Assembly (NCBI RefSeq): GCF_001050155.1
Contig: NZ_LFVY01000020.1
Coordinates: forward strand, 1 to 64,000
Length of the DNA: 64,000 nucleotides
Direction: 5' to 3'
Source: Nitratireductor soli
GTDB taxonomy: Bacteria > Pseudomonadota > Alphaproteobacteria > Rhizobiales > Rhizobiaceae
Made by a program: the position numbers and the translations under genes. Of the stretch, positions 1-64,000 are shown one piece after another (the stretch's first letter is position 1; the number at the start of each line of letters is the position of its first letter). The notes beneath the pieces were generated by a model. The model worked only from the letters and a program-made list of their open reading frames with translations. It was not told the DNA's origin and did no database searches.

Positions 1-86
1 GAATGGGTACATTCAGGGGAGCAGGTCAATCTGAATGCGACATGCATTGGCTTTCTGGCGGGCTTTCCTTAAGGAGGAAGTTCGCT

Positions 87-216
87 TTGAAGACGAGACG
101 GCATTCGACTGAGCAGATTGTGGCTGCTCTCAAGCAGGTCGAGATGGGGTGCCCGTCGCTGACCTGATCCGCCAACTCGGCATATCCGAGATGACGTTGT
201 ATCGCTCGAAGAAGCA
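87..216 (+). pseudogene. IS3-family transposase OrfA remnant, frameshifted and truncated
   Basis: A TTG codon at 87 follows a good Shine-Dalgarno (AGGAGG, 72-77). It opens a reading frame typical of IS3 OrfA helix-turn-helix proteins (MKTRRHSTEQIVAALKQVEM). Around 145-149 one G appears to be missing: the family text continues in another frame as VPVADLIRQLGISEMTLYRS and ends near 216 at KKQF. No orfB is present, so this is a dead 5' fragment of an insertion sequence. The family call rests on the N-terminal HTH pattern only. Confidence 0.7.
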
Positions 217-285
217 GTTCAATTGTGCGAGAACAGTTTCGATAAAAAGTTCTCCGTGCTCACTTATCTGCCGGCTGTCTGCGCA

Positions 286-2994
286 TCACCATTTAATACT
301 GAGGCCGATATTACCTTCGAAGATGCGGGCCTTCTCGCCGCCGAGATTGGTCGTGTAATCCGCTGTCGCAAACACGCTGGCATTCTCGCTCAGCTTTGCG
401 ATCATGCCGCCCCCGAACTCCAGCGACGTCCCATCGATCTCTGTCGCGATCGGGTCGCTACCGAAGCGGATTGTCTGCTCGGACGAGAAGTTGTGCCAGA
501 GGTTGGCCTTGACGTAGGGCTGAATGAGACCGGCACTGGTCTGGTAACTGCCCTGCAACCGGAAGCCCAAGCGACCAGTGACAGTATCATCCGTATCGAA
601 GGAGACCGACGAGAAGCTGTCCGCGGAATCGTCCAGCGAAAGGTGCTGCCAGATGATTTGGCCTTGTGGTTCGAGCGTCCATTGATCGGTCAGGGCGAAC
701 GGATAGCCGCCTTCGAGTGAAGCGGTGATGCCGGTGCCGTCGATATCGATGCTCTCGCCTGAACTCGACGATGCATCGCCACTGAACCAGGTCCCCATCA
801 ACACGGCATCGACATACCAGCCCCGCGGTCCGATATGCGTCCAGTAGCCGCCGAAGCTCGTGCCGCCGAGATCGATCTCGCCGACGGCGAGATCGTTCCA
901 GCCCAGCGCCTGGCCCTTCACGCTGCCATCCATATTGGCATGGCCGATGAAGAAGCCGACGCGGTCGAAATGGCCATTGTCGGTTTCGCGGCCGAACACG
1001 TCCTGTCCGACCTGGAAGCCAAAGAGATTGCCGTCGAAACTCGGGGCGACGGTGCCGTCCCACTTCATCTCGGCGTCCTGCCCGAAGACCCGGCCCCATG
1101 TCGTCGGTAGCCAGCCTCCCCCGTGGAGAAGGATCTGCTCGCCGCGGCGCTCGTGGAAAGTCCCGAGAGTCGAAAGCGCCACATGATGCGCGATCGGCGG
1201 CGCGACCGCGTAGGTCGGAACCTCAACGCGATAGAGGGGCACGACATCGGCAACGACGCGCGTGGCTCCTGGCGTCGGTGGCGTGGACGTTTCATCGACC
1301 GGAATGGGCGCTGGATCAGATGGCGGAGCCGGCGGTGGTGCCGGAGGGTCGGCCGGTTCTGCCGGTGGCGGTGCCGGTGGCGCATCCGGCTCAGGATCGC
1401 CAACATCGACCGGCGGAGTGGGATCGGCCGGTTCGGTCGTCTCATCTCCTTCGGACGGTAATGGAGCGCTCGGCAGCCCGGAAGGTGGGGGTGGCGGCGC
1501 AACTTCGGGCTCTTCCGGTTCGGGAGCGGGAGGAGAGGGCTCCACCGGGTCCGGTGCAGCCGCCACTTCTGAATTGGGGAGAATCGTCGAACGCAGATAC
1601 CAATTGTCGGCGCTGCCTGCGGAGACACCCCCCTTGAACAGATAATACTCGTATGCGCCGGCGGCGACGCGGCTGTTGAGCGCGAAAGCGCCGCTTTGCG
1701 TAGTCGCGCCGTTGAGGGCTTCGACGACCATGATGCCGTCCTGTGCCGTCAAGGCGCCCGAGCCGCCGGCATTGATGATGTTCATGCCCGTTGTGCCCGA
1801 CGCAGCGCCGCTATCGATCACCAGTTTGTCGGAGGCGGAGGAATCGTCGCCAAGAACGGTGTCAAGAAAGATCTGCCCGCCGTTACCAGTGTAATTGCCG
1901 GAAATCGTGAACGTGTCCGAAGTGCTGGCGCCGCCATTGGTAAGGTCGATCCGGCCGGAATTGACCACATCGGCAAGCTGGCCTGCGGTAAAGGCGGCAA
2001 TCCCGCCATTGGCTCCACCGCCATAGATCGTGCTGGCGGAATCGACTGTGAGTATCCCGGTGCCGGTTCCACTGTCGCCGAGCACCAGAGTGTCGTCGAA
2101 GGTGAGCTGGGTGTCGTTGGTGAGGTCGACCGTCTCCCAGCCGTCGAAGCGGGCAACATCGCCTGTCTTCACATTGTCGAAGGTGAGGGCATCCGTGCCG
2201 AGCCCACCGGTGATTTGCGGTGTTGCCCCGATATTGGCCTCGGTGAGGTTGCTGAGCGATGCAATGTCGTCGTCCCCGCCAAGATCGATCGCACCATAGA
2301 TGATGCCGCCGCCATCCCAGGCGAAGGTGTCGTTGCCGACGCTCATACGGACTTCGCCGCCGATCGTGCCTCCGGTCACGCTAACGCTGTCGTCGCCACC
2401 GCTGACGCTGATATTGCCGCCAATCGTACCGCCGGAAAGTTCGATCGTGTCATTGCCGAAACCGGCGACGAGATTCTTGTCGATCGTGCCGCCGGACATG
2501 ATGAAGACATTGTCAGCAAGCTTCAGATTTACACGGCCTATGCGTCCGCCGGTCATCTCGGCGTAATCGCCATCGTCGAAGGCATCGACAATGCGCCCTC
2601 CCGACATGAAGAAAGTATCGAAATGGCCCCCCTGGTTGAGGGAGCCGATTTGGCCGCCAGTCATGATGAAATCGTCGACGCCATCGCCCTGCTGGACGTT
2701 GCCCGTGATCTCGCCCGAATGAATTTCGACGGTGTCGACGCCGGGGCCAAAAGTGACATTGCCGTCGATCGTGCCCGTGCCACCGGCAGGCATGGTCAGC
2801 GCGTTATCGCCATTCAGGTCGAGGACATCGCCTGCATGTATTCCGCTATCGCAGACGAATGTGTCATTCCCGGGTGTGGGAACAATGGTGCAAGCTGCAA
2901 ATGCAGAACTGGAAGAAAGATAGAAAACTCCTGAAATCAATGCGGTGCCGGACAAAAGGAGCCTGGTCCGGATAACGGTGGTACGATGCCGCAT
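286..2994 (-). CDS. Autotransporter outer-membrane protein (type Va secretion)
   Basis: About 902 residues. The ATG at 2994 is preferred over a TTG seven codons upstream because GAGGGAGG lies just before it. The N-terminus is a signal peptide ending near SSSAFAA. Residues of roughly 60-260 are repeats of the type SGGxIxGNVxxGxGxDxxxxSGG, expected to build a beta-helical passenger. Residues of about 480-590 are a Pro/Glu/Ala-rich linker. The last 280 or so residues read as an autotransporter beta-barrel, with alternating amphipathic strands and an aromatic C-terminal end (SIKW) recognised by the Bam machinery. Expected role: surface-exposed or secreted passenger, perhaps adhesion; the substrate cannot be told. 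The gene stands alone between an IS fragment and a repeat-bearing gap. Confidence 0.85.
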   Translation of the reverse strand: MRHRTTVIRTRLLLSGTALISGVFYLSSSSAFAACTIVPTPGNDTFVCDSGIHAGDVLDLNGDNALTMPAGGTGTIDGNVTFGPGVDTVEIHSGEITGNVQQGDGVDDFIMTGGQIGSLNQGGHFDTFFMSGGRIVDAFDDGDYAEMTGGRIGRVNLKLADNVFIMSGGTIDKNLVAGFGNDTIELSGGTIGGNISVSGGDDSVSVTGGTIGGEVRMSVGNDTFAWDGGGIIYGAIDLGGDDDIASLSNLTEANIGATPQITGGLGTDALTFDNVKTGDVARFDGWETVDLTNDTQLTFDDTLVLGDSGTGTGILTVDSASTIYGGGANGGIAAFTAGQLADVVNSGRIDLTNGGASTSDTFTISGNYTGNGGQIFLDTVLGDDSSASDKLVIDSGAASGTTGMNIINAGGSGALTAQDGIMVVEALNGATTQSGAFALNSRVAAGAYEYYLFKGGVSAGSADNWYLRSTILPNSEVAAAPDPVEPSPPAPEPEEPEVAPPPPPSGLPSAPLPSEGDETTEPADPTPPVDVGDPEPDAPPAPPPAEPADPPAPPPAPPSDPAPIPVDETSTPPTPGATRVVADVVPLYRVEVPTYAVAPPIAHHVALSTLGTFHERRGEQILLHGGGWLPTTWGRVFGQDAEMKWDGTVAPSFDGNLFGFQVGQDVFGRETDNGHFDRVGFFIGHANMDGSVKGQALGWNDLAVGEIDLGGTSFGGYWTHIGPRGWYVDAVLMGTWFSGDASSSSGESIDIDGTGITASLEGGYPFALTDQWTLEPQGQIIWQHLSLDDSADSFSSVSFDTDDTVTGRLGFRLQGSYQTSAGLIQPYVKANLWHNFSSEQTIRFGSDPIATEIDGTSLEFGGGMIAKLSENASVFATADYTTNLGGEKARIFEGNIGLSIKW

Positions 2995-3015
2995 CGCCCT
3001 CCCTCTCTTATGCAA

Positions 3016-3574
3016 ATGTTCAGCTCGCGCGCTGAAAAATGAAATCCCTCCAAGCCCCGACAGAACAAATGCACGTTAAAAGTCTCGTGGCAATCTCAAA
3101 ATTGACACGGTTTCGCCATTTTTCACCTCGTGTGGCAATATCGCGCCGCCGCGCTGTGAACATGCTTTATCAACTGTTGATTGTTGAGCTTTCCTCCCCG
3201 CCGAGGGCCTCATCAATCAATCTGTCGATATCCTGCATTATCTATCGGAATACAGCTCATCTCGGGAACGCCGTCGTGCAACGAGGAAGCTCTGGTCTGG
3301 AGTATTTCCGCTTTTCTCCGAGTCACGGACTGCTCCATCTCTTTGTCTTTGCGCAATTCCGGACGGAGAACCGGTTCCCACTTTTCCTGGAATTGCTCAA
3401 GATTGCCCCGGAGTTTCTCGCTCGCATCCCGCCTCTCGGATGGTTGGCCCTCCCTGATGGGGCAGGCCGCTTGTCGTATGTCCGAACGCAGTCGTCGCCA
3501 TCTTTGAAATGTTCGAGATGAAAGCGGGGGACATGGTGTTCTTTCTTTGCTCTCTTTCCCGCTGTTGCGCCTCC
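3016..3574. other. Intergenic region, no supported gene
   Basis: This 560-base gap contains one copy of a dispersed intergenic repeat (3303-3397). An open frame on the minus strand crosses the gap, but it consists largely of that repeat, so it is not called as a gene. Its left part presumably holds the promoter of the autotransporter. Confidence 0.6.
3303..3397. repeat. Dispersed intergenic repeat, copy 1
   Basis: A 95-base block ending in CCGGTTCCCACTTTTCCTGG plus AATTGCT recurs at 7555-7650 with roughly 80% identity. Both copies lie in intergenic DNA in the same orientation. The core GGAATTGCG-type sequence with GGTTTTCCGTCCGGAATTGC on the reverse strand resembles repeats I recall as common between genes of rhizobia and relatives; that recollection is not verified here. 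Confidence 0.75.
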
Positions 3575-4003
3575 TCACCGCGCGTCAGCTTCATATAGAA
3601 TGGCGTCGTATCGATTGACGGTTTCCTCGACCCACGGAATCTTGCGCGAGGCTGTAGTTCGCCATTCCCGTAATTGGTTGAGCGTCTTATCCCGATCCAC
3701 GCGGCCGGCGGCGGTGACTTGCTTCTTACAATCCTCTGCCATCTGCATGACCTTCAGTGCGGCATCGCGCTGGTCATTGAGCACTTTGACCATGTCGTCG
3801 CACATTTCCGGATTGACGCCGCACACCTGCGCGTAGCGGCGGGTTAAGCGAGGCATGGCGGCATTGATGATGTCCATCGCCCGGCCGGCTTCGCTCGACA
3901 CCTCAGCGGCGAGCGTGAATGCCTCTGCCTTTCAGTTGCTTCGGTGCATTCCCGCGTCGCTGCCGAATCCAATCAGCGCGGGCAGCCACCATATGAAATC
4001 CAC
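3575..4003 (-). pseudogene. Small conserved-looking protein gene interrupted by an in-frame TGA
   Basis: The frame from GTG (4001-4003) encodes a hydrophobic start (MDFIWWLPALIGFGSDAG) and then hits TGA at 3932-3934. The same frame continues without a break (KAEAFTLAAEVSSEAGRAMD...) to 3575. A GTG at 3899-3901 could restart translation and give 108 residues with four Cys (CGVNPEMCDD, EDCKK). One base change (TGA to TGG or CGA) would restore a protein of about 142 residues with an N-terminal membrane or signal segment. The function is not recognised. It could also be a functional 108-residue cytoplasmic protein with an unrelated leader. Confidence 0.5.
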
Positions 4004-4157
4004 GTTCCGTCCTCTGAAGCCCTTTGAACGATCATGACATATGGAGAGGACGGGGGCGACGTTCCCTAGAGATTCACCTGTGTTGGTTCCCTGGAATAGC
4101 CTGCGCCGCGAGATTGAGGTTCCGATAGGAAATTGATTTTATTGGATAATATAGGAG

Positions 4158-4231
4158 TGGCTGGGGAACCTGGATTCGAACCAGGACTAACGGAGTCAGA
4201 GTCCGTGGGTCTACCGTTAACCTATTCCCCA
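4158..4231 (-). tRNA. tRNA-Gln (anticodon CUG)
   Basis: The reverse strand reads TGGGGAATAGGTTAACGG at its 5' end and ends in TTCCCCAGCCA, with CCA encoded. The acceptor stem pairs TGGGGAA with TTCCCCA (U1-A72 is usual for tRNA-Gln). The anticodon stem ACGGA/TCCGT encloses CTCTGAC, placing CTG at positions 34-36. The T-arm GGTTCGAATCC is canonical. Confidence 0.95.
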
Positions 4232-4458
4232 ACAGCGCGGCTCGGGCCGCGTGAACACGCTATTTAGCGATCCGCCCCTTATAGTCAAGTGTGCTTCGAA
4301 ATTCAAATCCTCGGTCACATCGGCGCCGGTGGACGAGCGCCTGTGTGCGCAACACCCCACTTGGTGAAATCCCGCGAGGCTGATACGCTGCCGGCAACGC
4401 AAAGATGTTGGGCTGCCTGCAGCGTCCGAAAGGCTCGCGCGGCGGCAAAGGAAAAGCG

Positions 4459-5772
4459 GTGGACAACCACGACAACGGCGATGTTTCGCCGGTTGCGAGG
4501 GGCATTCAGGGTGCAGCGTCGGATGGGGGCCTCGGCTTCGACGAACGGCCATCCGGTCCCTCCGCACGTCCGGACGCGGCGGCAGCCTCGTCCGGCGACG
4601 AGACGGTGCGCCCGCGCAAGCGCAAACGCCGCAAGCGGCGCAAGCGCAAGGTCTATCTGCGCGGCCCCCAGGACGCGGTGGCGGCAGGCGCGGCGGCGGG
4701 CGGCGGGCAGGCCGCACAGCCCAGCAAGCCCGCCATCCAGCGCGATCAGGTGCCTGTCGACGATGGCGCGCGGCTGAGCTATGCCGCGCTTGATCTGGGC
4801 ACCAACAATTGCCGCCTGCTGGTCGCCATTCCCACCCGCCCCGGTAATTTTCGCGTCGTCGATGCCTTTTCGCGCATCGTCCGCCTGGGCGAGGGGCTGT
4901 CGGCCGAGGGGCGCTTGAGCGAGGCGGCGATGGACCGGGCAGTGGCGGCACTGCAGATCTGCGCCGACAAACTTGGCCAGCGCAAACCCAAGCGCATGCG
5001 CCTGATCGCCACGGAAGCCTGCCGCTCGGCGGAAAACGGCGCTGATTTCATTGCCCGCGTCGAGAGCGAAACGGGCCTGGCGCTGGAAATCATCGACCGC
5101 CAGACCGAGGCGCGGCTCGCCGTTGCCGGCTGCGGCACGCTGGTCGAGCGTGGCACGGAGGGCGTCGTGCTGTTCGACATCGGCGGCGGGTCGTCGGAAA
5201 TCGCCCTGGTCGATATTTCGCGCCATCGCACGCCGCGCCTGGCCGATCACATCGTCTCGTGGACCTCGCTGCCGGTCGGTGTGGTCTCGCTGGCCGAACG
5301 CTTTGGCGGTCATCATGTCACGCGCGAGAGCTTTGCCGCGATGATCGACGCGGTCTCCGAAATGCTGGCCCGCTTCGACGATGGCGGCCGCCTGACCGAG
5401 ATCGCCGCCGGCGGGCGCTTTCACCTGATCGGCACGTCGGGCACGGTGACCACGCTGGCCGGCGTTCATCTCGGCCTGACCCGCTATGACCGCCGCCGCG
5501 TCGATGGATTGTGGATGGAGCGCGACAATGTCGACCGGATGATCGACACGCTGCTGTCCTGGGATTTCGAGCAGCGCAAGGCCAATCCGTGCATCGGCGC
5601 CGATCGCGCCGATCTGGTCCTGGCCGGCTGCGCCATTCTCGAGGCGATCCGCCGCCGCTGGCCCTCGGAGCGCCTGCGGGTCGCCGACCGGGGCCTGCGC
5701 GAGGGGATGTTGAGCGAGATGATGGCGGCCGATGGCGTGTGGCGCCGACGGCGGATGGGGCGCGGCGCATGA
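4459..5772 (+). CDS. Ppx/GppA family exopolyphosphatase
   Basis: Predicted to hydrolyse polyphosphate or pppGpp. The ASKHA-fold phosphate-binding signatures are visible: [15 protein letters not shown] starting near residue 105 and [14 protein letters not shown] near residue 237, then [11 protein letters not shown] near 320. The GTG at 4459 gives 437 residues; an ATG 18 codons upstream is also possible. The first 100 residues are not part of the usual family. They are low-complexity and include a very basic patch ([12 protein letters not shown]) that may bind nucleic acid or polyphosphate. The stop overlaps the rlmE start (ATGA, 5769-5772), so the two are translationally coupled, an arrangement familiar in rhizobia. 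Confidence 0.9.
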
Positions 5773-6515
5773 CGAAGAAGCCGGTCAACAAGGGTGGCGG
5801 CGCCCGCGCGCTGAAGACGCGGGTCAAGAAGAAGCGTGGCCTGAAGAATTCCTCGCGCCGCTGGCTCGAACGGCATCTGAACGACCCCTATGTGCATCGG
5901 GCGCAGGCCGAGGGCATGCGCTCGCGCGCCGCCTACAAACTGGTCGAGATCGATGACCGGCACAAGATCCTGGCGCCGGGAATGCTCGTCATCGACCTGG
6001 GGGCGGCGCCCGGCGGCTGGTGCCAGATCGCCGCCGAACGGGTGAAGTCGACGCCTGAGAAGCCGCTGGTGGTGGGCATCGACTATCTGGGGATGGACCC
6101 GGTTCCCGGTGCCATCGTCCTGGAGATGGATTTTCTCGCCGACGATGCACCGGCCAGGCTTCTGGAGACACTCGGCGACGCGCCGGACGTGGTCCTGTCC
6201 GACATGGCCGCGCCGACCACCGGGCATCGCCGCACGGACCATATGCGCACCATGCATCTGTGCGAGGCGGCCGCCGAATTCGCCGTCTCGGTGTTGAAGC
6301 CGGGCGGCCATTTCCTGGCCAAGACCTTTCAGGGCGGTACGGAAGCCGGCCTGCTCGATGGATTGAAACGGAATTTCCGTTCCGTCCATCACGTCAAGCC
6401 GCCGGCCTCGCGCGGCGAATCCGTCGAGCTCTATCTTCTGGCCAAGGGTTTCAAGGGCAGGCCGGAGGCAGGTGAACCGGAAGAGAGCGGCGGGCAGGAT
6501 GCCGACGACGTGTAG
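5769..6515 (+). CDS. rlmE: 23S rRNA (uridine-2'-O)-methyltransferase RlmE (FtsJ)
   Basis: 248 residues starting at the ATG that overlaps the ppx-like stop codon. The protein has a basic N-terminal tail ([20 protein letters not shown]), the RrmJ entry motif [12 protein letters not shown], the SAM-binding motif [13 protein letters not shown] and the catalytic-region motif [18 protein letters not shown]. The K-D-K-E tetrad expected of FtsJ appears complete, ending at FLAKTFQGG and [15 protein letters not shown]. It 2'-O-methylates U2552 in the 23S rRNA A loop during large-subunit assembly. The C-terminus is short, acidic and unconserved. Confidence 0.95.
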
Positions 6516-6556
6516 TGCATTGGCCGGAAAGCCGCGACCGGTCTGAGGGGGCAGCC

Positions 6557-7552
6557 ATGCTGAAGGGGGGCATGTCCATGTGGGACCGCTTGCAGAGCCC
6601 GGCGCGGCGGGTCGCCTATTATGCCGGTGCGATCGGCCGCGAAGCTTTGCCTTACGGGTACTGGCAGGCGCGCTGGCGCCGGCTTCTGGCCGAAATCCGG
6701 CGCGATGGCCTCGATCCTGATCTTGCCGAGCGCCTCGGTTACTACAACAAGCTTGTCGGGCATGCGTCGATCGACGGCGCGCCGCGCCTCGGCGAGATAT
6801 CGCGCCGGCAAAGCTATTACTATTACGATCTGCGTCAGTTCACCCTGGCTTTCGACCAGGATCTGCGCCTGGCCTATGAGTTCGGCGACATCACGAAGGT
6901 GCCGGCCATGCCGGCGGTCGTCAAAAGCCGGCCGATCGCCGGCGCCAACGAAAATGCGGTCATCATGAAACTCGACCGGCTGCGCCATTTCCGCTGGCCT
7001 CAAGACGGCCTGTCGTTTGAGGAAAAAACCCCGCGGGCGGTCTGGCGCGGCGTTCTGCACACCGAGGCGCGTAGGCGTTTGGTCAGTCTCTATCCGGGCC
7101 ATGCGCGTCACGATATCGGTCATATTGGCGCCAGTTTCGGTCAGATCGCTCCCAAGGGGCATCTATCCATCCGGCAGCAACTCGAAAGCCGCTACATCGT
7201 CTCGCTCGAGGGCAATGACGTCGCCACCAATCTGAAATGGATCATGGCGTCGAATTCGCTCTGCCTGATGCCGCGGCCACGCTACGAGACGTGGTTCATG
7301 GAGGGTGCGCTGGTTCCCGGCCGGCATTACGTGGAGCTGCGCGAGGACCTGAGCGATCTCGATCAGACGGTCGACCATTTCGAGCAGCATCCGGACGAGG
7401 CGCGCGCGATCATCGCCGCAGCGCATGCACATGTCGCCCGCTTCGGCGATCGTCGGCGCGAAGAACTGATCTCGCTCCTGGTGCTGCAAAGATACTTTGA
7501 ATGCACCGGGCAATTGGCGCCGGCGCCGGCTGCCGCCGCTGAAACGAACTAG
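6557..7552 (+). CDS. Glycosyltransferase family 90 (LpsA/CAP10-like) protein
   Basis: About 331 residues. The ATG at 6557 follows GAGGGGGCAGCC; a second ATG at 6572 also has a purine-rich leader. The family signature near the C-terminal third (YIVSLEGNDVATNLKWIMAS, with downstream PRYETWFMEG) matches GT90 enzymes, which act in LPS core or surface polysaccharide synthesis in rhizobia (LpsA type). A cytoplasmic enzyme using a nucleotide sugar is expected; donor and acceptor cannot be told. The gene begins about 40 bases after rlmE and may be read through from it. Confidence 0.8.
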   Translation: MLKGGMSMWDRLQSPARRVAYYAGAIGREALPYGYWQARWRRLLAEIRRDGLDPDLAERLGYYNKLVGHASIDGAPRLGEISRRQSYYYYDLRQFTLAFDQDLRLAYEFGDITKVPAMPAVVKSRPIAGANENAVIMKLDRLRHFRWPQDGLSFEEKTPRAVWRGVLHTEARRRLVSLYPGHARHDIGHIGASFGQIAPKGHLSIRQQLESRYIVSLEGNDVATNLKWIMASNSLCLMPRPRYETWFMEGALVPGRHYVELREDLSDLDQTVDHFEQHPDEARAIIAAAHAHVARFGDRRREELISLLVLQRYFECTGQLAPAPAAAAETN

Positions 7553-7554
7553 AG

Positions 7555-7650
7555 AATTTCCATTTTTATCCGAGTCACAGGAATGCTCTATCTCATTGTT
7601 TTTCCGCAATTCCGGACGGAAAACCGGTTCCCACTTTTCCTGGAATTGCT
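7555..7650. repeat. Dispersed intergenic repeat, copy 2
   Basis: Second copy of the element at 3303-3397, lying exactly between the convergent GT90 and exporter genes. The longest common runs are GCAATTCCGGACGGA and the 29 bases ending at 7650. The position suggests it may end up in the 3' ends of both transcripts. Confidence 0.75.
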
Positions 7651-7663
7651 TTAGCCGGCAAAG

Positions 7664-9082
7664 CTACTCTGCCACCTGGGTCTGTCCGTCGCCGGCTTCC
7701 AGCCGGCCGCGGCGATGGCCGGAAACCGTGCTGCCGGCCTCTGGCGGCAGGGTGAAGAAGGGGATGGCGGCCAGGGCGGAAAGCAGTGCGACGATCAGAA
7801 ACGCGTTGACGAAGGCGTCGAGGCCGAGGGCTGCCCCGGTGACGGCCGTCGTCGCCTCCAGAATGCCGCCGCCGACGGCGACGCCGAGCGCGATGCTGAT
7901 CTGTTGGCTGGCAGCGGCGATGCTCGAGGCCTGGCTGGCCTCACGGTCGCTGATCTCGGCGAAGACGAGGGCGTTCGACGAGGTGAAGAACAGCGAGCGT
8001 AACAGGCCCGAGGCGATCAGCACGACGATGATGACGGCGTGCGGCGTGGCCGGCGTGAACAAGGCGTTGACCGCGATGCTCACCGCGCCAAGCAGCGCGG
8101 CGAGAATGAGCACCGGCCGGAAGCCGCCGAGGCGCAGCGCAGTGCTGGCGATGAACTTCATGGCGATGGCGCCGAAGGCCGAGGCGAAGGTCAGCAGGCC
8201 CGATTGGAACGGTGTCAGCCCGAACACCACCTGGAACATCAGCGGCAGCAGGAACGGCACGGCGCCGACGCCGATGCGAAACAGCGAGCCGCCGATGATG
8301 GCGGCGCGAAATGCCCGGTTGGAGAAAAGGCCCAGATCGAGGATGGGCCGTGGCGTGCGGCGCGCATGGCGAACATAGAGAACGGCCGCGATGAGGCCGA
8401 TCAGAACGGTGATGACGCCGACGATCGGCGGCAGCGCCGGCAGGCTGATGACCGACAGGCCGAAAACCAGGCCCGATGCGGCGATGCTCGACAGGAGGAA
8501 GCCGACGGTGTCGAGCCTGCCGCGCTCATCCGAGGTGAACTCCGGCAGGACACGGCCTGACAGGACGATGCCGATGAGGCCGATCGGCACGTTGATCAGG
8601 AAAATCCAGTGCCAGGAGAAATAGGTGGTGATGAAGCCGCCGAGCGGCGGACCGGCGACCGGGCCGATCAGCGCCGGCACGGAAAGCCAGGCCATCGCCG
8701 TGACCAGCTGGTTGCGCGGCGTGGCGCGCACCAGGACGAGGCGGCCGACCGGCGTCATCATGGCCCCGCCCATGCCTTGCAGGAAGCGCGACAGGACGAA
8801 GGCGCCAAGCGAATCGGAGAAGGCGCAGGCCACCGAGCCGATGACGAACACGCCGATGGCCGTGCGAAAGACGCGCTTGGCGCCAAAACGATCGGCCATG
8901 AAGCCGCTGACGGGAATGAAGATCGCCAGCGCCACCAGATAGGTGGTCAGCGCCAGTTTCAGCGTCACCGGGCTGGTGCCCATATCGGCGGCGATCGCCG
9001 GCAGCGAGGTGGCGATGACGGTCGAATCCATCTGCTCCATGAAGAGCGCGACGGCGAGGATAAGCGGCAGGGTGCGGTTCAA
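7664..9082 (-). CDS. MFS drug:proton antiporter, DHA2 (EmrB/QacA) type
   Basis: 472 residues with about 14 hydrophobic segments. MFS motif A is present after TM2 (GFMADRFGAKRVF). The motif C region of antiporters follows in TM5 (ALIGPVAGPPLGGFIT). The N-terminal MEQMDSTVIATSLPAIAADM is typical of DHA2 exporters. Expected inner-membrane efflux of amphiphilic toxic compounds. No EmrA-like adaptor or dedicated regulator is adjacent, so substrate and control are unknown. Confidence 0.88.
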   Translation of the reverse strand: MNRTLPLILAVALFMEQMDSTVIATSLPAIAADMGTSPVTLKLALTTYLVALAIFIPVSGFMADRFGAKRVFRTAIGVFVIGSVACAFSDSLGAFVLSRFLQGMGGAMMTPVGRLVLVRATPRNQLVTAMAWLSVPALIGPVAGPPLGGFITTYFSWHWIFLINVPIGLIGIVLSGRVLPEFTSDERGRLDTVGFLLSSIAASGLVFGLSVISLPALPPIVGVITVLIGLIAAVLYVRHARRTPRPILDLGLFSNRAFRAAIIGGSLFRIGVGAVPFLLPLMFQVVFGLTPFQSGLLTFASAFGAIAMKFIASTALRLGGFRPVLILAALLGAVSIAVNALFTPATPHAVIIVVLIASGLLRSLFFTSSNALVFAEISDREASQASSIAAASQQISIALGVAVGGGILEATTAVTGAALGLDAFVNAFLIVALLSALAAIPFFTLPPEAGSTVSGHRRGRLEAGDGQTQVAE

Positions 9083-9375
9083 GGCTGTTCTTCGTTTTTA
9101 GCCGGAGCCGGCAACAGGCCGGAAGAGCTGTATCGGCGGTTCGGGCTTTAGCATGGGAGGCCTGGCTTGTACTGTGGCAGTCTTTGCGGGGCATTGGTGC
9201 TGAATGCGTCGCCATGGCGAGACAAACCACGCGCATAAGAGGCCATTTCGCCTTTTCAACGTGGCGCCAACGTGGTACCAGCCAGCGCCAATCCTGAAAG
9301 GGAATCATGAAGTCGAGGCCGTGCTTCCAAAAAAAGCAGCGGGGCCGCGCATCCTCTCATCTTCAAGGGTCGGCA
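9083..9375. other. Intergenic gap between divergent exporter and guaB
   Basis: No convincing gene or structured RNA was seen. The promoters of both divergent genes must lie here. An ATG at 9307 is in frame with guaB, but the N-terminal extension it would add is not part of IMP dehydrogenases. Confidence 0.5.
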
Positions 9376-10878
9376 ATGGCAAAGATCATCGAGACAGCAA
9401 CCGGCGCCGAGGCGCTTACCTTCGACGACGTGCTCCTGCAGCCGGGACATTCGGAGGTCATGCCGGGCCAGACCGATGTGCGCACGCGCATCGCCGGCGA
9501 CATCGAGTTGAACATCCCGATCCTGTCGGCGGCGATGGACACCGTCACCGAATCGCGCCTGGCCATCGCCATGGCGCAGGCCGGCGGCGTCGGCGTCATT
9601 CACCGCAACCTTTCGCCCGCCGAACAGGCCGAGGAAGTGCGCCAGGTGAAGAAGTTCGAATCGGGCATGGTGGTGAACCCGATCACCATCGGTCCCGACG
9701 CGACGCTGGCCGAGGCGCACGCGCTGATGCGGGCGCATGGCATTTCCGGCATTCCGGTGGTCGAGAACGGCGGCGCCGGCGGCCACACGACCGGCCGGCT
9801 GGCCGGCATCCTGACCAACCGCGATGTGCGTTTCGCCTCCGACCCCGACCAGCCGGTGCGCGAATTGATGACCCACCAGAACCTGATCACCGTCAGTGAC
9901 GGCGTGGCGCAGGACGAGGCCAAGCGGCTTCTGCACCAGCATCGCATCGAGAAGCTGCTGGTGGTCGACGAGGCCGGCAATTGCGTCGGCCTGATCACCG
10001 TCAAGGACATCGAGAAGTCGCAGCTCAACCCGCACGCGGCCAAGGACGCGCAGGGCAGGCTCCGTGCGGCGGCGGCCACCAGCGTCGGCGATGACGGCTT
10101 CGAGCGCGCCGAACGGCTGATCGACGCCGGCGTCGATCTGTTGGTGATCGACACGGCGCACGGTCATTCGCAGCGCGTGCTCGATGCGGTGACCCGCGCC
10201 AAGAAACTCTCCAACGCCGTGCGCATCATCGCGGGCAATGTGGCCACCGCCGACGGCACCAAGGCGCTGATCGACGCCGGTGCCGACGCGGTGAAGATCG
10301 GCATCGGGCCGGGCTCCATCTGCACGACACGCATCGTCGCCGGCGTCGGCGTGCCGCAGCTTTCGGCCATCATGTCTGCGATGGAGACGGCCGAGAAGGC
10401 CGGCATCTCGCTGATTGCCGATGGCGGCATCAAGTATTCGGGCGACCTGGCCAAGGCGCTCGCCGCCGGCGCGGCGGCGGCCATGGTCGGCTCGCTGCTG
10501 GCCGGCACGGATGAAAGCCCGGGCGAGGTGTATCTGCACCAGGGCCGCTCGTTCAAGGCCTATCGCGGCATGGGTTCCGTTGGCGCAATGGCGCGCGGCT
10601 CGGCCGACCGCTATTTCCAGGCGGAAGTGCGCGACACGCTGAAACTGGTGCCCGAAGGCATCGAGGGGCAGGTGCCCTACAAGGGGCCGACCGCCGGCGT
10701 TCTGCACCAGCTGACCGGCGGCCTGAAGGCGGCGATGGGGTATGTCGGCGCGGCCAACCTGGCCGACTTCCGCGACAAGGCGACCTTCGTGCGCATTTCC
10801 GGCGCGGGCCTGCGCGAGAGCCACGCCCACGACGTGACGATCACGCGCGAAAGCCCGAATTATCCCGGAGGTGGCTAA
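9376..10878 (+). CDS. guaB: IMP dehydrogenase
   Basis: 500 residues, the normal length. It catalyses NAD-dependent oxidation of IMP to XMP, the committed step of GMP synthesis. The N-terminal part of the barrel ([24 protein letters not shown]) is followed by two CBS domains at about residues 95-215. The catalytic loop reads [17 protein letters not shown] with the active-site Cys. [11 protein letters not shown] and the flap with YRGMGS follow, and the C-terminus has the usual conserved region around [11 protein letters not shown]. The ATG at 9376 matches the family start (MAKIIE). Confidence 0.97.
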
Positions 10879-11025
10879 GGGCCGGCAAAGGACGAGTGGG
10901 CCTTGCGCGGCTTCTTCGTGTCAGCCGCGCGGTGTAGGACGCGGCCAACCGTCGTAGGATCCAGCAATGGCATCGGACGCGTCCATCCAGGCGCTGCACA
11001 AGGACGCTCCATCGACTTGCTCTTC

Positions 11026-11072
11026 CGCGTTTATGCGGACGTCAGGTGATTCCACCTGACGGCAGAAACTGC
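11026..11072. repeat. Palindromic intergenic element, copy A
   Basis: It contains the inverted repeat GTCAGGTGATTCCACCTGAC (11041-11060) preceded by CGCGTTTATGCGGAC. The element recurs in inverted orientation at 13943-13987. It lies about 40 bases upstream of the HlyU-domain gene, so it could be a regulator binding site or a mobile palindromic repeat. Confidence 0.7.
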
Positions 11073-11103
11073 TATAAGCCACGGTAATCATGGGAGTAAG
11101 CGC

Positions 11104-11397
11104 ATGTCATTCTTGAAACGGCTCTTCGGCGGCGCGGACGGCGGCGGGCAGGCGGGTGCCGGCAAGCCGGTCGGCGAGGCTGTCGAGCACAAGGGATTCA
11201 CCATCCAGCCGACGCCGTTCGCCGAGGGCGGGCAGTACCAGACCTGTGCCATGATATCCAAGGATATGGACGGTGGGCGCAAGGAGCACAGGCTTGTGCG
11301 CGCCGACCGGTTTCCGAGCGCCGAGCTTGCCGCCGACCAGGCCGTGCGCAAGGGACGGCAGGTGATCGACGAGCAGGGCGAGGCGATCTTCGATTGA
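11104..11397 (+). CDS. HlyU-domain protein
   Basis: 97 residues: a short MSFLKRLFGG start, a Gly/Ala spacer, then a compact alpha/beta domain (YQTCAMISKDMDGGRKEHRL) typical of the HlyU family (named after the Vibrio regulator). The name is historical; in alphaproteobacteria the function is not established and no HTH is visible. GGGAGTAAGCGC provides the ribosome-binding site. Its upstream region carries a palindromic element. Confidence 0.75.
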   Translation: MSFLKRLFGGADGGGQAGAGKPVGEAVEHKGFTIQPTPFAEGGQYQTCAMISKDMDGGRKEHRLVRADRFPSAELAADQAVRKGRQVIDEQGEAIFD

Positions 11398-11477
11398 GCC
11401 GCAGGCGGTGAGGTTCACCAGCCTCCCGCCGGGCCGGCCTGCGAGACCGCGCAACAGGACAGAGGGAACGACCCATC

Positions 11478-12155
11478 GTGACGCTCGCAGCCTCCCTGTT
11501 TCCTCTGCTGTGCTGGCTGTCCTATGCGGTTTTTGCCGGCTGGCTCGAGCGGCGGCGACCATCCCTGTCGATCATCATGGGCGCGCAGCGCAAGCGCTGG
11601 GTGCGCAATGCGGTGCGCCGCGACACGCCGCTCGACGCGATCCTGTCGGGCAATCTGATGAGCGCGGTGTCGTTCTTCGCTTCGACCACGGTGCTGATCA
11701 TCCTGGCGGTCATCGCTGTCCTGGGGCAGGTCGATTCCGTGGTGGATGCGGTTTCGGTGATGCAGCCCGAACTCGACCTCACCAAGGCGGCGGTGGAGCG
11801 CCACATCATCATCTTCCTGATCATGTTCGTCATGGCGTTCATGGCGTTCACCCTGTCGCTGCGCCAGTTCAACCATTTCTGCATCATGCTCGGGGCAGCC
11901 GACCATGCGGATGAGGCGGACCAGGAAGAGATCTTCATCATGGCGGCGCTCAACACGCTTGCCGCGCGCAATTTCAACCATGGGATACGGGTCTACTACT
12001 TTGCCATCGCCATGATCGCCTGGTTCGTTTCCATCTGGGCGGGGATCATCGTGAGCGTGCTCGTCTTCGGCTCGATCCTGTATCGCGAATTCTTTTCGGC
12101 CGCGCGCGAGCTCGTCGCAGGGCTGAAGCAGGATGTGCCCAAGCCGCGCGGGTGA
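11478..12155 (+). CDS. DUF599 family inner-membrane protein
   Basis: 225 residues from a GTG start, with four predicted membrane helices (about 5-22, 73-93, 112-135 and 184-208). The conserved loop motif SLRQFNHFCIMLGA and the NTLAARNFNHGIRVYYF stretch match DUF599. The function of the family is unknown. It follows the HlyU-domain gene by 80 bases and may share its transcript. Confidence 0.8.
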   Translation: MTLAASLFPLLCWLSYAVFAGWLERRRPSLSIIMGAQRKRWVRNAVRRDTPLDAILSGNLMSAVSFFASTTVLIILAVIAVLGQVDSVVDAVSVMQPELDLTKAAVERHIIIFLIMFVMAFMAFTLSLRQFNHFCIMLGAADHADEADQEEIFIMAALNTLAARNFNHGIRVYYFAIAMIAWFVSIWAGIIVSVLVFGSILYREFFSAARELVAGLKQDVPKPRG

Positions 12156-12181
12156 TCGCGGCGCATTCTTCTCCGACAAAC

Positions 12182-12799
12182 TCAATCCCTGCCGTTGGTC
12201 CCGCTATCCGGTTCGGCCAGGCCCGCGATCAATCCGGCCAGGGCGCGGCGGCAGGCATCCGCATCGGCACCGGCCTCGATGGACAACGCGGCCCGGTCGA
12301 AAGCAGCCGCCAGAAGGCTGGTCAGCGGGTCGAGCGGCAGGCGGCGTACCGTGCCGGCGCGCATGGCGGCAGCCAGGCCTTCGCGGAGGGTTCTGTTGCC
12401 GTGGCGGTTGTCGATCTCGTCCATCAGCGCGCGTCCCAGGACCGCGGGTCCATCGAGGAGCAGGAGCCGGGTGCGGCCGGGCTCGGCCATTGCCGCCAGA
12501 TAGGCGTTGCCGCCGTCGATGAGCGCGTCGATGGGCGAGGCGGCGGTGCCCGATCCCTGCTCGACCTGTGCCGCCACCTTCTCCGCCTCGCGTTCGGCCA
12601 CCGCCTGGAGCAGAGCCTGCTTGTCGGCGAAATGATGATACAGCGCGCCGCGCGTCAGGCCGGCCATCCTGACGATCTCAGGCGTCCCGGTTTCGGCATA
12701 GGATTTCTCGACGAAAAGACGCCGTGCCGCCTCGATCAGTTTCTCGCGGGTTTCCTCTGTCCGTTCACGGTTGGAACGGCGGGCAGATTCCTGTTGCAT
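12182..12799 (-). CDS. TetR/AcrR family transcriptional regulator
   Basis: 205 residues when started at the ATG whose codon touches the operator (12797-12799). The N-terminal HTH is clear (REKLIEAARRLFVEKSYAET, VRMAGLTRGALYHHFADKQAL), followed by an all-helical ligand domain. The strong palindromes directly upstream suggest autoregulation and control of the divergent VOC gene at 12928. The ligand is unknown. The DUF599 gene converges on it from the other side. Confidence 0.9.
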   Translation of the reverse strand: MQQESARRSNRERTEETREKLIEAARRLFVEKSYAETGTPEIVRMAGLTRGALYHHFADKQALLQAVAEREAEKVAAQVEQGSGTAASPIDALIDGGNAYLAAMAEPGRTRLLLLDGPAVLGRALMDEIDNRHGNRTLREGLAAAMRAGTVRRLPLDPLTSLLAAAFDRAALSIEAGADADACRRALAGLIAGLAEPDSGTNGRD

Positions 12800-12845
12800 A
12801 CATGCAGCCTGTATGTTAGTTGAATTTACGTACAGGCTGCATGTA
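12799..12845. promoter_or_regulatory. Candidate TetR operator: perfect 15-bp inverted repeat
   Basis: TACATGCAGCCTGTA at 12799-12813 is exactly inverted at 12831-12845 (TACAGGCTGCATGTA), with centres 32 bp apart. Each arm is itself an imperfect palindrome of AcrR-like form (ACATGCAG-CCTGTATG). Two repressor dimers could therefore bind, one per arm. The site abuts the tetR start codon and lies about 80 bases upstream of the divergent VOC gene. Confidence 0.8.
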
Positions 12846-12927
12846 TAAATCAGTTCTGCAGAAAAGGAAAACCCGTTCGTCACGCCGGCTCTGATCGGAG
12901 CCTCTCAGCACCAGGGAAAGGTAAATC

Positions 12928-13353
12928 ATGAAAAGCACGAGCTATTATCCAGTCATCATGACCGACAAGGTCGCGGAAACCGCGGCGTTCTACTGCACGC
13001 ATTTTCGTTTTCAGCCGCTGTTCGAGGCCGATTGGTATGTGCATTTGCAGTCGAGCGAGAACCCGGGTGTCAACCTGGCGGTGATGGATGGAACGCATGA
13101 AACCATTCCTGCGGCAGGGCGTGGGCGCGTTTCGGGCCTGATCCTGAACTTCGAGGTGGACGACCCGGATGGAGAGTATGAGCGCGCTGTCGCGGCCGGC
13201 CTGCCGATCCTGCAGGAATTGCGCGACGAGGCGTTCGGCCAGCGGCATTTCATCACCGCCGACCCCAGTGGCGTGCTGATCGACATCATCAAGCCGATTC
13301 CGCCATCGGCGGAGTTCGCCGCCCAGTACGCGCCGGAAGCAACGCCCGAGTAA
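12928..13353 (+). CDS. VOC (glyoxalase/bleomycin-resistance fold) protein
   Basis: 141 residues with the beta-alpha-beta-beta-beta pattern of one VOC module. The first half carries [21 protein letters not shown] and the second [22 protein letters not shown] followed by [17 protein letters not shown]. Likely a metal-dependent lyase, dioxygenase or binding protein; the substrate is unknown. The ATG has AGGGAAAGG upstream. It is divergent from the TetR regulator across a large operator and is the probable regulated gene. Confidence 0.8.
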
Positions 13354-13362
13354 CGGGCCCTG

Positions 13363-13392
13363 GCCGGGCTGCCCGCAGACGGGCGGCCCGGC
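13363..13392. terminator. Strong hairpin between convergent genes
   Basis: GCCGGGCTGCCCG pairs with CGGGCGGCCCGGC around a CAGA loop, with one internal mismatch. It lies between the converging VOC and FKBP genes and probably terminates both, though no long U-tract follows. Confidence 0.55.
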
Positions 13393-13400
13393 ATCGTTGT

Positions 13401-13835
13401 TCAGCCGCCGACGATTTCGACGATCTCGACGTCGAAAACCAGGTCGCGCCCGGCGAGCGGGTGATTGGCGTCGACGGTCACCTCCTGGTCGGTCAGATCG
13501 ACCACGGTCAGGGCGATTTCGCCGCCGTCCGGCGTGGTCGCCTGCAGGCTGGCGCCCAGCGCCAGTTCCAGCTCCGGCGGCAAGGCCGAGCGCGGAACGA
13601 TCTGGACCTGGGCTTCGTCGCGCGGGCCGTAGGCTTCGTCGGCGGGAATGGTCAGGGTGTCGCTGTCGCCGACCGCCATGCCCTCCACCTGACGGTCGAG
13701 GCCGGGAATGATCTGGCCGCTGCCGACCTGAAACTCCAGCGGTTCGCGGCCGGCGGACGAATCGAACTCAGTTCCGTCGGCCAGTTTGCCCGTATAATGG
13801 ATGCGCACGACATCGCCGCTCTTGATCTGGCTCAT
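13401..13835 (-). CDS. FKBP-type peptidyl-prolyl isomerase, SlyD-like
   Basis: 144 residues. The FKBP half (VRIHYTGKLADGTEFDSSAG, QVGSGQIIPGLDRQVEGMAVGD) is interrupted by an inserted flap with chaperone character (residues about 70-125), and the domain closes with NHPLAGRDLVFDVEIVEI, as in SlyD/SlpA proteins. It lacks the His/Cys-rich metal tail of enterobacterial SlyD. Expected cytoplasmic prolyl isomerase and chaperone. Confidence 0.88.
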   Translation of the reverse strand: MSQIKSGDVVRIHYTGKLADGTEFDSSAGREPLEFQVGSGQIIPGLDRQVEGMAVGDSDTLTIPADEAYGPRDEAQVQIVPRSALPPELELALGASLQATTPDGGEIALTVVDLTDQEVTVDANHPLAGRDLVFDVEIVEIVGG

Positions 13836-14154
13836 GTCTGTCTCTCAATCGCTTGTGTCGGAAGATAGTGGCGCAGGCAGTCCTGCAAGCGCCGATGAAA
13901 AGGGTTTGCCGCGCTGCTGCGCCCCTTTCGCCGAAACCTATCGCATTTCGCAGTCAGGTAAAATCACCTGACATCCGCATAAATGCGAATCTCGCATGAA
14001 AACGGCCGGAAAATCCCGCTTTCGCGAGATTCTCCGGCCGCAGCGACGATCTTCGTCGGCCCTCGGGCTGGGGAGCGCTTGGGGGAGCCGGATCGTCGCA
14101 GCCCTCACGGCGCGAGTGCATGCGGGCAACGCACGCGAGGGTCTCGTTCGGGCG
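13836..14154. other. Intergenic region with palindromic element
   Basis: No gene is supported. It carries the second copy of a palindromic repeat (13943-13987), close to the start of the FKBP gene, followed by GC-rich DNA with CTTTCGCGAGATTCTCCGGC-type sequence that shows no coding pattern. Confidence 0.5.
13943..13987. repeat. Palindromic intergenic element, copy B
   Basis: The reverse complement reads CGCATTTATGCGGATGTCAG and continues GTGATTTTACCTGACTGCGA, aligning base for base with copy A (11026-11072) apart from a few substitutions. Its core is the inverted repeat GTCAGGTAAAATCACCTGAC (13953-13972). It lies upstream of the FKBP gene. Confidence 0.7.
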
Positions 14155-14568
14155 TCATTTTCCGACGATCGCCCATTTCACGCCAAAGGGGTCGCGCACC
14201 TCGCCATAGCGGTCGCCCCAGAACATCTTCTCCAGCGGCATGACGACCTCGACACCCGAGCCGACCGCACGCGCCCACCAGCCATCGACGTCGTCGACCG
14301 CCAGCGTCAGGGTGAAGCCCTGGTGCTTTTGCAGCGGCTGGCCGTATTCGGGATAGGGATCGCACAGCATGACCGAGCCGCCATGAATATGCAGGTGGAT
14401 GTGCATGGTGCGGCCCTGATCGTCACTCGGCTGGCGGTAGACCTCGCGCGCGGCGAAAGCCTGTTCATAGAACGCGGCCGCCTTGGAGGCGCCGCCGACC
14501 ATCAGATAGGGGACGACCCCGCCCAGCACCGGCGGCATTTCCTGAACGGCGGTTTCGACATCTGACAT
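14155..14568 (-). CDS. VOC family protein, PhnB-like
   Basis: 137 residues. GGVVPYLMVGGASKAAAFYEQAF opens the fold and GGSVMLCDPYPEYG plus DPFGVKWAIVGK close it, as in PhnB/YdcJ-type glyoxalase-fold proteins. These are often found with YciI/DGPF proteins in ECF sigma-factor loci. The upstream region holds AAGGAGAAGAACA before the ATG and the same TGTCGG-N17-CGTC element as the two nearby YciI genes. It is therefore a likely target of the ECF42 sigma factor encoded at 16855-18108. No substrate is known. Confidence 0.8.
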   Translation of the reverse strand: MSDVETAVQEMPPVLGGVVPYLMVGGASKAAAFYEQAFAAREVYRQPSDDQGRTMHIHLHIHGGSVMLCDPYPEYGQPLQKHQGFTLTLAVDDVDGWWARAVGSGVEVVMPLEKMFWGDRYGEVRDPFGVKWAIVGK

Positions 14569-14615
14569 TGTTCTTCTCCTTTTTGCCCAGCCCGTTTGTC
14601 GGGCCTTGTCATGAG

Positions 14616-14642
14616 GACGAACGAGCCCCCCGCGATCCGACA
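14616..14642 (-). promoter_or_regulatory. Candidate ECF42 promoter of the PhnB-like gene
   Basis: On the minus strand TGTCGG (14637-14642) is followed after exactly 17 bases by CGTC (14616-14619), 48 bases from the start codon. The same hexamer, spacer length and tetramer occur before both YciI genes of this locus, and agree with the TGTCGA/CGTC-type motif I recall for ECF42 sigma factors. Confidence 0.65.
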
Positions 14643-14697
14643 GCTGTGCTGTTTTTGTGTGGGCATGTGCCTGCCCCTGCCGGCCGCCGGCGACATT

Positions 14698-16248
14698 TCA
14701 ACCGGCGGCGGCGTGGACATCGCCATCCGGGCTGGGCGTGCCGACCTCGCGCAGCATCAGCGTGACCAGCAGCGCTGTGGCCAGAGCAATGACGGCGCAG
14801 ACCGACGCTGCTACGACCAGGCCATCGGAAAACGCCCCCTGCGCGCCTTCGATCAACGCCGCGCCAGCCACCAGCGGCAGATCTGCGGCCACGGTCAGCG
14901 CGCCGCCCAGCGTGTCGCGGGCGGTGGCCGCAACATCGGCGGGAATCCCGCGCGCTGCCTGTTCCATGCCTGTCCGATAGGCGGCGGTCACCACGCTGCC
15001 GAGCACGGCAATGCCCAGCGCGCCGCCGAGTTCGGTACAGGTTTCGGCGATGGCCGAGGCCGCGCCGGCGCGCTCCGCCGAAACCGTGCCGACCACGAGA
15101 TCGGTGGTGAGGGTGAAGACCGGCGCCAGCCCGAGAGAGAACACGGTGAAAGCGGCGATCATGACCACCAGGTCCGCATTGGCGGCGGCCCAGGCAACGC
15201 AGACGAAACCGGCAGCGGCGAGGATCAGGCCAAGCGCCATCACAAGCGGTGGGCGAATGCTGGCGGTCAGCATCGACGTCAGCATGGAGCCGACGATGAA
15301 GGCAAGGCTGGACGGCAGCGACCACAGGCCCGCCTGGAGCGGTGTCAGGCCGAGCACGAGCTGGAGAAACTGCGCGATGAACAGGAACGAGCCGAAGGCG
15401 ATGAAGAAGGCGAACAGGTTGACCAGCAGCGAAGCGCTGAAGGCGGGGCGGCGGAACAGGCTGAGATCGATCAAAGGATCGGCGAGCTTTTTCTGGCGAA
15501 GGACGAAAACGAGGCCCAGCACGGCACCCAGGGCGATGGCGCCGCCGGCCAGCGGCGAGAGGCCATGTTCGGCGCTGTGCTTGATGCCGTAGATGACGGA
15601 GAGGATCGCCACCAGGGACAGGAGGGCGCTGACGATGTCGAGCCTGCCGGCATCCGGATCACGGAATTCCGGCAGCAGGAAGGGGCCGACCAGAAGCAGG
15701 AGGATCATGACCGGCACGGCGATGAGGAACACCGAACCCCACCAGAAATAGCCGAGCAGAAAGCCGCCGACCAGCGGGCCGATGGCGGCACCGGCGGAGA
15801 AGCTGGAGATCCACACACCGATCGCAAATGTGCGTTCGCGCGGATCGTGAAACATGTTGCGCAGGAGGGACAATGTCGAGGGGGCGAGCGTCGCGGCTGC
15901 CAAACCGAGCAGGGCACGGGCGGCGATCAGCATCGCCGGCGTCGTGGAAAAGGCCGCCAGGATGGAGGCGAGACCGAAGGCGACGGCACCGATCATCAGC
16001 AGCTTGCGCCGGCCTATCCGATCTCCCAGCGTGCCCATGGTGATGAGTGAGCCGGCGATGAGGAAACCGTAGATGTCGACGATCCACAAAAGCTGGGCGC
16101 CGGTCGGCTTGAGCGCGGCGCTCAGATGCGGAATGGCGAGATTGAGAACCGTCATGTCCATGGAGTAGAGCAGACACGGCAGGGCGAGCACTGCGAGGCC
16201 GATCCATTCGCGTCGGCCGGCGCGGGCTGTTTCAACGGGGGCGTTCAT
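14698..16248 (-). CDS. MFS transporter, DHA2 14-TM type (SmvA-like)
   Basis: 516 residues starting at MNAPVETARAG. About 14 membrane segments are seen. LYSMDMTVLNLAIPHLSAAL in TM1 and MGTLGDRIGRRKLL (motif A) are the pattern of SmvA/LfrA-type exporters of quaternary ammonium compounds and dyes. GLAAATLAPSTLSLLRNMF follows in TM4. Expected inner-membrane proton-driven efflux. It sits between two genes with ECF42-type promoter elements but has no such element of its own just upstream. It ends 129 bases before the VOC gene start. Confidence 0.85.
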   Translation of the reverse strand: MNAPVETARAGRREWIGLAVLALPCLLYSMDMTVLNLAIPHLSAALKPTGAQLLWIVDIYGFLIAGSLITMGTLGDRIGRRKLLMIGAVAFGLASILAAFSTTPAMLIAARALLGLAAATLAPSTLSLLRNMFHDPRERTFAIGVWISSFSAGAAIGPLVGGFLLGYFWWGSVFLIAVPVMILLLLVGPFLLPEFRDPDAGRLDIVSALLSLVAILSVIYGIKHSAEHGLSPLAGGAIALGAVLGLVFVLRQKKLADPLIDLSLFRRPAFSASLLVNLFAFFIAFGSFLFIAQFLQLVLGLTPLQAGLWSLPSSLAFIVGSMLTSMLTASIRPPLVMALGLILAAAGFVCVAWAAANADLVVMIAAFTVFSLGLAPVFTLTTDLVVGTVSAERAGAASAIAETCTELGGALGIAVLGSVVTAAYRTGMEQAARGIPADVAATARDTLGGALTVAADLPLVAGAALIEGAQGAFSDGLVVAASVCAVIALATALLVTLMLREVGTPSPDGDVHAAAG

Positions 16249-16386
16249 GACGATCCTCTGTCTGTGCCACGGTGCGCGATCCTGCGCCGTGACGGTCAAG
16301 ATAACGGGGTAAAGCGGCGCACGGTCGCGCGAGGCCAAATGCACAATCGCACAGTCCTCCTGACAGCATTCTGTCAGGACGCGGAA

Positions 16387-16761
16387 TCAGGAGGCGATTG
16401 CGTTTGGCGCCTCGGAGATGCCGGTGACGGCGCGCAACTCCACCGTGCCGTAGGCGGCACAGGGGATTTTTCCGGCGACATCGATGGCGTCCTGCAAATC
16501 CTTCGCCTCGATCAGGATGAAGCCCATCAGCTGTTCCTTCGTTTCGGCGTGCGGGCCGTCCAGGGCGACCACCTTGCCGCCGCGGCTGCGCAGATGCAGC
16601 GCTTCGGAAGGCGAGCGCAGGGCATGGGCGACGACCATGTGGCCGGACGCCGCCAGCACCTCGTCATAGGCGAGCGATTCCCGGATGAGCTGCGACATCT
16701 CCTGTTCAGGCAGGGCGTCCAGCGTGGCTTCGTTGAGATGGATCAGACAGACAAAACGCAT
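16387..16761 (-). CDS. YciI/DGPF-domain protein 1
   Basis: 124 residues of ferredoxin-like fold. MRFVCLIHLNE opens the domain and the DGPF box appears as LDGPHAETKEQLMGFILIEA. DGPF proteins are the genomic hallmark partners of ECF42 sigma factors; their biochemical role is unresolved. AGGAGAAAGCA precedes the ATG. An ECF42-type element (16810-16836) lies 49 bases upstream, between this gene and the sigma-factor stop, so the gene can be transcribed separately from the sigma gene. Confidence 0.85.
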   Translation of the reverse strand: MRFVCLIHLNEATLDALPEQEMSQLIRESLAYDEVLAASGHMVVAHALRSPSEALHLRSRGGKVVALDGPHAETKEQLMGFILIEAKDLQDAIDVAGKIPCAAYGTVELRAVTGISEAPNAIAS

Positions 16762-16809
16762 TGCTTTCTCCTATGTTCATGCGGCGCGGGGGTGCGCCGA
16801 TACCCGGAG

Positions 16810-16836
16810 GACGCGCTGCAGATCAAGCGGCCGACA
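16810..16836 (-). promoter_or_regulatory. Candidate ECF42 promoter of YciI gene 1
   Basis: TGTCGG (16831-16836) and CGTC (16810-16813) on the minus strand with a 17-base spacer, just after an A-rich stretch (AAAGAAAAAA). Hexamer, spacer length and tetramer match the sites before YciI gene 2 and the PhnB-like gene. Confidence 0.65.
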
Positions 16837-16854
16837 TTTTTTCTTTGATGAATT

Positions 16855-18108
16855 TCAGGAGACGCGGGTTTTTTCCGAAAGCTTGTCGAGATGCATGCGG
16901 ATGTGGGCTGCTTCGGCCGGCGTGCGGGCAAGGGAGATGGCGCGGTCGAAGGCTTCGCGGGCATCCTCGCTGCGGCCGGCCTCGCTCAGGAAAGCGCCGC
17001 GCACGCCGTGAAAATAGAAATAGCCCGACAGACGTTCGGCCAGCGGGGCGAGCAGGTCGAGCGCGGCTTCGACGCCGCGCGTCTTGGCAACCGCCACCGA
17101 ACGGTTGAGCGTGATGACAGGAGAAGGCTGCAGACGCTCGAGCGTCTGGTAGAGAAGGTCGATCTCCTGCCAGTCCGTGTCCTCAGGACGCGCGGCGCGG
17201 GCGTGCAGGGCGGCAATGGCCGCCTGGACCTGGTAGGGGCCGGGACGGCGGTGGCGCAACGCCTTGTCGACCAGCGCGAGCCCTTCGTCGATCAGCGGGC
17301 GCTTCCACAGGCTGCGGTCCTGGTCTTCGAGGAGCACGGCATTGCCATCGGCATCCATGCGCGCTGCGGTGCGCGCATGCTGCAGGATCATCAGCGCGAG
17401 AAGGCCCATGATTTCCGGCTCGGCGGGAAACAGCCTGAGCAGGAGCCGCATCAGGCGGATCGCCTCGTCGCACAGCGAGGCGCGCACGACGCTGTCGCCG
17501 CTGGAGGCCGAATAGCCCTCGTTGAAGACCAGATAGAGCATGGCGGCGACCGCGCCGAGGCGCTCGGCGCGTTCGGCCGCATCGGGAGCGGCGAACGGCA
17601 CATTGGCCTCGGCGACGCGGCGCTTGGCGCGGGTGATGCGCTGCTCCATGGCCTTTTCGCCGACCAGGAAGGCGCTGGCGATCTCCGGCACGGTGAGGCC
17701 GGAGACGATGCGCAGCGCCAGCGCCACCTGCTGGGTGGCCGGCAGGTCCGGATGGCAGCAGACGAACATCAGGCGCAGGATATCGTCGCGGTAGTGGGCG
17801 TCGTCGAGCCGTTCGGCCATGTCCGTCTCGACATCGTCCAGATCGGAGATCTTGTCTTCGGGCGGCAATGCGGTGTTGCGGCTGTCGCGCCGCACATGGT
17901 CGAGGGCGGCGTTGCGGCCAACGAAGATCAGCCAGGCGGCGGGGTCGCGCGGCGGCCCCTTCACCGGCCAATGCTTCATGGCGCGCAGGCAGGCTTCCTG
18001 AAAGGCTTCCTGAGCCCGGTCGAGATCGCGGAAATAGCGCAGCAGCGCGCCCATCGCCTGCGGGCGGGCGCCGGTCAATGCCGCTTCGATCCAGGCCGGG
18101 TCCGTCAT
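16855..18108 (-). CDS. ECF42-type RNA polymerase sigma factor with long C-terminal domain
   Basis: 417 residues from an ATG overlapping the upstream YciI stop. Region sigma-2 is at about residues 15-80 (FRDLDRAQEAFQEACLRAMK, AWLIFVGRNAALDHVRR). Sigma-4 is at about 125-180 (LALRIVSGLTVPEIASAFLV, MEQRITRAKRR). The remaining 230 residues form a helical TPR-like domain beginning at MLYLVFNEGYSASSGD, a segment conserved in ECF42 (SigJ-like, DUF6596) proteins. No anti-sigma gene is adjacent; in this group the C-terminal domain is thought to control activity. It is coupled to YciI gene 2 and probably autoregulates through that promoter. Confidence 0.88.
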   Translation of the reverse strand: MTDPAWIEAALTGARPQAMGALLRYFRDLDRAQEAFQEACLRAMKHWPVKGPPRDPAAWLIFVGRNAALDHVRRDSRNTALPPEDKISDLDDVETDMAERLDDAHYRDDILRLMFVCCHPDLPATQQVALALRIVSGLTVPEIASAFLVGEKAMEQRITRAKRRVAEANVPFAAPDAAERAERLGAVAAMLYLVFNEGYSASSGDSVVRASLCDEAIRLMRLLLRLFPAEPEIMGLLALMILQHARTAARMDADGNAVLLEDQDRSLWKRPLIDEGLALVDKALRHRRPGPYQVQAAIAALHARAARPEDTDWQEIDLLYQTLERLQPSPVITLNRSVAVAKTRGVEAALDLLAPLAERLSGYFYFHGVRGAFLSEAGRSEDAREAFDRAISLARTPAEAAHIRMHLDKLSEKTRVS

Positions 18109-18491
18109 GATGCCAGCGTTTCCTTTCCAGACAGGACGCCCTTCTCGAAAATGCGTATCGGGCGGATTTCGAAGGTGACGCTTTCGCCTTCCTTCAGCCG
18201 CTTGGCGAATTCGATGACCTCGTCGAGACTGTCGCAATCGACCATATAGAAGCCGAGCAATTGTTCCTTGGTCTCGGCGAACGGGCCGTCGAGGACGATC
18301 TGCTCGTTGCCGGAGACGCGAATGGTCGTGGCGGCGGAGGTTGGAACCAGGCGCACCGCCGGCCCCATGCGTCCCTGGTCGATCATGCCCTGCTGGACGC
18401 GGCGGCGCTTTGCCAGAACCGCGTCGTCCTCGGCCTTCGACCAGGAGGTGACGACGTCTTCATCGTGGTAGCACAGAAGAGCGTAGAGCAT
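18105..18491 (-). CDS. YciI/DGPF-domain protein 2
   Basis: 128 residues when started at [11 protein letters not shown], which has AAAGGAACCGG upstream; longer frames upstream lack family similarity. The DGPF box reads [20 protein letters not shown]. It overlaps the sigma-factor start by four bases (ATGA), forming a two-gene operon. The ECF42-type element at 18515-18541 would give a leader of about 15-20 bases. Confidence 0.87.
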
Positions 18492-18514
18492 TCCGGTTCC
18501 TTTCATGAATGGAA

Positions 18515-18541
18515 GACGCGCGACCATGCCGCAATCCGACA
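18515..18541 (-). promoter_or_regulatory. Candidate ECF42 promoter of the YciI-sigma operon
   Basis: Minus strand TGTCGG (18536-18541), 17 bases, CGTC (18515-18518). The tetramer is 24 bases from the ATG at 18491. It is one of three sites in the locus with the same hexamer, tetramer and spacer length, and implies positive autoregulation. Confidence 0.68.
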
Positions 18542-18674
18542 GCCACCGTCGAGAATTTTTTCCATGCAAGGGCATGTCCGCAAACGCGCCATCCACGGGA
18601 ATATAGCGAAGAAAACTTCCTCAAGGCGCACAATCCTGATAGCTGGAAGCCGCGTCACAAACCGAGGGCCAGCC

Positions 18675-19379
18675 ATGTTCGCCAACACTTTTCCCGACCG
18701 CGCCTTGATCGCCGAAACCGTGGCCAGGATGTTGCTCGAGATCAAGGCGGTGCATTTCCGCGCCGACGAGCCGTACACCTTCACCTCGGGGCTCAAAAGC
18801 CCGGTGTATATCGACTGCCGCAAGCTGATCTCCTATCCGCGCATCCGCTCGGCGGTGATCGACTTCGCAGCTTCCGTGGTGCTGCGCGATGCGGGTTTTG
18901 AAAAATTCGATGCGGTGGCGGGCGGCGAGACGGCGGGCATTCCGTATGCCGCCTGGCTTTCCGACCGGCTGGCCCTGCCGATGCTTTATGTGCGCAAGAA
19001 ACCGAAGGGTTTTGGCCGCGATGCGCAGATCGAGGGGCATTTGAAGGATGGCGCGCGGCTGCTTCTGGTGGAGGATCTGACCACCGATGGCGGCAGCAAG
19101 GTCAAGTTCGCCGAGGCGATCCGCAAGGCCGGCGCCGAGGTGACCGACACGTTCGCCGTGTTCTACTACGATATTTTCCCCGAAACACCGAAGCGGCTCG
19201 AGGACGCCGGCATGAAGCTGCACTATCTGACCACCTGGTGGGATGTGCTGGCGGTGGCGCGCAAGGAAAAGCTGTTCGACGACAACACGCTGGCCGAGGT
19301 GGAGAAATTCCTCAACGCGCCGCTGCCCTGGTCGGCGGCCAATGGCGGGATTTCGGCGCTGGGCCAGACGGCTGACTGA
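18675..19379 (+). CDS. pyrE: Orotate phosphoribosyltransferase
   Basis: 234 residues from ATG 18675 ([11 protein letters not shown]). The N-terminal hood and substrate loop ([36 protein letters not shown]) and the PRPP-binding motif ([17 protein letters not shown]) are intact. It converts orotate plus PRPP to OMP in pyrimidine synthesis. The extra C-terminal segment ([14 protein letters not shown]...) is typical of the alphaproteobacterial form. The gene is monocistronic and converges on the OmpA gene. Confidence 0.95.
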
Positions 19380-19425
19380 GACCTCTCGAGCATCGGCGCA
19401 ACGGATCGCCGGCTTGCAGGCAGAA

Positions 19426-19533
19426 CCCGGCCGGAGGAGGGAACTTCCGGCCGGGCTCCTTCCGCTTTCCCAAAACGCGGGCACCAAGCGGAATCCTGCC
19501 GGCTGGAGCGTCGCTCTGGTTCGCTCCAGCCGG
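19426..19533. terminator. Two strong hairpins between convergent pyrE and ompA-like genes
   Basis: CCCGGCCGGA (19426-19435) pairs with TCCGGCCGGG (19446-19455) and is followed by CTCCTTCCGCTTT. CCGGCTGGAGCG (19499-19510) pairs perfectly with CGCTCCAGCCGG (19522-19533). The first probably ends pyrE mRNA; the second, read on the minus strand, would follow the ompA-like stop. Confidence 0.6.
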
Positions 19534-19551
19534 TCCTGATGCGGCGCCGGC

Positions 19552-21570
19552 TCAGTTCGCGCTGGCGACCGGCGCGACAAGCGGCGTGATGCGGCGCAGC
19601 GCGACGCGGCGGTTCTCCCGCTCGCGCTCCTCGGTGTCGATCTTCAGATAGCGCTCGCCGTAGCCCTGGGTCACCAGGTTCTCCGGCGGGATGGCGAAGA
19701 CATCGGTCAGGGCGCGGGCGACCGATTCAGCACGCCGGTCGGACAAGGCGAGGTTCGCAAGATCCGAGCCGACCGCGTCGGTGTGGCCTTCGATGAGGAA
19801 GGTTTCCGCCGGGTTGTCCTGCAGCATGCGCTCGATGGCGCCGGCGATCGATTCAAGCTCGTCGATCTCGCTCTCCTCGATATCCGCCGAGCCGAAGGCG
19901 AACTCGATCGTATCGAGATCGATGCGGCGAACCATGTCGCGGACGCGCGCCGAGCGCTTGACCTCTTCCAGGGAGTAGATGCGGCGCACCGATTCGACCG
20001 GCGGCTGCTGCAGGAAGGTGTAATAGCGGTCGGGATCGTCGGTCAGTTCGGCCTCCAGGATGTAGTCGCTGACCGGAATGGTCAGGCGCAGCGGCGGCAG
20101 GTCGCGGCCCGGATCGCGCCAGCGGGCCTCGCCGTCGAGACGGTCGTCGGGAACGAAGACCAGCACCCGCTCGTGCCCGTCCGGGGCCACCCGCACACGA
20201 CGGATGATGTCGCCATAGCGGTTGCGCACCGTGATCAGGCGCACGCCGTCGGGGCGGATCACCACCTCGCGCACGCGGCCGCGCGGCAGTTCCTCGTAAT
20301 AGACCTCGTCGTCGTCGCGTATCATGCGGTCGCTGTCGGGACTGTCGACGAAGATCTGGTTGTTGATCTCGATGATGGTGCGATTGTCGTTGAACTCCCT
20401 GACGACCTCCGTGCCTTCGTGGCGTTGACGCAGATCGCGGCGGCGTTCGCGGCGCTCCTCACGTGTGGCGCCCATCTCGATGCGCTGGCCCTCCTCGCGG
20501 ACGATGTCGCGAATCTCGTTCTTCAAGGTTTCCGGATCGATGGTTTCGGCCTGCGCCTCGGCATCGGTCTCGGGCGGTGGAGCAGCGGGTTCTTCGGCCG
20601 CCGGCGCCGGTGCGGCATCTGCCGGAGCATCCTCGCCATCGGCGGGTTGCGCCGTTCCCTCGGCTCCGCTCTCCTTCTGGCTGTCGAGGACCGGGGCGGC
20701 GTTTTCAGGCAGCGCTTCGCCGGCCGGTTCCCCGGCTTCTGCATCGGGTTCCCGCGGGGCCTCGGTCGCCGGTTCGTCCGCCGGAGTTTCGGCATTGGCG
20801 GGCGGCGGCTCGTCGGCATCGGGTTGCGGAGCGCGCTCAGGGGCAGGTTCGGGCGTCGGGACGGTTTCTTCGGCGGGTGCCTCTTCCGCCTCCGGCGCTG
20901 CTGGCGGTGTCTCTTGTGGCTGCTCGGCCTCTGGCGGTGGTGCCGCCTCGGGGGCCGGTTGCCCGGCAGCGGGAGCATCGGATTGACCCTCGGGCGCAGC
21001 TTCAGGTTCAGGCGTTTCGGCCTCCGGGGCTTCTATTTGGGGCTGCTCAGGCGCCGCCTCCCCGGAGGCGGGCTCCCCATCGGGCTGCTCGGCGGCTGGC
21101 GCTTCCTGCTCCTCAGGCTTTGCCGGAGCTTCAGCCTCTGGTGCTTCAGGCGCCGGCGCATCTTCGGCCGCAGGCGGTTCTGGCGCGGCTTCGGGCTCGG
21201 CCTGGGGTTCGGCCGGCTGCTCGGCCTGTGGCGGGGGCGCTTCCTGCTGCACTTCCGGCTGCACTTCCGGCACTGGGGCCGGCTCGGGGGCCGGCTCAGG
21301 CTCGGACGTGGGGGCAGGGGCAGATTCGGGCGCGGGGGCTTCTGCCTCCGGCGTTATCGGTTCCTCGCCCTGTGCCTCGCCTTCGCCCTGGCGCTTCTTC
21401 AACAGGGCACGCCAAGCCTCCTCGGTCATGCCTTCCGGCTTCTCGTCCGCCTGGGCGAGGATGATGCGGGCCGGCTGCGCCGTTGCGGGCGCCGGCGCGA
21501 GCACCAGGGGCGCTGCGGCAAGCAACAGGCCGAGCGCGGTGTTGGTCATCATCCGCTGTCGCGTGTTCAT
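19552..21570 (-). CDS. OmpA-family protein with long Pro/Glu/Ala-rich region
   Basis: 672 residues: a signal peptide (LGLLLAAAPLVLAPAPATAQ), a short charged segment with EAWRALLKKRQGEG, then about 270 residues of acidic PEAP-type low complexity. A central beta domain (residues about 370-540: RREDLRQRH-like heads, VVIRPDGVRLITVRNRYGDI) is followed by an OmpA/MotB peptidoglycan-binding domain at the end (IEFAFGSADIEESEIDELES, IEGHTDAVGSDLANLALSDR). Probable periplasmic or outer-membrane protein that tethers envelope to peptidoglycan, with the low-complexity part as spacer. The function of the middle domain is unknown. Confidence 0.82.
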   Translation of the reverse strand: MNTRQRMMTNTALGLLLAAAPLVLAPAPATAQPARIILAQADEKPEGMTEEAWRALLKKRQGEGEAQGEEPITPEAEAPAPESAPAPTSEPEPAPEPAPVPEVQPEVQQEAPPPQAEQPAEPQAEPEAAPEPPAAEDAPAPEAPEAEAPAKPEEQEAPAAEQPDGEPASGEAAPEQPQIEAPEAETPEPEAAPEGQSDAPAAGQPAPEAAPPPEAEQPQETPPAAPEAEEAPAEETVPTPEPAPERAPQPDADEPPPANAETPADEPATEAPREPDAEAGEPAGEALPENAAPVLDSQKESGAEGTAQPADGEDAPADAAPAPAAEEPAAPPPETDAEAQAETIDPETLKNEIRDIVREEGQRIEMGATREERRERRRDLRQRHEGTEVVREFNDNRTIIEINNQIFVDSPDSDRMIRDDDEVYYEELPRGRVREVVIRPDGVRLITVRNRYGDIIRRVRVAPDGHERVLVFVPDDRLDGEARWRDPGRDLPPLRLTIPVSDYILEAELTDDPDRYYTFLQQPPVESVRRIYSLEEVKRSARVRDMVRRIDLDTIEFAFGSADIEESEIDELESIAGAIERMLQDNPAETFLIEGHTDAVGSDLANLALSDRRAESVARALTDVFAIPPENLVTQGYGERYLKIDTEERERENRRVALRRITPLVAPVASAN

Positions 21571-21763
21571 AAGGTTTTCTCCTCGTAAGGGTGTCCCATC
21601 GACGGCTTAACCGGCCAGGAGGCTCATGGTTCCGCTTTCGGTCCCACCCGGGCGACGATTGATACCCAGGCGTGCAGAAAGATGACGCGGCGGCGGGCGA
21701 GGCGCGGCGCGATGCGCCGGCAAGCGGCTTGACGGGCGGCCGCCGGCGGGCGAAAGGTCGCTG

Positions 21764-22210
21764 ATGAGCGAGCCTTTCTGGAAAACCAAGCCGCTTGCGG
21801 CAATGAACGACGCGGAGTGGGAATCCCTGTGCGATGGCTGCGGCAAATGCTGCCTGGCCAAACTCGAGGACGAGGACACGGGCGAGATCCACTGGACCAG
21901 CGTCGGCTGCCGCCTGTTCGATGCACAGGGCTGCCGTTGCAAGGACTACGAGAACCGTTTCAAGCGGGTGAGTGATTGCGTGCGGCTGACACCGGACAAT
22001 GTCGCGACCATCAGCTGGTTGCCCTCCACCTGTGCCTACCGGCTGGTCGCGGAAGGCAGGGATCTGCCGTGGTGGCACCCCCTGGTGTCCGGCGATCCGC
22101 GGACGGTCCATGAGGCGGGGATATCCATGCTCGGCCGGGTCGAGGCGAACGAGGACGAGCTGGACACGCCGGAGGACTATTTCCCCTACATCCTTGAAAA
22201 GGAACCATAG
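21764..22210 (+). CDS. YcgN/UPF0260 cysteine-cluster protein
   Basis: 148 residues. The cluster [18 protein letters not shown] plus [16 protein letters not shown] defines the YcgN family, thought to bind a metal or Fe-S centre; conserved [21 protein letters not shown] follows. The biochemical role is not established. SD-like sequence is weak before the ATG. It is cytoplasmic, with no signal. Confidence 0.9.
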
Positions 22211-22260
22211 GCGGGGGCACGGCGTCTTCCCTGGAAGCCCTTGAACGAGGATCGATCGAC

Positions 22261-22668
22261 ATGCCCGAACATGAAACGCAGGCGCTGGTGAAGCGCTATC
22301 TCGAAGCTTTGAACGCCGGCGACCATGCGGCGATGCTGGCCCTGGTCGGCGAGGATGTGGCGCACGACCCGTTCGACGCCGCGCGCGAGATCGGCCGCGA
22401 CAAGCTGCGCTGGCGGTTGGGCCTGGCGGCCAGGCATTTCGACGAACGGCTGGCCGACATCGCCATCATGACCGACGAAGGCGGTGTGCGGGCGGCGGCG
22501 GAATTCACCGTGCGGGGAAAATACCTGGCCGCCGCAGAGGGCCTGCCGGAAGCGAAGGGACAATCCTATGCGCTGCCCGGCGCGCTGGTCTTCGAGGTGG
22601 ATGAGGGGCTGATCACGCGCATCAGCGCTTATCGCAATCCGGTGCAATGGATGGCCGCTCTCGGCTGA
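22261..22668 (+). CDS. SnoaL/ketosteroid-isomerase-like (NTF2 fold) protein
   Basis: 135 residues with the cone-shaped alpha+beta pattern: LVKRYLEALNAGDHAAMLAL helices, DVAHDPFDAAREIGRDKLRW, and a terminal strand pair FEVDEGLITRISAYRNPVQW. Members are small-molecule isomerases, hydrolases or binding proteins, and no catalytic assignment is possible here. AACGAGGATCGATCGAC precedes the ATG. It lies 50 bases after ycgN and is possibly co-transcribed. Confidence 0.75.
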   Translation: MPEHETQALVKRYLEALNAGDHAAMLALVGEDVAHDPFDAAREIGRDKLRWRLGLAARHFDERLADIAIMTDEGGVRAAAEFTVRGKYLAAAEGLPEAKGQSYALPGALVFEVDEGLITRISAYRNPVQWMAALG

Positions 22669-22791
22669 AGCATCGGCCGCGCCCGCGCCGGTGAACGGCG
22701 CATGAATGGTTCATTCGAAAACGGTTCAGGCTGGGAGTGAGATGGTGCGCTCATCGCAGGAGCCGTTCCTGTTCAACACGAGGAGAGCACC

Positions 22792-23148
22792 ATGTTCCAC
22801 AAATTCAAAATGGCCGGCATCTCGGCCTTGATCGGTCTCGGCACCCTGATGGCGCTGCCGGCCGGCGCGCAGGCGGACAATCTTTATTTCGGTTTCGGCA
22901 TCGGCTCCCGTTCGGGCGACCACGTCGCCGGGCAGAGCGGACGCTCGCATCGCGCCGAGCGCGGACGCCATCACGATCGTGGCTGCTCGGCGCAGCAGGC
23001 GGCGCGCAAGGCCGAACGGCTCGGCATGCGCCGCGCCCGTGTGGTCGACGTGAACCAGCGAACCATTCGCGTCGTCGGCCGGGCCAACCATGGCCGCACG
23101 CAGATGATGTTCGCCCGCACCCGTGGCTGCCCGATCATCCGTTGGTAA
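22792..23148 (+). CDS. Small secreted basic protein, unknown function
   Basis: 118 residues: signal peptide MFHKFKMAGISALIGLGTL...AGAQA, then a Gly/Ser/His/Arg-rich stretch and a C-terminal half with GCSAQQAARKAERLGMRRAR and VVGRANHGRTQMMFARTRGC, two cysteines that could pair. A clear AGGAGA ribosome-binding site precedes it. Similar small periplasmic proteins are common in rhizobia, but I cannot name the function. An intrinsic terminator follows 34 bases after the stop. Confidence 0.7.
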   Translation: MFHKFKMAGISALIGLGTLMALPAGAQADNLYFGFGIGSRSGDHVAGQSGRSHRAERGRHHDRGCSAQQAARKAERLGMRRARVVDVNQRTIRVVGRANHGRTQMMFARTRGCPIIRW

Positions 23149-23181
23149 CAGGCCGGGCTTCCCGGACCACCGCCTCCAAAG

Positions 23182-23213
23182 AAAAAGCCGCCGGCGGGAC
23201 CGGCGGCTTTTTT
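23182..23213 (+). terminator. Intrinsic terminator
   Basis: AAAGCCGCCGG, loop CGGGA, CCGGCGGC and then TTTTTT: a textbook rho-independent terminator after the small secreted protein gene. The A-run on the other side lets it also end minus-strand transcription from the SIMPL gene. Confidence 0.9.
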
Positions 23214-23246
23214 GTGGTTGCGCGGGGCCGAACGAGATCGCTCGGT

Positions 23247-23975
23247 TCAGCTCTCCAGGCCGAAGGTGACGTTGACCTGGATGCGGTAGCTGTTTTCGCC
23301 GGCCTCGACGGGCACCGAATCGGCTGACGCTTCGATCCGCATCGCCTTGCCTGCATAGGGCATGGGCGACTGGCGGAAGGTCTGTTCGGAGATTTCCATC
23401 ACCTTGCCCAATTTGACGCCGCCAGCCTCGGCCAGCGTCTCGGCCTTGTCCATGGCGTCCTTCACGGCGCGCTTGCGCGCTTCGGTCAGGGTTGCCGCCG
23501 GGTCGTCATTGGTGAAGGTCAGGCCGCCACCCTGGTTGACGCCGAGCGTCACGGAGCGGTCGAGGATGTCGCCGACCTTGGCCAGGTCGCGGATGCGCAC
23601 GGTGAGCGTGTTGGCGACCTCGTAGCCGACGATGCGCGGCGCCTTTTCGTCGTTCTTGTCGTTCGGATAGACATAGCGCGGGTTGATCGACAGGCCGCCG
23701 CTCTGCAGGTCGCGCGCTTCGATGCCGGCTTCCTTCATGGCGGCGACGACGGCGGTCATCGCCTCGTTGTTGGCGTCGAGCGCCTCGCGGGCGGTGTCGG
23801 CCTCGCGCAGCACCGCAAGGGAGAGGATCGCCATGTCGGGGCTGACCGTTGCTTCGCCCTCGCCGGTGACGATGATGCGCGGCGCCTGTTCTTCGGCCAT
23901 GGCGGGGGCCGCGGCGGCGAGCGCCACCGCGAGGGCCGGAGCGGCGAAAACACCTGGAAGCATGGATTTGGTCAT
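23247..23975 (-). CDS. SIMPL domain (DUF541) periplasmic protein
   Basis: 242 residues from [13 protein letters not shown], with a signal peptide ending at AAPAMAEE. The SIMPL domain ([53 protein letters not shown]) covers the rest. Homologues (Brucella BP26, E. coli YggE) are periplasmic or outer-membrane-associated oligomers linked to oxidative-stress phenotypes. AAGGAGATTTCC lies before the ATG. It is convergent with the preceding secreted-protein gene. Confidence 0.88.
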
Positions 23976-24108
23976 GGAAATCTCCTTTTGCGATTCCGAA
24001 AAGCGCACCTCTGTCGAGGATCAGATCGGCCACTAGCGGGGGATTGTGGGGCGATTGCGGCGAGGTGTCTTGTGCCGCGCCGAAAAAGCAATTAATCCAT
24101 CGCCCACC

Positions 24109-24185
24109 GGGCCTGTAGCTCAATTGGTTAGAGCCGGCGGCTCATAACCGCTTGGTTGGGGGTTCGAGTCCCTCCGGGCCCACCA
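24109..24185 (+). tRNA. tRNA with CAU anticodon (Met elongator or Ile2)
   Basis: 77 bases, GGGCCTGTAGCTCAATTGG to GGGCCCACCA with encoded CCA. The acceptor pairs GGGCCTG/CGGGCCC, the anticodon arm GGCGG-CTCATAA-CCGCT gives CAT, and the T-arm is GGGGGTTCGAGTCCCTC. CAU is shared by elongator Met and lysidine-modified Ile2, and I cannot separate them by eye. Its last 14 bases are repeated at 60955-60968, so it is probably an attachment site of an older island. Confidence 0.92.
24172..24185 (+). repeat. Putative attL: tRNA 3' end, direct repeat partner of 60955-60968
   Basis: CTCCGGGCCCACCA, the 3' end of the tRNA, recurs in the same orientation at 60955-60968. This is the usual footprint of a tyrosine-recombinase element at a tRNA gene. 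The intervening DNA now consists almost wholly of the transposable prophage. Confidence 0.55.
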
Positions 24186-24225
24186 AAACCATGCAATATC
24201 AATGAGTTAGAATAGTTGTAGTCGG

Positions 24226-24305
24226 TTGTAGCCGGTCGCGCGTTTCTGGAACTTTGACAGCAGGTTTTGGAGCAGCGCCGGCCCTGTAGCGGTGCTTTGA
24301 AACGC
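24226..24305. repeat. Prophage left end: inverted terminal repeat and transposase sites
   Basis: A 51-base block starting TTGTAGCCGGTCGCGCGTTT is the exact reverse complement of 60140-60190. After nine unmatched bases, GTAGCGGTGCTTTGAAACGC (24286-24305) matches 60111-60130 inverted. The layout of two conserved blocks with a 9-bp spacer suggests MuA-type binding sites. A near copy of the outer ten bases (TTGTAGTCGG) stands directly outside at 24216-24225. Confidence 0.88.
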
Positions 24306-24350
24306 CTTCACGACTGCCTGAAAGCGCAATCGAGCCATCCTTGATCGCGA

Positions 24351-24953
24351 CTACGGCCACCATTGATCATCTTCGAAGTTTTCCGGGATGCCGCTCTCGA
24401 AGGGCGCGGTACCGTCCTTCATCGCCCACGACACGGCCATGACACTTTCGATCCATGCCATGCCGCCGCTCACCAGCTCGATCATCTGGTCCGGCGTGAG
24501 CAGGTGGTTTTCGTTGTCGGCATCACGTACCGTCAACACGGCATCGGTCACGCTAGTCTCTTTGAGCGCGCGCGCCTTGATCAGCAGCCCCATGAGCGCC
24601 ACCTGGTCCTGGTCGCGTCCGGTCAACGGCACGTCGCCATAGCCTGATACCGTGAAGTCGCGGCCGGCCTCGACGCGACGCTGGCGTTCTGCGTTGACAT
24701 GCGCCCCGCCGATCGGCCCGCGCATCGCCTCCAGCTCGGCTAGCCAGTCGGCTTCGGCCTGATCGCGCGCGGCCACAAGCGCCGCCACTCGTGCTGGTGA
24801 CCAGTGTTCGGTGAGCGCCGCCTGCGCGGCTGCCGGCAAATCGGAAATGTCATCACCCGGTTGCCGCACCTGGCGCAAATAGGTTCCATCGACGACGAAG
24901 CGCAGGTTGACTGGCCCCGCTTCCATGAGTTCATAACTATCGAGTTTCATCAT
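24351..24953 (-). CDS. Phage tail protein with DUF4376-like domain
   Basis: 200 residues. The start LDSYELMEAGPVNLRFVVDG followed by TYLRQVRQPGDDISDLPAAA resembles tail-fibre-associated proteins. The middle (RQRRVEAGRDFTVSGYGDVP, QDQVALMGLLIKARAL) reads like DUF4376, and the end is acidic and Trp-rich. It is the last gene of the late operon, overlapping the fibre gene by four bases (ATGA). Probable fibre assembly or tip protein. Confidence 0.6.
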   Translation of the reverse strand: MMKLDSYELMEAGPVNLRFVVDGTYLRQVRQPGDDISDLPAAAQAALTEHWSPARVAALVAARDQAEADWLAELEAMRGPIGGAHVNAERQRRVEAGRDFTVSGYGDVPLTGRDQDQVALMGLLIKARALKETSVTDAVLTVRDADNENHLLTPDQMIELVSGGMAWIESVMAVSWAMKDGTAPFESGIPENFEDDQWWP

Positions 24954-25963
24954 GCGGCCTCATACACAGTGGTTCCGTAGATGGTGATGGTTCCGGTCAC
25001 ATCACTGTTCGAGAGCGCATTGGTAGCGGTTGTAGGCGCGCCTTTGTATAGGCGCAGCGCGTCAGTAGTGATCCCGAAGCCAAACCAGTATGTGTAGGGT
25101 GATCCCAAGCCGAGCCCGCCCCAGAAGCTTGGGAAGAAAAGAGAGCGCCTGCTCGGGCCTGACGCCATCGAGAAAGGAATTCCGCCCATCACGAACTGAC
25201 CCGTCGCACCACCGATGTTCGATACCACCAGGTAGACAGTTGCGAGAACGAGCTTGGCGCCGATCCGAACGTAAGACCCTTGCTGCTGAACGTAGGTCGG
25301 AGTGCCTGGCGTAGTGAAACCGGTCAGTGTTGGTGTCCACAACCCGGACTCCCCGATTGCAGACAGAGGAATGTTTGTCAGACCGGCACCGGAGCCTTTG
25401 AAGCTCCCCACCATCAGTTCAATACCGTGACTGGAGTGCCACCGCGTGTGCTGTACGCCGCCGATTGCAAGATCAATCGCCGAACCCAATGGACGATAGA
25501 ACCCGGTGTTAGGTGCGCCGGCCATCCCGAAATTGAGCGCCGGCGCTCCCACTGAACCGTTGGGAAGGCTGCCAATGTCTTTGACATCCATTGTCCCCAA
25601 GCCAGTGAAAAACGGCATGGTGTTCGCCGCACCGACAAGCCCGGCCAGCGCCTCGTTGTTGCCGCTCTCCAACAGTTCCACTAACGCCTGCACCGCCGCC
25701 GAGTAGCGCGAGCCGTCCGGCTGGAAGCGGATACGCAGCGGTTGACCGGCACCGGCCGCGCCGGCTGGACACGGGTTTGTCAGTGTTCCGGAGTTCTGCC
25801 CCGTCACCGCTGCAACGACGAGCGTCAACCCCTTGGCCGGCAGCAAGATCATATCGCCGGGCTGAACGTTGTTCGCCTGAAGAGCCGATCCGCTCGTGGT
25901 GAAGTTGACCGACCCGGAGGTCAGCGTGATCGTTCCGACGGTGTAATCAGGCCGTGTCGCCAT
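24950..25963 (-). CDS. Phage tail fibre / distal tail protein
   Basis: 337 residues. The N-terminal 80 residues form a beta-rich attachment domain (TVGTITLTSGSVNFTTSGSA, PGDMILLPAKGLTLVV), then a short helix, then Gly/Thr/Ser-rich beta repeats and a C-terminal domain with SLFFPSFWGGLGLGSPYTYW. Composition and position at the end of the tail operon suggest receptor binding. It shares 17 bases with the upstream small gene. Confidence 0.62.
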   Translation of the reverse strand: MATRPDYTVGTITLTSGSVNFTTSGSALQANNVQPGDMILLPAKGLTLVVAAVTGQNSGTLTNPCPAGAAGAGQPLRIRFQPDGSRYSAAVQALVELLESGNNEALAGLVGAANTMPFFTGLGTMDVKDIGSLPNGSVGAPALNFGMAGAPNTGFYRPLGSAIDLAIGGVQHTRWHSSHGIELMVGSFKGSGAGLTNIPLSAIGESGLWTPTLTGFTTPGTPTYVQQQGSYVRIGAKLVLATVYLVVSNIGGATGQFVMGGIPFSMASGPSRRSLFFPSFWGGLGLGSPYTYWFGFGITTDALRLYKGAPTTATNALSNSDVTGTITIYGTTVYEAA

Positions 25964-26174
25964 CGCCGCTCTCCTTGCTGTTCTCGACCATGTTGCCCTG
26001 CCTCTCGGCCGCGAGCTCCTGCTCCAACTGCACGATCCTGTTCGCCAAGTGCAGGTTGCGTTGTGTCAGAAAGGCCGCGAGCACCTTCGCCTCCATGGCC
26101 ACTGCGGCGGGATGGATTTCAATGGTTTCGTTCTTGCTGGCCATTGCCTCGTGCTCCGTGCTGGAGGACATCAT
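25947..26174 (-). CDS. Small phage protein with predicted coiled coil
   Basis: 75 residues starting at MMSSSTEHEAM, overlapping the upstream tail gene by four bases. Residues 28-62 (EAKVLAAFLTQRNLHLANRI and QLEQELAAERQ) look like a coiled coil. No family is recognised. Its place between two fibre genes hints at a structural or chaperone role. Confidence 0.6.
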   Translation of the reverse strand: MMSSSTEHEAMASKNETIEIHPAAVAMEAKVLAAFLTQRNLHLANRIVQLEQELAAERQGNMVENSKESGDGDTA

Positions 26175-27595
26175 GCTGGGATGCCGAAAATGTAGTAGCG
26201 GATGCCCACGGGATTGTTGCTGTAAGTGACCTTCTGCCAGCCGCCGCCCTGGTTGATGTAGTTGTAGGCGTGCGAGCGGGCGAGATGGAATTTGATGCTG
26301 CTGTCCGTGATCTGCGCCACGCCGCCCAGCGACCATTGCTCGCGCCCCTCGGCAGTTAACATCCGGCTGTCGGGCATGCGGACGATGAACAGGCCGCTCG
26401 TGCCGGGGCACACGAAGCAGTATTTGAGGAACGGCTTCAGCCCACCAGCATCGAAGGTGACCGTCTTGGCGCTATCGCCGTAGTCGGCGCCGGTCGCGCT
26501 TTCGTTGAACGCGGTGTAGTGGATATAGCCCTCGTCGATCACCGGCAGGTAGGGCAGCCGTGTGTCGAGGATGATGTCACCTCCGCGCGGATTGATGTCC
26601 GATGATCCCGGCCGCTTGATCTGAAGATTGCCATCGGGCAACCGGCGCATCACCGCCGAGCCGCCCGACGACTGCTCGCCGTCGAACTTCGAGATGATGT
26701 AGCGCACATAGACGTCGCGGGTTCCCTTGTTCGTGAAGCGCACCCGATCTCCCTGCCGTTCGCTTGTAACGGAATACAGACCAGCTCCCATCTGGCCCGG
26801 CAGGACGAGCACCGGGTATGTCGCGCCGGCGCCAGCGGCGTCCCACAGCTGGTAGTCCACATAGGTTCGCTCGTTGATCGGGGTGACCGTCATGACATCC
26901 GCCGCATTGCCGGCAGCGATCAGCACCTCACCTGCTGCTTCCAGCAGCGCCGGAATTCGGTCGCTGTCGGCGATCAGCGTGTCACGGTCGCCATTATCCG
27001 GAGCTCCGCCCTTGGCGATCTTCACCTCGTTCGCCGCAATGCGGACATTCCGGGATCCGGGTGTTCCCGTTTCTCCGGTCGGATAGGCCGCCGAGGAGGC
27101 CGGTAGATCGTAGACCGACACCAAAATCCTGAAATGCACGAGCGGGATGAAGTTGTCGTAGATCAGGTCGCCTTGCGGCAACATGTAGTATTCCGAGCGC
27201 GTCTCGCTGTTCACCTGCCGATTGGCCGGTATCCATCCCTCGACGAAATCCTGCACCATGAAGGCGGAGCCCTCCATGATGACGGGATAGCTTCTGTCCG
27301 CGATCCGGCTCGCATACACCCGCACCCGGACGCCGCTCCACCCCTGGGTATCGTTGACGATGGACCAGTCGCAGGTGCTCTCGTTGGTGCCGGCCGGGAA
27401 GTATTGAACGGTGCCGGTCGACACGCTTGTGTCGATCACAAACGACTGGACGATGTATCCGAGCTTCGTCGTTTCGCTGTTGAAGATGAACTTGCCGTAG
27501 TCCGTGTTCGGTGTCGTCCAGGGATCGTCGGCGTTGTTCCGCATCACCTTCACCGCGCCGCCGACACCCGGCTTGTGTCCGATCCGCATTCGCAT
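26171..27595 (-). CDS. Phage tail protein, receptor-proximal, unknown family
   Basis: 474 residues, start coupled to the J stop (TGATG). No catalytic motif was seen. The protein is beta-rich with segments such as FGKFIFNSETTKLGY-like strands near residue 35 and a C-terminal NYINQGGGWQKVTYSNNPVG. The middle contains a repeated immunoglobulin-like look (YVRYIISKFDGEQ). Location just after the J gene suggests a side fibre or tip protein. Confidence 0.6.
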   Translation of the reverse strand: MRMRIGHKPGVGGAVKVMRNNADDPWTTPNTDYGKFIFNSETTKLGYIVQSFVIDTSVSTGTVQYFPAGTNESTCDWSIVNDTQGWSGVRVRVYASRIADRSYPVIMEGSAFMVQDFVEGWIPANRQVNSETRSEYYMLPQGDLIYDNFIPLVHFRILVSVYDLPASSAAYPTGETGTPGSRNVRIAANEVKIAKGGAPDNGDRDTLIADSDRIPALLEAAGEVLIAAGNAADVMTVTPINERTYVDYQLWDAAGAGATYPVLVLPGQMGAGLYSVTSERQGDRVRFTNKGTRDVYVRYIISKFDGEQSSGGSAVMRRLPDGNLQIKRPGSSDINPRGGDIILDTRLPYLPVIDEGYIHYTAFNESATGADYGDSAKTVTFDAGGLKPFLKYCFVCPGTSGLFIVRMPDSRMLTAEGREQWSLGGVAQITDSSIKFHLARSHAYNYINQGGGWQKVTYSNNPVGIRYYIFGIPA

Positions 27596-30183
27596 CAGTT
27601 AAAAATGTCCAGGTAGGCGTTGGTGCCGTCGCCCCTGATGTCGAGCTTGCCATTGTTCGACTGGAGCCGATTGAAGTTGAGGGTGCCGAGACGCAGGTTC
27701 TCCAGCGCCCATTCACCATTGGAATAGACCAGCGGATTGACGGTCGAGCCGCTCGACAGGTCACCGAAGAAAAGGTTCTGGGCATCGAGCACGATGCGAC
27801 CTTCGCCATTCGATTTGGCGTCGAGGAACAGCGCGGCCGAGGCGAAGCCGACGCTTGTTGAAACCCGCGTCTGCAAGACAATGCGCGACCAACCGTCGCC
27901 AGGGCCGGCCACGGTCTGCGCACGGAAGAGCGCTTCTGCCGAGACCTCGTTGACCACCGAAGTCAGGGCTTGAACCGAGGAACTGTTGACCGCGATCTGA
28001 CCCTCGGCCTGGGTGATGCGCGTGTCCTGTGCGTTGACGATCTGCCCCAGCCCCGAAAGGCCCGTCTGCGTATCGGCGACCGCCACCTCCAGCGTTTCGA
28101 CCTTCGTCGTCACCGCCAGAAGATCGTCAGCCATGGTGCCCACGGCGGTCTGGATGGCTAGAGTGTAGCTGGCCGTAAGGGCGCTATTGACCGCCGTCAG
28201 CTCGGTGCGCAACGACTGCTTGTCGAAGAAGTTCCAGCTGTTCTGGTCGGAGACAAGCTGACCCAGGCGCTCCAGCTCCTCCCAGATGGATCGATCCGAC
28301 AGGCCAGCCCATTTCAGGAGCTCCTGCACGTCCTCGCCCAGCCCCTCGACGTTTGGCGGGTAAACGCGCACCGGCCCCGTCATGTCCAGAGCCGTCTTCC
28401 AAGGCGAATGGGTCTTGAAACGATCAGGAACCGTGCGGATCGTGCAGCGCGCCGAAAAGAAGACGCCCCCTATCACGTCCTTCGATGTCACATACTCGCC
28501 TGCCTCCGGCTTGTCGGTGCGGTCACTGTAGATCGTCTGGCCGGTCGGATCGCCGCCGACGAAATACTCGAAGATCACATCCGTGATCGTCGGGTCCTCG
28601 GGCGGTGCCCAGGTGAAGCGCAGCGCCGGCTCCTCCGTCCCATCGCCGCCCTCGATCACCCCGACCTCGACATTGAAGTCGATGACGTTCGAAAGCAGGT
28701 TCGGATTGATAGGCGGCGGCGCCGGAATGACGATCGGCCCCGGCTCGATCCCGCCCTCCGCGTAGATCGCGGCCGACGTTTGAGCAAGGGTCAGCGTCAC
28801 GCGCAAGCTGTCGTCGCATCGCCATCCGGTCACCAGCCATGTGCGTCCGTCGAAATTGACCCATTCGCCTTCGAGGACACGAAAACCGACCCGCCGTGAT
28901 ACCGGCACCGTTGCTTGCCCGCCGAGCCTTTGCTGGCGATAGCGGATCGATAGAAGATACTGCGCGATGTCCGGGTCCGTCACCTGCAGGAAGTCGTTTG
29001 AGGTCTGGCGCGTTCTGCCGTCTGCAGCGACATCCGCGTTGACATGAACGGGCTTCAGACTCTCCGGTTTCCAGTGATTTTCCGGGGAGATGAACTGGCC
29101 GGATATGTGGTTGAACAGCTCATAGGTGTTCTTGCGCCGGCGCAGGTCCTGGGCGCGGCCGTCGGGAATGTCGTCGGCCGTGATCGTGACCACGGGAACT
29201 TGCGGCGCGCCGGCAATCACGCCGGAGAGACCGCGCCGGTTCATGGCGTAGCCCGCCATGGCGTCGTCGAACTCCTTCAGCACCTCCGTGTGGTCATCCT
29301 CGCCCGTCACGAACAGAGACGACTGATAGCGCGGCTTCCCTTCGCGCGGTGTGTCGCACACATTCATCGCCGCGAAATAGCTGCCAAGGTCCAGTTGACC
29401 CAGCGATTTGCCTTCGCCGATCAGCGTGCGGCTGGAAATCCGTCCGCGCAGGCCGATCTGATAGTTGAGACGCTGGACGCCCGGATTGAGGGAGAACGCC
29501 CACGTTGCAGGATCGTCCAGGCGGTGCGTGCCAGTGCCACCTGCCAACGTGCTGTCCTGGCGCGGGTCGTAGAGGCGCAGGCCGCGCACGACGAACTCGA
29601 AATAGGGCCGGCCTTTCGCGTTGCGGGTCTCGTTGAACAGGCGTTCGACCACCACATAGGCCATGCCCGAGAGCGTGGAGCTTTCCTTCCAGGCCCGCCC
29701 GGTCCCTTGCGAGTCGTTCACAAGTTTCATGTCCGGGCCTTGGCCCGGCCGGCCGTCATAGAAGCGGATGCTGATGTCGTCGCCGTAGCCGCTGACGCCC
29801 CAATGCTCGACCTCGTTGCCGATGATTGGGCGGGGCACCAGGCCGTGCTTTTCACCGTAGAAGTAGATCTCGTCTTCAAGGCCATCGCACCAGCCGTTGG
29901 CGAGCACAAAGACGTCGGCATTGTACTTGTTGCCGCTGCCCCACCTGAAGTAGTCCACCCGGTGGCCTGCCATCTTGCCGATGCCGTAAAGCGTCGTGAC
30001 CGGAACGTCGCCGCCCATCATCACTTCGCCTTGAACCGCCGAGTAAGGCCGCTTCTTCGGGCGGTTGAGATAGGCCAAGCCCAGCTTGAGGCCGAAGGCG
30101 AGCGCGCCGAGCGCGATCTGGGCAAGCAGCGTGCCGCTGAAAAGGAATGCGCCGACCGCGACGATGGCCGAGAAGATCACCAT
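27595..30183 (-). CDS. Phage tail tip attachment protein J-like
   Basis: 862 residues. The hydrophobic N-terminus (VVIFSAIVAVGAFLFSG region) is followed by a tip-hub module (residues about 45-420: PVTTLYGIGKMAGHRVDYF, FEFVVRGLRLYDPRQDS). Phage-tail fibronectin-like modules follow near 490-600 (PALRFTWAPPEDPTITDVIF), then a helical region with repeated TQAEGQI/TKVETLEV and a DUF1983-like beta end (NGEGRIVLDAQNLFFGD). It is expected at the tail tip, determining host specificity. It overlaps the peptidase-like gene upstream. Confidence 0.8.
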   Translation of the reverse strand: MVIFSAIVAVGAFLFSGTLLAQIALGALAFGLKLGLAYLNRPKKRPYSAVQGEVMMGGDVPVTTLYGIGKMAGHRVDYFRWGSGNKYNADVFVLANGWCDGLEDEIYFYGEKHGLVPRPIIGNEVEHWGVSGYGDDISIRFYDGRPGQGPDMKLVNDSQGTGRAWKESSTLSGMAYVVVERLFNETRNAKGRPYFEFVVRGLRLYDPRQDSTLAGGTGTHRLDDPATWAFSLNPGVQRLNYQIGLRGRISSRTLIGEGKSLGQLDLGSYFAAMNVCDTPREGKPRYQSSLFVTGEDDHTEVLKEFDDAMAGYAMNRRGLSGVIAGAPQVPVVTITADDIPDGRAQDLRRRKNTYELFNHISGQFISPENHWKPESLKPVHVNADVAADGRTRQTSNDFLQVTDPDIAQYLLSIRYRQQRLGGQATVPVSRRVGFRVLEGEWVNFDGRTWLVTGWRCDDSLRVTLTLAQTSAAIYAEGGIEPGPIVIPAPPPINPNLLSNVIDFNVEVGVIEGGDGTEEPALRFTWAPPEDPTITDVIFEYFVGGDPTGQTIYSDRTDKPEAGEYVTSKDVIGGVFFSARCTIRTVPDRFKTHSPWKTALDMTGPVRVYPPNVEGLGEDVQELLKWAGLSDRSIWEELERLGQLVSDQNSWNFFDKQSLRTELTAVNSALTASYTLAIQTAVGTMADDLLAVTTKVETLEVAVADTQTGLSGLGQIVNAQDTRITQAEGQIAVNSSSVQALTSVVNEVSAEALFRAQTVAGPGDGWSRIVLQTRVSTSVGFASAALFLDAKSNGEGRIVLDAQNLFFGDLSSGSTVNPLVYSNGEWALENLRLGTLNFNRLQSNNGKLDIRGDGTNAYLDIFN

Positions 30184-30611
30184 TGGGCGGGCTCATGAGG
30201 CGCGCCGGTCCTGAATGCTGCCGTGACCTCGTCGATCATGTGCAGCGAGCCGCCGGTCTCCAGCTTGGTTGCGAAGCGCGTGCCGATGCACACCGCCACA
30301 TGATCCGCCCTGCGGCTGCCCGCCGGCAGACCAAGGATCACGAGGTCGCCGAACTGTGCCTGGGCCGGCGCACAGCGTTTCAAATGGCTTTCGAGAAACG
30401 CTTCAATCGACTTGAAACCGGCCTTGACCATTGCCCGGTGGCCGCCGGCCAGCGTGGTGTAGGCACGCCAGTATCTCTCGACCAGGCCAAGTGAGGGATC
30501 GAGCGCATCGGCAACGCGCAAGCCCAGAAACAGGCAGTCGCTCTCGCCCGGCAAATACGCCTTGTCGAGTTCCGCTTCGATGACGGCCGTGGCGATCTCG
30601 AAACGCGTCAT
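30177..30611 (-). CDS. NlpC/P60-like (DUF6950-type) phage protein
   Basis: 144 residues. GESDCLFLGLRVADALDPSL places a Cys after Asp at the start of a helix, and HVAVCIGTRFATKL contains a His in a strand, the arrangement of papain-like NlpC/P60 hydrolases. Tail peptidases of this type sit before J in many siphophages and open peptidoglycan during entry. Catalytic assignment of C and H is inferred from pattern only. Confidence 0.6.
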   Translation of the reverse strand: MTRFEIATAVIEAELDKAYLPGESDCLFLGLRVADALDPSLGLVERYWRAYTTLAGGHRAMVKAGFKSIEAFLESHLKRCAPAQAQFGDLVILGLPAGSRRADHVAVCIGTRFATKLETGGSLHMIDEVTAAFRTGAPHEPAQW

Positions 30612-31480
30612 GCGGCGCCCTTTCCAGAGGGAAAGGACCGGCAGAGCCAGGCGGATAGCCGCGTTTCCAACTGATCGCGCTTCGGCATCGATGGCAGGCC
30701 GGCGCGACGCCGGCGTCTAGCCTCTTCCTCGACCGCGTCGATCAAACCCCAGATGTCGAACGCTTCGAGCTCCGTGGCGAGATCGCCACTCTCAAGCGCC
30801 TGCGGGCTACCCGCCAACGCCTTCAGGAGCGGGCACAGAATGTTCGTGTCCCACAGTTCCGGCGCATCGCCATAGCCCTCGGCGGCCATCAAAGCCTTCA
30901 GGGCGGCGACCACTGCGGCGCGCGGACGGCTTTCGATGACCTCACGAAAGCTGCGGATGCCATAAATCTCGCCCGGCTTCTTCGTCCAGGTCGAGGCGTT
31001 GGAGGTCATCACACGGCATCCGGCTTCCAGCGCCGTCGAGGCCAGCGCTTCCGCCCAGCTTTCACCGGCCGCGAGCGCCGCCTTGTAGATTTGCCAATGG
31101 GTGACCTTCGTCACCATGCCGTTGACGGCGGCGAAGCTGGCAGCTTGTTCGTCGAGCGTCATCTGCACGATCTGGCATGGCACCTCCTCGAACCCGCAAA
31201 GCGCGGCCGCGTGGGTACGGTGCTGACCGTCGATGATGGCAAATCGACCGCCTTCCACCGGCGCCACGAAGACGGGCGAGAAGTGCGACCATCTGAAGTT
31301 CTCGGCAATCCGCCTGATCGCCTTCCAGTTGCCGGGCTTCAATTCGCGCTGATAGCGGTCGTCGACCACCAGCAACGCAATTTTGTGCCATTGCAGCATC
31401 GGCGCCGGGCCGGGGTTCACGGCATCGGGGCGCCTATGGTCTCCAGGGTTGATCGGCCGCATTGCGCTCTCCTTGCTCAT
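30608..31480 (-). CDS. ParB/DGQHR-type nuclease-fold protein inside the tail operon
   Basis: 290 residues from MSKESAMRPIN, overlapping the previous stop. The ParB N-domain pattern is clear: LLVVDDRYQRELKPGNWKAI, FSPVFVAPVEGGRFAIIDGQ followed by HRTHAAAL, CQIVQMTLDEQAASFAAVNG. No ParA, no parS-like repeats and no C-terminal dimer domain were recognised. The function in a tail module is unclear; it may act as a DNA- or CTP-binding accessory (moron) gene. Its codon use looks like that of its neighbours. Confidence 0.72.
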   Translation of the reverse strand: MSKESAMRPINPGDHRRPDAVNPGPAPMLQWHKIALLVVDDRYQRELKPGNWKAIRRIAENFRWSHFSPVFVAPVEGGRFAIIDGQHRTHAAALCGFEEVPCQIVQMTLDEQAASFAAVNGMVTKVTHWQIYKAALAAGESWAEALASTALEAGCRVMTSNASTWTKKPGEIYGIRSFREVIESRPRAAVVAALKALMAAEGYGDAPELWDTNILCPLLKALAGSPQALESGDLATELEAFDIWGLIDAVEEEARRRRRAGLPSMPKRDQLETRLSAWLCRSFPSGKGAA

Positions 31481-32055
31481 CGCATCACCTGGCCCCACTC
31501 CTCGACGACGCTTTCGACCAGGGCGGCGTACTCAAGCCCGGTGTCGTTCGCATCGTTGTCGAACTGCTGTTCACCCTGCGCGCGCTTGACGAAGGTCGCG
31601 CCCCGCGCCGATCGGCCGGGCGGTTCCAAGTCGATCTCGATCGCCAGCGTTTTCTGGCCCTGCTTGTCCGTTGCCGATTTGGGGTAGCGGACTTCCTTGA
31701 TCTCGTAGATCGCCGAAAACAGGACGCCCGCCACCTCGTCCGTGCCTGGCCGGCCGGCCAGGTAGGTGATGATGACCGGAGCGTTCGGGTAGTCGTACTC
31801 TTCCAGCTTGGCGATCGCGTCGTCGGGATCGTCTGTTGGGATGCCGGAAAACCCGATCGTGCGCGTGGTGACTGCCACGCCCAGGGCCGCACTTGCCTCG
31901 CCGAGCATAAGGAAACGGTTCGGCAGGTAGACGAGGCCATTATAGGTGTATGGCCGGCCTCCCCGGTGATAACCGACCGACGTACCGGGCAGGTCGAAGC
32001 GGACCAGCTCCAGGGCGACCAGGTCGCCTTCGTCCAACAGGTTCTCGACGGTCAT
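31477..32055 (-). CDS. Minor tail protein, DUF2163-like
   Basis: 192 residues. Beta-rich text (LVALELVRFDLPGTSVGYHR, PYTYNGLVYLPNRFLMLGEA, APVIITYLAGRPGTDEVAGV) fits the BR0599/DUF2163 type minor tail proteins that follow the distal tail protein. It is coupled on both sides by overlapping start-stop codons. It is expected at the baseplate or tail tip. Confidence 0.6.
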   Translation of the reverse strand: MTVENLLDEGDLVALELVRFDLPGTSVGYHRGGRPYTYNGLVYLPNRFLMLGEASAALGVAVTTRTIGFSGIPTDDPDDAIAKLEEYDYPNAPVIITYLAGRPGTDEVAGVLFSAIYEIKEVRYPKSATDKQGQKTLAIEIDLEPPGRSARGATFVKRAQGEQQFDNDANDTGLEYAALVESVVEEWGQVMR

Positions 32056-32711
32056 GGAACCTCCCTCGGAAACACTTCCTGCGCCGAAAATGACGCCTGT
32101 CTCACCGTGCCGGCCATGCCGCTTTCATAGGAGCTGGGATCGAGCTGCATCAGGCAGGCCGGCTTCTCGAAGTTGACTGTTGCTGCCGTGGTGAAGGCGG
32201 CATCAATGCCGTAGCGGATCGGCAGCACCGCCACGCCTGCCGCACTGGCCTGCACGTCCGCGACCGCCCAATGAAGCGAGACGAGCAGGGCCGACATGCG
32301 TAGCTCCACATAGTCGCTTGCCTTCAACTGGAAGTTGGCGGGAAGCCCGCCGATGGTCACGCTCCTGCGGTCTGCCCCGATCTCGATGATCGTCGCCGTG
32401 CCGTCGAATGCCCCGCCGCCAGCGCGCGCACCGGAAAGTGGCTGGCCGGTATCCTCGGCCATCGGCCGTGGCCTGCGAACATCAAATGCGCGGAACAGCG
32501 CGCCGTCGCTGGCGACGGTCGACCACGCATCCATGCGGCCAAGCTCCTCGGCTGTGAGCTGCACGGTTCGCCAGGAAGCGATCCACCAATTGGTGGGCCG
32601 GCGCAGCGTCTCGGTACGGCGTCCTTCCATCCGGTCCACCAGGACGGGAGAGAAGGGCCGGAATGACACATCGTCCATAAGGACGCCCGGCATATCGATG
32701 ATCGTCGTCAT
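32052..32711 (-). CDS. Minor / distal tail protein
   Basis: 219 residues with a beta-sandwich look (FRPFSPVLVDRMEGRRTETL, WWIASWRTVQLTAEELGRMD). It is directly downstream of the tape-measure gene, the usual place of the distal tail protein (Dit-like). No precise family was recognised. Start and stop overlap both neighbours. Confidence 0.6.
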   Translation of the reverse strand: MTTIIDMPGVLMDDVSFRPFSPVLVDRMEGRRTETLRRPTNWWIASWRTVQLTAEELGRMDAWSTVASDGALFRAFDVRRPRPMAEDTGQPLSGARAGGGAFDGTATIIEIGADRRSVTIGGLPANFQLKASDYVELRMSALLVSLHWAVADVQASAAGVAVLPIRYGIDAAFTTAATVNFEKPACLMQLDPSSYESGMAGTVRQASFSAQEVFPREVP

Positions 32712-34585
32712 CCGAACTCCGCTCCGTTCTCGTAGCGATTGCTCCGGCCCCGGTCGTATTGCTCGACGATGCGCACCGTGTCGTCGGCCGCGCCCTGGCG
32801 GGCCTCGTCCACGATCTCGGTGCGCCAGCCCTCGGGCATGATCATTCGCACCGTCGTGTTTGAGCGCGTCGCGCCGCCGCTGGACATGCCGGCCAGAGAC
32901 GAATTCGGCAGCACCATCGCCCCGCGCGATGTGCCGATGACCGGTTCCGGCCCGCGCTCGCCGACAATGCCGAACGTGCCCGATGGGATCAGCCCGCCCG
33001 TTGCGCGGAAGCCGGAGAACAGAGAGCCGATCGCACCGAACAGCCCGCCGCCGCCGCCGAACCCGAAGAGACCCGCCAGCGGTCCCTGGCCCAGCAGGGC
33101 GGCTTGGAGAACCAGATCGGCCAGTTGCGAGCCGAGCTGTTTCAGCGTGTCCTCAAGCGAACGGCTGCCATCGGCAAGCGCACTCAAGGCGTTGACGCCC
33201 ATCCGGCCGAAGGTCTCCATGGCGTCTTGCGCCGCCTCCATCGCCTGCCGCTCGCGCAGCGTCTCGGTAATCAGTTCGCGCACACGCTTCGTCTGTTCAG
33301 GGGTCGCCTCTGCCAGCAACCCGCGCAGGCGGATCATCTCGCGCATCACCGGATCGGTTTCCTGCATGACGGCCTGCTCATCTTCGAGCTGCGTGATCAG
33401 GTCTTTGACCGCCTGGCGCTTCATTTCGAGCTTGTCGATCTCTGCTTTTAGGGCCGCGGTGTCGGCCGAGCCCGAGCCACTCCCTCCCAACACTTCCCCA
33501 AGATTGAAGGTCCGACGCGGAGGTTCGGGCGGTGTCAGGCGGGAGGTTCTCCCTGGCCGGTTGCCCTGAAACCGGTCGTCGAAAGCGGCGTCCTCAAGCG
33601 GCTGCGGGCCGGTCGGCGCTTCGCCTCCGCCGGTCATCGCATCGCTCGCGCTCTTGGCCAGGCCGAAGAAGCCATAGGGCGCGATCTCGCCGGCCCACTC
33701 TGTCCACTCCTTCAGCTGCTTGAACAGGCTGATGAGCTTGCCGAGCGCCGTGGCAATGGTGCCCAGCGCCGAAACCACGTCGCGCGCGATCGACTGAACG
33801 TTGGCGACCATTGCCGGATCGTTGAGCCTGTCGGCGAACGCTTCCAGATGGGGCAGCACTTCGCCGGCCAGTTGCACGACGATGCCCTGAAACACCGCGC
33901 GAACGCGCGTCATGGCGTCGTTGAACGCTTCGGCGCGCCGGCCCATATCGGTGCTGATCGTGATGCCCAGCCGGTCAGCCTCGTCGGCCATCTCGGCCAG
34001 GCCCTTGCGGCCATTGTTGAGCAGCGGAATGAGCTCGGCGCCGGAACGGCCGAAAATCCTGATGGCGATCGCCGTCTTGTCGGCGCCATCCTCCATGGAG
34101 GCGAAGACGTCGGCCAGTTCGCCGATCACCGTGTCGGCGGAGCGCAGCTGGCCGTTCGCATCGGTCACCGAAATGCCCAGCGCCTCAAACAGCGCGACAG
34201 TCTCCTTGACCTGGCCGCCGGCAACCTGGCTCATCACATTGGCCAGCCGCCCCATGCTCGTGGTCAGCGTGCCGAGGCTGACATCCGACAGGTCGCCCGC
34301 CCAGGCCAGTCTCGACAGCGCTTCCGTTGTCACGCCGGCGCGTTGCGCCGACTTGCTCATCGCATCGGCGTTGTCGATCTGCCGCTTGACGAGCGCACCG
34401 AGTGCTGCCGCGCCGGCGGCAGCCGCCAGCGCCAGGTTGCGGCCGAGCCGCAACGCCTTCGCCGCCGTTGCATCGAAGCTGCGACCGAGCCCTTCCGATT
34501 GCCGTTCGGCACGGCGGACGCCCTGGTCGAAACCCTTGTCGCTCGTCCTGATGTCGAGAAGCGCTTCGCCGAGCCGTTCAGCCAT
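32708..34585 (-). CDS. Phage tail tape measure protein (lambda type)
   Basis: 625 residues from MAERLGEALLDIRTSD. A helical N-terminus (KGFDQGVRRAERQSEGLGRS) and a hydrophobic segment (LALAAAAGAAALGALV) are followed by the conserved tape-measure domain (residues about 60-250: LAWAGDLSDVSLGTLTTSMG, IFGRSGAELIPLL). A long coiled coil (about 400-500) and a Gly-rich end (LFGFGGGGGLFGAIGSLFSG) complete it. It sets tail length: at about 1.5 A per residue a tail near 90-95 nm would be expected. The start lies eight bases inside the preceding chaperone frame. Confidence 0.9.
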   Translation of the reverse strand: MAERLGEALLDIRTSDKGFDQGVRRAERQSEGLGRSFDATAAKALRLGRNLALAAAAGAAALGALVKRQIDNADAMSKSAQRAGVTTEALSRLAWAGDLSDVSLGTLTTSMGRLANVMSQVAGGQVKETVALFEALGISVTDANGQLRSADTVIGELADVFASMEDGADKTAIAIRIFGRSGAELIPLLNNGRKGLAEMADEADRLGITISTDMGRRAEAFNDAMTRVRAVFQGIVVQLAGEVLPHLEAFADRLNDPAMVANVQSIARDVVSALGTIATALGKLISLFKQLKEWTEWAGEIAPYGFFGLAKSASDAMTGGGEAPTGPQPLEDAAFDDRFQGNRPGRTSRLTPPEPPRRTFNLGEVLGGSGSGSADTAALKAEIDKLEMKRQAVKDLITQLEDEQAVMQETDPVMREMIRLRGLLAEATPEQTKRVRELITETLRERQAMEAAQDAMETFGRMGVNALSALADGSRSLEDTLKQLGSQLADLVLQAALLGQGPLAGLFGFGGGGGLFGAIGSLFSGFRATGGLIPSGTFGIVGERGPEPVIGTSRGAMVLPNSSLAGMSSGGATRSNTTVRMIMPEGWRTEIVDEARQGAADDTVRIVEQYDRGRSNRYENGAEFG

Positions 34586-34937
34586 CGGTCTCTTCCTTCG
34601 CCGCTCCCGCGCTGGCAGGCGGGGCTTGCACAACGGCGATGCCCACAGCGGCCAGCATATCGGGCGTTGCGGCCTTCACCGCACGCCGCCCTCCACCGGC
34701 GATCCGTTCAAGGCGCTGGATGGCGGTGCGCGCATCCGCACGCTTGGCCTTTCCTCCGCCGAGCGCGGTCACGCTGATCGCCATCAGTTGCTCGTCTGCC
34801 TGGATGCGGGGCAACATGGTTCGATAGGCCCGGATCAGGGCTGCGGGAGCGTGGCGGAGCCACCAGTCCGGATCGCCGCCGAAGAAACGCTGGAGGCGAG
34901 GGAGCTCTTCTCCCCAGTCGATGTCGGCGTTCTGGGC
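34578..34937 (-). CDS. Frameshifted C-terminal part of tail assembly chaperone (GT-like)
   Basis: The frame is clearly protein-like well before its first ATG (34817): AQNADIDWGEELPRLQRFFG and GDPDWWLRHAPAALIRAYRT run through the end of the upstream chaperone gene in the -1 frame, with no start codon in that stretch. This is the lambda G/GT arrangement: ribosomes slip -1 in gene 34835-35290 and make a longer fusion that recruits the tape measure. A T5 run at 35000-35004 is one possible slip site; the true site is not resolved. Confidence 0.65.
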   Translation of the reverse strand, partial: AQNADIDWGEELPRLQRFFGGDPDWWLRHAPAALIRAYRTMLPRIQADEQLMAISVTALGGGKAKRADARTAIQRLERIAGGGRRAVKAATPDMLAAVGIAVVQAPPASAGAAKEETDG

Positions 34938-35290
34938 GCCACCACGGCCTGGGCGATCGCTCCTGCCATGCTCACCCTCCGGCGCAGCAGGAGCCCGGTA
35001 AAAACATCGACGATCGCCAGCCGCGCCGCACCGGGAAGACTGATGAATACTTCGGCCGGAAGATCGACAACCATGCGCGGCACCACCTCGTCGATGACGG
35101 CGGCCAGCTCCTCGTCCTTTCCGTCCTCGCCGGCAAGCCGCTCGATCTCCTTGCCCTTGACGGTGAAGAAATGGCTGTCGAGCACCGAGAGCTCATCGGG
35201 CGAGCGCAACTCGTAGGTCATCCCGTCGATGCGGATGGTTGGCCGCTCAATCAGCGTGTTGAGGTCGAGGATCGGTTTTGTCTTGGCCAT
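34835..35290 (-). CDS. Tail assembly chaperone, short form (G-like)
   Basis: 151 residues. MAKTKPILDLNTLIERPTIR opens a beta-rich domain, followed by a helical acidic part (VLDSHFFTVKGKEIERLAGE). It lies between tail tube and tape measure, where siphophages keep the chaperone pair. The last 30-35 residues (TPTSTGEKSSLASSVSSAAI) look non-conserved, while the -1 frame there looks coding, consistent with programmed frameshifting. Confidence 0.68.
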   Translation of the reverse strand: MAKTKPILDLNTLIERPTIRIDGMTYELRSPDELSVLDSHFFTVKGKEIERLAGEDGKDEELAAVIDEVVPRMVVDLPAEVFISLPGAARLAIVDVFTGLLLRRRVSMAGAIAQAVVAPRTPTSTGEKSSLASSVSSAAIRTGGSATLPQP

Positions 35291-35486
35291 GGAAGGTTCC
35301 TTCGCCTGTTGGGTGGATGACCTGGTCGTAGATCACCGTGATGCCGAGCCGCGCGCATTGCCGCTCGATCTCGGCCTGTCGTTCGCGGGCCGCACGCGCC
35401 TTGTGTCGGTGGGCGCGTTCGAGACGCTTGTGATTGCGCGCCTCTTCGTCCGCCGCCCGCGCCCGCGCGATCAGCCGGTCGTTCAT
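35247..35486 (-). CDS. Small phage protein, Arg/Ala-rich helix
   Basis: 79 residues; residues 1-45 are a charged helix (ARARAADEEARNHKRLERAH). It overlaps the tail tube gene by four bases and the chaperone gene by 44, so it belongs to the tail operon. No family was recognised. Confidence 0.5.
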   Translation of the reverse strand: MNDRLIARARAADEEARNHKRLERAHRHKARAARERQAEIERQCARLGITVIYDQVIHPTGEGTFHGQDKTDPRPQHAD

Positions 35487-36088
35487 GGCAGCGGCAGTTG
35501 ATGCTGGGTCACCAGCCGTCCGAAGCTCTCCGCCTTGGTTGCGGCGTTGGGGTCTTTCAGCGCCGAGAACTCAAGCGCCAGGCCGGCCGGTTCGCCCTTG
35601 CGGTAAACCACTTCCGGATTGCCGGTCATCGAGCAGTAGGGCACCTCGTACTGCATGGCCATTTCGTCGCCATAAGGCGACACCTGCGCCCGCAGCAGCA
35701 GCGCCATCGTGGCCACTTGCTCGCCCTGGTAAAGCCGCAGGGCCTTGGTTCCGGGCGTGCCGACGCCAGCGGCGACGGTCTGGATCGGATTGCCATTGAG
35801 CGCCACCCGGTAGGCTTCGAGCGAGACGTCCCACACGGTGAAGGCGACGACCAGGTCCTCCTCCCGGCGGAAAGCCTTCACCGGCGCCGTGCTGCCAAGC
35901 GGCCGTACAAGGTTGACGTCTTGGCTGTGGGTGACCTGCACGCCCTCGGGGTCGTAACTTTCGTCCCCTGACGTGCCGATCATGACCCAGTTACCGGCCG
36001 GCTCCTCGGTGACTGACGGGAACGGCTCGCCGAGTTCGGCATAATAGGCGACGAAGGGCGCCGCGATGATTTCGAAAGGCGCTGGCAT
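35483..36088 (-). CDS. Probable major tail tube protein
   Basis: 201 residues. Beta-rich sequence with FEIIAAPFVAYYAELGEPFP, DVNLVRPLGSTAPVKAFRRE and KALRLYQGEQVATMALLLRA, which is the pattern of siphophage tube proteins of Rhizobiales phages. Order terminator, tube, chaperone, tape measure supports the call; no specific signature residues are claimed. Confidence 0.6.
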   Translation of the reverse strand: MPAPFEIIAAPFVAYYAELGEPFPSVTEEPAGNWVMIGTSGDESYDPEGVQVTHSQDVNLVRPLGSTAPVKAFRREEDLVVAFTVWDVSLEAYRVALNGNPIQTVAAGVGTPGTKALRLYQGEQVATMALLLRAQVSPYGDEMAMQYEVPYCSMTGNPEVVYRKGEPAGLALEFSALKDPNAATKAESFGRLVTQHQLPLP

Positions 36089-36511
36089 TTAAACCTCCTG
36101 AAGCGCGTGAAAGACCTGAAAGGACTGGAATGCATACGGCCACGCGCCGTCGCGATCGCGGCCGCTGGAGAACCCGCCTGCGCTCTCGATCCAATGGATC
36201 AGGACGTTGCCGATGACGCGGCGGCGTAAGGCGGTAAGGACGCGGCGAGCGGCACGCCGCAATGCGTCCGCGTCGAATTTTGTGGCGCCATAGGCGACCA
36301 GGTCGAGGCGCTGTGTATCGTGCTGGATGAAACTGCCGGCTGCGATCGACGTGCCGCCGGACGCCCGAACGACGATGGCGGCGCGCGGCATGGCGGCCGC
36401 CTCATCATTCGGCAACTCGTCGCCGAACACGCGGTCGGCGCAAAGCGCGGTGACGGCGGCATCCGATTTCAGGAGCGTCACGGTCGCGGTGATGATGTCG
36501 GCTTCGTCCAT
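36089..36511 (-). CDS. Tail terminator / completion protein (DUF3168-like)
   Basis: 140 residues. MDEADIITATVTLLKSDAAV and VFGDELPNDEAAAMPRAAIV, then RLDLVAYGATKFDADALRRA and a C-terminal SFQVFHAL strand fit the small alpha/beta terminators that cap the tail tube at the head joint. It is the first gene after the 36561-36609 element, so it would be first in a tail transcript. Confidence 0.65.
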   Translation of the reverse strand: MDEADIITATVTLLKSDAAVTALCADRVFGDELPNDEAAAMPRAAIVVRASGGTSIAAGSFIQHDTQRLDLVAYGATKFDADALRRAARRVLTALRRRVIGNVLIHWIESAGGFSSGRDRDGAWPYAFQSFQVFHALQEV

Positions 36512-36560
36512 GCCCTGTCCTGTGAAACGACCCGGCGGAAGACCGAGAACACAGTGGGCA

Positions 36561-36609
36561 GACTAGGGAGCGCACACGCCGCAAAACATGCGCGCAGCTG
36601 CGCGGGCGA
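36561..36609 (-). promoter_or_regulatory. Candidate late promoter/activator site of the tail module
   Basis: On the minus strand: a dyad CGCCCGCGCAGCTGCGCGCA then TGTTT, a 13-base variable spacer, and CTCCCTAGTC (36561-36570), which could hold a -10 (TAGTCT). The same outer blocks with a different 13-base spacer occur before the capsid gene. Conserved blocks around a variable spacer, placed in two of the few gaps of the operon, fit a site for the Mor-type activator encoded at 49642. Confidence 0.6.
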
Positions 36610-36681
36610 GAAGCGCGCGGGAGAGGAACATTGTAGAGGGCGGGAGAACCGGCGGCAGCATCGTTTCCCGCGTCGGCGGCG

Positions 36682-37125
36682 TCAAGTGGGCTTTTTCGAC
36701 TTGCGCTCGTAGGCCGTTCTGATCCGTTTTGCGAGCTTCGGATAATGTGTGTCGGCGGCCGGCCGCAGATAGGGCCGCGCAGGGATGGTCACCGACTGGA
36801 CGAGCGCCACGCCGCCATCGGGAAGAGGGACCGCCAGGGCCTTGGCCTTTTTGGGGCGTATGGTGCCGCCTTCCTCCTGTATCCGCGCATAGACTACATC
36901 GCGAACGCCCCACGTGCCCCTGACGCCGCTTCCCTCGGCGCGCGCGTAATCTGCGATGTCGACGCCGCCCTCCAGGACGCCCGTGCGGTTCTGCCAGTCA
37001 TGCGTCCGCTTGGCCTCGGCCACGGAAGCGCCCATCGTCGCGTTGACGCCCTCGATCTGCGCCGCACGCATCTTCCTGGTTACGGCCTTGCCGTTCCATT
37101 TTAGCGATTTCGACTTGCCCGCCAT
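36682..37125 (-). CDS. HK97 gp10-like head-tail joining protein
   Basis: 147 residues: basic N-terminus (AGKSKSLKWNGKAVTRKMRA), central HDWQNRTGVLEGGVDIADYA, then YARIQEEGGTIRPKKAKALA and terminal RPYLRPAADTHYPKLAKRIR. This NRTG...Y...EGG.I.P...RP.L pattern is the signature of HK97 gp10-type proteins that link head and tail. The gap to the terminator gene holds the putative promoter. Confidence 0.82.
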   Translation of the reverse strand: MAGKSKSLKWNGKAVTRKMRAAQIEGVNATMGASVAEAKRTHDWQNRTGVLEGGVDIADYARAEGSGVRGTWGVRDVVYARIQEEGGTIRPKKAKALAVPLPDGGVALVQSVTIPARPYLRPAADTHYPKLAKRIRTAYERKSKKPT

Positions 37126-37134
37126 GTCATCCCT

Positions 37135-37326
37135 CTAATGCTGATCTCGCTCGCCGCGGCCCTTTCGGTCTAGCCCATTGAGGATGTCGAGAAGATCGTC
37201 CGCGTCTTCCATCTCCAAGCCGAACGCCGGCCCGTCCGGTGCGTCTGCGGGCAGGCCGGTGAAAACATCGAACACGGTCCATGTGCCGTCTTGCTCCTTT
37301 CGAAGATCATATCTCTGCTGCGCCAT
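37135..37326 (-). CDS. Small phage protein, unknown
   Basis: 63 residues from MAQQRYDLRKEQDGTWTVFD. The GTWTVFDVFTGLPA phrase followed by an acidic helix (DADDLLDILNGLDRKGRGER) resembles small phage proteins that often accompany portal or joining genes, but no function is known. Confidence 0.5.
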   Translation of the reverse strand: MAQQRYDLRKEQDGTWTVFDVFTGLPADAPDGPAFGLEMEDADDLLDILNGLDRKGRGERDQH

Positions 37327-37393
37327 TGGCCGTCTCCTGCTCGCTTCCTGGTCCTCTACTCTGCCGCGTCGGCAACTGGCATGTCCAGCAGCC

Positions 37394-38203
37394 TCAAACC
37401 GCCCTGCCCACAATGATCAGTTCTCGTGCTGGCCGCGCGTTCCGGCCTCCAGCAATCGTGTAGGTCAGCTCAACCGGTATGATGTCGAACGCGCTGAACA
37501 GCTCGCGGATTTCGGGCAGATCGTTGATGGAGAGAATGAACCGCCCCTTGAGCCGCGCCAGGCGCGCCGCCATCTCCGCGAACTCGGCCCGATCGAACAG
37601 CTCTTTTCCGTAGTCGTCCTCGCAACCGAAATAGGGCGGATCGAGATAGAACAGCGTGCCCGGCCGGTCGTACAGGTCCATGAAATCCTGCCAACGGCGG
37701 TTCTCGATCACGACGCCGGCCAGGCGCTCGTGGATTTCCTCCAGGAGCGGCGCCAGCTTCAGGATGTTGAAGCGCCCGCCGCGCGCTGGGTCGATGCCGA
37801 AATGGCCGTTGACCCTGCCGCCGAAAGACAGGCGCTGCATGTAGAGGAAACGCCCGGCGCGCTCCAGATCGGTCAAGGTGGCAGGGTCGCATTCTTTGAG
37901 GCGTTCGAACTCGCGCCGGCTGCTCACCTGGTATTTCAGCATGTCCATGAACTGCGGGTAGTGTCGCTGCAAGATGCGGAAGAGGTTGGCGACGTCGCCG
38001 GAATAGTCGTTGATGACCTCGGCGGGCGGCGCACTCGAGCGCCGCAGGAAAATCCCGCCCATGCCGACGAAGCATTCGGCATAGGTTTGGTGCGGGATGC
38101 TTTCGATGATCGCGCAGATGCGCTTTGCAAGATTGCGCTTGCCGCCGACATAGGCGGCGGGTGTCACGGTCGGCCTGACTGGCCGCAGATCGGAGGATGC
38201 CAT
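37394..38203 (-). CDS. D12-class DNA adenine methyltransferase (Dam-like)
   Basis: 269 residues. The second ATG at 38203 has AAAGGACGGGAA upstream and is preferred. Motif I (AAYVGGKRNLAKRI) is followed by FVGMGGIFLRRS, VINDYSGDVANLFR and the catalytic motif DPPY (LFYLDPPYFGCEDDYG). It methylates adenine N6, with GATC the usual target of this class; specificity is not provable here. Placement between head-closure and tail genes marks it as accessory, perhaps protecting phage DNA from host restriction. Confidence 0.9.
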   Translation of the reverse strand: MASSDLRPVRPTVTPAAYVGGKRNLAKRICAIIESIPHQTYAECFVGMGGIFLRRSSAPPAEVINDYSGDVANLFRILQRHYPQFMDMLKYQVSSRREFERLKECDPATLTDLERAGRFLYMQRLSFGGRVNGHFGIDPARGGRFNILKLAPLLEEIHERLAGVVIENRRWQDFMDLYDRPGTLFYLDPPYFGCEDDYGKELFDRAEFAEMAARLARLKGRFILSINDLPEIRELFSAFDIIPVELTYTIAGGRNARPARELIIVGRAV

Positions 38204-38224
38204 TTCCCGTCCTTTGAGAATCAT

Positions 38225-38343
38225 GGATAACTCCGTCGCCCCGCAAGGGGCGGCGGAAGGAGCATCCCTGGGTGCTTGACGGGGACGTGATTGCCGTCGT
38301 GGCCCCGTCGCCAGGCTGTCATGGCCTGGCCTCCGCCCCTGCG
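38225..38343 (-). other. Gap with hairpin between head-closure and methyltransferase genes
   Basis: CGCCCC-GCAA-GGGGCG at 38237-38252 forms a tight GNRA-type hairpin just before the methyltransferase. No T-tract follows in the operon direction. It could lower read-through or stabilise the 5' end of the mRNA. Confidence 0.35.
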
Positions 38344-38688
38344 TCAGCTGATCCTCTTCAAAGCCGCTTCGAGATGGTTGTGCTTGTGCTGCACGGGGCC
38401 TTCGACCCGCAGCCTCCCAGGCACGATGACCGCGCCATGGGCGTCGGTGACGGCGGAGATTTCATCGTCCTCGGTGAGATCGGCGCCAAGCGCGAACAGC
38501 CCGCGCACATCCTCCACCATGGCCGTCTTGTCGCCGTCGACGATTTCGCGGCTGGCATTCGACCAGATGAAACAGCGCAGCGTGCCGAGTGGCTGGAAGT
38601 CCGGCGCCACAGGCTGGCCCCAGCCGTCCTGGCCCGCCGCCACATTGCGCTCGACGAGTGCCCGCATGGTCAATCGGCCGGCGATCAT
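38344..38688 (-). CDS. Phage head closure (head-tail joining) protein
   Basis: 114 residues from MIAGRLTMRALVERNVAAGQ. DGWGQPVAPDFQPLGTLRCF with a following Trp and EIVDGDKTAMVEDVRGLFAL then HNHLEAALKRIS resemble SPP1/HK97 head-closure proteins, small beta barrels under the connector. It overlaps the DUF2786 gene by four bases. Confidence 0.7.
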   Translation of the reverse strand: MIAGRLTMRALVERNVAAGQDGWGQPVAPDFQPLGTLRCFIWSNASREIVDGDKTAMVEDVRGLFALGADLTEDDEISAVTDAHGAVIVPGRLRVEGPVQHKHNHLEAALKRIS

Positions 38689-39353
38689 GCCAGGGCCAAC
38701 GGAGATGCGGCCTCGCTGTGAAGGCCCGGATTGAGATCGACGTCGCTGCCGGCAACCGCACCGCGCAGGCGGTCGTGATCCATACATGCACCGTTTGGCT
38801 TCGCGCTTCGCGGTTCAACCACGACGAGGCCTGGATAGCGCTCCGTGAGATACTGTTCGACGAGAGCGTCGGCCTGACGCTCCGGCACGAGCGCCTTGAC
38901 CTTCATGAACACCATGCTGGCCCATGCCTGACAGAAGATGTCCGCCCGCTGGCGTTTGCGGGCCAGTTTGCAGCGTTTGAGATGCGCCTTGATATAGTCG
39001 GCTCGTTCCTTCTTCAGGCGACGGAATAGGACCGCGAATGCATAGCTCGCGATCTCGGCTGCCGGCGCGCGGCCAATGAAGCAGCGATCGCCGCGCGCAT
39101 CGGCAAAGGAAGTGACCCCTAGCGCGCGACAGACGGTTTCGGAAAGGATCAGCTCCCAGACGGGCGATCGCTGCGTCCGCGATCCGCGCGTGACCGCTTC
39201 CTCGACGTCCGCCATCGCGATGTCCGCTTCGGTGATACCGTGCACATCCATAAGCTGGCGGGCTTTCGCGAGTGCGGATGCGGCCTCGTTCTCGTTTCCA
39301 CTGCGGGCCAGCGCAAGGCACTTGCGGACCTTGTCAATGATCTTTCTGTCCAT
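38685..39353 (-). CDS. DUF2786 domain protein
   Basis: 222 residues. KIIDKVRKCLALARSGNENE and AASALAKARQLMDVHGITEA at the N-terminus are the DUF2786 hallmark (helical, often nucleic-acid associated). A second part (EIASYAFAVLFRRLKKERAD, HLKRCKLARKRQRADIFCQA) fits the DUF7168 kind of C-terminal companion. Frequent in phages and plasmids, function unknown; here it interrupts the head-tail connector set as an accessory gene. Confidence 0.75.
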   Translation of the reverse strand: MDRKIIDKVRKCLALARSGNENEAASALAKARQLMDVHGITEADIAMADVEEAVTRGSRTQRSPVWELILSETVCRALGVTSFADARGDRCFIGRAPAAEIASYAFAVLFRRLKKERADYIKAHLKRCKLARKRQRADIFCQAWASMVFMKVKALVPERQADALVEQYLTERYPGLVVVEPRSAKPNGACMDHDRLRGAVAGSDVDLNPGLHSEAASPLALA

Positions 39354-39361
39354 CGTTCGCC

Positions 39362-39946
39362 TCACGCCATCGGCATGGCGGTACCGCGCAGCGCTGTGCC
39401 AAGCCAGGTGAAGATGGCCTCGCGGGCTTCCGCCCGTTCCGTGCCGGTTGCGGCGGTCCACGAGTAATCGCCCGCCCTTTCGCTCTTCAGGCCGGCCGCT
39501 GCCTGCCCGGCCGTGTCCAGCTGCATGATCCGGATGACGGCCTCGTCGCGCATGCCGGCGGCCTCGCGCGGCGTGAATGTGATGCGCACCATGGGCGCCC
39601 AATAGGTTTTGCCGTTTGGCCCGCCCGTCAGCCGCTGAAGGGTGCGGCCGGTATGGAGGATGCGATAGTCGTCCGCCGTCAGCATGGTCTCCGCTGCGGC
39701 CTCTCCGCTATTGCCAGGCTGCATTTCCACCACTTCGATTGGCTGGCCCTGGTCCACGACGCTCGGCAGGCGCAAGGTGTGACGCCAGCCGTCGCGGTCG
39801 AGCGGATCGCCCAGAAACACGGTTGTCGGCCCGGAAGGTCCGAACCGATCGTCAATCACGGCGGAGATCGCGTCGATCATGGCTTGCAGTTCCTGGTCGC
39901 CGAGATCAGTTCCCGTCCGTTCCTTCACGCGGTCAATCAGGGCCAT
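39362..39946 (-). CDS. Probable head-tail connector protein
   Basis: 194 residues. MALIDRVKERTGTDLGDQEL and QAMIDAISAVIDDRFGPSGP at the start are the short helices typical of gp6/gp15-type connector proteins. A beta domain (TVFLGDPLDRDGWRHTLRLP, VRITFTPREA) follows. It would sit on the portal ring. Confidence 0.62.
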   Translation of the reverse strand: MALIDRVKERTGTDLGDQELQAMIDAISAVIDDRFGPSGPTTVFLGDPLDRDGWRHTLRLPSVVDQGQPIEVVEMQPGNSGEAAAETMLTADDYRILHTGRTLQRLTGGPNGKTYWAPMVRITFTPREAAGMRDEAVIRIMQLDTAGQAAAGLKSERAGDYSWTAATGTERAEAREAIFTWLGTALRGTAMPMA

Positions 39947-40056
39947 CGGCTTGTTCCTGGAATGAGTGCGGCGGCGGGCTATGCCCCTACGGTCGTACCG
40001 TCCCTATCAGGTGCTGGGAGCCTTGCGAGCCGTACCAGACCGCCTTGGTTATCCTG

Positions 40057-40404
40057 CTACTTGTTCTCGCCTGCGCGGCCGTTCTTGTTGTCTTGCGCCG
40101 CTGCTTCTTTTTCCTCGGCAGCCTTGGCATCCGCTGCCGCCTTCTCGGCTGCCGCTTTCTCTTCGGCGGCCTTGGCATCCGCCGCTACCTTCTCGGCGGT
40201 AGCCTTTGCATCGGCTCCAGCCCGTTTTGCCACCGCTGCCGACGCCTTCGTAAGCCCGCCGACCAGGCCGAACCTTTCGGCGGCGCTGTCGGGAATTTCG
40301 TCGCCGGGAACGGCGTAGAGGGAGCCGGCGCGTTTGTCGTCGGCCAATACCAATGCCTTGCGGTCCCTGGTCAGATACAGTCGTTCTTTCGCAACCTGCG
40401 TCAT
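40057..40404 (-). CDS. Phage protein with Ala/Lys/Glu repeat tail
   Basis: 115 residues from MTQVAKERLYLTRDRKALVL. The first 60 residues look like a small beta domain (ADDKRAGSLYAVPGDEIPDS). The rest is a near-perfect heptad-like repeat of AADAKAAEEK units, expected to form a long helix. Such proteins often follow the capsid gene in rhizobial phages; the role is unknown. Confidence 0.6.
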   Translation of the reverse strand: MTQVAKERLYLTRDRKALVLADDKRAGSLYAVPGDEIPDSAAERFGLVGGLTKASAAVAKRAGADAKATAEKVAADAKAAEEKAAAEKAAADAKAAEEKEAAAQDNKNGRAGENK

Positions 40405-40406
40405 GG

Positions 40407-40673
40407 TCAGTCTTCCTTGCTCGACCACAGCACATGGAGCCAGTCGCCCGTCGTGTCCGTGGTGTCGTTTTCAATGACCCCGCCAGCCGTGGCGGAGACG
40501 GTGAACTCGGCCGTGCGATCGACGCGGGTCGGCGGGGCGCCCGCTGTGATGTGCTCGACGGAGAGAAGTGTGTCGCCCGGCTTGAGACTGCCTGGCACCT
40601 GATGCGTCCCAACCGGCCCGCCATAAATCATGGCGCAGCCAATGGCGGTCGGAAATCCTGATATCGTCGACAT
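40407..40673 (-). CDS. Small beta-rich phage protein after capsid, unknown
   Basis: 88 residues: MSTISGFPTAIGCAMIYGGP, then PGDTLLSVEHITAGAPPTRV and DRTAEFTVSATAGGVIEND. The size and position just downstream of the capsid gene are those of head decoration proteins, but no family evidence supports that assignment. Confidence 0.5.
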   Translation of the reverse strand: MSTISGFPTAIGCAMIYGGPVGTHQVPGSLKPGDTLLSVEHITAGAPPTRVDRTAEFTVSATAGGVIENDTTDTTGDWLHVLWSSKED

Positions 40674-40689
40674 GTTTGCTCCTATGCTG

Positions 40690-40744
40690 GGGCGCTCGCG
40701 GTGAGGCTGTCGGCCCTATCGGGGCGTAAGCCGCGCGAGCGCCC
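40690..40744 (-). terminator. Strong hairpin directly downstream of the capsid gene
   Basis: GGGCGCTCGCG (40690-40700) pairs perfectly with CGCGAGCGCCC (40734-40744), and the loop holds a second small hairpin (GGCCC/GGGGC). There is no U-tract, so it is more likely a partial terminator or an RNA stabiliser of capsid mRNA than a full stop. Confidence 0.45.
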
Positions 40745-40769
40745 GTTCAAGCAATCGCCAGGTGGCGGC

Positions 40770-42089
40770 TTAGAGGCCGGTCACCTCGCAGAATGCGGGC
40801 GCACGGAAGACGACCAGCGCCGCGCGCATGTCCGCTCGCACCGTGCGCCGGCCTTCGCCGAACTGGTTGCCCACATAGCCGATCTGAATGTCCACGCCCT
40901 TCCGTTCGAACATCGAAATCCAGGCGGGCATGAACGAGCCGACATAACCGGTCCCGGCCACATCCGCGTCTTGCTGCACCACAGGAAGGCCCCACAGACG
41001 CTCCGGGCCGGCTTCGCTCGGGCTACCCCAGATATAGACGCCGTCCGTGGTGCGCAGCAGACGCACGTCCTGCCAGTCTTCGGGATGCATGACGTGGTGG
41101 GTAGGTATGGCGCGGCCGGTCACGCGGATTTTGGTCATCGCGCGGTAGAACGCGTCCGGCACCGGGTCGGCGGCCTTGGCATGGGTCTGGATGCCCGGCG
41201 TGTTCTTCAGCCCGCGCAGATTGGCGCCCGCGCCGTCGCCCAGCAGCGACTGCTGGTCGAGGCGCTGGCGAATGCCGAACATGAGCCGCGAATTGACGTA
41301 TGACGAGATGAACGACACGTCTTCGAGCTGCTCGTCCGTTACCGGCAGGCTGTCGGTGATCTTGCGCACCGGACTGGTACGCTCGGTGAAGGCGAAGGCA
41401 GACTCCGCGAAAGCCGCGCCCTCGGCCCGCTCGGCCGCGCCGTGCGTCCGGGTGGTTTCCTCCATGTATGGCACGGCGGCCTGACCGGTCTGTGCCATCG
41501 GTATGATGTCCAGGAGTTGGATCGGCCGCGTCGCCGCCTCGACATAGCCGGGCAGCCGGAGGCTTTCCGGGGCGAAGCCGGCCGCCGTCGACATGAGCGC
41601 CTTTGCGCCGATGGTTTCAGGCACCATGGCCTTTGCCAGGAGATCGGAGGGCAGCGCATCGTCGAAGGAAAGCGTGATGCCGCCGCCGGCGCCACCATCC
41701 ACCCAGGCCTTGAACGCCTTCTCGTCCGTGATCATCGCTCCGAGCGACTTCATGGCGAGGCCCAACGCCGGATGGTTTCCGCCGCCACCGGGCAGCGGCA
41801 GCCGGTTGCGCACCTTCTGGCGGTCGGACAGGTTCTTTTCGGCCTGTTCGGCTGCCTCAAGGGCCTCGGCTTGTTGGGCCAGCTCGTTCAGCTCGGTGTC
41901 CATCTCCTTGACCTTCTCGGCCACAGCGATCGAACCCTTTACGTCTTTGCCGAGAGATGTGACACGGTTGAAGTCGTATGACTTTTCGCCGCTATCGGTC
42001 GTCACGCGCGCCTCGTCGAAGACGCCGGCCAGCGCATCCTGCTTTGCCGCGAGCTTCTCGCGGACATCCTTCAGTGTCATGTCAGGCAT
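40770..42089 (-). CDS. Major capsid protein, HK97 family
   Basis: 439 residues from MPDMTLKDVREKLAAKQDAL. The N-terminal 110 residues are charged and coiled-coil (KEMDTELNELAQQAEALEAA), matching the delta (scaffold) domain removed by the protease. The capsid fold follows (GFAPESLRLPGYVEAATRPI, QLLDIIPMAQTGQAAVPYME, NSRLMFGIRQRLDQQSLLGD, HHVMHPEDWQDVRLLRTTDG). It is separated by larger gaps from both neighbours, with a candidate late promoter upstream, as expected for the most abundant product. Confidence 0.92.
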   Translation of the reverse strand: MPDMTLKDVREKLAAKQDALAGVFDEARVTTDSGEKSYDFNRVTSLGKDVKGSIAVAEKVKEMDTELNELAQQAEALEAAEQAEKNLSDRQKVRNRLPLPGGGGNHPALGLAMKSLGAMITDEKAFKAWVDGGAGGGITLSFDDALPSDLLAKAMVPETIGAKALMSTAAGFAPESLRLPGYVEAATRPIQLLDIIPMAQTGQAAVPYMEETTRTHGAAERAEGAAFAESAFAFTERTSPVRKITDSLPVTDEQLEDVSFISSYVNSRLMFGIRQRLDQQSLLGDGAGANLRGLKNTPGIQTHAKAADPVPDAFYRAMTKIRVTGRAIPTHHVMHPEDWQDVRLLRTTDGVYIWGSPSEAGPERLWGLPVVQQDADVAGTGYVGSFMPAWISMFERKGVDIQIGYVGNQFGEGRRTVRADMRAALVVFRAPAFCEVTGL

Positions 42090-42450
42090 TGTGATCCATT
42101 CCCTGATGTTGTCGCACAAGGCCAAGCGTCCGCGCGCGGCCTGGATGAAGAAGAGGCCCGCGTCGGCGCGGGACTTCGTGAAGACTAGGGAGAAGGGAAC
42201 GGCTGAAACATGCGCGCAGCTGCGCGGGCGAACCGCTGGTGGCATTTGGGTGCCTCCAGCACTAATGGCCGAAACGGCGGCCGAAATCCAGCCCGGACGG
42301 GAAACACGCGTTCAGCCGTCGGGCGAGGCCTTGCTGGATCGAATTTGAAGCGGATTTGAACACCGTAGGCGCGGGTTTGGCCCCGGTCAGCTAGTCCGGG
42401 GCCTTTCGTCGCTAGAAACGCGTACACGGCCGTTTGTTTCGAACCCGCCG
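42090..42450 (-). other. Leader and promoter region of the capsid gene
   Basis: It holds the activator-like element (42183-42231), a hairpin GGCCCCGG/CCGGGGCC at 42379-42403 just after the protease gene, and a second hairpin CCCGCGCCGACGCGGG near 42150-42170 in the capsid leader, followed by CCTCTTCTTC on the minus strand. No gene is supported. Confidence 0.55.
42183..42231 (-). promoter_or_regulatory. Candidate late promoter/activator site of the capsid gene
   Basis: Minus strand: TCGCCCGCGCAGCTGCGCGC, then ATGTTT, 13 variable bases, CTCCCTAGTC (42183-42192). All 36 bases of the two outer blocks are identical to the element at 36561-36609. The block centre GCGCAGCTGCGC is a perfect palindrome, as expected for a dimeric activator. 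Confidence 0.62.
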
Positions 42451-43176
42451 TCAACCGTGGCGGCGCAGGACATCGCGCAGGTCGTGCATCGCGGCCATGC
42501 GGTTGTCCTCGCTCTCATCGGGCGGCGGTGTGCCCGTGGCCAGAAGCACGTCGAGCCGCTGTTTCAGGTTCGCAAGCTGATCGAGCCGCGCCTTGCTCAT
42601 CGGCCTGCCATCGGCCTCGCGAAGCGCCTTCACGTCGCCAGCCCGCTTCACGATGTCCTCGATCGCCGCGATCGTCGCGGCGATCTGGTCGGCGAAACTC
42701 CGGTGCGACTTCAGCGCCAGCGTGCCCGTGCCGATGCCTGCGCCGCGCACCACGGGCGAGACCTCATGCACGTCGAGCCGTTTCAGCCTCCGCACCTCCT
42801 GGCCCTCTATCACTTCATGTGACCTGTCGATGATCCCGAACCCATAGCTCCACTCCTGGACGGCGTTGCCCTTTTCCAGGTCGAACTTCAGCGCGGCATG
42901 CCATTCGCGGCCGGCTTCGGATTTCATGTTGAGATGGATCTCGGCATAGGCGGCGTCGTCCGCCTCGTAAACACGTGCCTTGCCGAGCGGCATTGCGCAT
43001 CGATCGTGCGACGGCAGGATCGGCACCCACTGGTGCCCGCCTTCTTTCCAGGCGAACGCGCCGGCCTGATAGGTGTCGCCATCATGGTCGATTGCGGTCA
43101 GCGTGGCGATCTTCGCCAGGCCGAGGCCCTGGTCGTCCATCTCCTTGATGGTCAGGCTCTTCAGTTCTGTGTCCAT
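42451..43176 (-). CDS. HK97-family prohead protease
   Basis: 241 residues. The family's signatures are visible: DHDGDTYQAGAF with VPILPSHDRC (catalytic His region), FDLEKGNAVQEWSYGFGIID and LKRLDVHEVSPVVRGAG (catalytic Ser). It cleaves the capsid delta domain during maturation. The last 80 residues are a helical, charged extension. It starts three bases after the portal-MuF gene stop. Confidence 0.9.
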   Translation of the reverse strand: MDTELKSLTIKEMDDQGLGLAKIATLTAIDHDGDTYQAGAFAWKEGGHQWVPILPSHDRCAMPLGKARVYEADDAAYAEIHLNMKSEAGREWHAALKFDLEKGNAVQEWSYGFGIIDRSHEVIEGQEVRRLKRLDVHEVSPVVRGAGIGTGTLALKSHRSFADQIAATIAAIEDIVKRAGDVKALREADGRPMSKARLDQLANLKQRLDVLLATGTPPPDESEDNRMAAMHDLRDVLRRHG

Positions 43177-43179
43177 GGT

Positions 43180-45243
43180 TCAGTCCTCGTTCTCATCGCC
43201 GAAATGGGGCGCGAAGCTCAATGTTCCGTTGGGATGCTCGTCCGCCGCCATCTGTGCGGCTTCATCGGCTGACACGATCGATCCGTCTCGCGCCATGTGC
43301 TCTTCGAGTGACCGTCCTGGTCCTAGCCGGCCGTCGAAGACGATGAACCGCTCGACATTGGCGGCCCGTGCGCGCTCGATCGTCGAAACGTTCTGCGCAT
43401 ATTTCGTCTCGGTCCTCGCGATCGTGCGGGCGCGCACCTCGGGCGCTGTCCAGGGACCTGCCTCTACATGCGCGGCGATCCGCGCGGCGAGCTGCTGGGC
43501 GCCTTCGCCCTCGGCCCGACCAACGGCGATCGCGTCGAAGAGCGCCGCCTTCGACTGCCGCGACAGGTCGACCAGGCCGGCGCGCCGTCCACCGGCGCCG
43601 GCCACCGAGCGCGCCACCGGATCGGGCAGGCTTCCGCCCAGGCCCGCCAGTTCTCCCGCCTCCGCCACCTTCTCGGCCACCGCGATGAAATGCGCCTCGT
43701 AAAGCCGCTGGAACGCAGTGCGGTGGGCAGGGATGCCGAGACCTTCGAGGATCCGCTCGACAAGCAGTTCGTCCGCCTTCGTCTCCACACTGCCCGCCGC
43801 CTTCGGCGCCAGCTCCTCATGCGCCAGAAGCGGTAGCGCGGTTTCGCTCGCGGCCTTGCCCAGCGCCTTGAAGAACTTTTCAAGCCGCTTTTCCATCGCT
43901 TTGGCCAGCGGCTCCTCCTGCCGCTGCATGGCGATCACGAAGCCACGCGCCGCCAGGCGCTGGCTGCGCGTGGCCCTGGCCTTTTCGCCAAACGTCTTGC
44001 CGGACTCTGCCGGCCGCGCCGGCTGCCCGGCCGGCGTCTCGATGAGCATGGCGGGCCGCAGGAAGATGCGGTGGCTGTCGTCCACCTCTTGACCCATTGC
44101 CTCGCGACCTTCCGCAACCATGGCCCAGCCGCCAGCGATCATTGTGTTCCAACGTGTTGCCGCCTCGTTGAGATCGTCCTGGAGCGCCTGGACTTCCGAT
44201 GTATCCCATTTCGCCACCAGCGCATCGGCCGGCCCGAAATCCGGCACCAGGGACCGGTCGAGCTCGTCAGCGAAGGCCCGGCCCATCGGCAGAACGCCAT
44301 TCGTCCATGCGAGCTTGCACATCTCCTTCATGGTGGCTCCGACCTTGGTCGCCTGCAGGCCCGCCCCGAAACCGACCACGGCGGCCGGAATGCCGAGGCA
44401 AGCGCAAAGCCGCTCTTCGGCCACGTCGCGCGCCTCGCTCATGTTCATCTGCTGCGGGTTGAAGCCGTAAGGCTGGACATCGGTCGGCGCTCCCATGACC
44501 AACGGCTCGCCGCGCCGGTCTCCGCCAAAGGCTTCCTTCAGCCATGCTTTCACAGCAGCGACATCGTCGGCGGGAACCACGCCGCCGGCCTTCGGGCTAA
44601 GCACCACGCCAGGCACGCCCATATTGCGCAGGAGCGAGGCCACGAAGTTGGAGCTTTCCAGGTCCATGAAGATTTCACGAATCACGCCGGCCAGCGGTGA
44701 AAGCCCCTTGCGGGGATTGTGTGGATTGATGCCGTTTCGGAAGTGAACCACATCTGCGGCATCGACACTGATCGGCTCGATGCCTCCGCCGGGAGAATAA
44801 ACGTAGTGGGACAGGAATGTCGTCCCGTCCGCCGAACCCTTCGGCTCCATCATCCAGTGTGGCACGTACCACAGCTCTGCCGGGCGTCCGACGCCGTTGC
44901 GGAGCTTCAGCCAGTAGGCGTTTCCGTCGAGACACCAGGACAGCACCGTGCCGGCCCACAATGCGATGTCGCCATAGTGATCGTTCGGTCGCCTGATCAG
45001 CTTCAGAGCGCCATGTTCGTCCACTTCCTCGCGCCCGCCGTTCCGTGTGTTGCGCATCACGGTGAGGCGCGCCTCGGGGAGGGCGCGCTGTATCCAAAGG
45101 ATCGGCGCCGTGACGACAGAACTGTCCAACCCGTCGCCAACGGCCGCCGTATAGTCGAAGCGGGTGCGCTTCAACATGCGGCCGAGGAAAGGGGCGCGAG
45201 GGCTGTGCCGCATAATCGTCAGCGCCTTTGAAAGCCAGTTCAT
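43180..45243 (-). CDS. Phage portal protein fused to a MuF-type head morphogenesis domain
   Basis: 687 residues from an ATG overlapping the terminase stop. Residues 1-400 are an HK97-type portal (AGTVLSWCLDGNAYWLKLRN, VVHFRNGINPHNPRKGLSPL, YGFNPQQMNMSEARDVAEER followed by LCACLGIP). Residues of about 520-687 read as a Mu gpF/SPP1 gp7-like domain (IARTETKYAQNVSTIERARA, FIVFDGRLGPGRSLEEHMAR, ending with DEHPNGTLSFAPHFGDENED). Portal and minor head protein are usually separate genes; here they form one frame without a visible stop. Confidence 0.88.
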   Translation of the reverse strand: MNWLSKALTIMRHSPRAPFLGRMLKRTRFDYTAAVGDGLDSSVVTAPILWIQRALPEARLTVMRNTRNGGREEVDEHGALKLIRRPNDHYGDIALWAGTVLSWCLDGNAYWLKLRNGVGRPAELWYVPHWMMEPKGSADGTTFLSHYVYSPGGGIEPISVDAADVVHFRNGINPHNPRKGLSPLAGVIREIFMDLESSNFVASLLRNMGVPGVVLSPKAGGVVPADDVAAVKAWLKEAFGGDRRGEPLVMGAPTDVQPYGFNPQQMNMSEARDVAEERLCACLGIPAAVVGFGAGLQATKVGATMKEMCKLAWTNGVLPMGRAFADELDRSLVPDFGPADALVAKWDTSEVQALQDDLNEAATRWNTMIAGGWAMVAEGREAMGQEVDDSHRIFLRPAMLIETPAGQPARPAESGKTFGEKARATRSQRLAARGFVIAMQRQEEPLAKAMEKRLEKFFKALGKAASETALPLLAHEELAPKAAGSVETKADELLVERILEGLGIPAHRTAFQRLYEAHFIAVAEKVAEAGELAGLGGSLPDPVARSVAGAGGRRAGLVDLSRQSKAALFDAIAVGRAEGEGAQQLAARIAAHVEAGPWTAPEVRARTIARTETKYAQNVSTIERARAANVERFIVFDGRLGPGRSLEEHMARDGSIVSADEAAQMAADEHPNGTLSFAPHFGDENED

Positions 45244-46640
45244 GCGGGTATCCAATCCTTATCGAGAGAGGTTTGAGCCTCCGGCCCGCTCTGAACCGTC
45301 AATGGCCGCCATGGCTGGTGTGTTTTGCCGTCGGCCGCGTGAATGCCGAGCGCCAGCGCCCAGAAGTGATCGGCATGGCCATCCGGCGTGCGTTCGGCGG
45401 TGAAGCGGATGTTGCCAGCAGCGGTGACCTGCTTGGTGACCTGCCGAAGGTCGGCGCGAATTGGACCGGTATACGGGATGCGGATGCGCCGCTCTTCCAT
45501 GCGCGAGCGCACCGGATAGGCCAGGGTTTCCTTGACCGGTGCTGTGAAGCTGACGCCCTCGACCTTGTAAGGGCCGAATTTGTCTTGCGCGTCATCGACC
45601 CAGCCGATGCCGAGGCCGGTTTCGTCGATGCAGACGCGGGCACACCGTTCGAACCAGGGCCAGAGCACCTTCTCCTGGTCCGACTTCTTCATCTTCCGCA
45701 GCGCTTCGACATGGCGGGTGTAGAGCACGTCTCCCAGCCGCTCAAACACCCACAGCACGGTCAGGTCATGCTTGCGGCCGATGTCCACGCCGGCATAGAG
45801 CTCGCCGCCCTCGGTCGCGGTCCAGTCGTCCAGCTTGCCATACTCGGCCGAGGCGATCAGGTCGTATTCCAGGAACGCCGCATTGTCGTCGGCCGGCTGG
45901 CACATATACTCCTGGAGAAAGCTCTCCTCGTCGGCCGCGCCGCTCTTCACCCAATCGAAATAGGCCGCCTCATCCATTTCCTGGCGTTCGTCCTCGGCCG
46001 GCAGGGATTGCTGCAGTTTCCAAAGGAAGCCGGCATCCAGCGCGTCCTGCAGGGTCACGGTGTGCAGGCTGATCTTCTTCGGGTTGCCGCCTTCCTTCAC
46101 CTCGCGCACGAGCTGGTTGAAGAAGTTCTGCGAACCGCGATGCGTAGAGATCACTTCCATCTGCCCGCCCCAGGTGATGCCTGGGTAGGCGATCGACCAA
46201 AGCTTGCGCGGGTCGGGATGCAGTGCGAACTCGTCCAGTACGCGGCTGCCGCGCTTGCCCGCCTGGGCGTCGGCATTCGAACTCATCGAATGGATGCGCC
46301 GCCGGTTGGCGAACTGAAGGACGAGGGCGCTGTGCTTCTTCTCCTCGTCGATCACCATCTCGCCCATGTCGCGCGCTGCCAGATCGGCGATGCCGGCCCA
46401 CAGCTTGCAGTCTTCAAGAAACAGCCGTGCCTGGATTTCATCGCGCGATGAGACCCACTCGTCGAAGCGGGCGCTCGCCAGCGCGATCCGCGAGACCTGG
46501 GCGTATGCGGTCGACCAGGACAGGCCGATCTGGCGGCCTTTTTCCATGAGCTTCAGCCGTGACCCGTCGGCGATCCACTTGCCCTGGTAAGGCAAAAAGA
46601 TCGCCTCCTTGTTCGCTGGGGCGTTGCGCGCGTTTCCCAC
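45240..46640 (-). CDS. Phage terminase large subunit, Mu gp28-like
   Basis: 466 residues. The ATPase part begins PYQGKWIADGSRLKLMEKGR with the adenine-binding/Walker A-like segment KGRQIGLSWS and Walker B-like VLDEFALHPDP. The nuclease part has GVDIGRKHDLTVLWV (first acidic residue), VCIDETGLGIGWVDDAQ and DHFWALALG. It packages phage DNA by the headful route, cutting in flanking host DNA as in Mu. No separate small terminase is evident; DUF3486 next to it takes that place in Mu-like phages. Confidence 0.9.
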   Translation of the reverse strand: MGNARNAPANKEAIFLPYQGKWIADGSRLKLMEKGRQIGLSWSTAYAQVSRIALASARFDEWVSSRDEIQARLFLEDCKLWAGIADLAARDMGEMVIDEEKKHSALVLQFANRRRIHSMSSNADAQAGKRGSRVLDEFALHPDPRKLWSIAYPGITWGGQMEVISTHRGSQNFFNQLVREVKEGGNPKKISLHTVTLQDALDAGFLWKLQQSLPAEDERQEMDEAAYFDWVKSGAADEESFLQEYMCQPADDNAAFLEYDLIASAEYGKLDDWTATEGGELYAGVDIGRKHDLTVLWVFERLGDVLYTRHVEALRKMKKSDQEKVLWPWFERCARVCIDETGLGIGWVDDAQDKFGPYKVEGVSFTAPVKETLAYPVRSRMEERRIRIPYTGPIRADLRQVTKQVTAAGNIRFTAERTPDGHADHFWALALGIHAADGKTHQPWRPLTVQSGPEAQTSLDKDWIPA

Positions 46641-47230
46641 TACGCGATCCCCGCCAGGCGCTGTGTGATCAGGCGCATCGCCTCGTCGGAAACGCCATGG
46701 ACCTTTCCGATGCTGGCGACTTCCTTGGTCGCTTCGGCGACTTTCTTCCTATGCTCTTCCTCAAGCCCCCGGCGCAACTCGGCTGCATGCCGTTGCGCCG
46801 TCACGGCCGCGCGGTTCGCGCTCGCCAGGGCGTTGATCTCCTTTGCGCTAAGGTTGCCCCCGGCGAGCATCGCGTCGACAGCCATCTTGAGCCGCTCCGA
46901 TACCGCCACGGTCATCATGTCCGCGCCGTCCGGCCCCATGCCCTCGCAGAGCGCCCGCGACAGCCGCAGGCGTTCGTCATGCTCGCGCCACTGCATGGCC
47001 TTCCTGACCGAATAGCGCGAGAACGCTCCCTTCGAGATCGGTGCGAGGCCGCGATCGGCCAACCGTGAATTGAACTCTTCGAGCAGGTCGATCTGCAGCC
47101 GCTTGCCGGCGCGCAGCTCCTCGTTCAGCCAGGCAAGGTCTGCGTCCGCTTCTTCGGGAAGCTGTTCCAGCGTGGAGAGCCTTCCGCGCCCCTGTCTGCG
47201 CCCGGCATTGTCGACCGCGTCTTCGACCAT
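46640..47230 (-). CDS. DUF3486 (Mu gp27-like) packaging protein
   Basis: 196 residues, almost all helix: LSTLEQLPEEADADLAWLNE, LQIDLLEEFNSRLADRGLAP, ISKGAFSRYSVRKAMQWREH. DUF3486 proteins precede the terminase in Mu-like phages and probably act as small terminase, with an HTH-like N-terminal half. The stop overlaps the terminase start. Confidence 0.85.
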   Translation of the reverse strand: MVEDAVDNAGRRQGRGRLSTLEQLPEEADADLAWLNEELRAGKRLQIDLLEEFNSRLADRGLAPISKGAFSRYSVRKAMQWREHDERLRLSRALCEGMGPDGADMMTVAVSERLKMAVDAMLAGGNLSAKEINALASANRAAVTAQRHAAELRRGLEEEHRKKVAEATKEVASIGKVHGVSDEAMRLITQRLAGIA

Positions 47231-47233
47231 CGC

Positions 47234-47542
47234 CTACGCCTCGTCCTCGGGCCACGCCACGCCGTCGATCGGTGCGCGGCGATCCACATGGTCGCGGCCC
47301 GTCCGCGTGATGCCGGCGATCATCTTGCCGGCATCGTCGGTCAGCTGCACCGCGCCCAACTCTTCCAATTTGCGCAGCTGCGTGCGCACCCACTCGATCG
47401 AGCGCGACAGGAAATAGGCGTCCAGCGCCTTCTGGATCAGATCCTCGCGCAGGTGGCCGTTGAACTCCCGGCCGATAACCTGAAGGATGACCAGCCGGCC
47501 CTTCTCTGTCACATAGTCCTTGTAGCCGTCGCTCTTTGCCAT
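47234..47542 (-). CDS. Mu gp26-like winged-helix protein
   Basis: 102 residues: YVTEKGRLVILQVIGREFNG, QKALDAYFLSRSIEWVRTQL, RKLEELGAVQLTDDAGKMIA. The layout is a winged helix and matches the small protein between DUF2730 and DUF3486 in Mu-like phages. It probably belongs to packaging or head assembly; the function is unproven. Confidence 0.75.
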   Translation of the reverse strand: MAKSDGYKDYVTEKGRLVILQVIGREFNGHLREDLIQKALDAYFLSRSIEWVRTQLRKLEELGAVQLTDDAGKMIAGITRTGRDHVDRRAPIDGVAWPEDEA

Positions 47543-47868
47543 CAGCTTGTCCCCTTCATCAGGAATTCTTCCATCCGCCGCACCGCCCTGTTGATGCCGA
47601 TGTGACTTTCCTCCAGTCGGCCGAGCGACCCTTTCACCTGTTCCAGGCTGACCCGCAAATCGTGCACGTCCTCGGTTCTCGGCAGGTGTTTGACCTCCGC
47701 CTCCAGCCCCTGGATGCGGCGATCGTGTGCCGTCAGCTTCTTTTCGTGGCCGCTGATCTTGCCTTCATTGGCCTTGGATCGTGCGGTCAGCCAGGTGTAG
47801 ACGATGCTGATCACCGCGAGCAGCGAGGCGAGCGGCCCCGACCAGGTCTGGATAAAGAGCTCTGTCAT
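47542..47868 (-). CDS. DUF2730 (Mu gp25-like) membrane-anchored coiled-coil protein
   Basis: 108 residues from MTELFIQTWSGPLASLLAVI. One N-terminal membrane helix is followed by a coiled coil (GKISGHEKKLTAHDRRIQGL, VSLEQVKGSLGRLEESHIGI). This is the DUF2730 arrangement of Mu-like phages, with an unknown function. It overlaps the zinc-finger gene. Confidence 0.78.
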   Translation of the reverse strand: MTELFIQTWSGPLASLLAVISIVYTWLTARSKANEGKISGHEKKLTAHDRRIQGLEAEVKHLPRTEDVHDLRVSLEQVKGSLGRLEESHIGINRAVRRMEEFLMKGTS

Positions 47869-48068
47869 GCCGTCTCCATGGCGCAGGCGACGCAGGTGAT
47901 GGCCGAAGGCAAGGCTTCGCGCCGGCGTGCCTCGATGGCAGCGCCGCATTGTCGGCACGCCGACGAGCCGGGTCCTTCCAATGCCGCCTGGGCGCGCAAT
48001 ATGCCCGCCTGCCGCTCCTGTTCGGCGCGCAGATCGGCCAGCTCGAAGGCGAGATTGCCTGTCTTCAT
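47865..48068 (-). CDS. DksA/TraR-type C4 zinc-finger protein
   Basis: 67 residues. After a helix (FELADLRAEQERQAGILRAQ) the zinc site SACRQCGAAIEARRREALPS ends with CVACAMETA. It has the length of TraR, which binds RNA polymerase in the secondary channel and mimics DksA plus ppGpp. It could help retune host transcription during lytic growth. It starts in the spanin gene stop (ATGA) and is part of the lysis operon. Confidence 0.82.
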   Translation of the reverse strand: MKTGNLAFELADLRAEQERQAGILRAQAALEGPGSSACRQCGAAIEARRREALPSAITCVACAMETA

Positions 48069-48313
48069 GGCTGCTGCAGCTCCCGCCCGTGCCTGGCGCA
48101 TTCGCCCGCCGACCACACATGCGCGCCGCACATGCCCGCTACGGTTTCGTCTATCGCGAACTGGTCTTTCGCGGTGGCGCCGCGTGTGCCGACCAGCGAC
48201 GTGCCGACGACTTTGCGCAGACCGTCAGTGGTTACAGGCGCCGGTTTCGAAGTTGAACACGCCGCCAGCGCCAACGCAGCGGCGCAGGTCAGCACGGCGT
48301 TTTTCAGCAGCAT
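48065..48313 (-). CDS. Rz1-like outer-membrane spanin lipoprotein
   Basis: 82 residues from an ATG with GAGGAGG upstream. The signal MLLKNAVLTCAAALALAACS has a lipobox (LAAC), and the mature part is short and Pro/Thr-containing. Its start lies inside the 3' part of the inner spanin gene in another frame, the embedded Rz/Rz1 architecture. Together the two fuse inner and outer membranes at lysis. Confidence 0.75.
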   Translation of the reverse strand: MLLKNAVLTCAAALALAACSTSKPAPVTTDGLRKVVGTSLVGTRGATAKDQFAIDETVAGMCGAHVWSAGECARHGRELQQP

Positions 48314-48464
48314 CGCCTGCCTCCTCATTGTCTTGATTGATCTTGTTGGCCATCTCCGCCCGCCCGTCGCTGCGGCCATCGGAGTAGACCATGCGGTAAA
48401 CCAAGGCGGCGGCCGCCACGTAAAGGATGACAGGAAGGAACCTGCGAAGGAGGAGGCCCGTCAT
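48225..48464 (-). CDS. Rz-like inner-membrane spanin
   Basis: 79 residues from MTGLLLRRFLPVILYVAAAA: one N-terminal membrane helix and a charged helical periplasmic part (DGRAEMANKINQDNEEAGDA) ending with two cysteines. It overlaps the Rz1-like gene by 89 bases in a different frame and the lysin gene by four. It is shorter than classical Rz. Confidence 0.7.
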   Translation of the reverse strand: MTGLLLRRFLPVILYVAAAALVYRMVYSDGRSDGRAEMANKINQDNEEAGDAAEKRRADLRRCVGAGGVFNFETGACNH

Positions 48465-49543
48465 GTCGGTGCCTCCACCGTCCGCCGCGCGCGCCACCAT
48501 CCGATGCCGGCCCAGACCAGCCCGCCGATGGCCAGCAGCGCAGCGAGGATTGCCAACCCGGTGGAGATCGTTTCGAGGCCGGGGACCGTGCCCACCTGGT
48601 AAAGCGCATCGTCGATCGTGCGCCGCACCACTTCGAGCGACACACCGCCGCCGACGCCGGTCGCGATCCCGTCGCGCACGTCGCCGATCTCCGTCACCCT
48701 CTGCTCGCCGGGCCGGTCTCCCGCGCCGTGGCGATAGGCTTCGAGCGCGCGCATGGTCTGCGGTCCCGCCACGCCATCGACTTCGAGATTGGCACCCTTC
48801 TGGACGGCCATCACGGCCTTGTGTGTCGCCGGGCCGAAATCGCCATCCACCAGGAGCGATTGTCCGGCGCGCAACAGGAGTTGCTGCAGCTCGCGCACCC
48901 GCGCTCCACGACTGCCAAGCCGCAACATCCCCGCCGCCGAAGGCGCAGCCGGTTCACGCCCGGCCGCATACCGCCGATAGGCGCTGGCAAGCTTTGTATG
49001 GTAGCCGTGCTTTGCGAAGGCTGGTCCATTGTAGCCGCGCGCGAACGCCGCCCAGTCGCGCCGCTGCAGCGCGCCCTTCAGCCCGGCCTTTTCGATGTAG
49101 CGGACCATCAGCTCGACCTGACCGGCCGCGCCGCCGCGCGCCGTATTGACCAGTTCATCGACCGATCCGAAGCCGAGCCACTTCCAATGCGCGCCCATGA
49201 CCTGGCCAAGGCCCCAGGAAGTGCTTTCGAGCGCCGCCTTGGCGTCGATCAGGATTGCCTTGTTGAGCATGGTCCAGCGCGCGGCCTGGGAGGTGGGATT
49301 TTTCACCTTGCCAGCTGACGGATGCGCAAGACCCTCGCGCCTCGCCCTTTCGCGCGCCGGGCCTGAAAGGCGTCGGTCGAAATAGTGGCCCTCGAAACGG
49401 ATGAGCGGTTCGTGTCCTCGGCCGACCGTCGAATAGACCTTGCCCGCGCTCTCGATCTCGATGACGGCCAGCATGGTGGCAACTTCGATGCCGAGGCGCT
49501 TGGCGCTTTGCCTGGCGGCAGCTGTGATCTCGCGATCGCTCAA
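48461..49543 (-). CDS. Endolysin: N-acetylmuramidase-like with peptidoglycan-binding domain and C-terminal membrane anchor
   Basis: 360 residues from a TTG with AGGAGGTCACG upstream. The catalytic domain (MLAVIEIESAGKVYSTVGRG, PLIRFEGHYFDRRLSGPARE, ESTSWGLGQVMGAHWKWLGF) is the DUF3380/N-acetylmuramidase type with a Glu at the IESAG site. A peptidoglycan-binding repeat (LGSRGARVRELQQLLLRAGQ, DGDFGPATHKAVMAVQ) follows. It ends with a hydrophobic segment (LAILAALLAIGGLVWAGIGW) that may tether it to the inner membrane. No separate holin was recognised. Confidence 0.87.
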   Translation of the reverse strand: MSDREITAAARQSAKRLGIEVATMLAVIEIESAGKVYSTVGRGHEPLIRFEGHYFDRRLSGPARERARREGLAHPSAGKVKNPTSQAARWTMLNKAILIDAKAALESTSWGLGQVMGAHWKWLGFGSVDELVNTARGGAAGQVELMVRYIEKAGLKGALQRRDWAAFARGYNGPAFAKHGYHTKLASAYRRYAAGREPAAPSAAGMLRLGSRGARVRELQQLLLRAGQSLLVDGDFGPATHKAVMAVQKGANLEVDGVAGPQTMRALEAYRHGAGDRPGEQRVTEIGDVRDGIATGVGGGVSLEVVRRTIDDALYQVGTVPGLETISTGLAILAALLAIGGLVWAGIGWWRARRTVEAPT

Positions 49544-49641
49544 CGTGACCTCCTAATGGTAAGCGCCGGAGGGCCGGCGCAGGGTCACGTCAATTTGTCA
49601 GGTGGGGAGGTAAATGCGCACCCGCGCGGCTGCGCGGGTAT
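49544..49641 (-). promoter_or_regulatory. Intergenic control region between mor-like and lysin genes
   Basis: On the minus strand, ACCCGCGC-AGCC-GCGCGGGT (49620-49639) follows the mor-like stop. TTGACG and a second hairpin GCGCCGG/CCGGCGC (49563-49580) then lead to the AGGAGG of the lysin. The first dyad shares CCCGCGCAGC and GCGCG with the two late elements at 36561 and 42183. It may be both a terminator of the middle operon and an activator-dependent late promoter. Confidence 0.5.
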
Positions 49642-50001
49642 TCAGGAAAAGAGGTCGATCTGCCGGTGGTCTTCGGCGGGGCCGAGCCAGCGCCGCACGG
49701 TCGCCACATCCGCGCGCACCGTGCGGGCGATCTCGGCCAGGCTGGCGCCGTTGGCCTTCATCACGCTCGCCACCCATTGCCTGGCGAGCGGAACTTTGAT
49801 GTAGCCGTAACCGAACCTTTGGGCAAGCCGGTCCACCCTGTCGGGGCCGATCGCGCGGGCGGCAAGCGATCTCGGCGATGAACGGCGTGGCAAGTAGATG
49901 TCGCTGCCGCCGACCGAAAGGAAGAGCCGCACGGCATCGTCGGTTCCCAGCGCCTCGACATAGGGTGCGATGTTCGCGGGGAGAGGCTGTTGCTCTAGCA
50001 T
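49642..50001 (-). CDS. Mor-family transcription activator
   Basis: 119 residues from MLEQQPLPANIAPYVEALGT. The dimerisation region with RLFLSVGGSDIYLPRRSS matches the Mor/C (middle/late operon regulator) pattern, where a beta strand with GG...IYIP contacts DNA. The C-terminal HTH follows (QWVASVMKANGASLAEIART, VRADVATVRRWLG). It is expected to activate late transcription with host sigma-70, as Mor and C do in Mu. Confidence 0.82.
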   Translation of the reverse strand: MLEQQPLPANIAPYVEALGTDDAVRLFLSVGGSDIYLPRRSSPRSLAARAIGPDRVDRLAQRFGYGYIKVPLARQWVASVMKANGASLAEIARTVRADVATVRRWLGPAEDHRQIDLFS

Positions 50002-50216
50002 GCCTTCTTTTCCATCTCGATTTGCAGCTGGAGCTGACGCTCCGTGATCGCGCGCATCCGCGCGGTCAGCTCCACGCGCTTGTGGCAATGCGGCCGCAGC
50101 TTTTCGATGCGCGCGCCCAGGATCGCCCGCTCCGCCTGCAGCCGCTCGATTTCCGTCTGCTCGTGCCATACGAAGAGGGGCGGAATGGAGGGCTGGGCGG
50201 AGCGGGTCATCATCAT
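49995..50216 (-). CDS. Small phage protein, coiled coil, unknown
   Basis: 73 residues (MMMTRSAQPSIPPLFVWHEQ then TEIERLQAERAILGARIEKL and ELTARMRAITERQLQLQIEM). Two helices look like an antiparallel coiled coil with a Cys/His pair (PHCHKR) between. It lies between gemA-like and mor-like genes with overlapping ends. No function is known. Confidence 0.6.
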   Translation of the reverse strand: MMMTRSAQPSIPPLFVWHEQTEIERLQAERAILGARIEKLRPHCHKRVELTARMRAITERQLQLQIEMEKKAC

Positions 50217-50842
50217 GTCGCCGCTTCGCGCACACGCTTGCCCAGCGCGTTCATCACCTCGCGCCACTGTGCGTCGGTCATGGCGGCAGGGTCCGGCGCG
50301 CCGGTTGTGGCGCGGACGAAGGTAGCAAGCGAGCCCGGTTGCGGAAGGGTGTCAGCCTTCTCAAGGATCGCCCATTGCGCGAGTGCCAGGCGATAGGCCG
50401 GCCGTGCCATCCAGCCCGGTGTGCCGAGCGGCGCCCGCCATTCGACGCCGGCGCCGCGCGTCATCCATGCCTTCAGCGCCTCGATCGCCTTGGCCGCGTC
50501 TTCCGGGTGTCGCAGGAAGCGCACGTGGTCGATGCCGGTCTGCCGCTTGACGAAAGCGAGCAGCGCCTTGTCGTCGCGGCTCCTCACCAGGCCGAGGTTC
50601 CAGGCGGCGATCCACAGCGCCTGGAGTTTCTTCGCGTATCGCCCTTCAAGGCGCGGTCGAGACCCTTTCGAATGCTGTTTGAAGCCGAGGCGCCGCAACT
50701 CCTGGAGCACGGCGCCATGGTCGGCGGATGTCATGACCGTAAGCGTCGGCTTGCCGGTCAGGCGCATGTAGAAGTCGCGCTTGTCCTCGCCCTCGATGCC
50801 CACCTGTTTGAGGCCCACATGGATGGCGGCATAAGCGCTCAA
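50213..50842 (-). CDS. GemA-like (DUF1018, Mu gp16-type) regulatory protein
   Basis: 209 residues from a TTG overlapping the upstream stop (TTGA), with AAAGGA before it. AAIHVGLKQVGIEGEDKRDF, YMRLTGKPTLTVMTSADHGA and LQALWIAAWNLGLVRSRDDK are the conserved DUF1018 text, and QTGIDHVRFLRHPEDAAKAI follows. GemA in Mu modulates host gene expression and DNA topology; the biochemical activity is poorly known. Confidence 0.85.
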   Translation of the reverse strand: MSAYAAIHVGLKQVGIEGEDKRDFYMRLTGKPTLTVMTSADHGAVLQELRRLGFKQHSKGSRPRLEGRYAKKLQALWIAAWNLGLVRSRDDKALLAFVKRQTGIDHVRFLRHPEDAAKAIEALKAWMTRGAGVEWRAPLGTPGWMARPAYRLALAQWAILEKADTLPQPGSLATFVRATTGAPDPAAMTDAQWREVMNALGKRVREAAT

Positions 50843-51177
50843 TGGATCGATCCTTTCATGAAGTGATCGTTTTTCGGCGGGCGCTGGTCGTCCACGTGAG
50901 CGCCGCACCGGCCGCAAACCTTCTGGTCTGCAATGCTTGCAACGTGCCCAGGGCATTCATCCTCGGCGCGGGCGATCCGTTTCCGTACGGCGCGTAGCCA
51001 GCTTTCTTTCGCCGCTTCCCTTCCTGCCGTGGCAGTCCCGGCGACGCCGGCCAGCCTCATCTCGTAGGCGCCACCCCTGAAATCAAACCGCGCGCCGTGG
51101 ACCCGCCCGAGTATTTCGGGCGTGGATCGCTCCACGACTGGCACCCAAGCGCGAAGCGCAATGATCTTCTCGGTCAT
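50839..51177 (-). CDS. Small phage protein with zinc-ribbon-like Cys pairs
   Basis: 112 residues from MTEKIIALRAWVPVVERSTP. The C-terminal third carries DECPGHVASIADQKVCGRCG followed by AHVDDQRP, a Cys-His-Cys-Cys set that may bind zinc. The N-terminal part is beta/alpha without a recognised family. It belongs to the early-middle operon between DUF3164 and gemA-like genes. Confidence 0.6.
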   Translation of the reverse strand: MTEKIIALRAWVPVVERSTPEILGRVHGARFDFRGGAYEMRLAGVAGTATAGREAAKESWLRAVRKRIARAEDECPGHVASIADQKVCGRCGAHVDDQRPPKNDHFMKGSIH

Positions 51178-51190
51178 CGCCGCCGCCCCC

Positions 51191-51844
51191 TCACGCCTTG
51201 GCCAGATCAATCGTCACGGCTTGCCAGCCGTCCGTGACCTTCGCCCGGCGGTAAAACCGCACATACTCCTTCGACCCGGTCACGCGCATGGCGTCCCGGA
51301 TCGCCCGCATGGCTTCCTGCCAGCGCGGATCGACGATATCGAGCCGCAGCAGCATGAATATCTCCGCCCGGTTCACCTTGCCTTCCTTGTCCGTGTTGAA
51401 GGCCCGCGTGATGATGGCGCGGATTTCCGGCCCGCTGTCCGCCGCCCATTCGTTGAGGCATTCGTCCAGCAGTTTCTTCGCCACCTGCAGCTGCGGCCCG
51501 AAATCGACGAAGTCGGAAACCTGCACACTGACCTTCATCAGGCCGTCGAAGGTCTGGTAGGTGCGGTTGCCTTTCGGTCCGCCCTTCGATGCGCCGTATT
51601 CCTGGGCGAGCAGCGCATCGAACTCGCCGAGGTCCGTCATTGTGTGACCCCGGAAACGCGCAATCTGCGCCGACAATTCATCGGCAAAGTTCATGATCTT
51701 GCGCACGGTCTCGTCTTCCAGACGGTTGGCGGGGCGGATCGTCTCGACAGGTACGAGGTTGCCCTTGGCATCGGGCATGTACGGCCTGCCATTCACCATC
51801 ACCTCGCCGGTCTCCCGCCGCTCTTCAAGAATGACTGCTTGCAT
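51191..51844 (-). CDS. DUF3164 family protein
   Basis: 217 residues from MQAVILEERRETGEVMVNGR with GAGGAGAC upstream. MPDAKGNLVPVETIRPANRL, FDALLAQEYGASKGGPKGNR and VDPRWQEAMRAIRDAMRVTG are typical of DUF3164 proteins that lie between MuB and GemA in Mu-like phages. The function is unknown. Confidence 0.85.
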   Translation of the reverse strand: MQAVILEERRETGEVMVNGRPYMPDAKGNLVPVETIRPANRLEDETVRKIMNFADELSAQIARFRGHTMTDLGEFDALLAQEYGASKGGPKGNRTYQTFDGLMKVSVQVSDFVDFGPQLQVAKKLLDECLNEWAADSGPEIRAIITRAFNTDKEGKVNRAEIFMLLRLDIVDPRWQEAMRAIRDAMRVTGSKEYVRFYRRAKVTDGWQAVTIDLAKA

Positions 51845-52457
51845 GGTGCGTCTCCTCTGTGTCCGTGTCGCCGCGCAATGCGGCCATCTCTTCGGTGATG
51901 GCCGCACCCAGCGCGGTCATGTGATCGTCGATGAGGTTCCAGTCTTCGACTGCTATTTCCGCCCATTCGCCCTGGAGCATTTCGGCGCGCCGGCGAGCAA
52001 GATGTACAAACTGCTCTGCGGCCTGGGCGATCTCCCACAACTCGCGCACCGTATCGGCGAGAGCGGTGATCTCCATCACGCTCGCCTCCATCGCGCGGCG
52101 TTGCGGATGCGCTGCGATGTACCCGGCCACCCAAAGCACATCGACGGGGCCAAACGCGGCAAGGCGCTCGCGGTACTCGACGCCAGCGATCAGCGCGTTG
52201 ACGGCGGCTTTCAGTGTATTGTCAGCCTCCACCCCCCGCGCGATCCTGTCGAGCGCGTGCATTACCGAGGTGTGGTCGCGACCGCCGAAGGAGCGGCCGA
52301 TCGCCGTCAGCGATTGCCCCGTGGTTTTCTTCGCCACGTACATCGCCACATGGCGTGCCAGCGTGGCATCCCTGTGCCGCCGGTGTGCCACCAGTTCGCC
52401 CGGATCGAAGCCGAAATGCAGCGCCGCCATGCTGATGATCTCGCGCACCGTGATCAT
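51825..52457 (-). CDS. Phage protein with a DnaA domain-IV-like DNA-binding domain
   Basis: 210 residues from MITVREIISMAALHFGFDPG. Residues 1-95 closely follow DnaA domain IV: helix with LVAHRRHRDATLARHVAMYV, then LTAIGRSFGGRDHTSVMHAL, which contains the GRDHT(S/T)V signature used by DnaA to read DnaA boxes. No AAA+ domain is present. The C-terminal 110 residues are helical and unrecognised. It may bind host or phage DnaA boxes, competing with DnaA or recruiting replication proteins to transposition intermediates. Confidence 0.82.
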   Translation of the reverse strand: MITVREIISMAALHFGFDPGELVAHRRHRDATLARHVAMYVAKKTTGQSLTAIGRSFGGRDHTSVMHALDRIARGVEADNTLKAAVNALIAGVEYRERLAAFGPVDVLWVAGYIAAHPQRRAMEASVMEITALADTVRELWEIAQAAEQFVHLARRRAEMLQGEWAEIAVEDWNLIDDHMTALGAAITEEMAALRGDTDTEETHHASSHS

Positions 52458-52771
52458 GCCGCACCGCCGGTTTCCGGCGCGGACTGCGGCCGTGGGACCA
52501 CCGGGAACAGCGCGATATTCGTGCCCGGCCGCTCCAGCTCTGCCGCGATCCGCTCGGCATCCATGGCCCGGTCGCGCCGCGCGGCCTCGTTCCACAGATG
52601 TTGAGACAACGCCGTCTCCATCGCTCGCGCACGCTGGTAAAGCAGGTCACAGCACACCTGCAGGGCGCGCGCATCCCGCTGCGGGAGCACCAGCGCCTCG
52701 CGCGCATACACGTCGAACTGCGCGCGCAGTTCGGCGATGCCGTCTGAAAGCTCCAGCGACAATCGGCTCAT
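52454..52771 (-). CDS. Small helical phage protein, unknown
   Basis: 105 residues from MSRLSLELSDGIAELRAQFD, rich in Arg, Ala and Leu (RDARALQVCCDLLYQRARAM). It is coupled by ATGA overlaps on both sides. No family was recognised; the MuB-proximal position suggests a role in replication or its control. Confidence 0.55.
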   Translation of the reverse strand: MSRLSLELSDGIAELRAQFDVYAREALVLPQRDARALQVCCDLLYQRARAMETALSQHLWNEAARRDRAMDAERIAAELERPGTNIALFPVVPRPQSAPETGGAA

Positions 52772-53052
52772 GATCCCCTCCTGAAATCCGGGCGGATGAC
52801 AATGCCCTCGGGGTCGGCGATCAGATCGCCGAGCGCCGTTCCGGCCTCTTGCTCCATGGCTGCGCGCCTCGTGCGCTCGGTCTCGCCGAGACGATGCACG
52901 GCGAGTTCGCCCTCCTGTCGCCGCGCCAGCTCCGCCATAAGTGCGAATTCCGTTGCAAGCACCTCGGTCTCGCTGGGTGAAATGCCGCGCGCCGAACGGG
53001 CCTCCAGCTCCCGCGCTATCCGCTCCAGGCGGCTTGCCAGGATGAGCGCCAT
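52768..53052 (-). CDS. Small helical phage protein, unknown
   Basis: 94 residues from MALILASRLERIARELEARS; its start shares one base with the MuB stop. A mostly helical N-terminus (ETEVLATEFALMAELARRQE) and a short C-terminal strand (GIVIRPDFRRG) are seen. No family was recognised. Confidence 0.55.
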   Translation of the reverse strand: MALILASRLERIARELEARSARGISPSETEVLATEFALMAELARRQEGELAVHRLGETERTRRAAMEQEAGTALGDLIADPEGIVIRPDFRRGS

Positions 53053-54086
53053 CACGCGATCTCCTCGACATCCCGCTTGTTCCAGGCCAGGCGTATGTGT
53101 TTGACGTCCAGCGGTTCGTCGCGGCCGGCGGCTTCCATGCGGGCCTGCTTCATCGTCTTGTCGATCTGCCGCAGCCCGCCGCCCTTCAGCCCGATGCCGG
53201 TCAGATACTTCATGCAATCGGGATCGGTGACGCCCCACGCCGCGATGAAGGCGTGCAGGTCCTCAAGCGGCGGCTTGGCCATGCGGAGGCGTCGGCCCAC
53301 CCGGCTCTTAAGCTGGGCGTAGGAGGGACCATCCTTGCGCTTGGTGAAGCGCCCGTAGATTTCGTCGTTGCCGATAAGCGCAACGCCGCATTTGTGATTG
53401 TCGACGAAATGGCGCAACTGGTTGATCGCGTCGTCGACGAGGTTCTGTGCCTCGTCAATGATCAGCAGCGTGTCGCCGTCCGACCGTTCGAGCCGCCGCC
53501 CGATGGCGCTGCCGAGCCTGGCCGGGTTGTGGACCATGACGTCCAGCTTGTCCGACAGTTCGGTCAGCATGCCATGCACCGTCCGCGTGTTCGGCGACAT
53601 GGTCGCCATGAACACGTTCGGGCGCGTGTCACGATAGTGGCGGCAGGTTTCCGTTTTGCCGCAGCCGGCGCCCATCGTGATCGTCACCAGGTCGGTGGCT
53701 TTCTGCGCCCAGGTCAGTGTGCCGATAATGTCGATGGACACGCGGGTTTTGAGGAAGCGCGGGGAGGTGGGTATGGCGCCGGCCAGGTCCTGTGTTTCCT
53801 CGATCGCGTTGACCCAGCGCGAAACCTTTTCGTTCTGCGTATCGAGCCGCCCGTCATATTTGCCCGAGAACCACTGGCTGAACGTTCCCTCGGCCATACC
53901 GATTTTCCGCGCCACGTCCCGCTTCGAAAGGCTCATGGCGCCGGCCGTCTCGATCACGCGGTCGATCAACCGCCACCACTCCGCGACGTCGCCCGCGCCG
54001 CGATTGCCGAGGGTCTCATCCGGGCCGGCAATCGGCCGCTCCCATGTTTCGGCCTTTGGCCTGCTTGAAAATCCAAGATCGTTCAT
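53052..54086 (-). CDS. MuB-like AAA+ transposition ATPase
   Basis: 344 residues. An N-terminal HTH (SLSKRDVARKIGMAEGTFSQ) is followed by Walker A (ITMGAGCGKTETCRHY), Walker B (DTLLIIDEAQNLVDDAIN), a sensor-1 type strand (GVALIGNDEIYGRF) and an arginine-rich region (SRVGRRLRM). MuB captures target DNA, stimulates MuA and gives target immunity. About 60 bases separate it from the transposase gene. Confidence 0.92.
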   Translation of the reverse strand: MNDLGFSSRPKAETWERPIAGPDETLGNRGAGDVAEWWRLIDRVIETAGAMSLSKRDVARKIGMAEGTFSQWFSGKYDGRLDTQNEKVSRWVNAIEETQDLAGAIPTSPRFLKTRVSIDIIGTLTWAQKATDLVTITMGAGCGKTETCRHYRDTRPNVFMATMSPNTRTVHGMLTELSDKLDVMVHNPARLGSAIGRRLERSDGDTLLIIDEAQNLVDDAINQLRHFVDNHKCGVALIGNDEIYGRFTKRKDGPSYAQLKSRVGRRLRMAKPPLEDLHAFIAAWGVTDPDCMKYLTGIGLKGGGLRQIDKTMKQARMEAAGRDEPLDVKHIRLAWNKRDVEEIA

Positions 54087-54143
54087 CTAAAGGTTCCTTT
54101 GGTTGAGGCCCTTGCGGGCCGTTTTATCGGGCGGGATTTCCGA

Positions 54144-56150
54144 CTACTCGGAAGCTCCGCCCTCTTTTTTGGAACCGTACTCACTACTTACCGGCTCATC
54201 CCCGCGACCCGATTGGCCTGGGAATTCGATGATGGAGGCGTCGCCCGTCATCCGGGCTAACGCCTTCAGGAAATACGCATCGCTCTGATCCTCGGCGATT
54301 GGCTCCGCCTGTCGCTGGTCGATGGCCAGATTGCCGGCGGCGATCCGTGTCACGCGCGGGCGGATCGGCGTGGTCGTGGGCGCTTTTGGCGCGCCGCGAT
54401 AGACGATGTCGGCCAGCTCCTGGGCGGACAACTTGGCGTGCGCCGCCTTTTGCGCGGCGACCGCCTTCTCGTATCCGCGCCGCGCACGATTGTGCGCGCG
54501 GCCTTGGTCGACGTCGCGGAAGCCCGTATCGCTGATGCAATCGGCGTCGCAGATCAGCATATTGTCGAGCGTGTAGACCTTGATCGGCTGATGAAGCGCA
54601 TCGGGATCGAAGCGGATTGTGACCTTCATTCCCGCGTGCTGGTTGAGGGCCGGGTGCCAGTAGCGGTTGCCCATGAAATGAACCTCGCCGCTGCCGCGCT
54701 TGGCGCGGATCGCTTCGGAAGCCAGCAGCCAAAGCGACCGCTGCGCCGCCGTTGGCCGGCGCACGATGGCCTCCGCCATTCCCGCCGCAAACGTCTCGTC
54801 GAAGCTGCGGCCCGCGCAGTTCGCCGCCTGTCGGCCTGCCTGGGCATTGTGGTCGGCGATCTGCGCTGCCACATGCTCGCGCAGGTCATCGAGCGGCACG
54901 GCCCGGCTCATATAGTTCTCGGGCTTCGCATCCGGCCGATTGCCGGTATAGGCGCCGGCACAGAATGGATGCTTGGCGATGGTGTCGGCGAGATCGCGGA
55001 AGGCGCGCTCGATCGGCTTCGACTGTCCGGAGTATGGGTTTGTGAAAACCACGTTGACGCCCAGCGCCACGAGCAGGCCCTCCGGGTCTTCTTCTTTGAT
55101 CTTATGACGGTAGCGCGTGCGGTTGCCGCCGGTGATCTTCTTCGATGCGAAGGCGCGGCCGTTGTCGAACACCATCTCGTCGGGAATGCCGTAGAGCTCG
55201 ACCATGTCGCCGATGGTCAGGCGCACCGCCTCCCAGGTCTCCGCCTCCGCCAGACGCCAGGAGAGGAATTTTCCGGAGAACAGGTCCTGGATGGCGATCA
55301 GCATCATGCGCACTGGCTTGTCGCTCCATGGCACGCGCACGAAGACGTCAATCTTGTGCCCGTCCATATTGACCGCCTGCATCGCCTGCATGGCCTTGCG
55401 CGAGCGCCGCTGCGCGGGATAGAGCGTCTTCGCCATTTCCTTGCCGGAGCGTGCCAGCACCTGCACGGCCTTCGGCACCTCCGCCTCCAGGCGGCGGCGC
55501 AAGGCCCGTTCCGAGGCGATCGGCGACCAGCCCTTGAGGCTGGCTGCCTTGGTCATGCGGCGGTAGCACGATGTGAAGCTGGGCTTCTCCGGCCGCAGGA
55601 AATCGGATTTGAGAAAGTCGAAGGCACGTACATCGCATGCTGCCCGGTCCGACACCGGCTTGTAGGCCGGCGCCAGTGCGGCAAGCCAGTCCTCGCGCGC
55701 ATAGCCCTTCACCATGGCCAGCCAGTTGAACAATGTTGCGCGCGAAACGCCGAACCGCCGTGCAGCCATGGTCGCCGCCGCGTCGACGCAGATGCCTCCG
55801 GCGCGCAGTTCTTCCGCTTTAGCCACCGCCTGCAAACGCCATTCACAGGCGTCTTTCTGCCCTTTCGACAGGCCCTCGAAACGCTCCCACAGAGCGTTCC
55901 TGCGCTTGGTCGCTTCGTGATCGGCCGGCGGCGGCGTCTCGTCATGCAGCACATAAAGCCGTGCTTGCGCGGCAGGCGGCAGCAGGTTCACATGATATTC
56001 CCAACCGCCGCCCTGGCGCTGGGCCTGGCGCGCCAGCCCGGAATGCTTCCAACCCTGTGCCCTGGCGTATGCATCCATACCGCTTTTGCTCTGCGGCAGG
56101 TCCGGCAAATGCGCGGCAGCCAGTTCGGGGATCGTAAACCACACCTTCAT
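54144..56150 (-). CDS. MuA-like DDE transposase
   Basis: 668 residues from MKVWFTIPELAAAHLPDLPQ, which begins with the winged-helix end-binding domain. HTH regions follow to about residue 230 (AATMAARRFGVSRATLFNWL). The catalytic core has Asp in VNMDGHKIDVFVRV, Asp in YGIPDEMVFDNGRAFA and Glu in SGQSKPIERAFRDLAD, spaced as in MuA. A beta-barrel and a C-terminal MuB-interacting tail follow. It is intact, so the element should be able to transpose replicatively. Confidence 0.94.
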   Translation of the reverse strand: MKVWFTIPELAAAHLPDLPQSKSGMDAYARAQGWKHSGLARQAQRQGGGWEYHVNLLPPAAQARLYVLHDETPPPADHEATKRRNALWERFEGLSKGQKDACEWRLQAVAKAEELRAGGICVDAAATMAARRFGVSRATLFNWLAMVKGYAREDWLAALAPAYKPVSDRAACDVRAFDFLKSDFLRPEKPSFTSCYRRMTKAASLKGWSPIASERALRRRLEAEVPKAVQVLARSGKEMAKTLYPAQRRSRKAMQAMQAVNMDGHKIDVFVRVPWSDKPVRMMLIAIQDLFSGKFLSWRLAEAETWEAVRLTIGDMVELYGIPDEMVFDNGRAFASKKITGGNRTRYRHKIKEEDPEGLLVALGVNVVFTNPYSGQSKPIERAFRDLADTIAKHPFCAGAYTGNRPDAKPENYMSRAVPLDDLREHVAAQIADHNAQAGRQAANCAGRSFDETFAAGMAEAIVRRPTAAQRSLWLLASEAIRAKRGSGEVHFMGNRYWHPALNQHAGMKVTIRFDPDALHQPIKVYTLDNMLICDADCISDTGFRDVDQGRAHNRARRGYEKAVAAQKAAHAKLSAQELADIVYRGAPKAPTTTPIRPRVTRIAAGNLAIDQRQAEPIAEDQSDAYFLKALARMTGDASIIEFPGQSGRGDEPVSSEYGSKKEGGASE

Positions 56151-56611
56151 GCCCGCGCCCTCCGCTTGATGGTGACGGGGATGGATCGCAGCGATTTCAA
56201 TTCTTTGGCGATCGCTCCCTGTTCCTGTTGCAGCCGCGCAATCTCCGCCAGCCGGGCCTCGTCGCCTTCGAGCAGGATCAGACCTTCCTCCGCCACCGCC
56301 ATGTCCCACAGCCATGTGGCGCCGGTTGCGCGCACGAACGCCTTGAAGCGCACGAGGCTGATGTCGTGTCCCTCTTTGCTTTCGGCCGTGTAGGCGTCGA
56401 GCACGGCCTTGCTGATCGACGGCAGGCCGAGATACTGCGCCATGCGCGCGGCGATGGCCGGCCGATCGTGAGGGCATTCGCGGATTGCTTGCGCCATGCC
56501 GCGTTTCAGCTTGGCGCGGAAACGGGCAAGGTCGATCTGTGCGGACGGCGCGCGCACGGGAAAGATGGGCTCGCGAAACAGGTCGAGCTGGCCGGGATGG
56601 CGTTTGGTCAT
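56147..56611 (-). CDS. Conserved early phage protein, unknown
   Basis: 154 residues: TKRHPGQLDLFREPIFPVRA, then MAQAIRECPHDRPAIAARMA, FVRATGATWLWDMAVAEEGL and a C-terminal helix. The phrase PAIAARMAQYLG plus KAVLDAYTAE resembles an HTH, so it may regulate or bind DNA ends. It overlaps both the ParB-like gene and the transposase gene. Confidence 0.65.
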   Translation of the reverse strand: MTKRHPGQLDLFREPIFPVRAPSAQIDLARFRAKLKRGMAQAIRECPHDRPAIAARMAQYLGLPSISKAVLDAYTAESKEGHDISLVRFKAFVRATGATWLWDMAVAEEGLILLEGDEARLAEIARLQQEQGAIAKELKSLRSIPVTIKRRARA

Positions 56612-57501
56612 GCGATCAGTTCCTCCGGCACGGTCCCGAACCGTTCGGCCAGGACGGCCTTCTGTTCGTCCGTCAGGATGTCCATGATTTCCAGTTCGGA
56701 GAGCACCTGCCAGCGGGCGCTTCCCGGCAGGCAGCGCCAGTTGCGCAGGATGGTCCCGAACGCCTTCTGTGCCGCCGGCGCTTCCGGCCGCGCGGTCGCC
56801 TGCATGAACTGGCTGGGGTCTTTCTCGTCACCGATCCAGCGCGCCAGCGCCGCCTGGCGGGCTGGTTCCCAGCCGGCCACCTTCAGGAGGAAGCTCTGAT
56901 TGTCGGCCTCGGGCGTGCCGTGCAGGCACTCCCGCAGGGACGGAATGAGGTTGCGGGCAATGCGGTGCGCCCTCTTGATCGCATCAACGGACACGCCAAG
57001 CCGTTCCGCCGCATATACGGAGAAGCCATTGGCGGCTTCATCGGCGATCAATTGGAGCAAGTTGCTCGAATTGTCGATCAAAGGGGCAACTTGCCCCTTT
57101 GATTTTTGGTCGCCGCCGCGCGCGATCTTCCCGTGCCGCTTCTCGAACACGTCGCGGTAGCTCTGCACCGCGATTGCCCGGTCGAGCACCGACAGGTCGT
57201 TGCGAAACAGGTTCTCTTCCACCTCGATCAGGACGGCCTCGTCCTTGTCGGCGTCCACCACCAGTGCCGCAATGTTGTCTTCCTGCAGGAGTGCCAGCGC
57301 GTGCAGCCGGTGCGCGCCGGCCACCAGGGTAAACTTGAACTTGCCCCGTGCCGCCGGCGTGGCGCGCACGGTGATCGGGTTGAGCAGGCCGTGCTCGACG
57401 ATTGACGCCTGCATGGCCAGCACCTGGTCTTCGTCCACTGCCCGCAGGCGTGTCGGTACGACGATCTCCGCGATGGGGATTTGCTTGTACTCTGCGCTCA
57501 C
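56608..57501 (-). CDS. ParB-like early phage protein
   Basis: 297 residues from a GTG that overlaps the previous stop. The ParB N-domain is clear: YKQIPIAEIVVPTRLRAVDE, ASIVEHGLLNPITVRA, FTLVAGAHRLHALALLQEDN, ENLFRNDLSVLDRAIAVQSY. An HTH follows (ANGFSVYAAERLGVSVDAIK) and an alpha-helical end. No ParA partner is present, so lysogen partitioning is unlikely; a role in replication or early control is inferred. The Box II arginine (GAHR) needed for CTP binding in ParB is present. Confidence 0.82.
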   Translation of the reverse strand: MSAEYKQIPIAEIVVPTRLRAVDEDQVLAMQASIVEHGLLNPITVRATPAARGKFKFTLVAGAHRLHALALLQEDNIAALVVDADKDEAVLIEVEENLFRNDLSVLDRAIAVQSYRDVFEKRHGKIARGGDQKSKGQVAPLIDNSSNLLQLIADEAANGFSVYAAERLGVSVDAIKRAHRIARNLIPSLRECLHGTPEADNQSFLLKVAGWEPARQAALARWIGDEKDPSQFMQATARPEAPAAQKAFGTILRNWRCLPGSARWQVLSELEIMDILTDEQKAVLAERFGTVPEELIA

Positions 57502-57845
57502 GCTGCATCCTCCATGCGGGCGTCGACCAGTTCGCCGGCCCGCTTTGCGATCATTCGGTAATGGGTTTCGAAAGCTGCTGTTTCGAGCCGGCAATCCACC
57601 GTCGCCAGCGCGCGGTTGATCGCTTCGCGGGAGCGCTGCTGCATCTCCACGACGCGGCGCTTTGGCAGCCCGAAGCGTGCCACCATCAGGTGGATGGCCA
57701 CCTGCCGCGCGAGCGCGGCGTCGAACAAGTCGTGTGGCGGCTCGATGATGTCGCGCACCGCCAGATGCGGAAAGCCTTCCGCGACCGCCAGAACGCAAGC
57801 GTGAAACAGTGCGTCATGCACGTCGCGCTCGTTATGCCGGTTCAT
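57498..57845 (-). CDS. Small early phage protein resembling the DnaA C-terminal helices
   Basis: 115 residues from MNRHNERDVHDALFHACVLA. DLFDAALARQVAIHLMVARF with GLPKRRVVEMQQRSREAINR has the helix order of DnaA domain IV (ARQ.A.YL helix, basic turn, recognition helix), but the GRDHT signature is replaced by QQRSREAI. DNA binding is likely and DnaA-box recognition is doubtful. It overlaps genes on both sides by four bases. Confidence 0.6.
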   Translation of the reverse strand: MNRHNERDVHDALFHACVLAVAEGFPHLAVRDIIEPPHDLFDAALARQVAIHLMVARFGLPKRRVVEMQQRSREAINRALATVDCRLETAAFETHYRMIAKRAGELVDARMEDAA

Positions 57846-57979
57846 GGCTGCATGATCCCGATGCAAGCGACGACGGCTGCGATCAGCGCCATCACCGCGA
57901 ACCAGAAGACCAGCGCCACGTCCAGCGCCTGGCGCACGCGCTGGCGCCGCATAAGCAGGATTGTTGTGTCGATATTCAT
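57842..57979 (-). CDS. Small single-membrane-span phage protein
   Basis: 45 residues, MNIDTTILLMRRQRVRQALD then a helix LVFWFAVMALIAAVVACIGI. The stop overlaps the next start (ATGA). The upstream ribosome-binding site is weak. The role is unknown; small early membrane proteins of this kind may affect superinfection or host membranes. Confidence 0.5.
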   Translation of the reverse strand: MNIDTTILLMRRQRVRQALDVALVFWFAVMALIAAVVACIGIMQP

Positions 57980-58158
57980 GGTGACTATAGGCGTTGCCGG
58001 CAGGCAGGGCCTGCGCGATGATGGGGATGTGGCGCTGGTGAGTCGCCTGCGGACTGACAGCCGGCGCGGTCGCTCTTCACAGAGTGCTTGCCGCGTTGCC
58101 GGTTTGAACACCGGATGGCAAAGGCTAGAGCAGCCCTGCGGTTCACCAGCGCCACGCC

Positions 58159-58446
58159 TCATGCGGCATCCTTTTGGGAGGAGGAGGAAGGATTGCCGCG
58201 CGAGGATGCGAATTCGGGTTTCAATATGTGGGGGCGCCGTTTCGGGTAACGCCTGGGAAAAAGGCGCTCGACCGGCTCGCCGATGAAGTCGGCGATGGCG
58301 CGCTCGACCTTTTCATTCGGCCGGGTCCAGATGTTTCTGACGGAGTTCCGGCTGATATCGTAATGTGCGGCGAGGCCGGCGAGCGTCATGCCCTGTCGCC
58401 GCAGTGTAGCGAGTATCGAATGACGGTCCCATTCGTGGGTGCTCAT
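58159..58446 (-). CDS. Ner/Nlp-like HTH regulator
   Basis: 95 residues from MSTHEWDRHSILATLRRQGM with AAGGAGAT upstream. The HTH with LAGLAAHYDISRNSVRNIWT followed by RPNEKVERAIADFIGEPVER matches Ner of Mu and host Nlp proteins. Ner represses both the early and repressor promoters during lytic growth. It is the first gene of the leftward early operon and divergent from the c-type repressor. Confidence 0.88.
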   Translation of the reverse strand: MSTHEWDRHSILATLRRQGMTLAGLAAHYDISRNSVRNIWTRPNEKVERAIADFIGEPVERLFPRRYPKRRPHILKPEFASSRGNPSSSSQKDAA

Positions 58447-58596
58447 CGGTATCTCCTTGTGAAGCGGGTGCTGCAACACCCGCTTTTTGAGGGTCTGTAT
58501 TGTGCAATTGTCGCTGTTCAAATCAGGCGACACAGATAGGGATAGTGTCGGATAAGACTTTTGTAAAGTCGGAAATGACATTATTGGCGTGAGCTA
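58447..58596. promoter_or_regulatory. Early switch region between ner-like and repressor genes
   Basis: For ner a plausible minus-strand promoter is TTTACA-17-TATCCC. Operator-like repeats include GACTTT-TGT-AAAGTC and flanking TGTC/GACA pairs in 58530-58575. AGCGGGTG-CTGCAA-CACCCGCT (58463-58484), just before the ner ribosome-binding site and followed on the plus strand by TTTTT, may attenuate or shield transcripts. Confidence 0.55.
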
Positions 58597-59115
58597 TTGG
58601 CAAGGCCGGAGATTGAGCCGAAGACAGAACTTGGCCGGCGTTTCCGTGAGGTACGGCGGCGGCTTAATGATCCAGAGCGAAGCGAATTCGCGAAAAAGAT
58701 CGGCCTCAACACGAGTACCGTGGCGAAGTACGAACGCGGCGAGGCAGAGCCAACCGCTTCTGCGCTGGCCGCTTACAATCAGAACCTCGGCGTTAATGCC
58801 AACTGGTTGGTGACCGGCCAAGGCGAGGTGTTCGACGATCCGTCAAAAGCGCCGCCGGTCGCATTCGATGGCTGGACTATGCGGCGCATGGCGGTCGTCG
58901 TGACAGCGACCTACAAGGAGGCCGGCGATCCGATCACGCCGGAGAACGTCGCTGTCGAGGCGGGCAATTTATACAATGAGCTGGTCGGTCTCGTTGTCGA
59001 TCCGGCGGATCGCGACGAGGTGCTGGCGGCTTTGCCACTCCTGCGTCGCCGGCTCAAGAAGCGCTTGGCTGAGGCGGCGTCCGAGCCAGGTTCAGGCAAA
59101 CGCTCGGTTTCATAA
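58597..59115 (+). CDS. XRE-family phage repressor (c-type)
   Basis: 172 residues from a TTG start. The N-terminal HTH (RRLNDPERSEFAKKIGLNTS, TVAKYERGEAEPTASALAAY) and the NANWLVTGQGEVFDD phrase are typical of XRE repressors of Mu-like phages. The C-terminal half is a helical domain without the Ser-Lys protease of LexA-type repressors. It is the only early gene on the plus strand and should keep the lysogen silent by binding the 58447-58596 region. The start is weak (no strong SD), in keeping with low expression. Confidence 0.85.
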   Translation: MARPEIEPKTELGRRFREVRRRLNDPERSEFAKKIGLNTSTVAKYERGEAEPTASALAAYNQNLGVNANWLVTGQGEVFDDPSKAPPVAFDGWTMRRMAVVVTATYKEAGDPITPENVAVEAGNLYNELVGLVVDPADRDEVLAALPLLRRRLKKRLAEAASEPGSGKRSVS

Positions 59116-59225
59116 TCGTTCACACCATCATCGTGGCAGTATTCTGGAGCGCGTTGCTTACGCGTGGCTTGCCCGATGGTAGTGTTTCATGGTTTTTACA
59201 ATTGGGGATGGTGGAAGGGGGAATT

Positions 59226-59672
59226 ATGAAGAACACATTGGCACTCGCGGCGGTGGGCTTGTTGCTTGCCGGATGCATTTCGCAGGACGTGAAACTCTAT
59301 CCTGTCGAAGGACCGCTCGCCGGGCAGGTTCCGCTTCCAGTGGTCCAGGCCAAGGCCGTCGGCGTGGAGACCAACAGCGGTCCACTGTCGCTGACACTGC
59401 CAAGCGGCGAGAAATGCCAGGGCACATGGTCTTCTGTCGCTCCGAGGTTTCAGACCGTTTCGACAGGATCGCTTTTCAGCAGCTACGGCGGTGCGATCTT
59501 TGGGTCGGGCGTCACGACTGGCAATGTGGCCGGCGTGAATAAGGGACACGCATTCCTGTCATGCTCGGCCGGCACCACGATTGATGCCGAGTTCTTCACC
59601 GGCAGCGGCACCGCCAACGGCTACGGTATCGCCAAGGACAGCCAGGGCAACGTCTACAAGATGCTCTTCTAG
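59226..59672 (+). CDS. Lipoprotein encoded next to the repressor (probable lysogenic-conversion gene)
   Basis: 148 residues from MKNTLALAAVGLLLAGCISQ with a lipobox (LLAGC). The mature part is Ser/Gly/Thr-rich with two more cysteines (EKCQGTW, AFLSCSAG) and YGIAKDSQGNVYKMLF at the end. It is in the lysogen-expressed direction, followed by a terminator, and outside the lytic operon. Roles such as superinfection exclusion or envelope change are inferred from position only. Confidence 0.78.
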   Translation: MKNTLALAAVGLLLAGCISQDVKLYPVEGPLAGQVPLPVVQAKAVGVETNSGPLSLTLPSGEKCQGTWSSVAPRFQTVSTGSLFSSYGGAIFGSGVTTGNVAGVNKGHAFLSCSAGTTIDAEFFTGSGTANGYGIAKDSQGNVYKMLF

Positions 59673-59675
59673 CAG

Positions 59676-59698
59676 CGGACACTTATTGTCCGGGTTTT
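59676..59698 (+). terminator. Terminator after the lipoprotein gene
   Basis: CGGACA-CTTAT-TGTCCG (59676-59692) followed by GGTTTTC, starting three bases after the stop codon. Confidence 0.7.
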
Positions 59699-60110
59699 CG
59701 CCGGCCTTTCGAGCGATAAGCTACTGTTTCAATGAATGTTTCTGGCCGCCTCAAGCAAGGTATCCGATGATCGGGAACTTAAAATTGCCTTCGCTGTCGG
59801 TTTTGGCGTCGCCAGGTGCGCGCGTCGGATGCGTCGCTTCAAAACGAAATGCCTTGTTCCCTGCGGCTTTGAGGCGCGTTTGAAAGCTTCTCGTCGATTT
59901 TGAAAGTCCGATTGAGCCTTTCGCCCTTCCGCGCCATCGATCGCCGGGATCAGCCGTTTTCCCGGCGATCAGGTGACAAACGCGCTCCCCACGTTCCCCG
60001 CCGCGTCCCCACATTAACCCATTGTTCTACCTGACACTTCCCCACCGAACCACGCCTCTCTCCGCGTGTCCCCGGAACTCCAGTATCTGGTGACAAACTA
60101 CATCGGTCGC
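59699..60110. other. Non-coding right-end region of the prophage
   Basis: No convincing gene was found. Motifs of the terminal repeat type (GCGTTTGAAAG near 59876, GGTGACAAACGCG near 59970, CGGTCGCGCGTTTC at 60104-60117) are scattered here and may be internal transposase sites. A short minus-strand frame at about 59760-59900 gives SFQTRLKAAGNKAFRFEATH, possibly a decayed gene end. Confidence 0.4.
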
Positions 60111-60190
60111 GCGTTTCAAAGCACCGCTACTGGGTTCGTGCTGCTCCAAAACCTGCTGTCAAAGTTCCAGAAACGCGCGACCGGCTACAA
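60111..60190. repeat. Prophage right end: inverted terminal repeat
   Basis: GCGTTTCAAAGCACCGCTAC (60111-60130), nine unmatched bases, and a 51-base block (60140-60190) ending CGCGCGACCGGCTACAA mirror the left end exactly. The final CA at 60188-60189 agrees with the 5'-TG...CA-3' ends of Mu-type elements. Confidence 0.88.
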
Positions 60191-60450
60191 TGAGCGAGCC
60201 GTTCAGCGTGGGCTTCGATCTTTTCGGGCTGTGTCAGTTTCAATTCGCGTCGGCGATATTGCCTGCGCTCAACCCAGTTGTGGATCGGAGTTATCCCAAT
60301 GCTAGATTGTATAATCTTCGCCCTGCAAACAGTCGTGTCGGGAAAAAATGTTGCGCGGGGGGATCGAGAGATCCGGTAGGCAGCGGAGGGCGATCCTTGC
60401 GGGTCGGCCTTTTTTGTGCCGATCATGCTGCCGGATCGGGGGATCGCGCC
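60191..60450. other. Short region beyond the prophage end
   Basis: It contains a perfect -10 hexamer TATAAT (60310-60315) with no good -35, and the hairpin GGATC-GAGA-GATCC near 60360, upstream of the membrane-protein gene. A frame starting at ATG 60190 is open into that gene, but its sequence looks non-coding. Confidence 0.4.
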
Positions 60451-60831
60451 ATGGGCAAGCAAGAAATCCAGAAGTTGATCGACGAGGAGAAGCCCGGGTT
60501 TGACTACGCGCGGATGTTTCTGACGACAGTCGCGTGGTGGACTGTTCTAATTTTCGTGGCGTCCGCTATCCTTGGCAAGCCAGTGACGATGACGTGGGCG
60601 ATTTGGGTTCTTGCCCCTCTTTGGCTCGTCGGAGCTTTGTTCGGCATCTATCTCGCGTTCCGCCTCAATTTTCTGACGGAAAGGATTAGCGATGACCTCT
60701 TGGATGGCGCCGCAGGGATGCCCGTCTGGCTTCGATGGCCGTTCCGGCTGGTTGTCGCCATGATGCCCCTTGCCTGTTCGTCTATTGTGGTCTGGGCGCT
60801 GTTATTCGCCAACCTTGGGACTGCGAGGTGA
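60451..60831 (+). CDS. Small two- to three-span membrane protein of the outer island
   Basis: 126 residues from MGKQEIQKLIDEEKPGFDYA. Hydrophobic helices run at about 25-45 (TTVAWWTVLIFVASAILGKP), 48-68 (TMTWAIWVLAPLWLVGALFG) and 98-122 (FRLVVAMMPLACSSIVVWAL). It lies between the prophage end and the repeated tRNA fragment, so it is probably cargo of the older island. The function is unknown. Confidence 0.65.
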   Translation: MGKQEIQKLIDEEKPGFDYARMFLTTVAWWTVLIFVASAILGKPVTMTWAIWVLAPLWLVGALFGIYLAFRLNFLTERISDDLLDGAAGMPVWLRWPFRLVVAMMPLACSSIVVWALLFANLGTAR

Positions 60832-60838
60832 TCAGAAA

Positions 60839-60866
60839 TGGGAGGCCGCCGGGCCTCCCTTTCGCT
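60839..60866 (+). terminator. Terminator after the membrane-protein gene
   Basis: GGGAGGC-CGCCG-GGCCTCCC followed by TTTCG, directly after the stop codon region. Confidence 0.65.
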
Positions 60867-60954
60867 GCTCAAAGTTTGAAAGTTCTACGGGCCCTTACGG
60901 ACCCTTTTCGGTTGCTTTTTTCTAAATATTTGATTTAATTAATTTTTTACGCGT

Positions 60955-60968
60955 CTCCGGGCCCACCA
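60955..60968 (+). repeat. Putative attR: copy of the tRNA 3' end
   Basis: CTCCGGGCCCACCA, identical to the last 14 bases of the tRNA at 24172-24185, preceded by an AT-rich stretch (TTTGATTTAATTAATTTTTT) unlike the surrounding DNA. It fits a residual attachment site. Confidence 0.55.
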
Positions 60969-61179
60969 TTCTCCATATCTCACGGCCGTTCGCTTCGCTC
61001 ACGCCTCCGATGGGGCGGGCGAAAGCCCGGGCCGCAGTCGCGGCCTTGTTTCGGTTCGAGGGTTCTCCTCTCACCTCCACCAAAACCCTTATGCCACAAG
61101 GCGCCCATGGGTGGAACAGGCTCCATCCTTCGGTCGTTGAGACGTGCCGTCCGGGGCAATGGAGCATATTTATCTCACG
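60969..61179. other. Intergenic region after the island junction
   Basis: GC-rich, no gene supported. Open frames here lack family-like sequence. It is presumably the original host DNA downstream of the tRNA. Confidence 0.4.
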
Positions 61180-61674
61180 TCAATGATCGTGTCCTGCGTG
61201 GCTGTGGGCGCGGGCGTTGGGAGCCTCCACGGAAACGTGGATTTCCATATGGCCGGTGTCGAATTCGAGTTCGATTTCGAATTCATCGCCTTGTTTGAGC
61301 GGCGCGCCGAGACCGTCAAGGCGGATTGCCGCTCCCTCGGGCATGAGCGCCATCTTGCCGCCGGCCTTGACCGGAACCGACGGCAATATTTCATAGACGC
61401 CTTCACCGGCGCTGTTCAGCCGGAAGCCGACCAGAGCCGTGTCGCTGCCGACGGCGCTGTCGCCGCCGACAAGTTGCGCGTCGCGCGCTCCGCTGTTTTC
61501 GATGTCGCAGAAGACATAGGCGGTTCCACCATCGGTGGCGCGGGTCCATGCATGGACGACGCGCAAACCCTGCAGAGTGCCGACATGGTGATCATGGTCC
61601 TCAGCGGCGGCGGACGCGGCGAAGGTCAACGCGGCAGCGGTGGCTATGCTGGCAACGGCAAGGCGGTGGATCAT
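61180..61674 (-). CDS. PCuAC-like periplasmic protein with His-rich ends
   Basis: 164 residues from MIHRLAVASIATAAALTFAA (signal peptide). The PCuAC fold is recognisable (VVHAWTRATDGGTAYVFCDI, LPSVPVKAGGKMALMPEGAA, GLGAPLKQGDEFEIELEFDT). The usual H-x10-M-x21-H-x-M copper ligands are not present at the expected places; FR, IL and IRL stand there instead. Histidine clusters at the mature start (EDHDHH) and C-terminus (AHSHAGHDH) could bind metal. It follows the ABC permease gene and probably belongs to the same metal-related operon. Confidence 0.72.
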   Translation of the reverse strand: MIHRLAVASIATAAALTFAASAAAEDHDHHVGTLQGLRVVHAWTRATDGGTAYVFCDIENSGARDAQLVGGDSAVGSDTALVGFRLNSAGEGVYEILPSVPVKAGGKMALMPEGAAIRLDGLGAPLKQGDEFEIELEFDTGHMEIHVSVEAPNARAHSHAGHDH

Positions 61675-61838
61675 GGTGATTCTCCTGTCAGGCCCGATGG
61701 CCGGTTTGTGACGTCGTTTCAACTAAGCGAGGAAAGCTGCAATCAGATGAAATCCAGGCGCGGGCCGGGTGTGCATATGCGTGTGTGCAGCTTAGGCGGT
61801 GATCGTGCAGGAACCCATTTCTTTGCCGCACGCCGCGA

Positions 61839-63161
61839 CTAGCCGCGAAGATCCGGCACCACAGGACGTGCCAGGACGATCGCCGCCGGCATCAAGGCCA
61901 TCAGGATGGTGGCACTGACGAAGGCGGCGACCAGGTGAAACTCGGGCCAGGCCAGGCTGGCCTCGATGAGGATTTCGGTGCGCGCCGAGACGATGCGCGA
62001 AATGATGCCGGCGGCGGCCAGGCCGAGCGCGACGCCGAGCAAGGCGCCGACGGCGACGAGGGCGGCGGCGACGCACCACACCACGGCGAAGACGAAGCGC
62101 CGTTCGGCGCCCAGCGCGCGCAAGAGCGCCAACTGGCGGGAAAACAGGCGGGTGAGGATGACGAGGCCGGTGAGGACGCCGGCTGCGACCAGCATCTGGG
62201 TGACGATGGCGAGCACCGACATGATCCGGCGCACATCGCCGAGGAGCCCGTGCAGGCGGGCAAGCACGGCGCCGGGAAAGAAGGCCATGGTGTCGGCCCG
62301 CGTGAACTCGGATTGCAGAGCGTAATTGGCCCACAGGGCTTCGGCGTGAACCAGAATGGCCGGGGTGCCGGGAAAATAGGCGGGATCGAAGGGCGGGCCG
62401 AGCCGGCCGGCATTTTCCGGCGCGTGGCCGTCGGCCAGACCATGCACCGCCCAGACCGCCTCGACGGGAACGAGGATCGCCCGGTCCCAGGGGCTGCCGG
62501 TGCGCCGCATGCGGCCGACGACGGTGTATTCGTGGCCGGCATGGGCGCCTTGTTCCACCGCATCGCCAATGCCGTGGTCGGCGGTGAAACGGCCACCGGG
62601 CGCCACAGGCGCCGAGAAGCCGGCGACCGCCTCGCGCGGGTCGGCGAAGGCGCGGCCCTCCAGAAGGTCGCCGGCGAGGTGGGCGATGAACGCCTGCGTC
62701 GTGCCCACCACCGGTGCGCCGGCATGGGAATCGCCAAAGGCGATGGGGGCGGCGAGCGCCACGTCGGGATGCCCGGCGATCTGGTCATAGATCTCGCCGG
62801 ACAGGAGCGGCACGTCGGACGGCTGCAGATAGACGGCGGCCATCAGCATGGTCACCTCGCTGCCGGGAGCGGAGACGACAAGATCGAACTTTTCCGCTGC
62901 CCGCGCGGTGCCCTGGCGCAGGGCGCGCTCCTGGGCGATCAGGCCGACGCCGATGCCGATCGAAGTGGCGATCAGCAGCGCAAACAGGAGGCTGGCCCAG
63001 CGAAAGCGCCACAGCATGGCGCCGGCCAGGCCGTAGGGCCGGTAGCCGCGCGTGACGGCGACGCCGGTGAGAAGGGCGGGGGCGAAAAGCAGGGCGAACC
63101 ACAGCGCGTCCTGCACGCCCGGCGCAAGCAGGTTCCACCAATCGGAGAGGATGTCAGGCAT
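61839..63161 (-). CDS. ABC transporter permease, FtsX/MacB-like
   Basis: 440 residues. Membrane helices lie near residues 20-40, 55-75, 315-340, 365-390 and 410-432 (VQDALWFALLFAPALLTGVA, ASLLFALLIATSIGIGVGLI, VVWCVAAALVAVGALLGVAL). A large periplasmic domain (about 80-305) lies between the second and third, as in MacB/LolC type permeases. It works with the ATPase encoded just upstream (8-base overlap). These proteins usually act mechanically on periplasmic partners; the substrate is unknown. Confidence 0.82.
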   Translation of the reverse strand: MPDILSDWWNLLAPGVQDALWFALLFAPALLTGVAVTRGYRPYGLAGAMLWRFRWASLLFALLIATSIGIGVGLIAQERALRQGTARAAEKFDLVVSAPGSEVTMLMAAVYLQPSDVPLLSGEIYDQIAGHPDVALAAPIAFGDSHAGAPVVGTTQAFIAHLAGDLLEGRAFADPREAVAGFSAPVAPGGRFTADHGIGDAVEQGAHAGHEYTVVGRMRRTGSPWDRAILVPVEAVWAVHGLADGHAPENAGRLGPPFDPAYFPGTPAILVHAEALWANYALQSEFTRADTMAFFPGAVLARLHGLLGDVRRIMSVLAIVTQMLVAAGVLTGLVILTRLFSRQLALLRALGAERRFVFAVVWCVAAALVAVGALLGVALGLAAAGIISRIVSARTEILIEASLAWPEFHLVAAFVSATILMALMPAAIVLARPVVPDLRG

Positions 63162-63852
63162 GAACCGGCTCGTCGCGTTGCAGGCGGCCGTCGGCGATGT
63201 CGATCACCCGGTCCATGCGGCGGTGCAGCGCCGCATCGTGGCTGACGGCGATCAGCGTCTTGCCGGTGGCGCGGGCAAGGTCGGCGAGATCGGCGATCAG
63301 GCGGTCTGCGGCGGCGCGGTCGAGGCTGGCGGTCGGCTCGTCGGCGAGGATGATGGCCGGGTCGTGGGCCAGGGCGCGGGCGATGGCGACACGCTGGCGC
63401 TCGCCGCCGGAGAAGCTGCGCACGGTGCGGGCCTGACCGGGTTCGATGCCCAGACGGGCAAGCAATTCCTCGGCGCGGTCGCGGATCGCCGCGCGTTCGC
63501 CGGCCGGCGCGTAGCTGGCGGCGATGGACGCGTTGGCCGCGGCGCCCAACTCCTCGAACAGCAGGAAGTCCTGGAACACCATGCCGATATGGGCACGGCG
63601 GAAGCCGGTTCGGGCGGCATCGCCGCCGGCGGCGCCCCGGCCGGTCAGAGCGTGCTCGCCCCAGCGCACACTGCCCTCGACGCGCGGCAGAAGGCCGGCC
63701 AAGACGTGGAGGAAGGTGGATTTGCCGGCACCTGAGGGGCCGCGAATGCCGAGCCGGATGCCGGGCTCGGACGTGAAGCGGTCGATTTCGAGGATGGCGC
63801 GGCCGCGCTGGCTGCGGACCACCAGCCCATCGACCCACAGCGACAAGGCCAT
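63154..63852 (-). CDS. ABC transporter ATP-binding protein, LolD/MacB-like
   Basis: 232 residues. Walker A (GIRGPSGAGKSTFLHVLAGL), Q-loop (IGMVFQDFLLFEELG), signature (RSFSGGERQRVAIARALAHD), Walker B (PAIILADEPTASLD) and H-loop (TLIAVSHDAALH) are all intact. It energises the permease encoded by the next gene. Gene order (unknown protein, ATPase, permease, metal-binding-like protein) recalls Zur-controlled ABC loci in other proteobacteria, but no Zur box is in view. Confidence 0.92.
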   Translation of the reverse strand: MALSLWVDGLVVRSQRGRAILEIDRFTSEPGIRLGIRGPSGAGKSTFLHVLAGLLPRVEGSVRWGEHALTGRGAAGGDAARTGFRRAHIGMVFQDFLLFEELGAAANASIAASYAPAGERAAIRDRAEELLARLGIEPGQARTVRSFSGGERQRVAIARALAHDPAIILADEPTASLDRAAADRLIADLADLARATGKTLIAVSHDAALHRRMDRVIDIADGRLQRDEPVHA

Positions 63853-63854
63853 GA

Positions 63855-64000
63855 TCAGCCGCGCTCGTAGACGGCTTCGCGCAGCCTGACGCGGCTGACG
63901 AAGCCGGTTTCCGCATCCTTGAAGGCGCCGAGTTCCAGCGTGCCGCGCGTCACCAGCCGCACGTTGAACGGCATCACGTCGAGCGTCCGCTTGGTGTAGA
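63855..64000 (-). CDS. Unknown protein, C-terminal 47 residues (cut by the window end)
   Basis: The visible end reads LDVMPFNVRLVTRGTLELGA, then FKDAETGFVSRVRLREAVYE and RG before the stop. It overlaps neither neighbour but ends only a few bases before the ATPase start, so it is the upstream gene of this operon. A DUF3299-like secreted protein is possible from context (such genes sit with this ABC type), but the fragment is too short to decide. Confidence 0.55.
   Translation of the reverse strand, partial: YTKRTLDVMPFNVRLVTRGTLELGAFKDAETGFVSRVRLREAVYERG

Follow-up and report, generated by a model that had tools for sequence, protein, structure and literature searches.

Three copies of the element TGTCGG-N17-CGTC lie on the minus strand of the 64,000-nucleotide stretch of Nitratireductor soli DNA analysed here (contig NZ_LFVY01000020.1; the whole stretch is called the window below). 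These sites are real, and comparison across genomes makes it very probable that they are promoters served by the ECF42 sigma factor that is encoded between them. The explanation that best accounts for the data as a whole, and that we hold with considerable confidence, is that this sigma factor (16855-18108) would read all three elements together with a regulon that is dispersed through the genome. The form of the element, TGTCGG-N17-CGTC-Y-T, its promoter distance and its co-occurrence with the sigma subtype across genomes are established at the level of sequence. The exact matches on which the original prediction was built have been confirmed, and its interpretation is partly supported. The sigma type, the motif and the VOC targets are already known, because RpoE10 of S. 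meliloti (PMC6180224) and a review (PMC8999054) describe them; what looks new here is the wide reach of the conserved regulon, together with the YT extension and the covariation between Glu155 and base 6 of the -35 element.

The sigma factor and its locus

The locus is transcribed in the order site, YCII-2, sigma, site, YCII-1, inverted repeat, MFS exporter, site, VOC, and the stop of YCII gene 2 overlaps the sigma start (Table 1). By their coordinates, the sites end 47 bases before the ATG of the VOC gene (14568), 48 before that of YCII-1 (16761) and 23 before that of YCII-2 (18491). Most relatives in the genus, as well as many of the 9-kb loci, keep the YCII-2 site in position; also conserved in place are the YCII-1 site in relatives G007, G009 and G005, and the VOC site in genus relatives.

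Table 1. Features of the minus-strand locus at 14155-18541 of the window
Feature	Position	Strand	Basis
ECF42 site TGTCGG-N17-CGTC then TT; predicted promoter of the YCII-2/sigma operon	18515..18541	-	motif scan
YCII-family (DGPF) gene 2, 128 aa	18105..18491	-	Pfam PF03795, E 5.7e-19
ECF42-type sigma factor, 417 aa	16855..18108	-	Sigma70_r2, Sigma70_r4_2, DUF6596, weak TPR_2
Codons of residues 151-167, predicted region 4 recognition helix	17608..17658	-	AlphaFold2 helix; coordinates by arithmetic
Glu155 codon of sigma	17644-17646	-	coordinates by arithmetic
ECF42 site TGTCGG-N17-CGTC then CT; predicted promoter of YCII gene 1	16810..16836	-	motif scan
YCII-family (DGPF) gene 1, 124 aa	16387..16761	-	Pfam PF03795, E 7.1e-20
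Inverted repeat TCCTGACAG-N4-CTGTCAGGA in the YCII-1/exporter gap, not an ECF42 site	16358..16379	.	dyad kept in four related loci
MFS drug exporter, DHA2 kind, 516 aa; candidate regulon member	14698..16248	-	Pfam MFS_1, E 2.6e-47
ECF42 site TGTCGG-N17-CGTC then CT; predicted promoter of the VOC gene	14616..14642	-	motif scan
VOC (glyoxalase/PhnB-like) gene, 137 aa	14155..14568	-	Pfam PF00903, E 1.1e-17

The assignment of the sigma factor to ECF42, as originally predicted, is borne out by its domains and by the way the motif tracks it across genomes. Regions 2 and 4 are the only sigma regions present (Pfam Sigma70_r2, E 4.7e-12; Sigma70_r4_2, E 5.8e-9), and they are followed by the C-terminal extension of the group, some 200 residues long and with TPR repeats, which matches DUF6596 (E 1.4e-37) and, weakly and below the cut-off, TPR_2. 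In the AlphaFold2 model (mean pLDDT 83.4) a helix of residues 151-167 occupies the expected place of the recognition helix, and the tail from residue 177 onward is almost wholly helical. Foldseek searches with this model returned mostly TPR proteins as top matches, none at E 0.001 or better, and residues ~365-400 give weak profile matches to TPR chains. YCII/DGPF genes adjoin the sigma gene on both sides, and the group motif stands upstream of YCII gene 2 in the form printed for RpoE10. No match to known anti-sigma families was found with Pfam among the scanned neighbours on one side (two YCII proteins, the MFS exporter, two VOC proteins, a TetR regulator and an FKBP protein). ECF42 sigma factors are widespread and their role is poorly known; of 297 genomes taken as a sample of the order, 140 encode PF20239.

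In S. meliloti, RpoE10 (SMc01150) belongs to group ECF42, and its overproduction raised six genes, including SMc01149-SMc01148 and SMb20475-SMb20474, with products that contain glyoxalase-like domains (SMc01148, SMb20475) and a predicted hydrophobic-ligand domain (PMC6180224, partial text). The VOC gene of the window was originally predicted to be an addition to the usual targets; the rise of SMc01148 and SMb20475 in that work speaks against this (PMC6180224, partial text). The promoters listed there for SMb20475, SMc01149 and SMc01151 read TGTCGG-N17-CGTC, and the T two bases past CGTC recurs in the first two, the printed sequence of SMc01151 stopping at CGTC. According to the same partial text, the YCII-rpoE10 operon carries the motif and did not rise under RpoE10 overproduction, and the authors note that its motif overlaps the mapped start; autoregulation of the window sigma is therefore only putative. 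Both RpoE10 and the window protein are TPR-type ECF42 sigma factors encoded downstream of a YCII gene, and they share glyoxalase-like and predicted ligand-binding targets, one RpoE10 operon being remote from its sigma gene. In contrast, the six RpoE10 genes were raised experimentally, whereas ~12-15 units are predicted from sequence for the window sigma, and the window locus has a second YCII gene and an exporter beside the sigma gene (PMC6180224, partial text). TPR extensions of ~200 residues and nearby YCII genes are likewise described for Sven_0747, Sven_4377 and Sven_7131 of S. venezuelae and for ECF-10 of Pseudomonas putida (PMC8999054, partial text).

Distribution of the motif and its predicted targets

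When the spacer is allowed to vary (TGTCGG-N16-18-CGTC), the window contains 6 matches against 0.92 expected, a number reached in 0 of 100 shuffles; the three matches beyond the promoter sites have a spacer of 16 or 18. In the 5.1 Mb genome this relaxed pattern is common (193 matches against 49 for the reversed control), and exact N17 sites number 30 against 11. A site is called promoter-placed, as judged from script output, when no other gene runs across it and a same-strand start lies within 100 bases. By this definition 13 of the 30 N17 sites qualify, and of 23 N16/N18 sites 1 does (2 if L017 is counted, its start being in frame and judged internal); this control comprises 23 of the 163 N16/N18 sites, namely the ones that fell within the first 30 matches, out of 193, and had loci given. 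The relaxed spacing of 16-18, which had been proposed for a genome scan near start codons, was rejected, because 22 of the 23 controls (21 if L017 is allowed) are not promoter-placed. The promoter-placed sites L035 and L040 are each overlapped by one frame only, which looks like the site's own gene extended upstream.

The motif extends further than was first described. YT follows CGTC at all three window sites, and it splits the 30 genomic N17 sites sharply: the 14 with YT are all intergenic, as against 3 of the 16 without it (Fisher 4.8e-6), the other 13 lying in coding sequence. The objection named with the original prediction, that the motif might be common at random positions, thus applies by half to the shorter form, with 13 of its 30 sites in coding sequence, and does not apply to the YT form. 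The original prediction also took the spacers to be unrelated, which does not hold throughout: the VOC and YCII-2 spacers are identical at 10 of 17 positions, and a continuation with AT is seen at 8 of the 13 promoter-placed sites and at 1 of the 17 others.

Judged from sequence comparison, the motif tracks the window sigma subtype across genomes. Around 86 sigma genes that encode Glu155, TGTCGG-N17-CGTC occurs 116 times, and each other spacing from 10 to 24 occurs 0-5 times. A set of 82 related loci (696 kb), whose sigma factor is of the window subtype or without contrary showing, contains 134 sites, 127 of them no more than 100 bases from where an ORF of 80 or more codons begins, by a loose test without control. 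The T two positions past CGTC is present in 130 of 133 distinct sites with full flanks, and the base between is C or T in 122. The 16 genomes that encode a close ortholog have 4.88 motif copies per Mb and the 44 without one, G013 and G028 being counted there, have 2.51 (Mann-Whitney p 7e-7); the reversed control in the same genomes, at 2.88 against 2.21 per Mb, is not significantly different (p 0.12).

The original prediction of a local regulon gives way to one of probably genome-wide reach, with ~12-15 units predicted from promoter-placed sites scattered through the genome. These sites precede genes for DUF1801, a DrrA-type ABC ATPase, DUF1428, YCII, RibD_C, DUF4287, VOC and AHSA1 proteins, two alpha/beta hydrolases and the three window genes, the remote YCII gene being a third YCII target beside the two in the window. 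The DUF4287 site is without YT; the YT site L029 lies 113 bases before an ABC ATPase gene, and the YT site L046 precedes a short ORF. In relatives, the gene after the sigma gene varies (YCII, VOC, AHSA1, SnoaL-like, DoxX-like) and the promoter stays. Among 64 scanned target proteins (62 from relatives and 2 from the window), 27 match VOC, 15 AHSA1 and 10 YCII, most YCII genes of sigma operons having been removed from the set by their start-sequence pattern and a few atypical ones (L242, L265) staying in.

Conservation of individual target sites was scored in one search of 60 genomes for each family, with at most 30 loci scored. A site within 160 bases of the DUF1428 gene is found at 8 of 9 loci with a close sigma ortholog and 0 of 21 without; two genomes scored as without (G013, G028) carry more distant Glu155 sigma factors, and once G028 is moved the fair count is 8 of 10 against 0 of 20. 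The AHSA1 site, with distances taken from the aligned start, which is not always the start codon, is present at 10 of 15 loci with a close ortholog and 0 of 15 without, and 3 of the 5 misses have CGTT. For RibD_C (350 bases searched) the counts are 5 of 15 with the sigma factor and 0 of 15 without (p 0.04); those for DrrA (220 bases searched), 7 of 11 and 0 of 2, do not differ significantly (p 0.19). No link of DUF1428 or DUF1801 to an ECF sigma factor was found in the literature searched.

That a pattern of 10 bases simply recurs by chance in this GC-rich genome, and drew attention since three copies fell upstream of genes, is very improbable and was rejected: the relaxed pattern is indeed common and 13 N17 sites do lie in coding sequence, but the sharp N17 peak, the intergenic placement of every YT site and the cross-genome conservation, by which homologous-gene promoter sites are kept only where the sigma factor exists, argue against it.

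For the favoured reading, in which the window sigma serves these sites, the following course of events may be proposed. A stress, probably chemical, would be sensed, and the sigma factor, held or released by its own C-terminal TPR extension and not by an anti-sigma factor, would direct RNA polymerase to the motif sites. It would transcribe its own YCII-sigma operon, in putative autoregulation, and the dispersed units, which encode small, often ligand-binding proteins (YCII, VOC, AHSA1, DUF1428, DUF1801, RibD_C) and also take in alpha/beta hydrolases and the DrrA-type ABC exporter. Between them, the products could deal with a small toxic molecule by binding it, modifying it or pumping it out. 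What is said here of the stress, of the part played by YCII and of the regulon's function is inferred.

Control of the neighbouring exporter

The MFS protein encoded between YCII-1 and VOC scores best against the NCBIfam models for qepA, LfrA and SmvA; in this it resembles the QepA/LfrA/SmvA/QacA-type DHA2 exporters, and it differs from them in falling below every curated cut-off among the 25 matches shown. The exporter had been expected to serve the same response. However, no ECF42 site was found next to the exporter, in its gap to YCII-1 in the window or in four related loci. Direct transcription of the exporter from a sigma site was therefore rejected; the gap has a dyad instead, CCTGACA-N6-TGTCAGG followed by TGTG-rich sequence. 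Dyads are often seen at repressor operators or RNA hairpins. This one occurs once in the window at up to 2 mismatches; it is exact in the window and in G007, and imperfect yet recognisable in G009, G005 and Chelativorans salis (L232). In L232, an ECF42 site stands before a DUF899 gene, which precedes the exporter. The inverted repeat that lies close to the start of a neighbouring TetR gene (12182-12883) is another one, so the TetR protein is not an obvious owner of the dyad.

Transcription that runs on from the YCII-1 promoter might still bring the exporter into the response, a route that we consider possible but rather doubtful. The exporter gene lies on the strand of YCII-1, 138 bases downstream, and the order YCII-1, MFS, VOC is kept in G007 and G005, as is YCII-1, MFS in G009, where the contig ends inside the exporter gene; the conserved dyad upstream of the exporter, in a gap without an ECF42 site, points the other way. 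From this arrangement, separate control of the exporter seems likelier than read-through.

Paralogous sigma factors and the -35 element

The genome encodes two more DUF6596 sigma factors, with 44 and 34 percent identity to the window sigma. Upstream of the YCII gene of each lies TGTCGA-N17-CGAC, and although this sequence occurs at 15 sites genome-wide, the only 2 that are promoter-placed are these; the three sigma factors therefore appear insulated by promoter sequence. The RibD_C gene beside the C12 sigma factor has a hybrid, TGTCGA-N17-CGTC. The ECF42 sigma factors of S. venezuelae and ECF-10 of P. putida also use TGTCGA as -35 element, and one locus each from Streptomyces (L296) and Pseudomonas (L307) has TGTCGA and a sigma factor without Glu155, in contrast to TGTCGG of the window subtype.

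The base at -35 position 6 was compared with the sigma protein at 178 loci, which are the best matches among those listed, with at least 2 places fetched twice and many closely related. A promoter before the YCII or sigma gene could be scored at 112 of them, and 14 Glu155 and 52 other loci were without one. Position 6 is G in 71 of the 73 scored loci with Glu155 (the exceptions, L075 and L341, have A or C, one each) and A or T in all 39 scored loci without Glu155. In the spacing scan, TGTCGG-N17-CGTC is found 0 times near 91 non-Glu155 sigma genes, which instead have TGTCGA-N17-CGTC (30 times), TGTCGA-N17-CGAC (19) and TGTCGT-N17-CGAC (5) nearby. In G017, G040 and G050, where the only sigma factors found are non-Glu155, TGTCGA-N17-CGTC precedes DUF1428 (3 loci), AHSA1 (1) and RibD_C (1).

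These data raise the possibility that Glu155, a residue of the recognition helix, reads the G found at -35 position 6. In a profile match, residue 155 aligns with Arg in the segment GTVRSRIFRAR of the AlgU-type chain 6in7_B, and this segment can be matched at each position to the SigE residues that PMC6713349 names (partial text). There, R171 makes contact with the base that faces C-31, and R176 with G-35. We infer the transfer from the AlgU-type chain to these SigE residues. Arg160, which matches SigE R176, is present in 177 of the 178 sigma factors, the remaining one having a gap. If G2 of TGTCGG corresponds to G-35, position 6 would be -31 in this putative register. The third base of the -10 element covaries with sigma residues weakly, the best mutual information being 0.46 bits. 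A fuller scheme is one we regard as evenly balanced: ECF42 sigma factors would be near-orthogonal switches whose choice of promoter depends largely on one residue of the recognition helix. Glu155, placed like Arg171 of SigE, would read G at -35 position 6, Ala, Gly, Ser or Gln at that place would go with A or T, and the third base of the -10 element (T or A) would provide a second letter.

It is also quite possible, on a tentative view, that the link between Glu155 and base 6 reflects shared ancestry only, as an old clade mark without contact. Residue 155 ranks 18th of 405 by mutual information and many other residues separate the G and A/T groups; on the tree, 3 changes are enough to account for the G/CGTC label, which thus represents few independent events, and L075 and L341 break the association. 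Against this, Val140 and Glu155 are the only two residues that every member of the G class has and few of the A/T class share, and it is residue 155 that falls at the place of the base-contacting SigE R171 (PMC6713349, partial text). A further proposal, that the sites are ECF42 promoters common to all three sigma factors of the genome and so do not belong to the window sigma only, appears improbable. The three proteins do coexist in one genome with an equal 17-base spacing and -35 elements one base apart, and the hybrid before the RibD_C gene fits such sharing; the distinct sequence at the paralogs' own YCII promoters and the count of 116 against 0 near Glu155 and non-Glu155 sigma factors do not.

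If the recognition of base 6 by Glu155 is true, a genome could run several ECF42 sigma factors side by side, one of them in charge of a dispersed detoxification regulon and the others of their own YCII operon only. The residue-to-base link lends itself to testing how promoters are chosen, and orthogonal switches could be built with its help. The sharp motif moreover gives a readable and conserved list of targets from mostly uncharacterised families, and their common presence on this list suggests that DUF1428, DUF1801, YCII, AHSA1, VOC and RibD_C proteins work together.

Predicted promoter elements of the ECF42 type

Five sigma loci (L213, L220, L314, L317 and L326) show a promoter type distinct from the other two, TGTCGT-N17-CGAC with TG directly after it, and their sigmas fall within one clade with a support of 100. 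At a further locus, L286, a single element fits TGTCGA-N17-CGAC on either strand, about 188 bases upstream of the sigma start, where it precedes the sigma gene in one direction and an ORF resembling YCII in the opposite one. This element may be a divergent ECF42 promoter. Downstream of L046, a YT-type site (TGTCGG-N17-CGTC, then C or T and T) in the same genome as the window, lies an ORF of 60 codons whose N-terminus is hydrophobic; the site may thus belong to a small secreted protein or RNA within the regulon.

Inverted repeats in the window

The TetR gene and the second VOC gene are a divergent pair. An imperfect inverted repeat of 31 bases is situated inside the TetR ORF at its start as annotated; the real start of this ORF is probably further inside. 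Comparison of loci revealed that the inverted repeat preceding the DHA2 exporter is kept as a dyad ahead of the exporter gene in four related loci, and it is a candidate operator for a putative repressor.

Coordinates of the elements and genes discussed
Feature	Location	Remark
Inverted repeat, TCCTGACAG-N4-CTGTCAGGA	window 16358-16379	lies between YCII-family gene 1 and the DHA2 exporter; kept as a dyad in the related loci
TetR regulator (TetR_C_41)	window 12182-12883	
Second VOC gene	window 12928-13353	
Imperfect inverted repeat	window 12791-12853	
L046, YT-type site	G000:C33:207080-207106	intergenic
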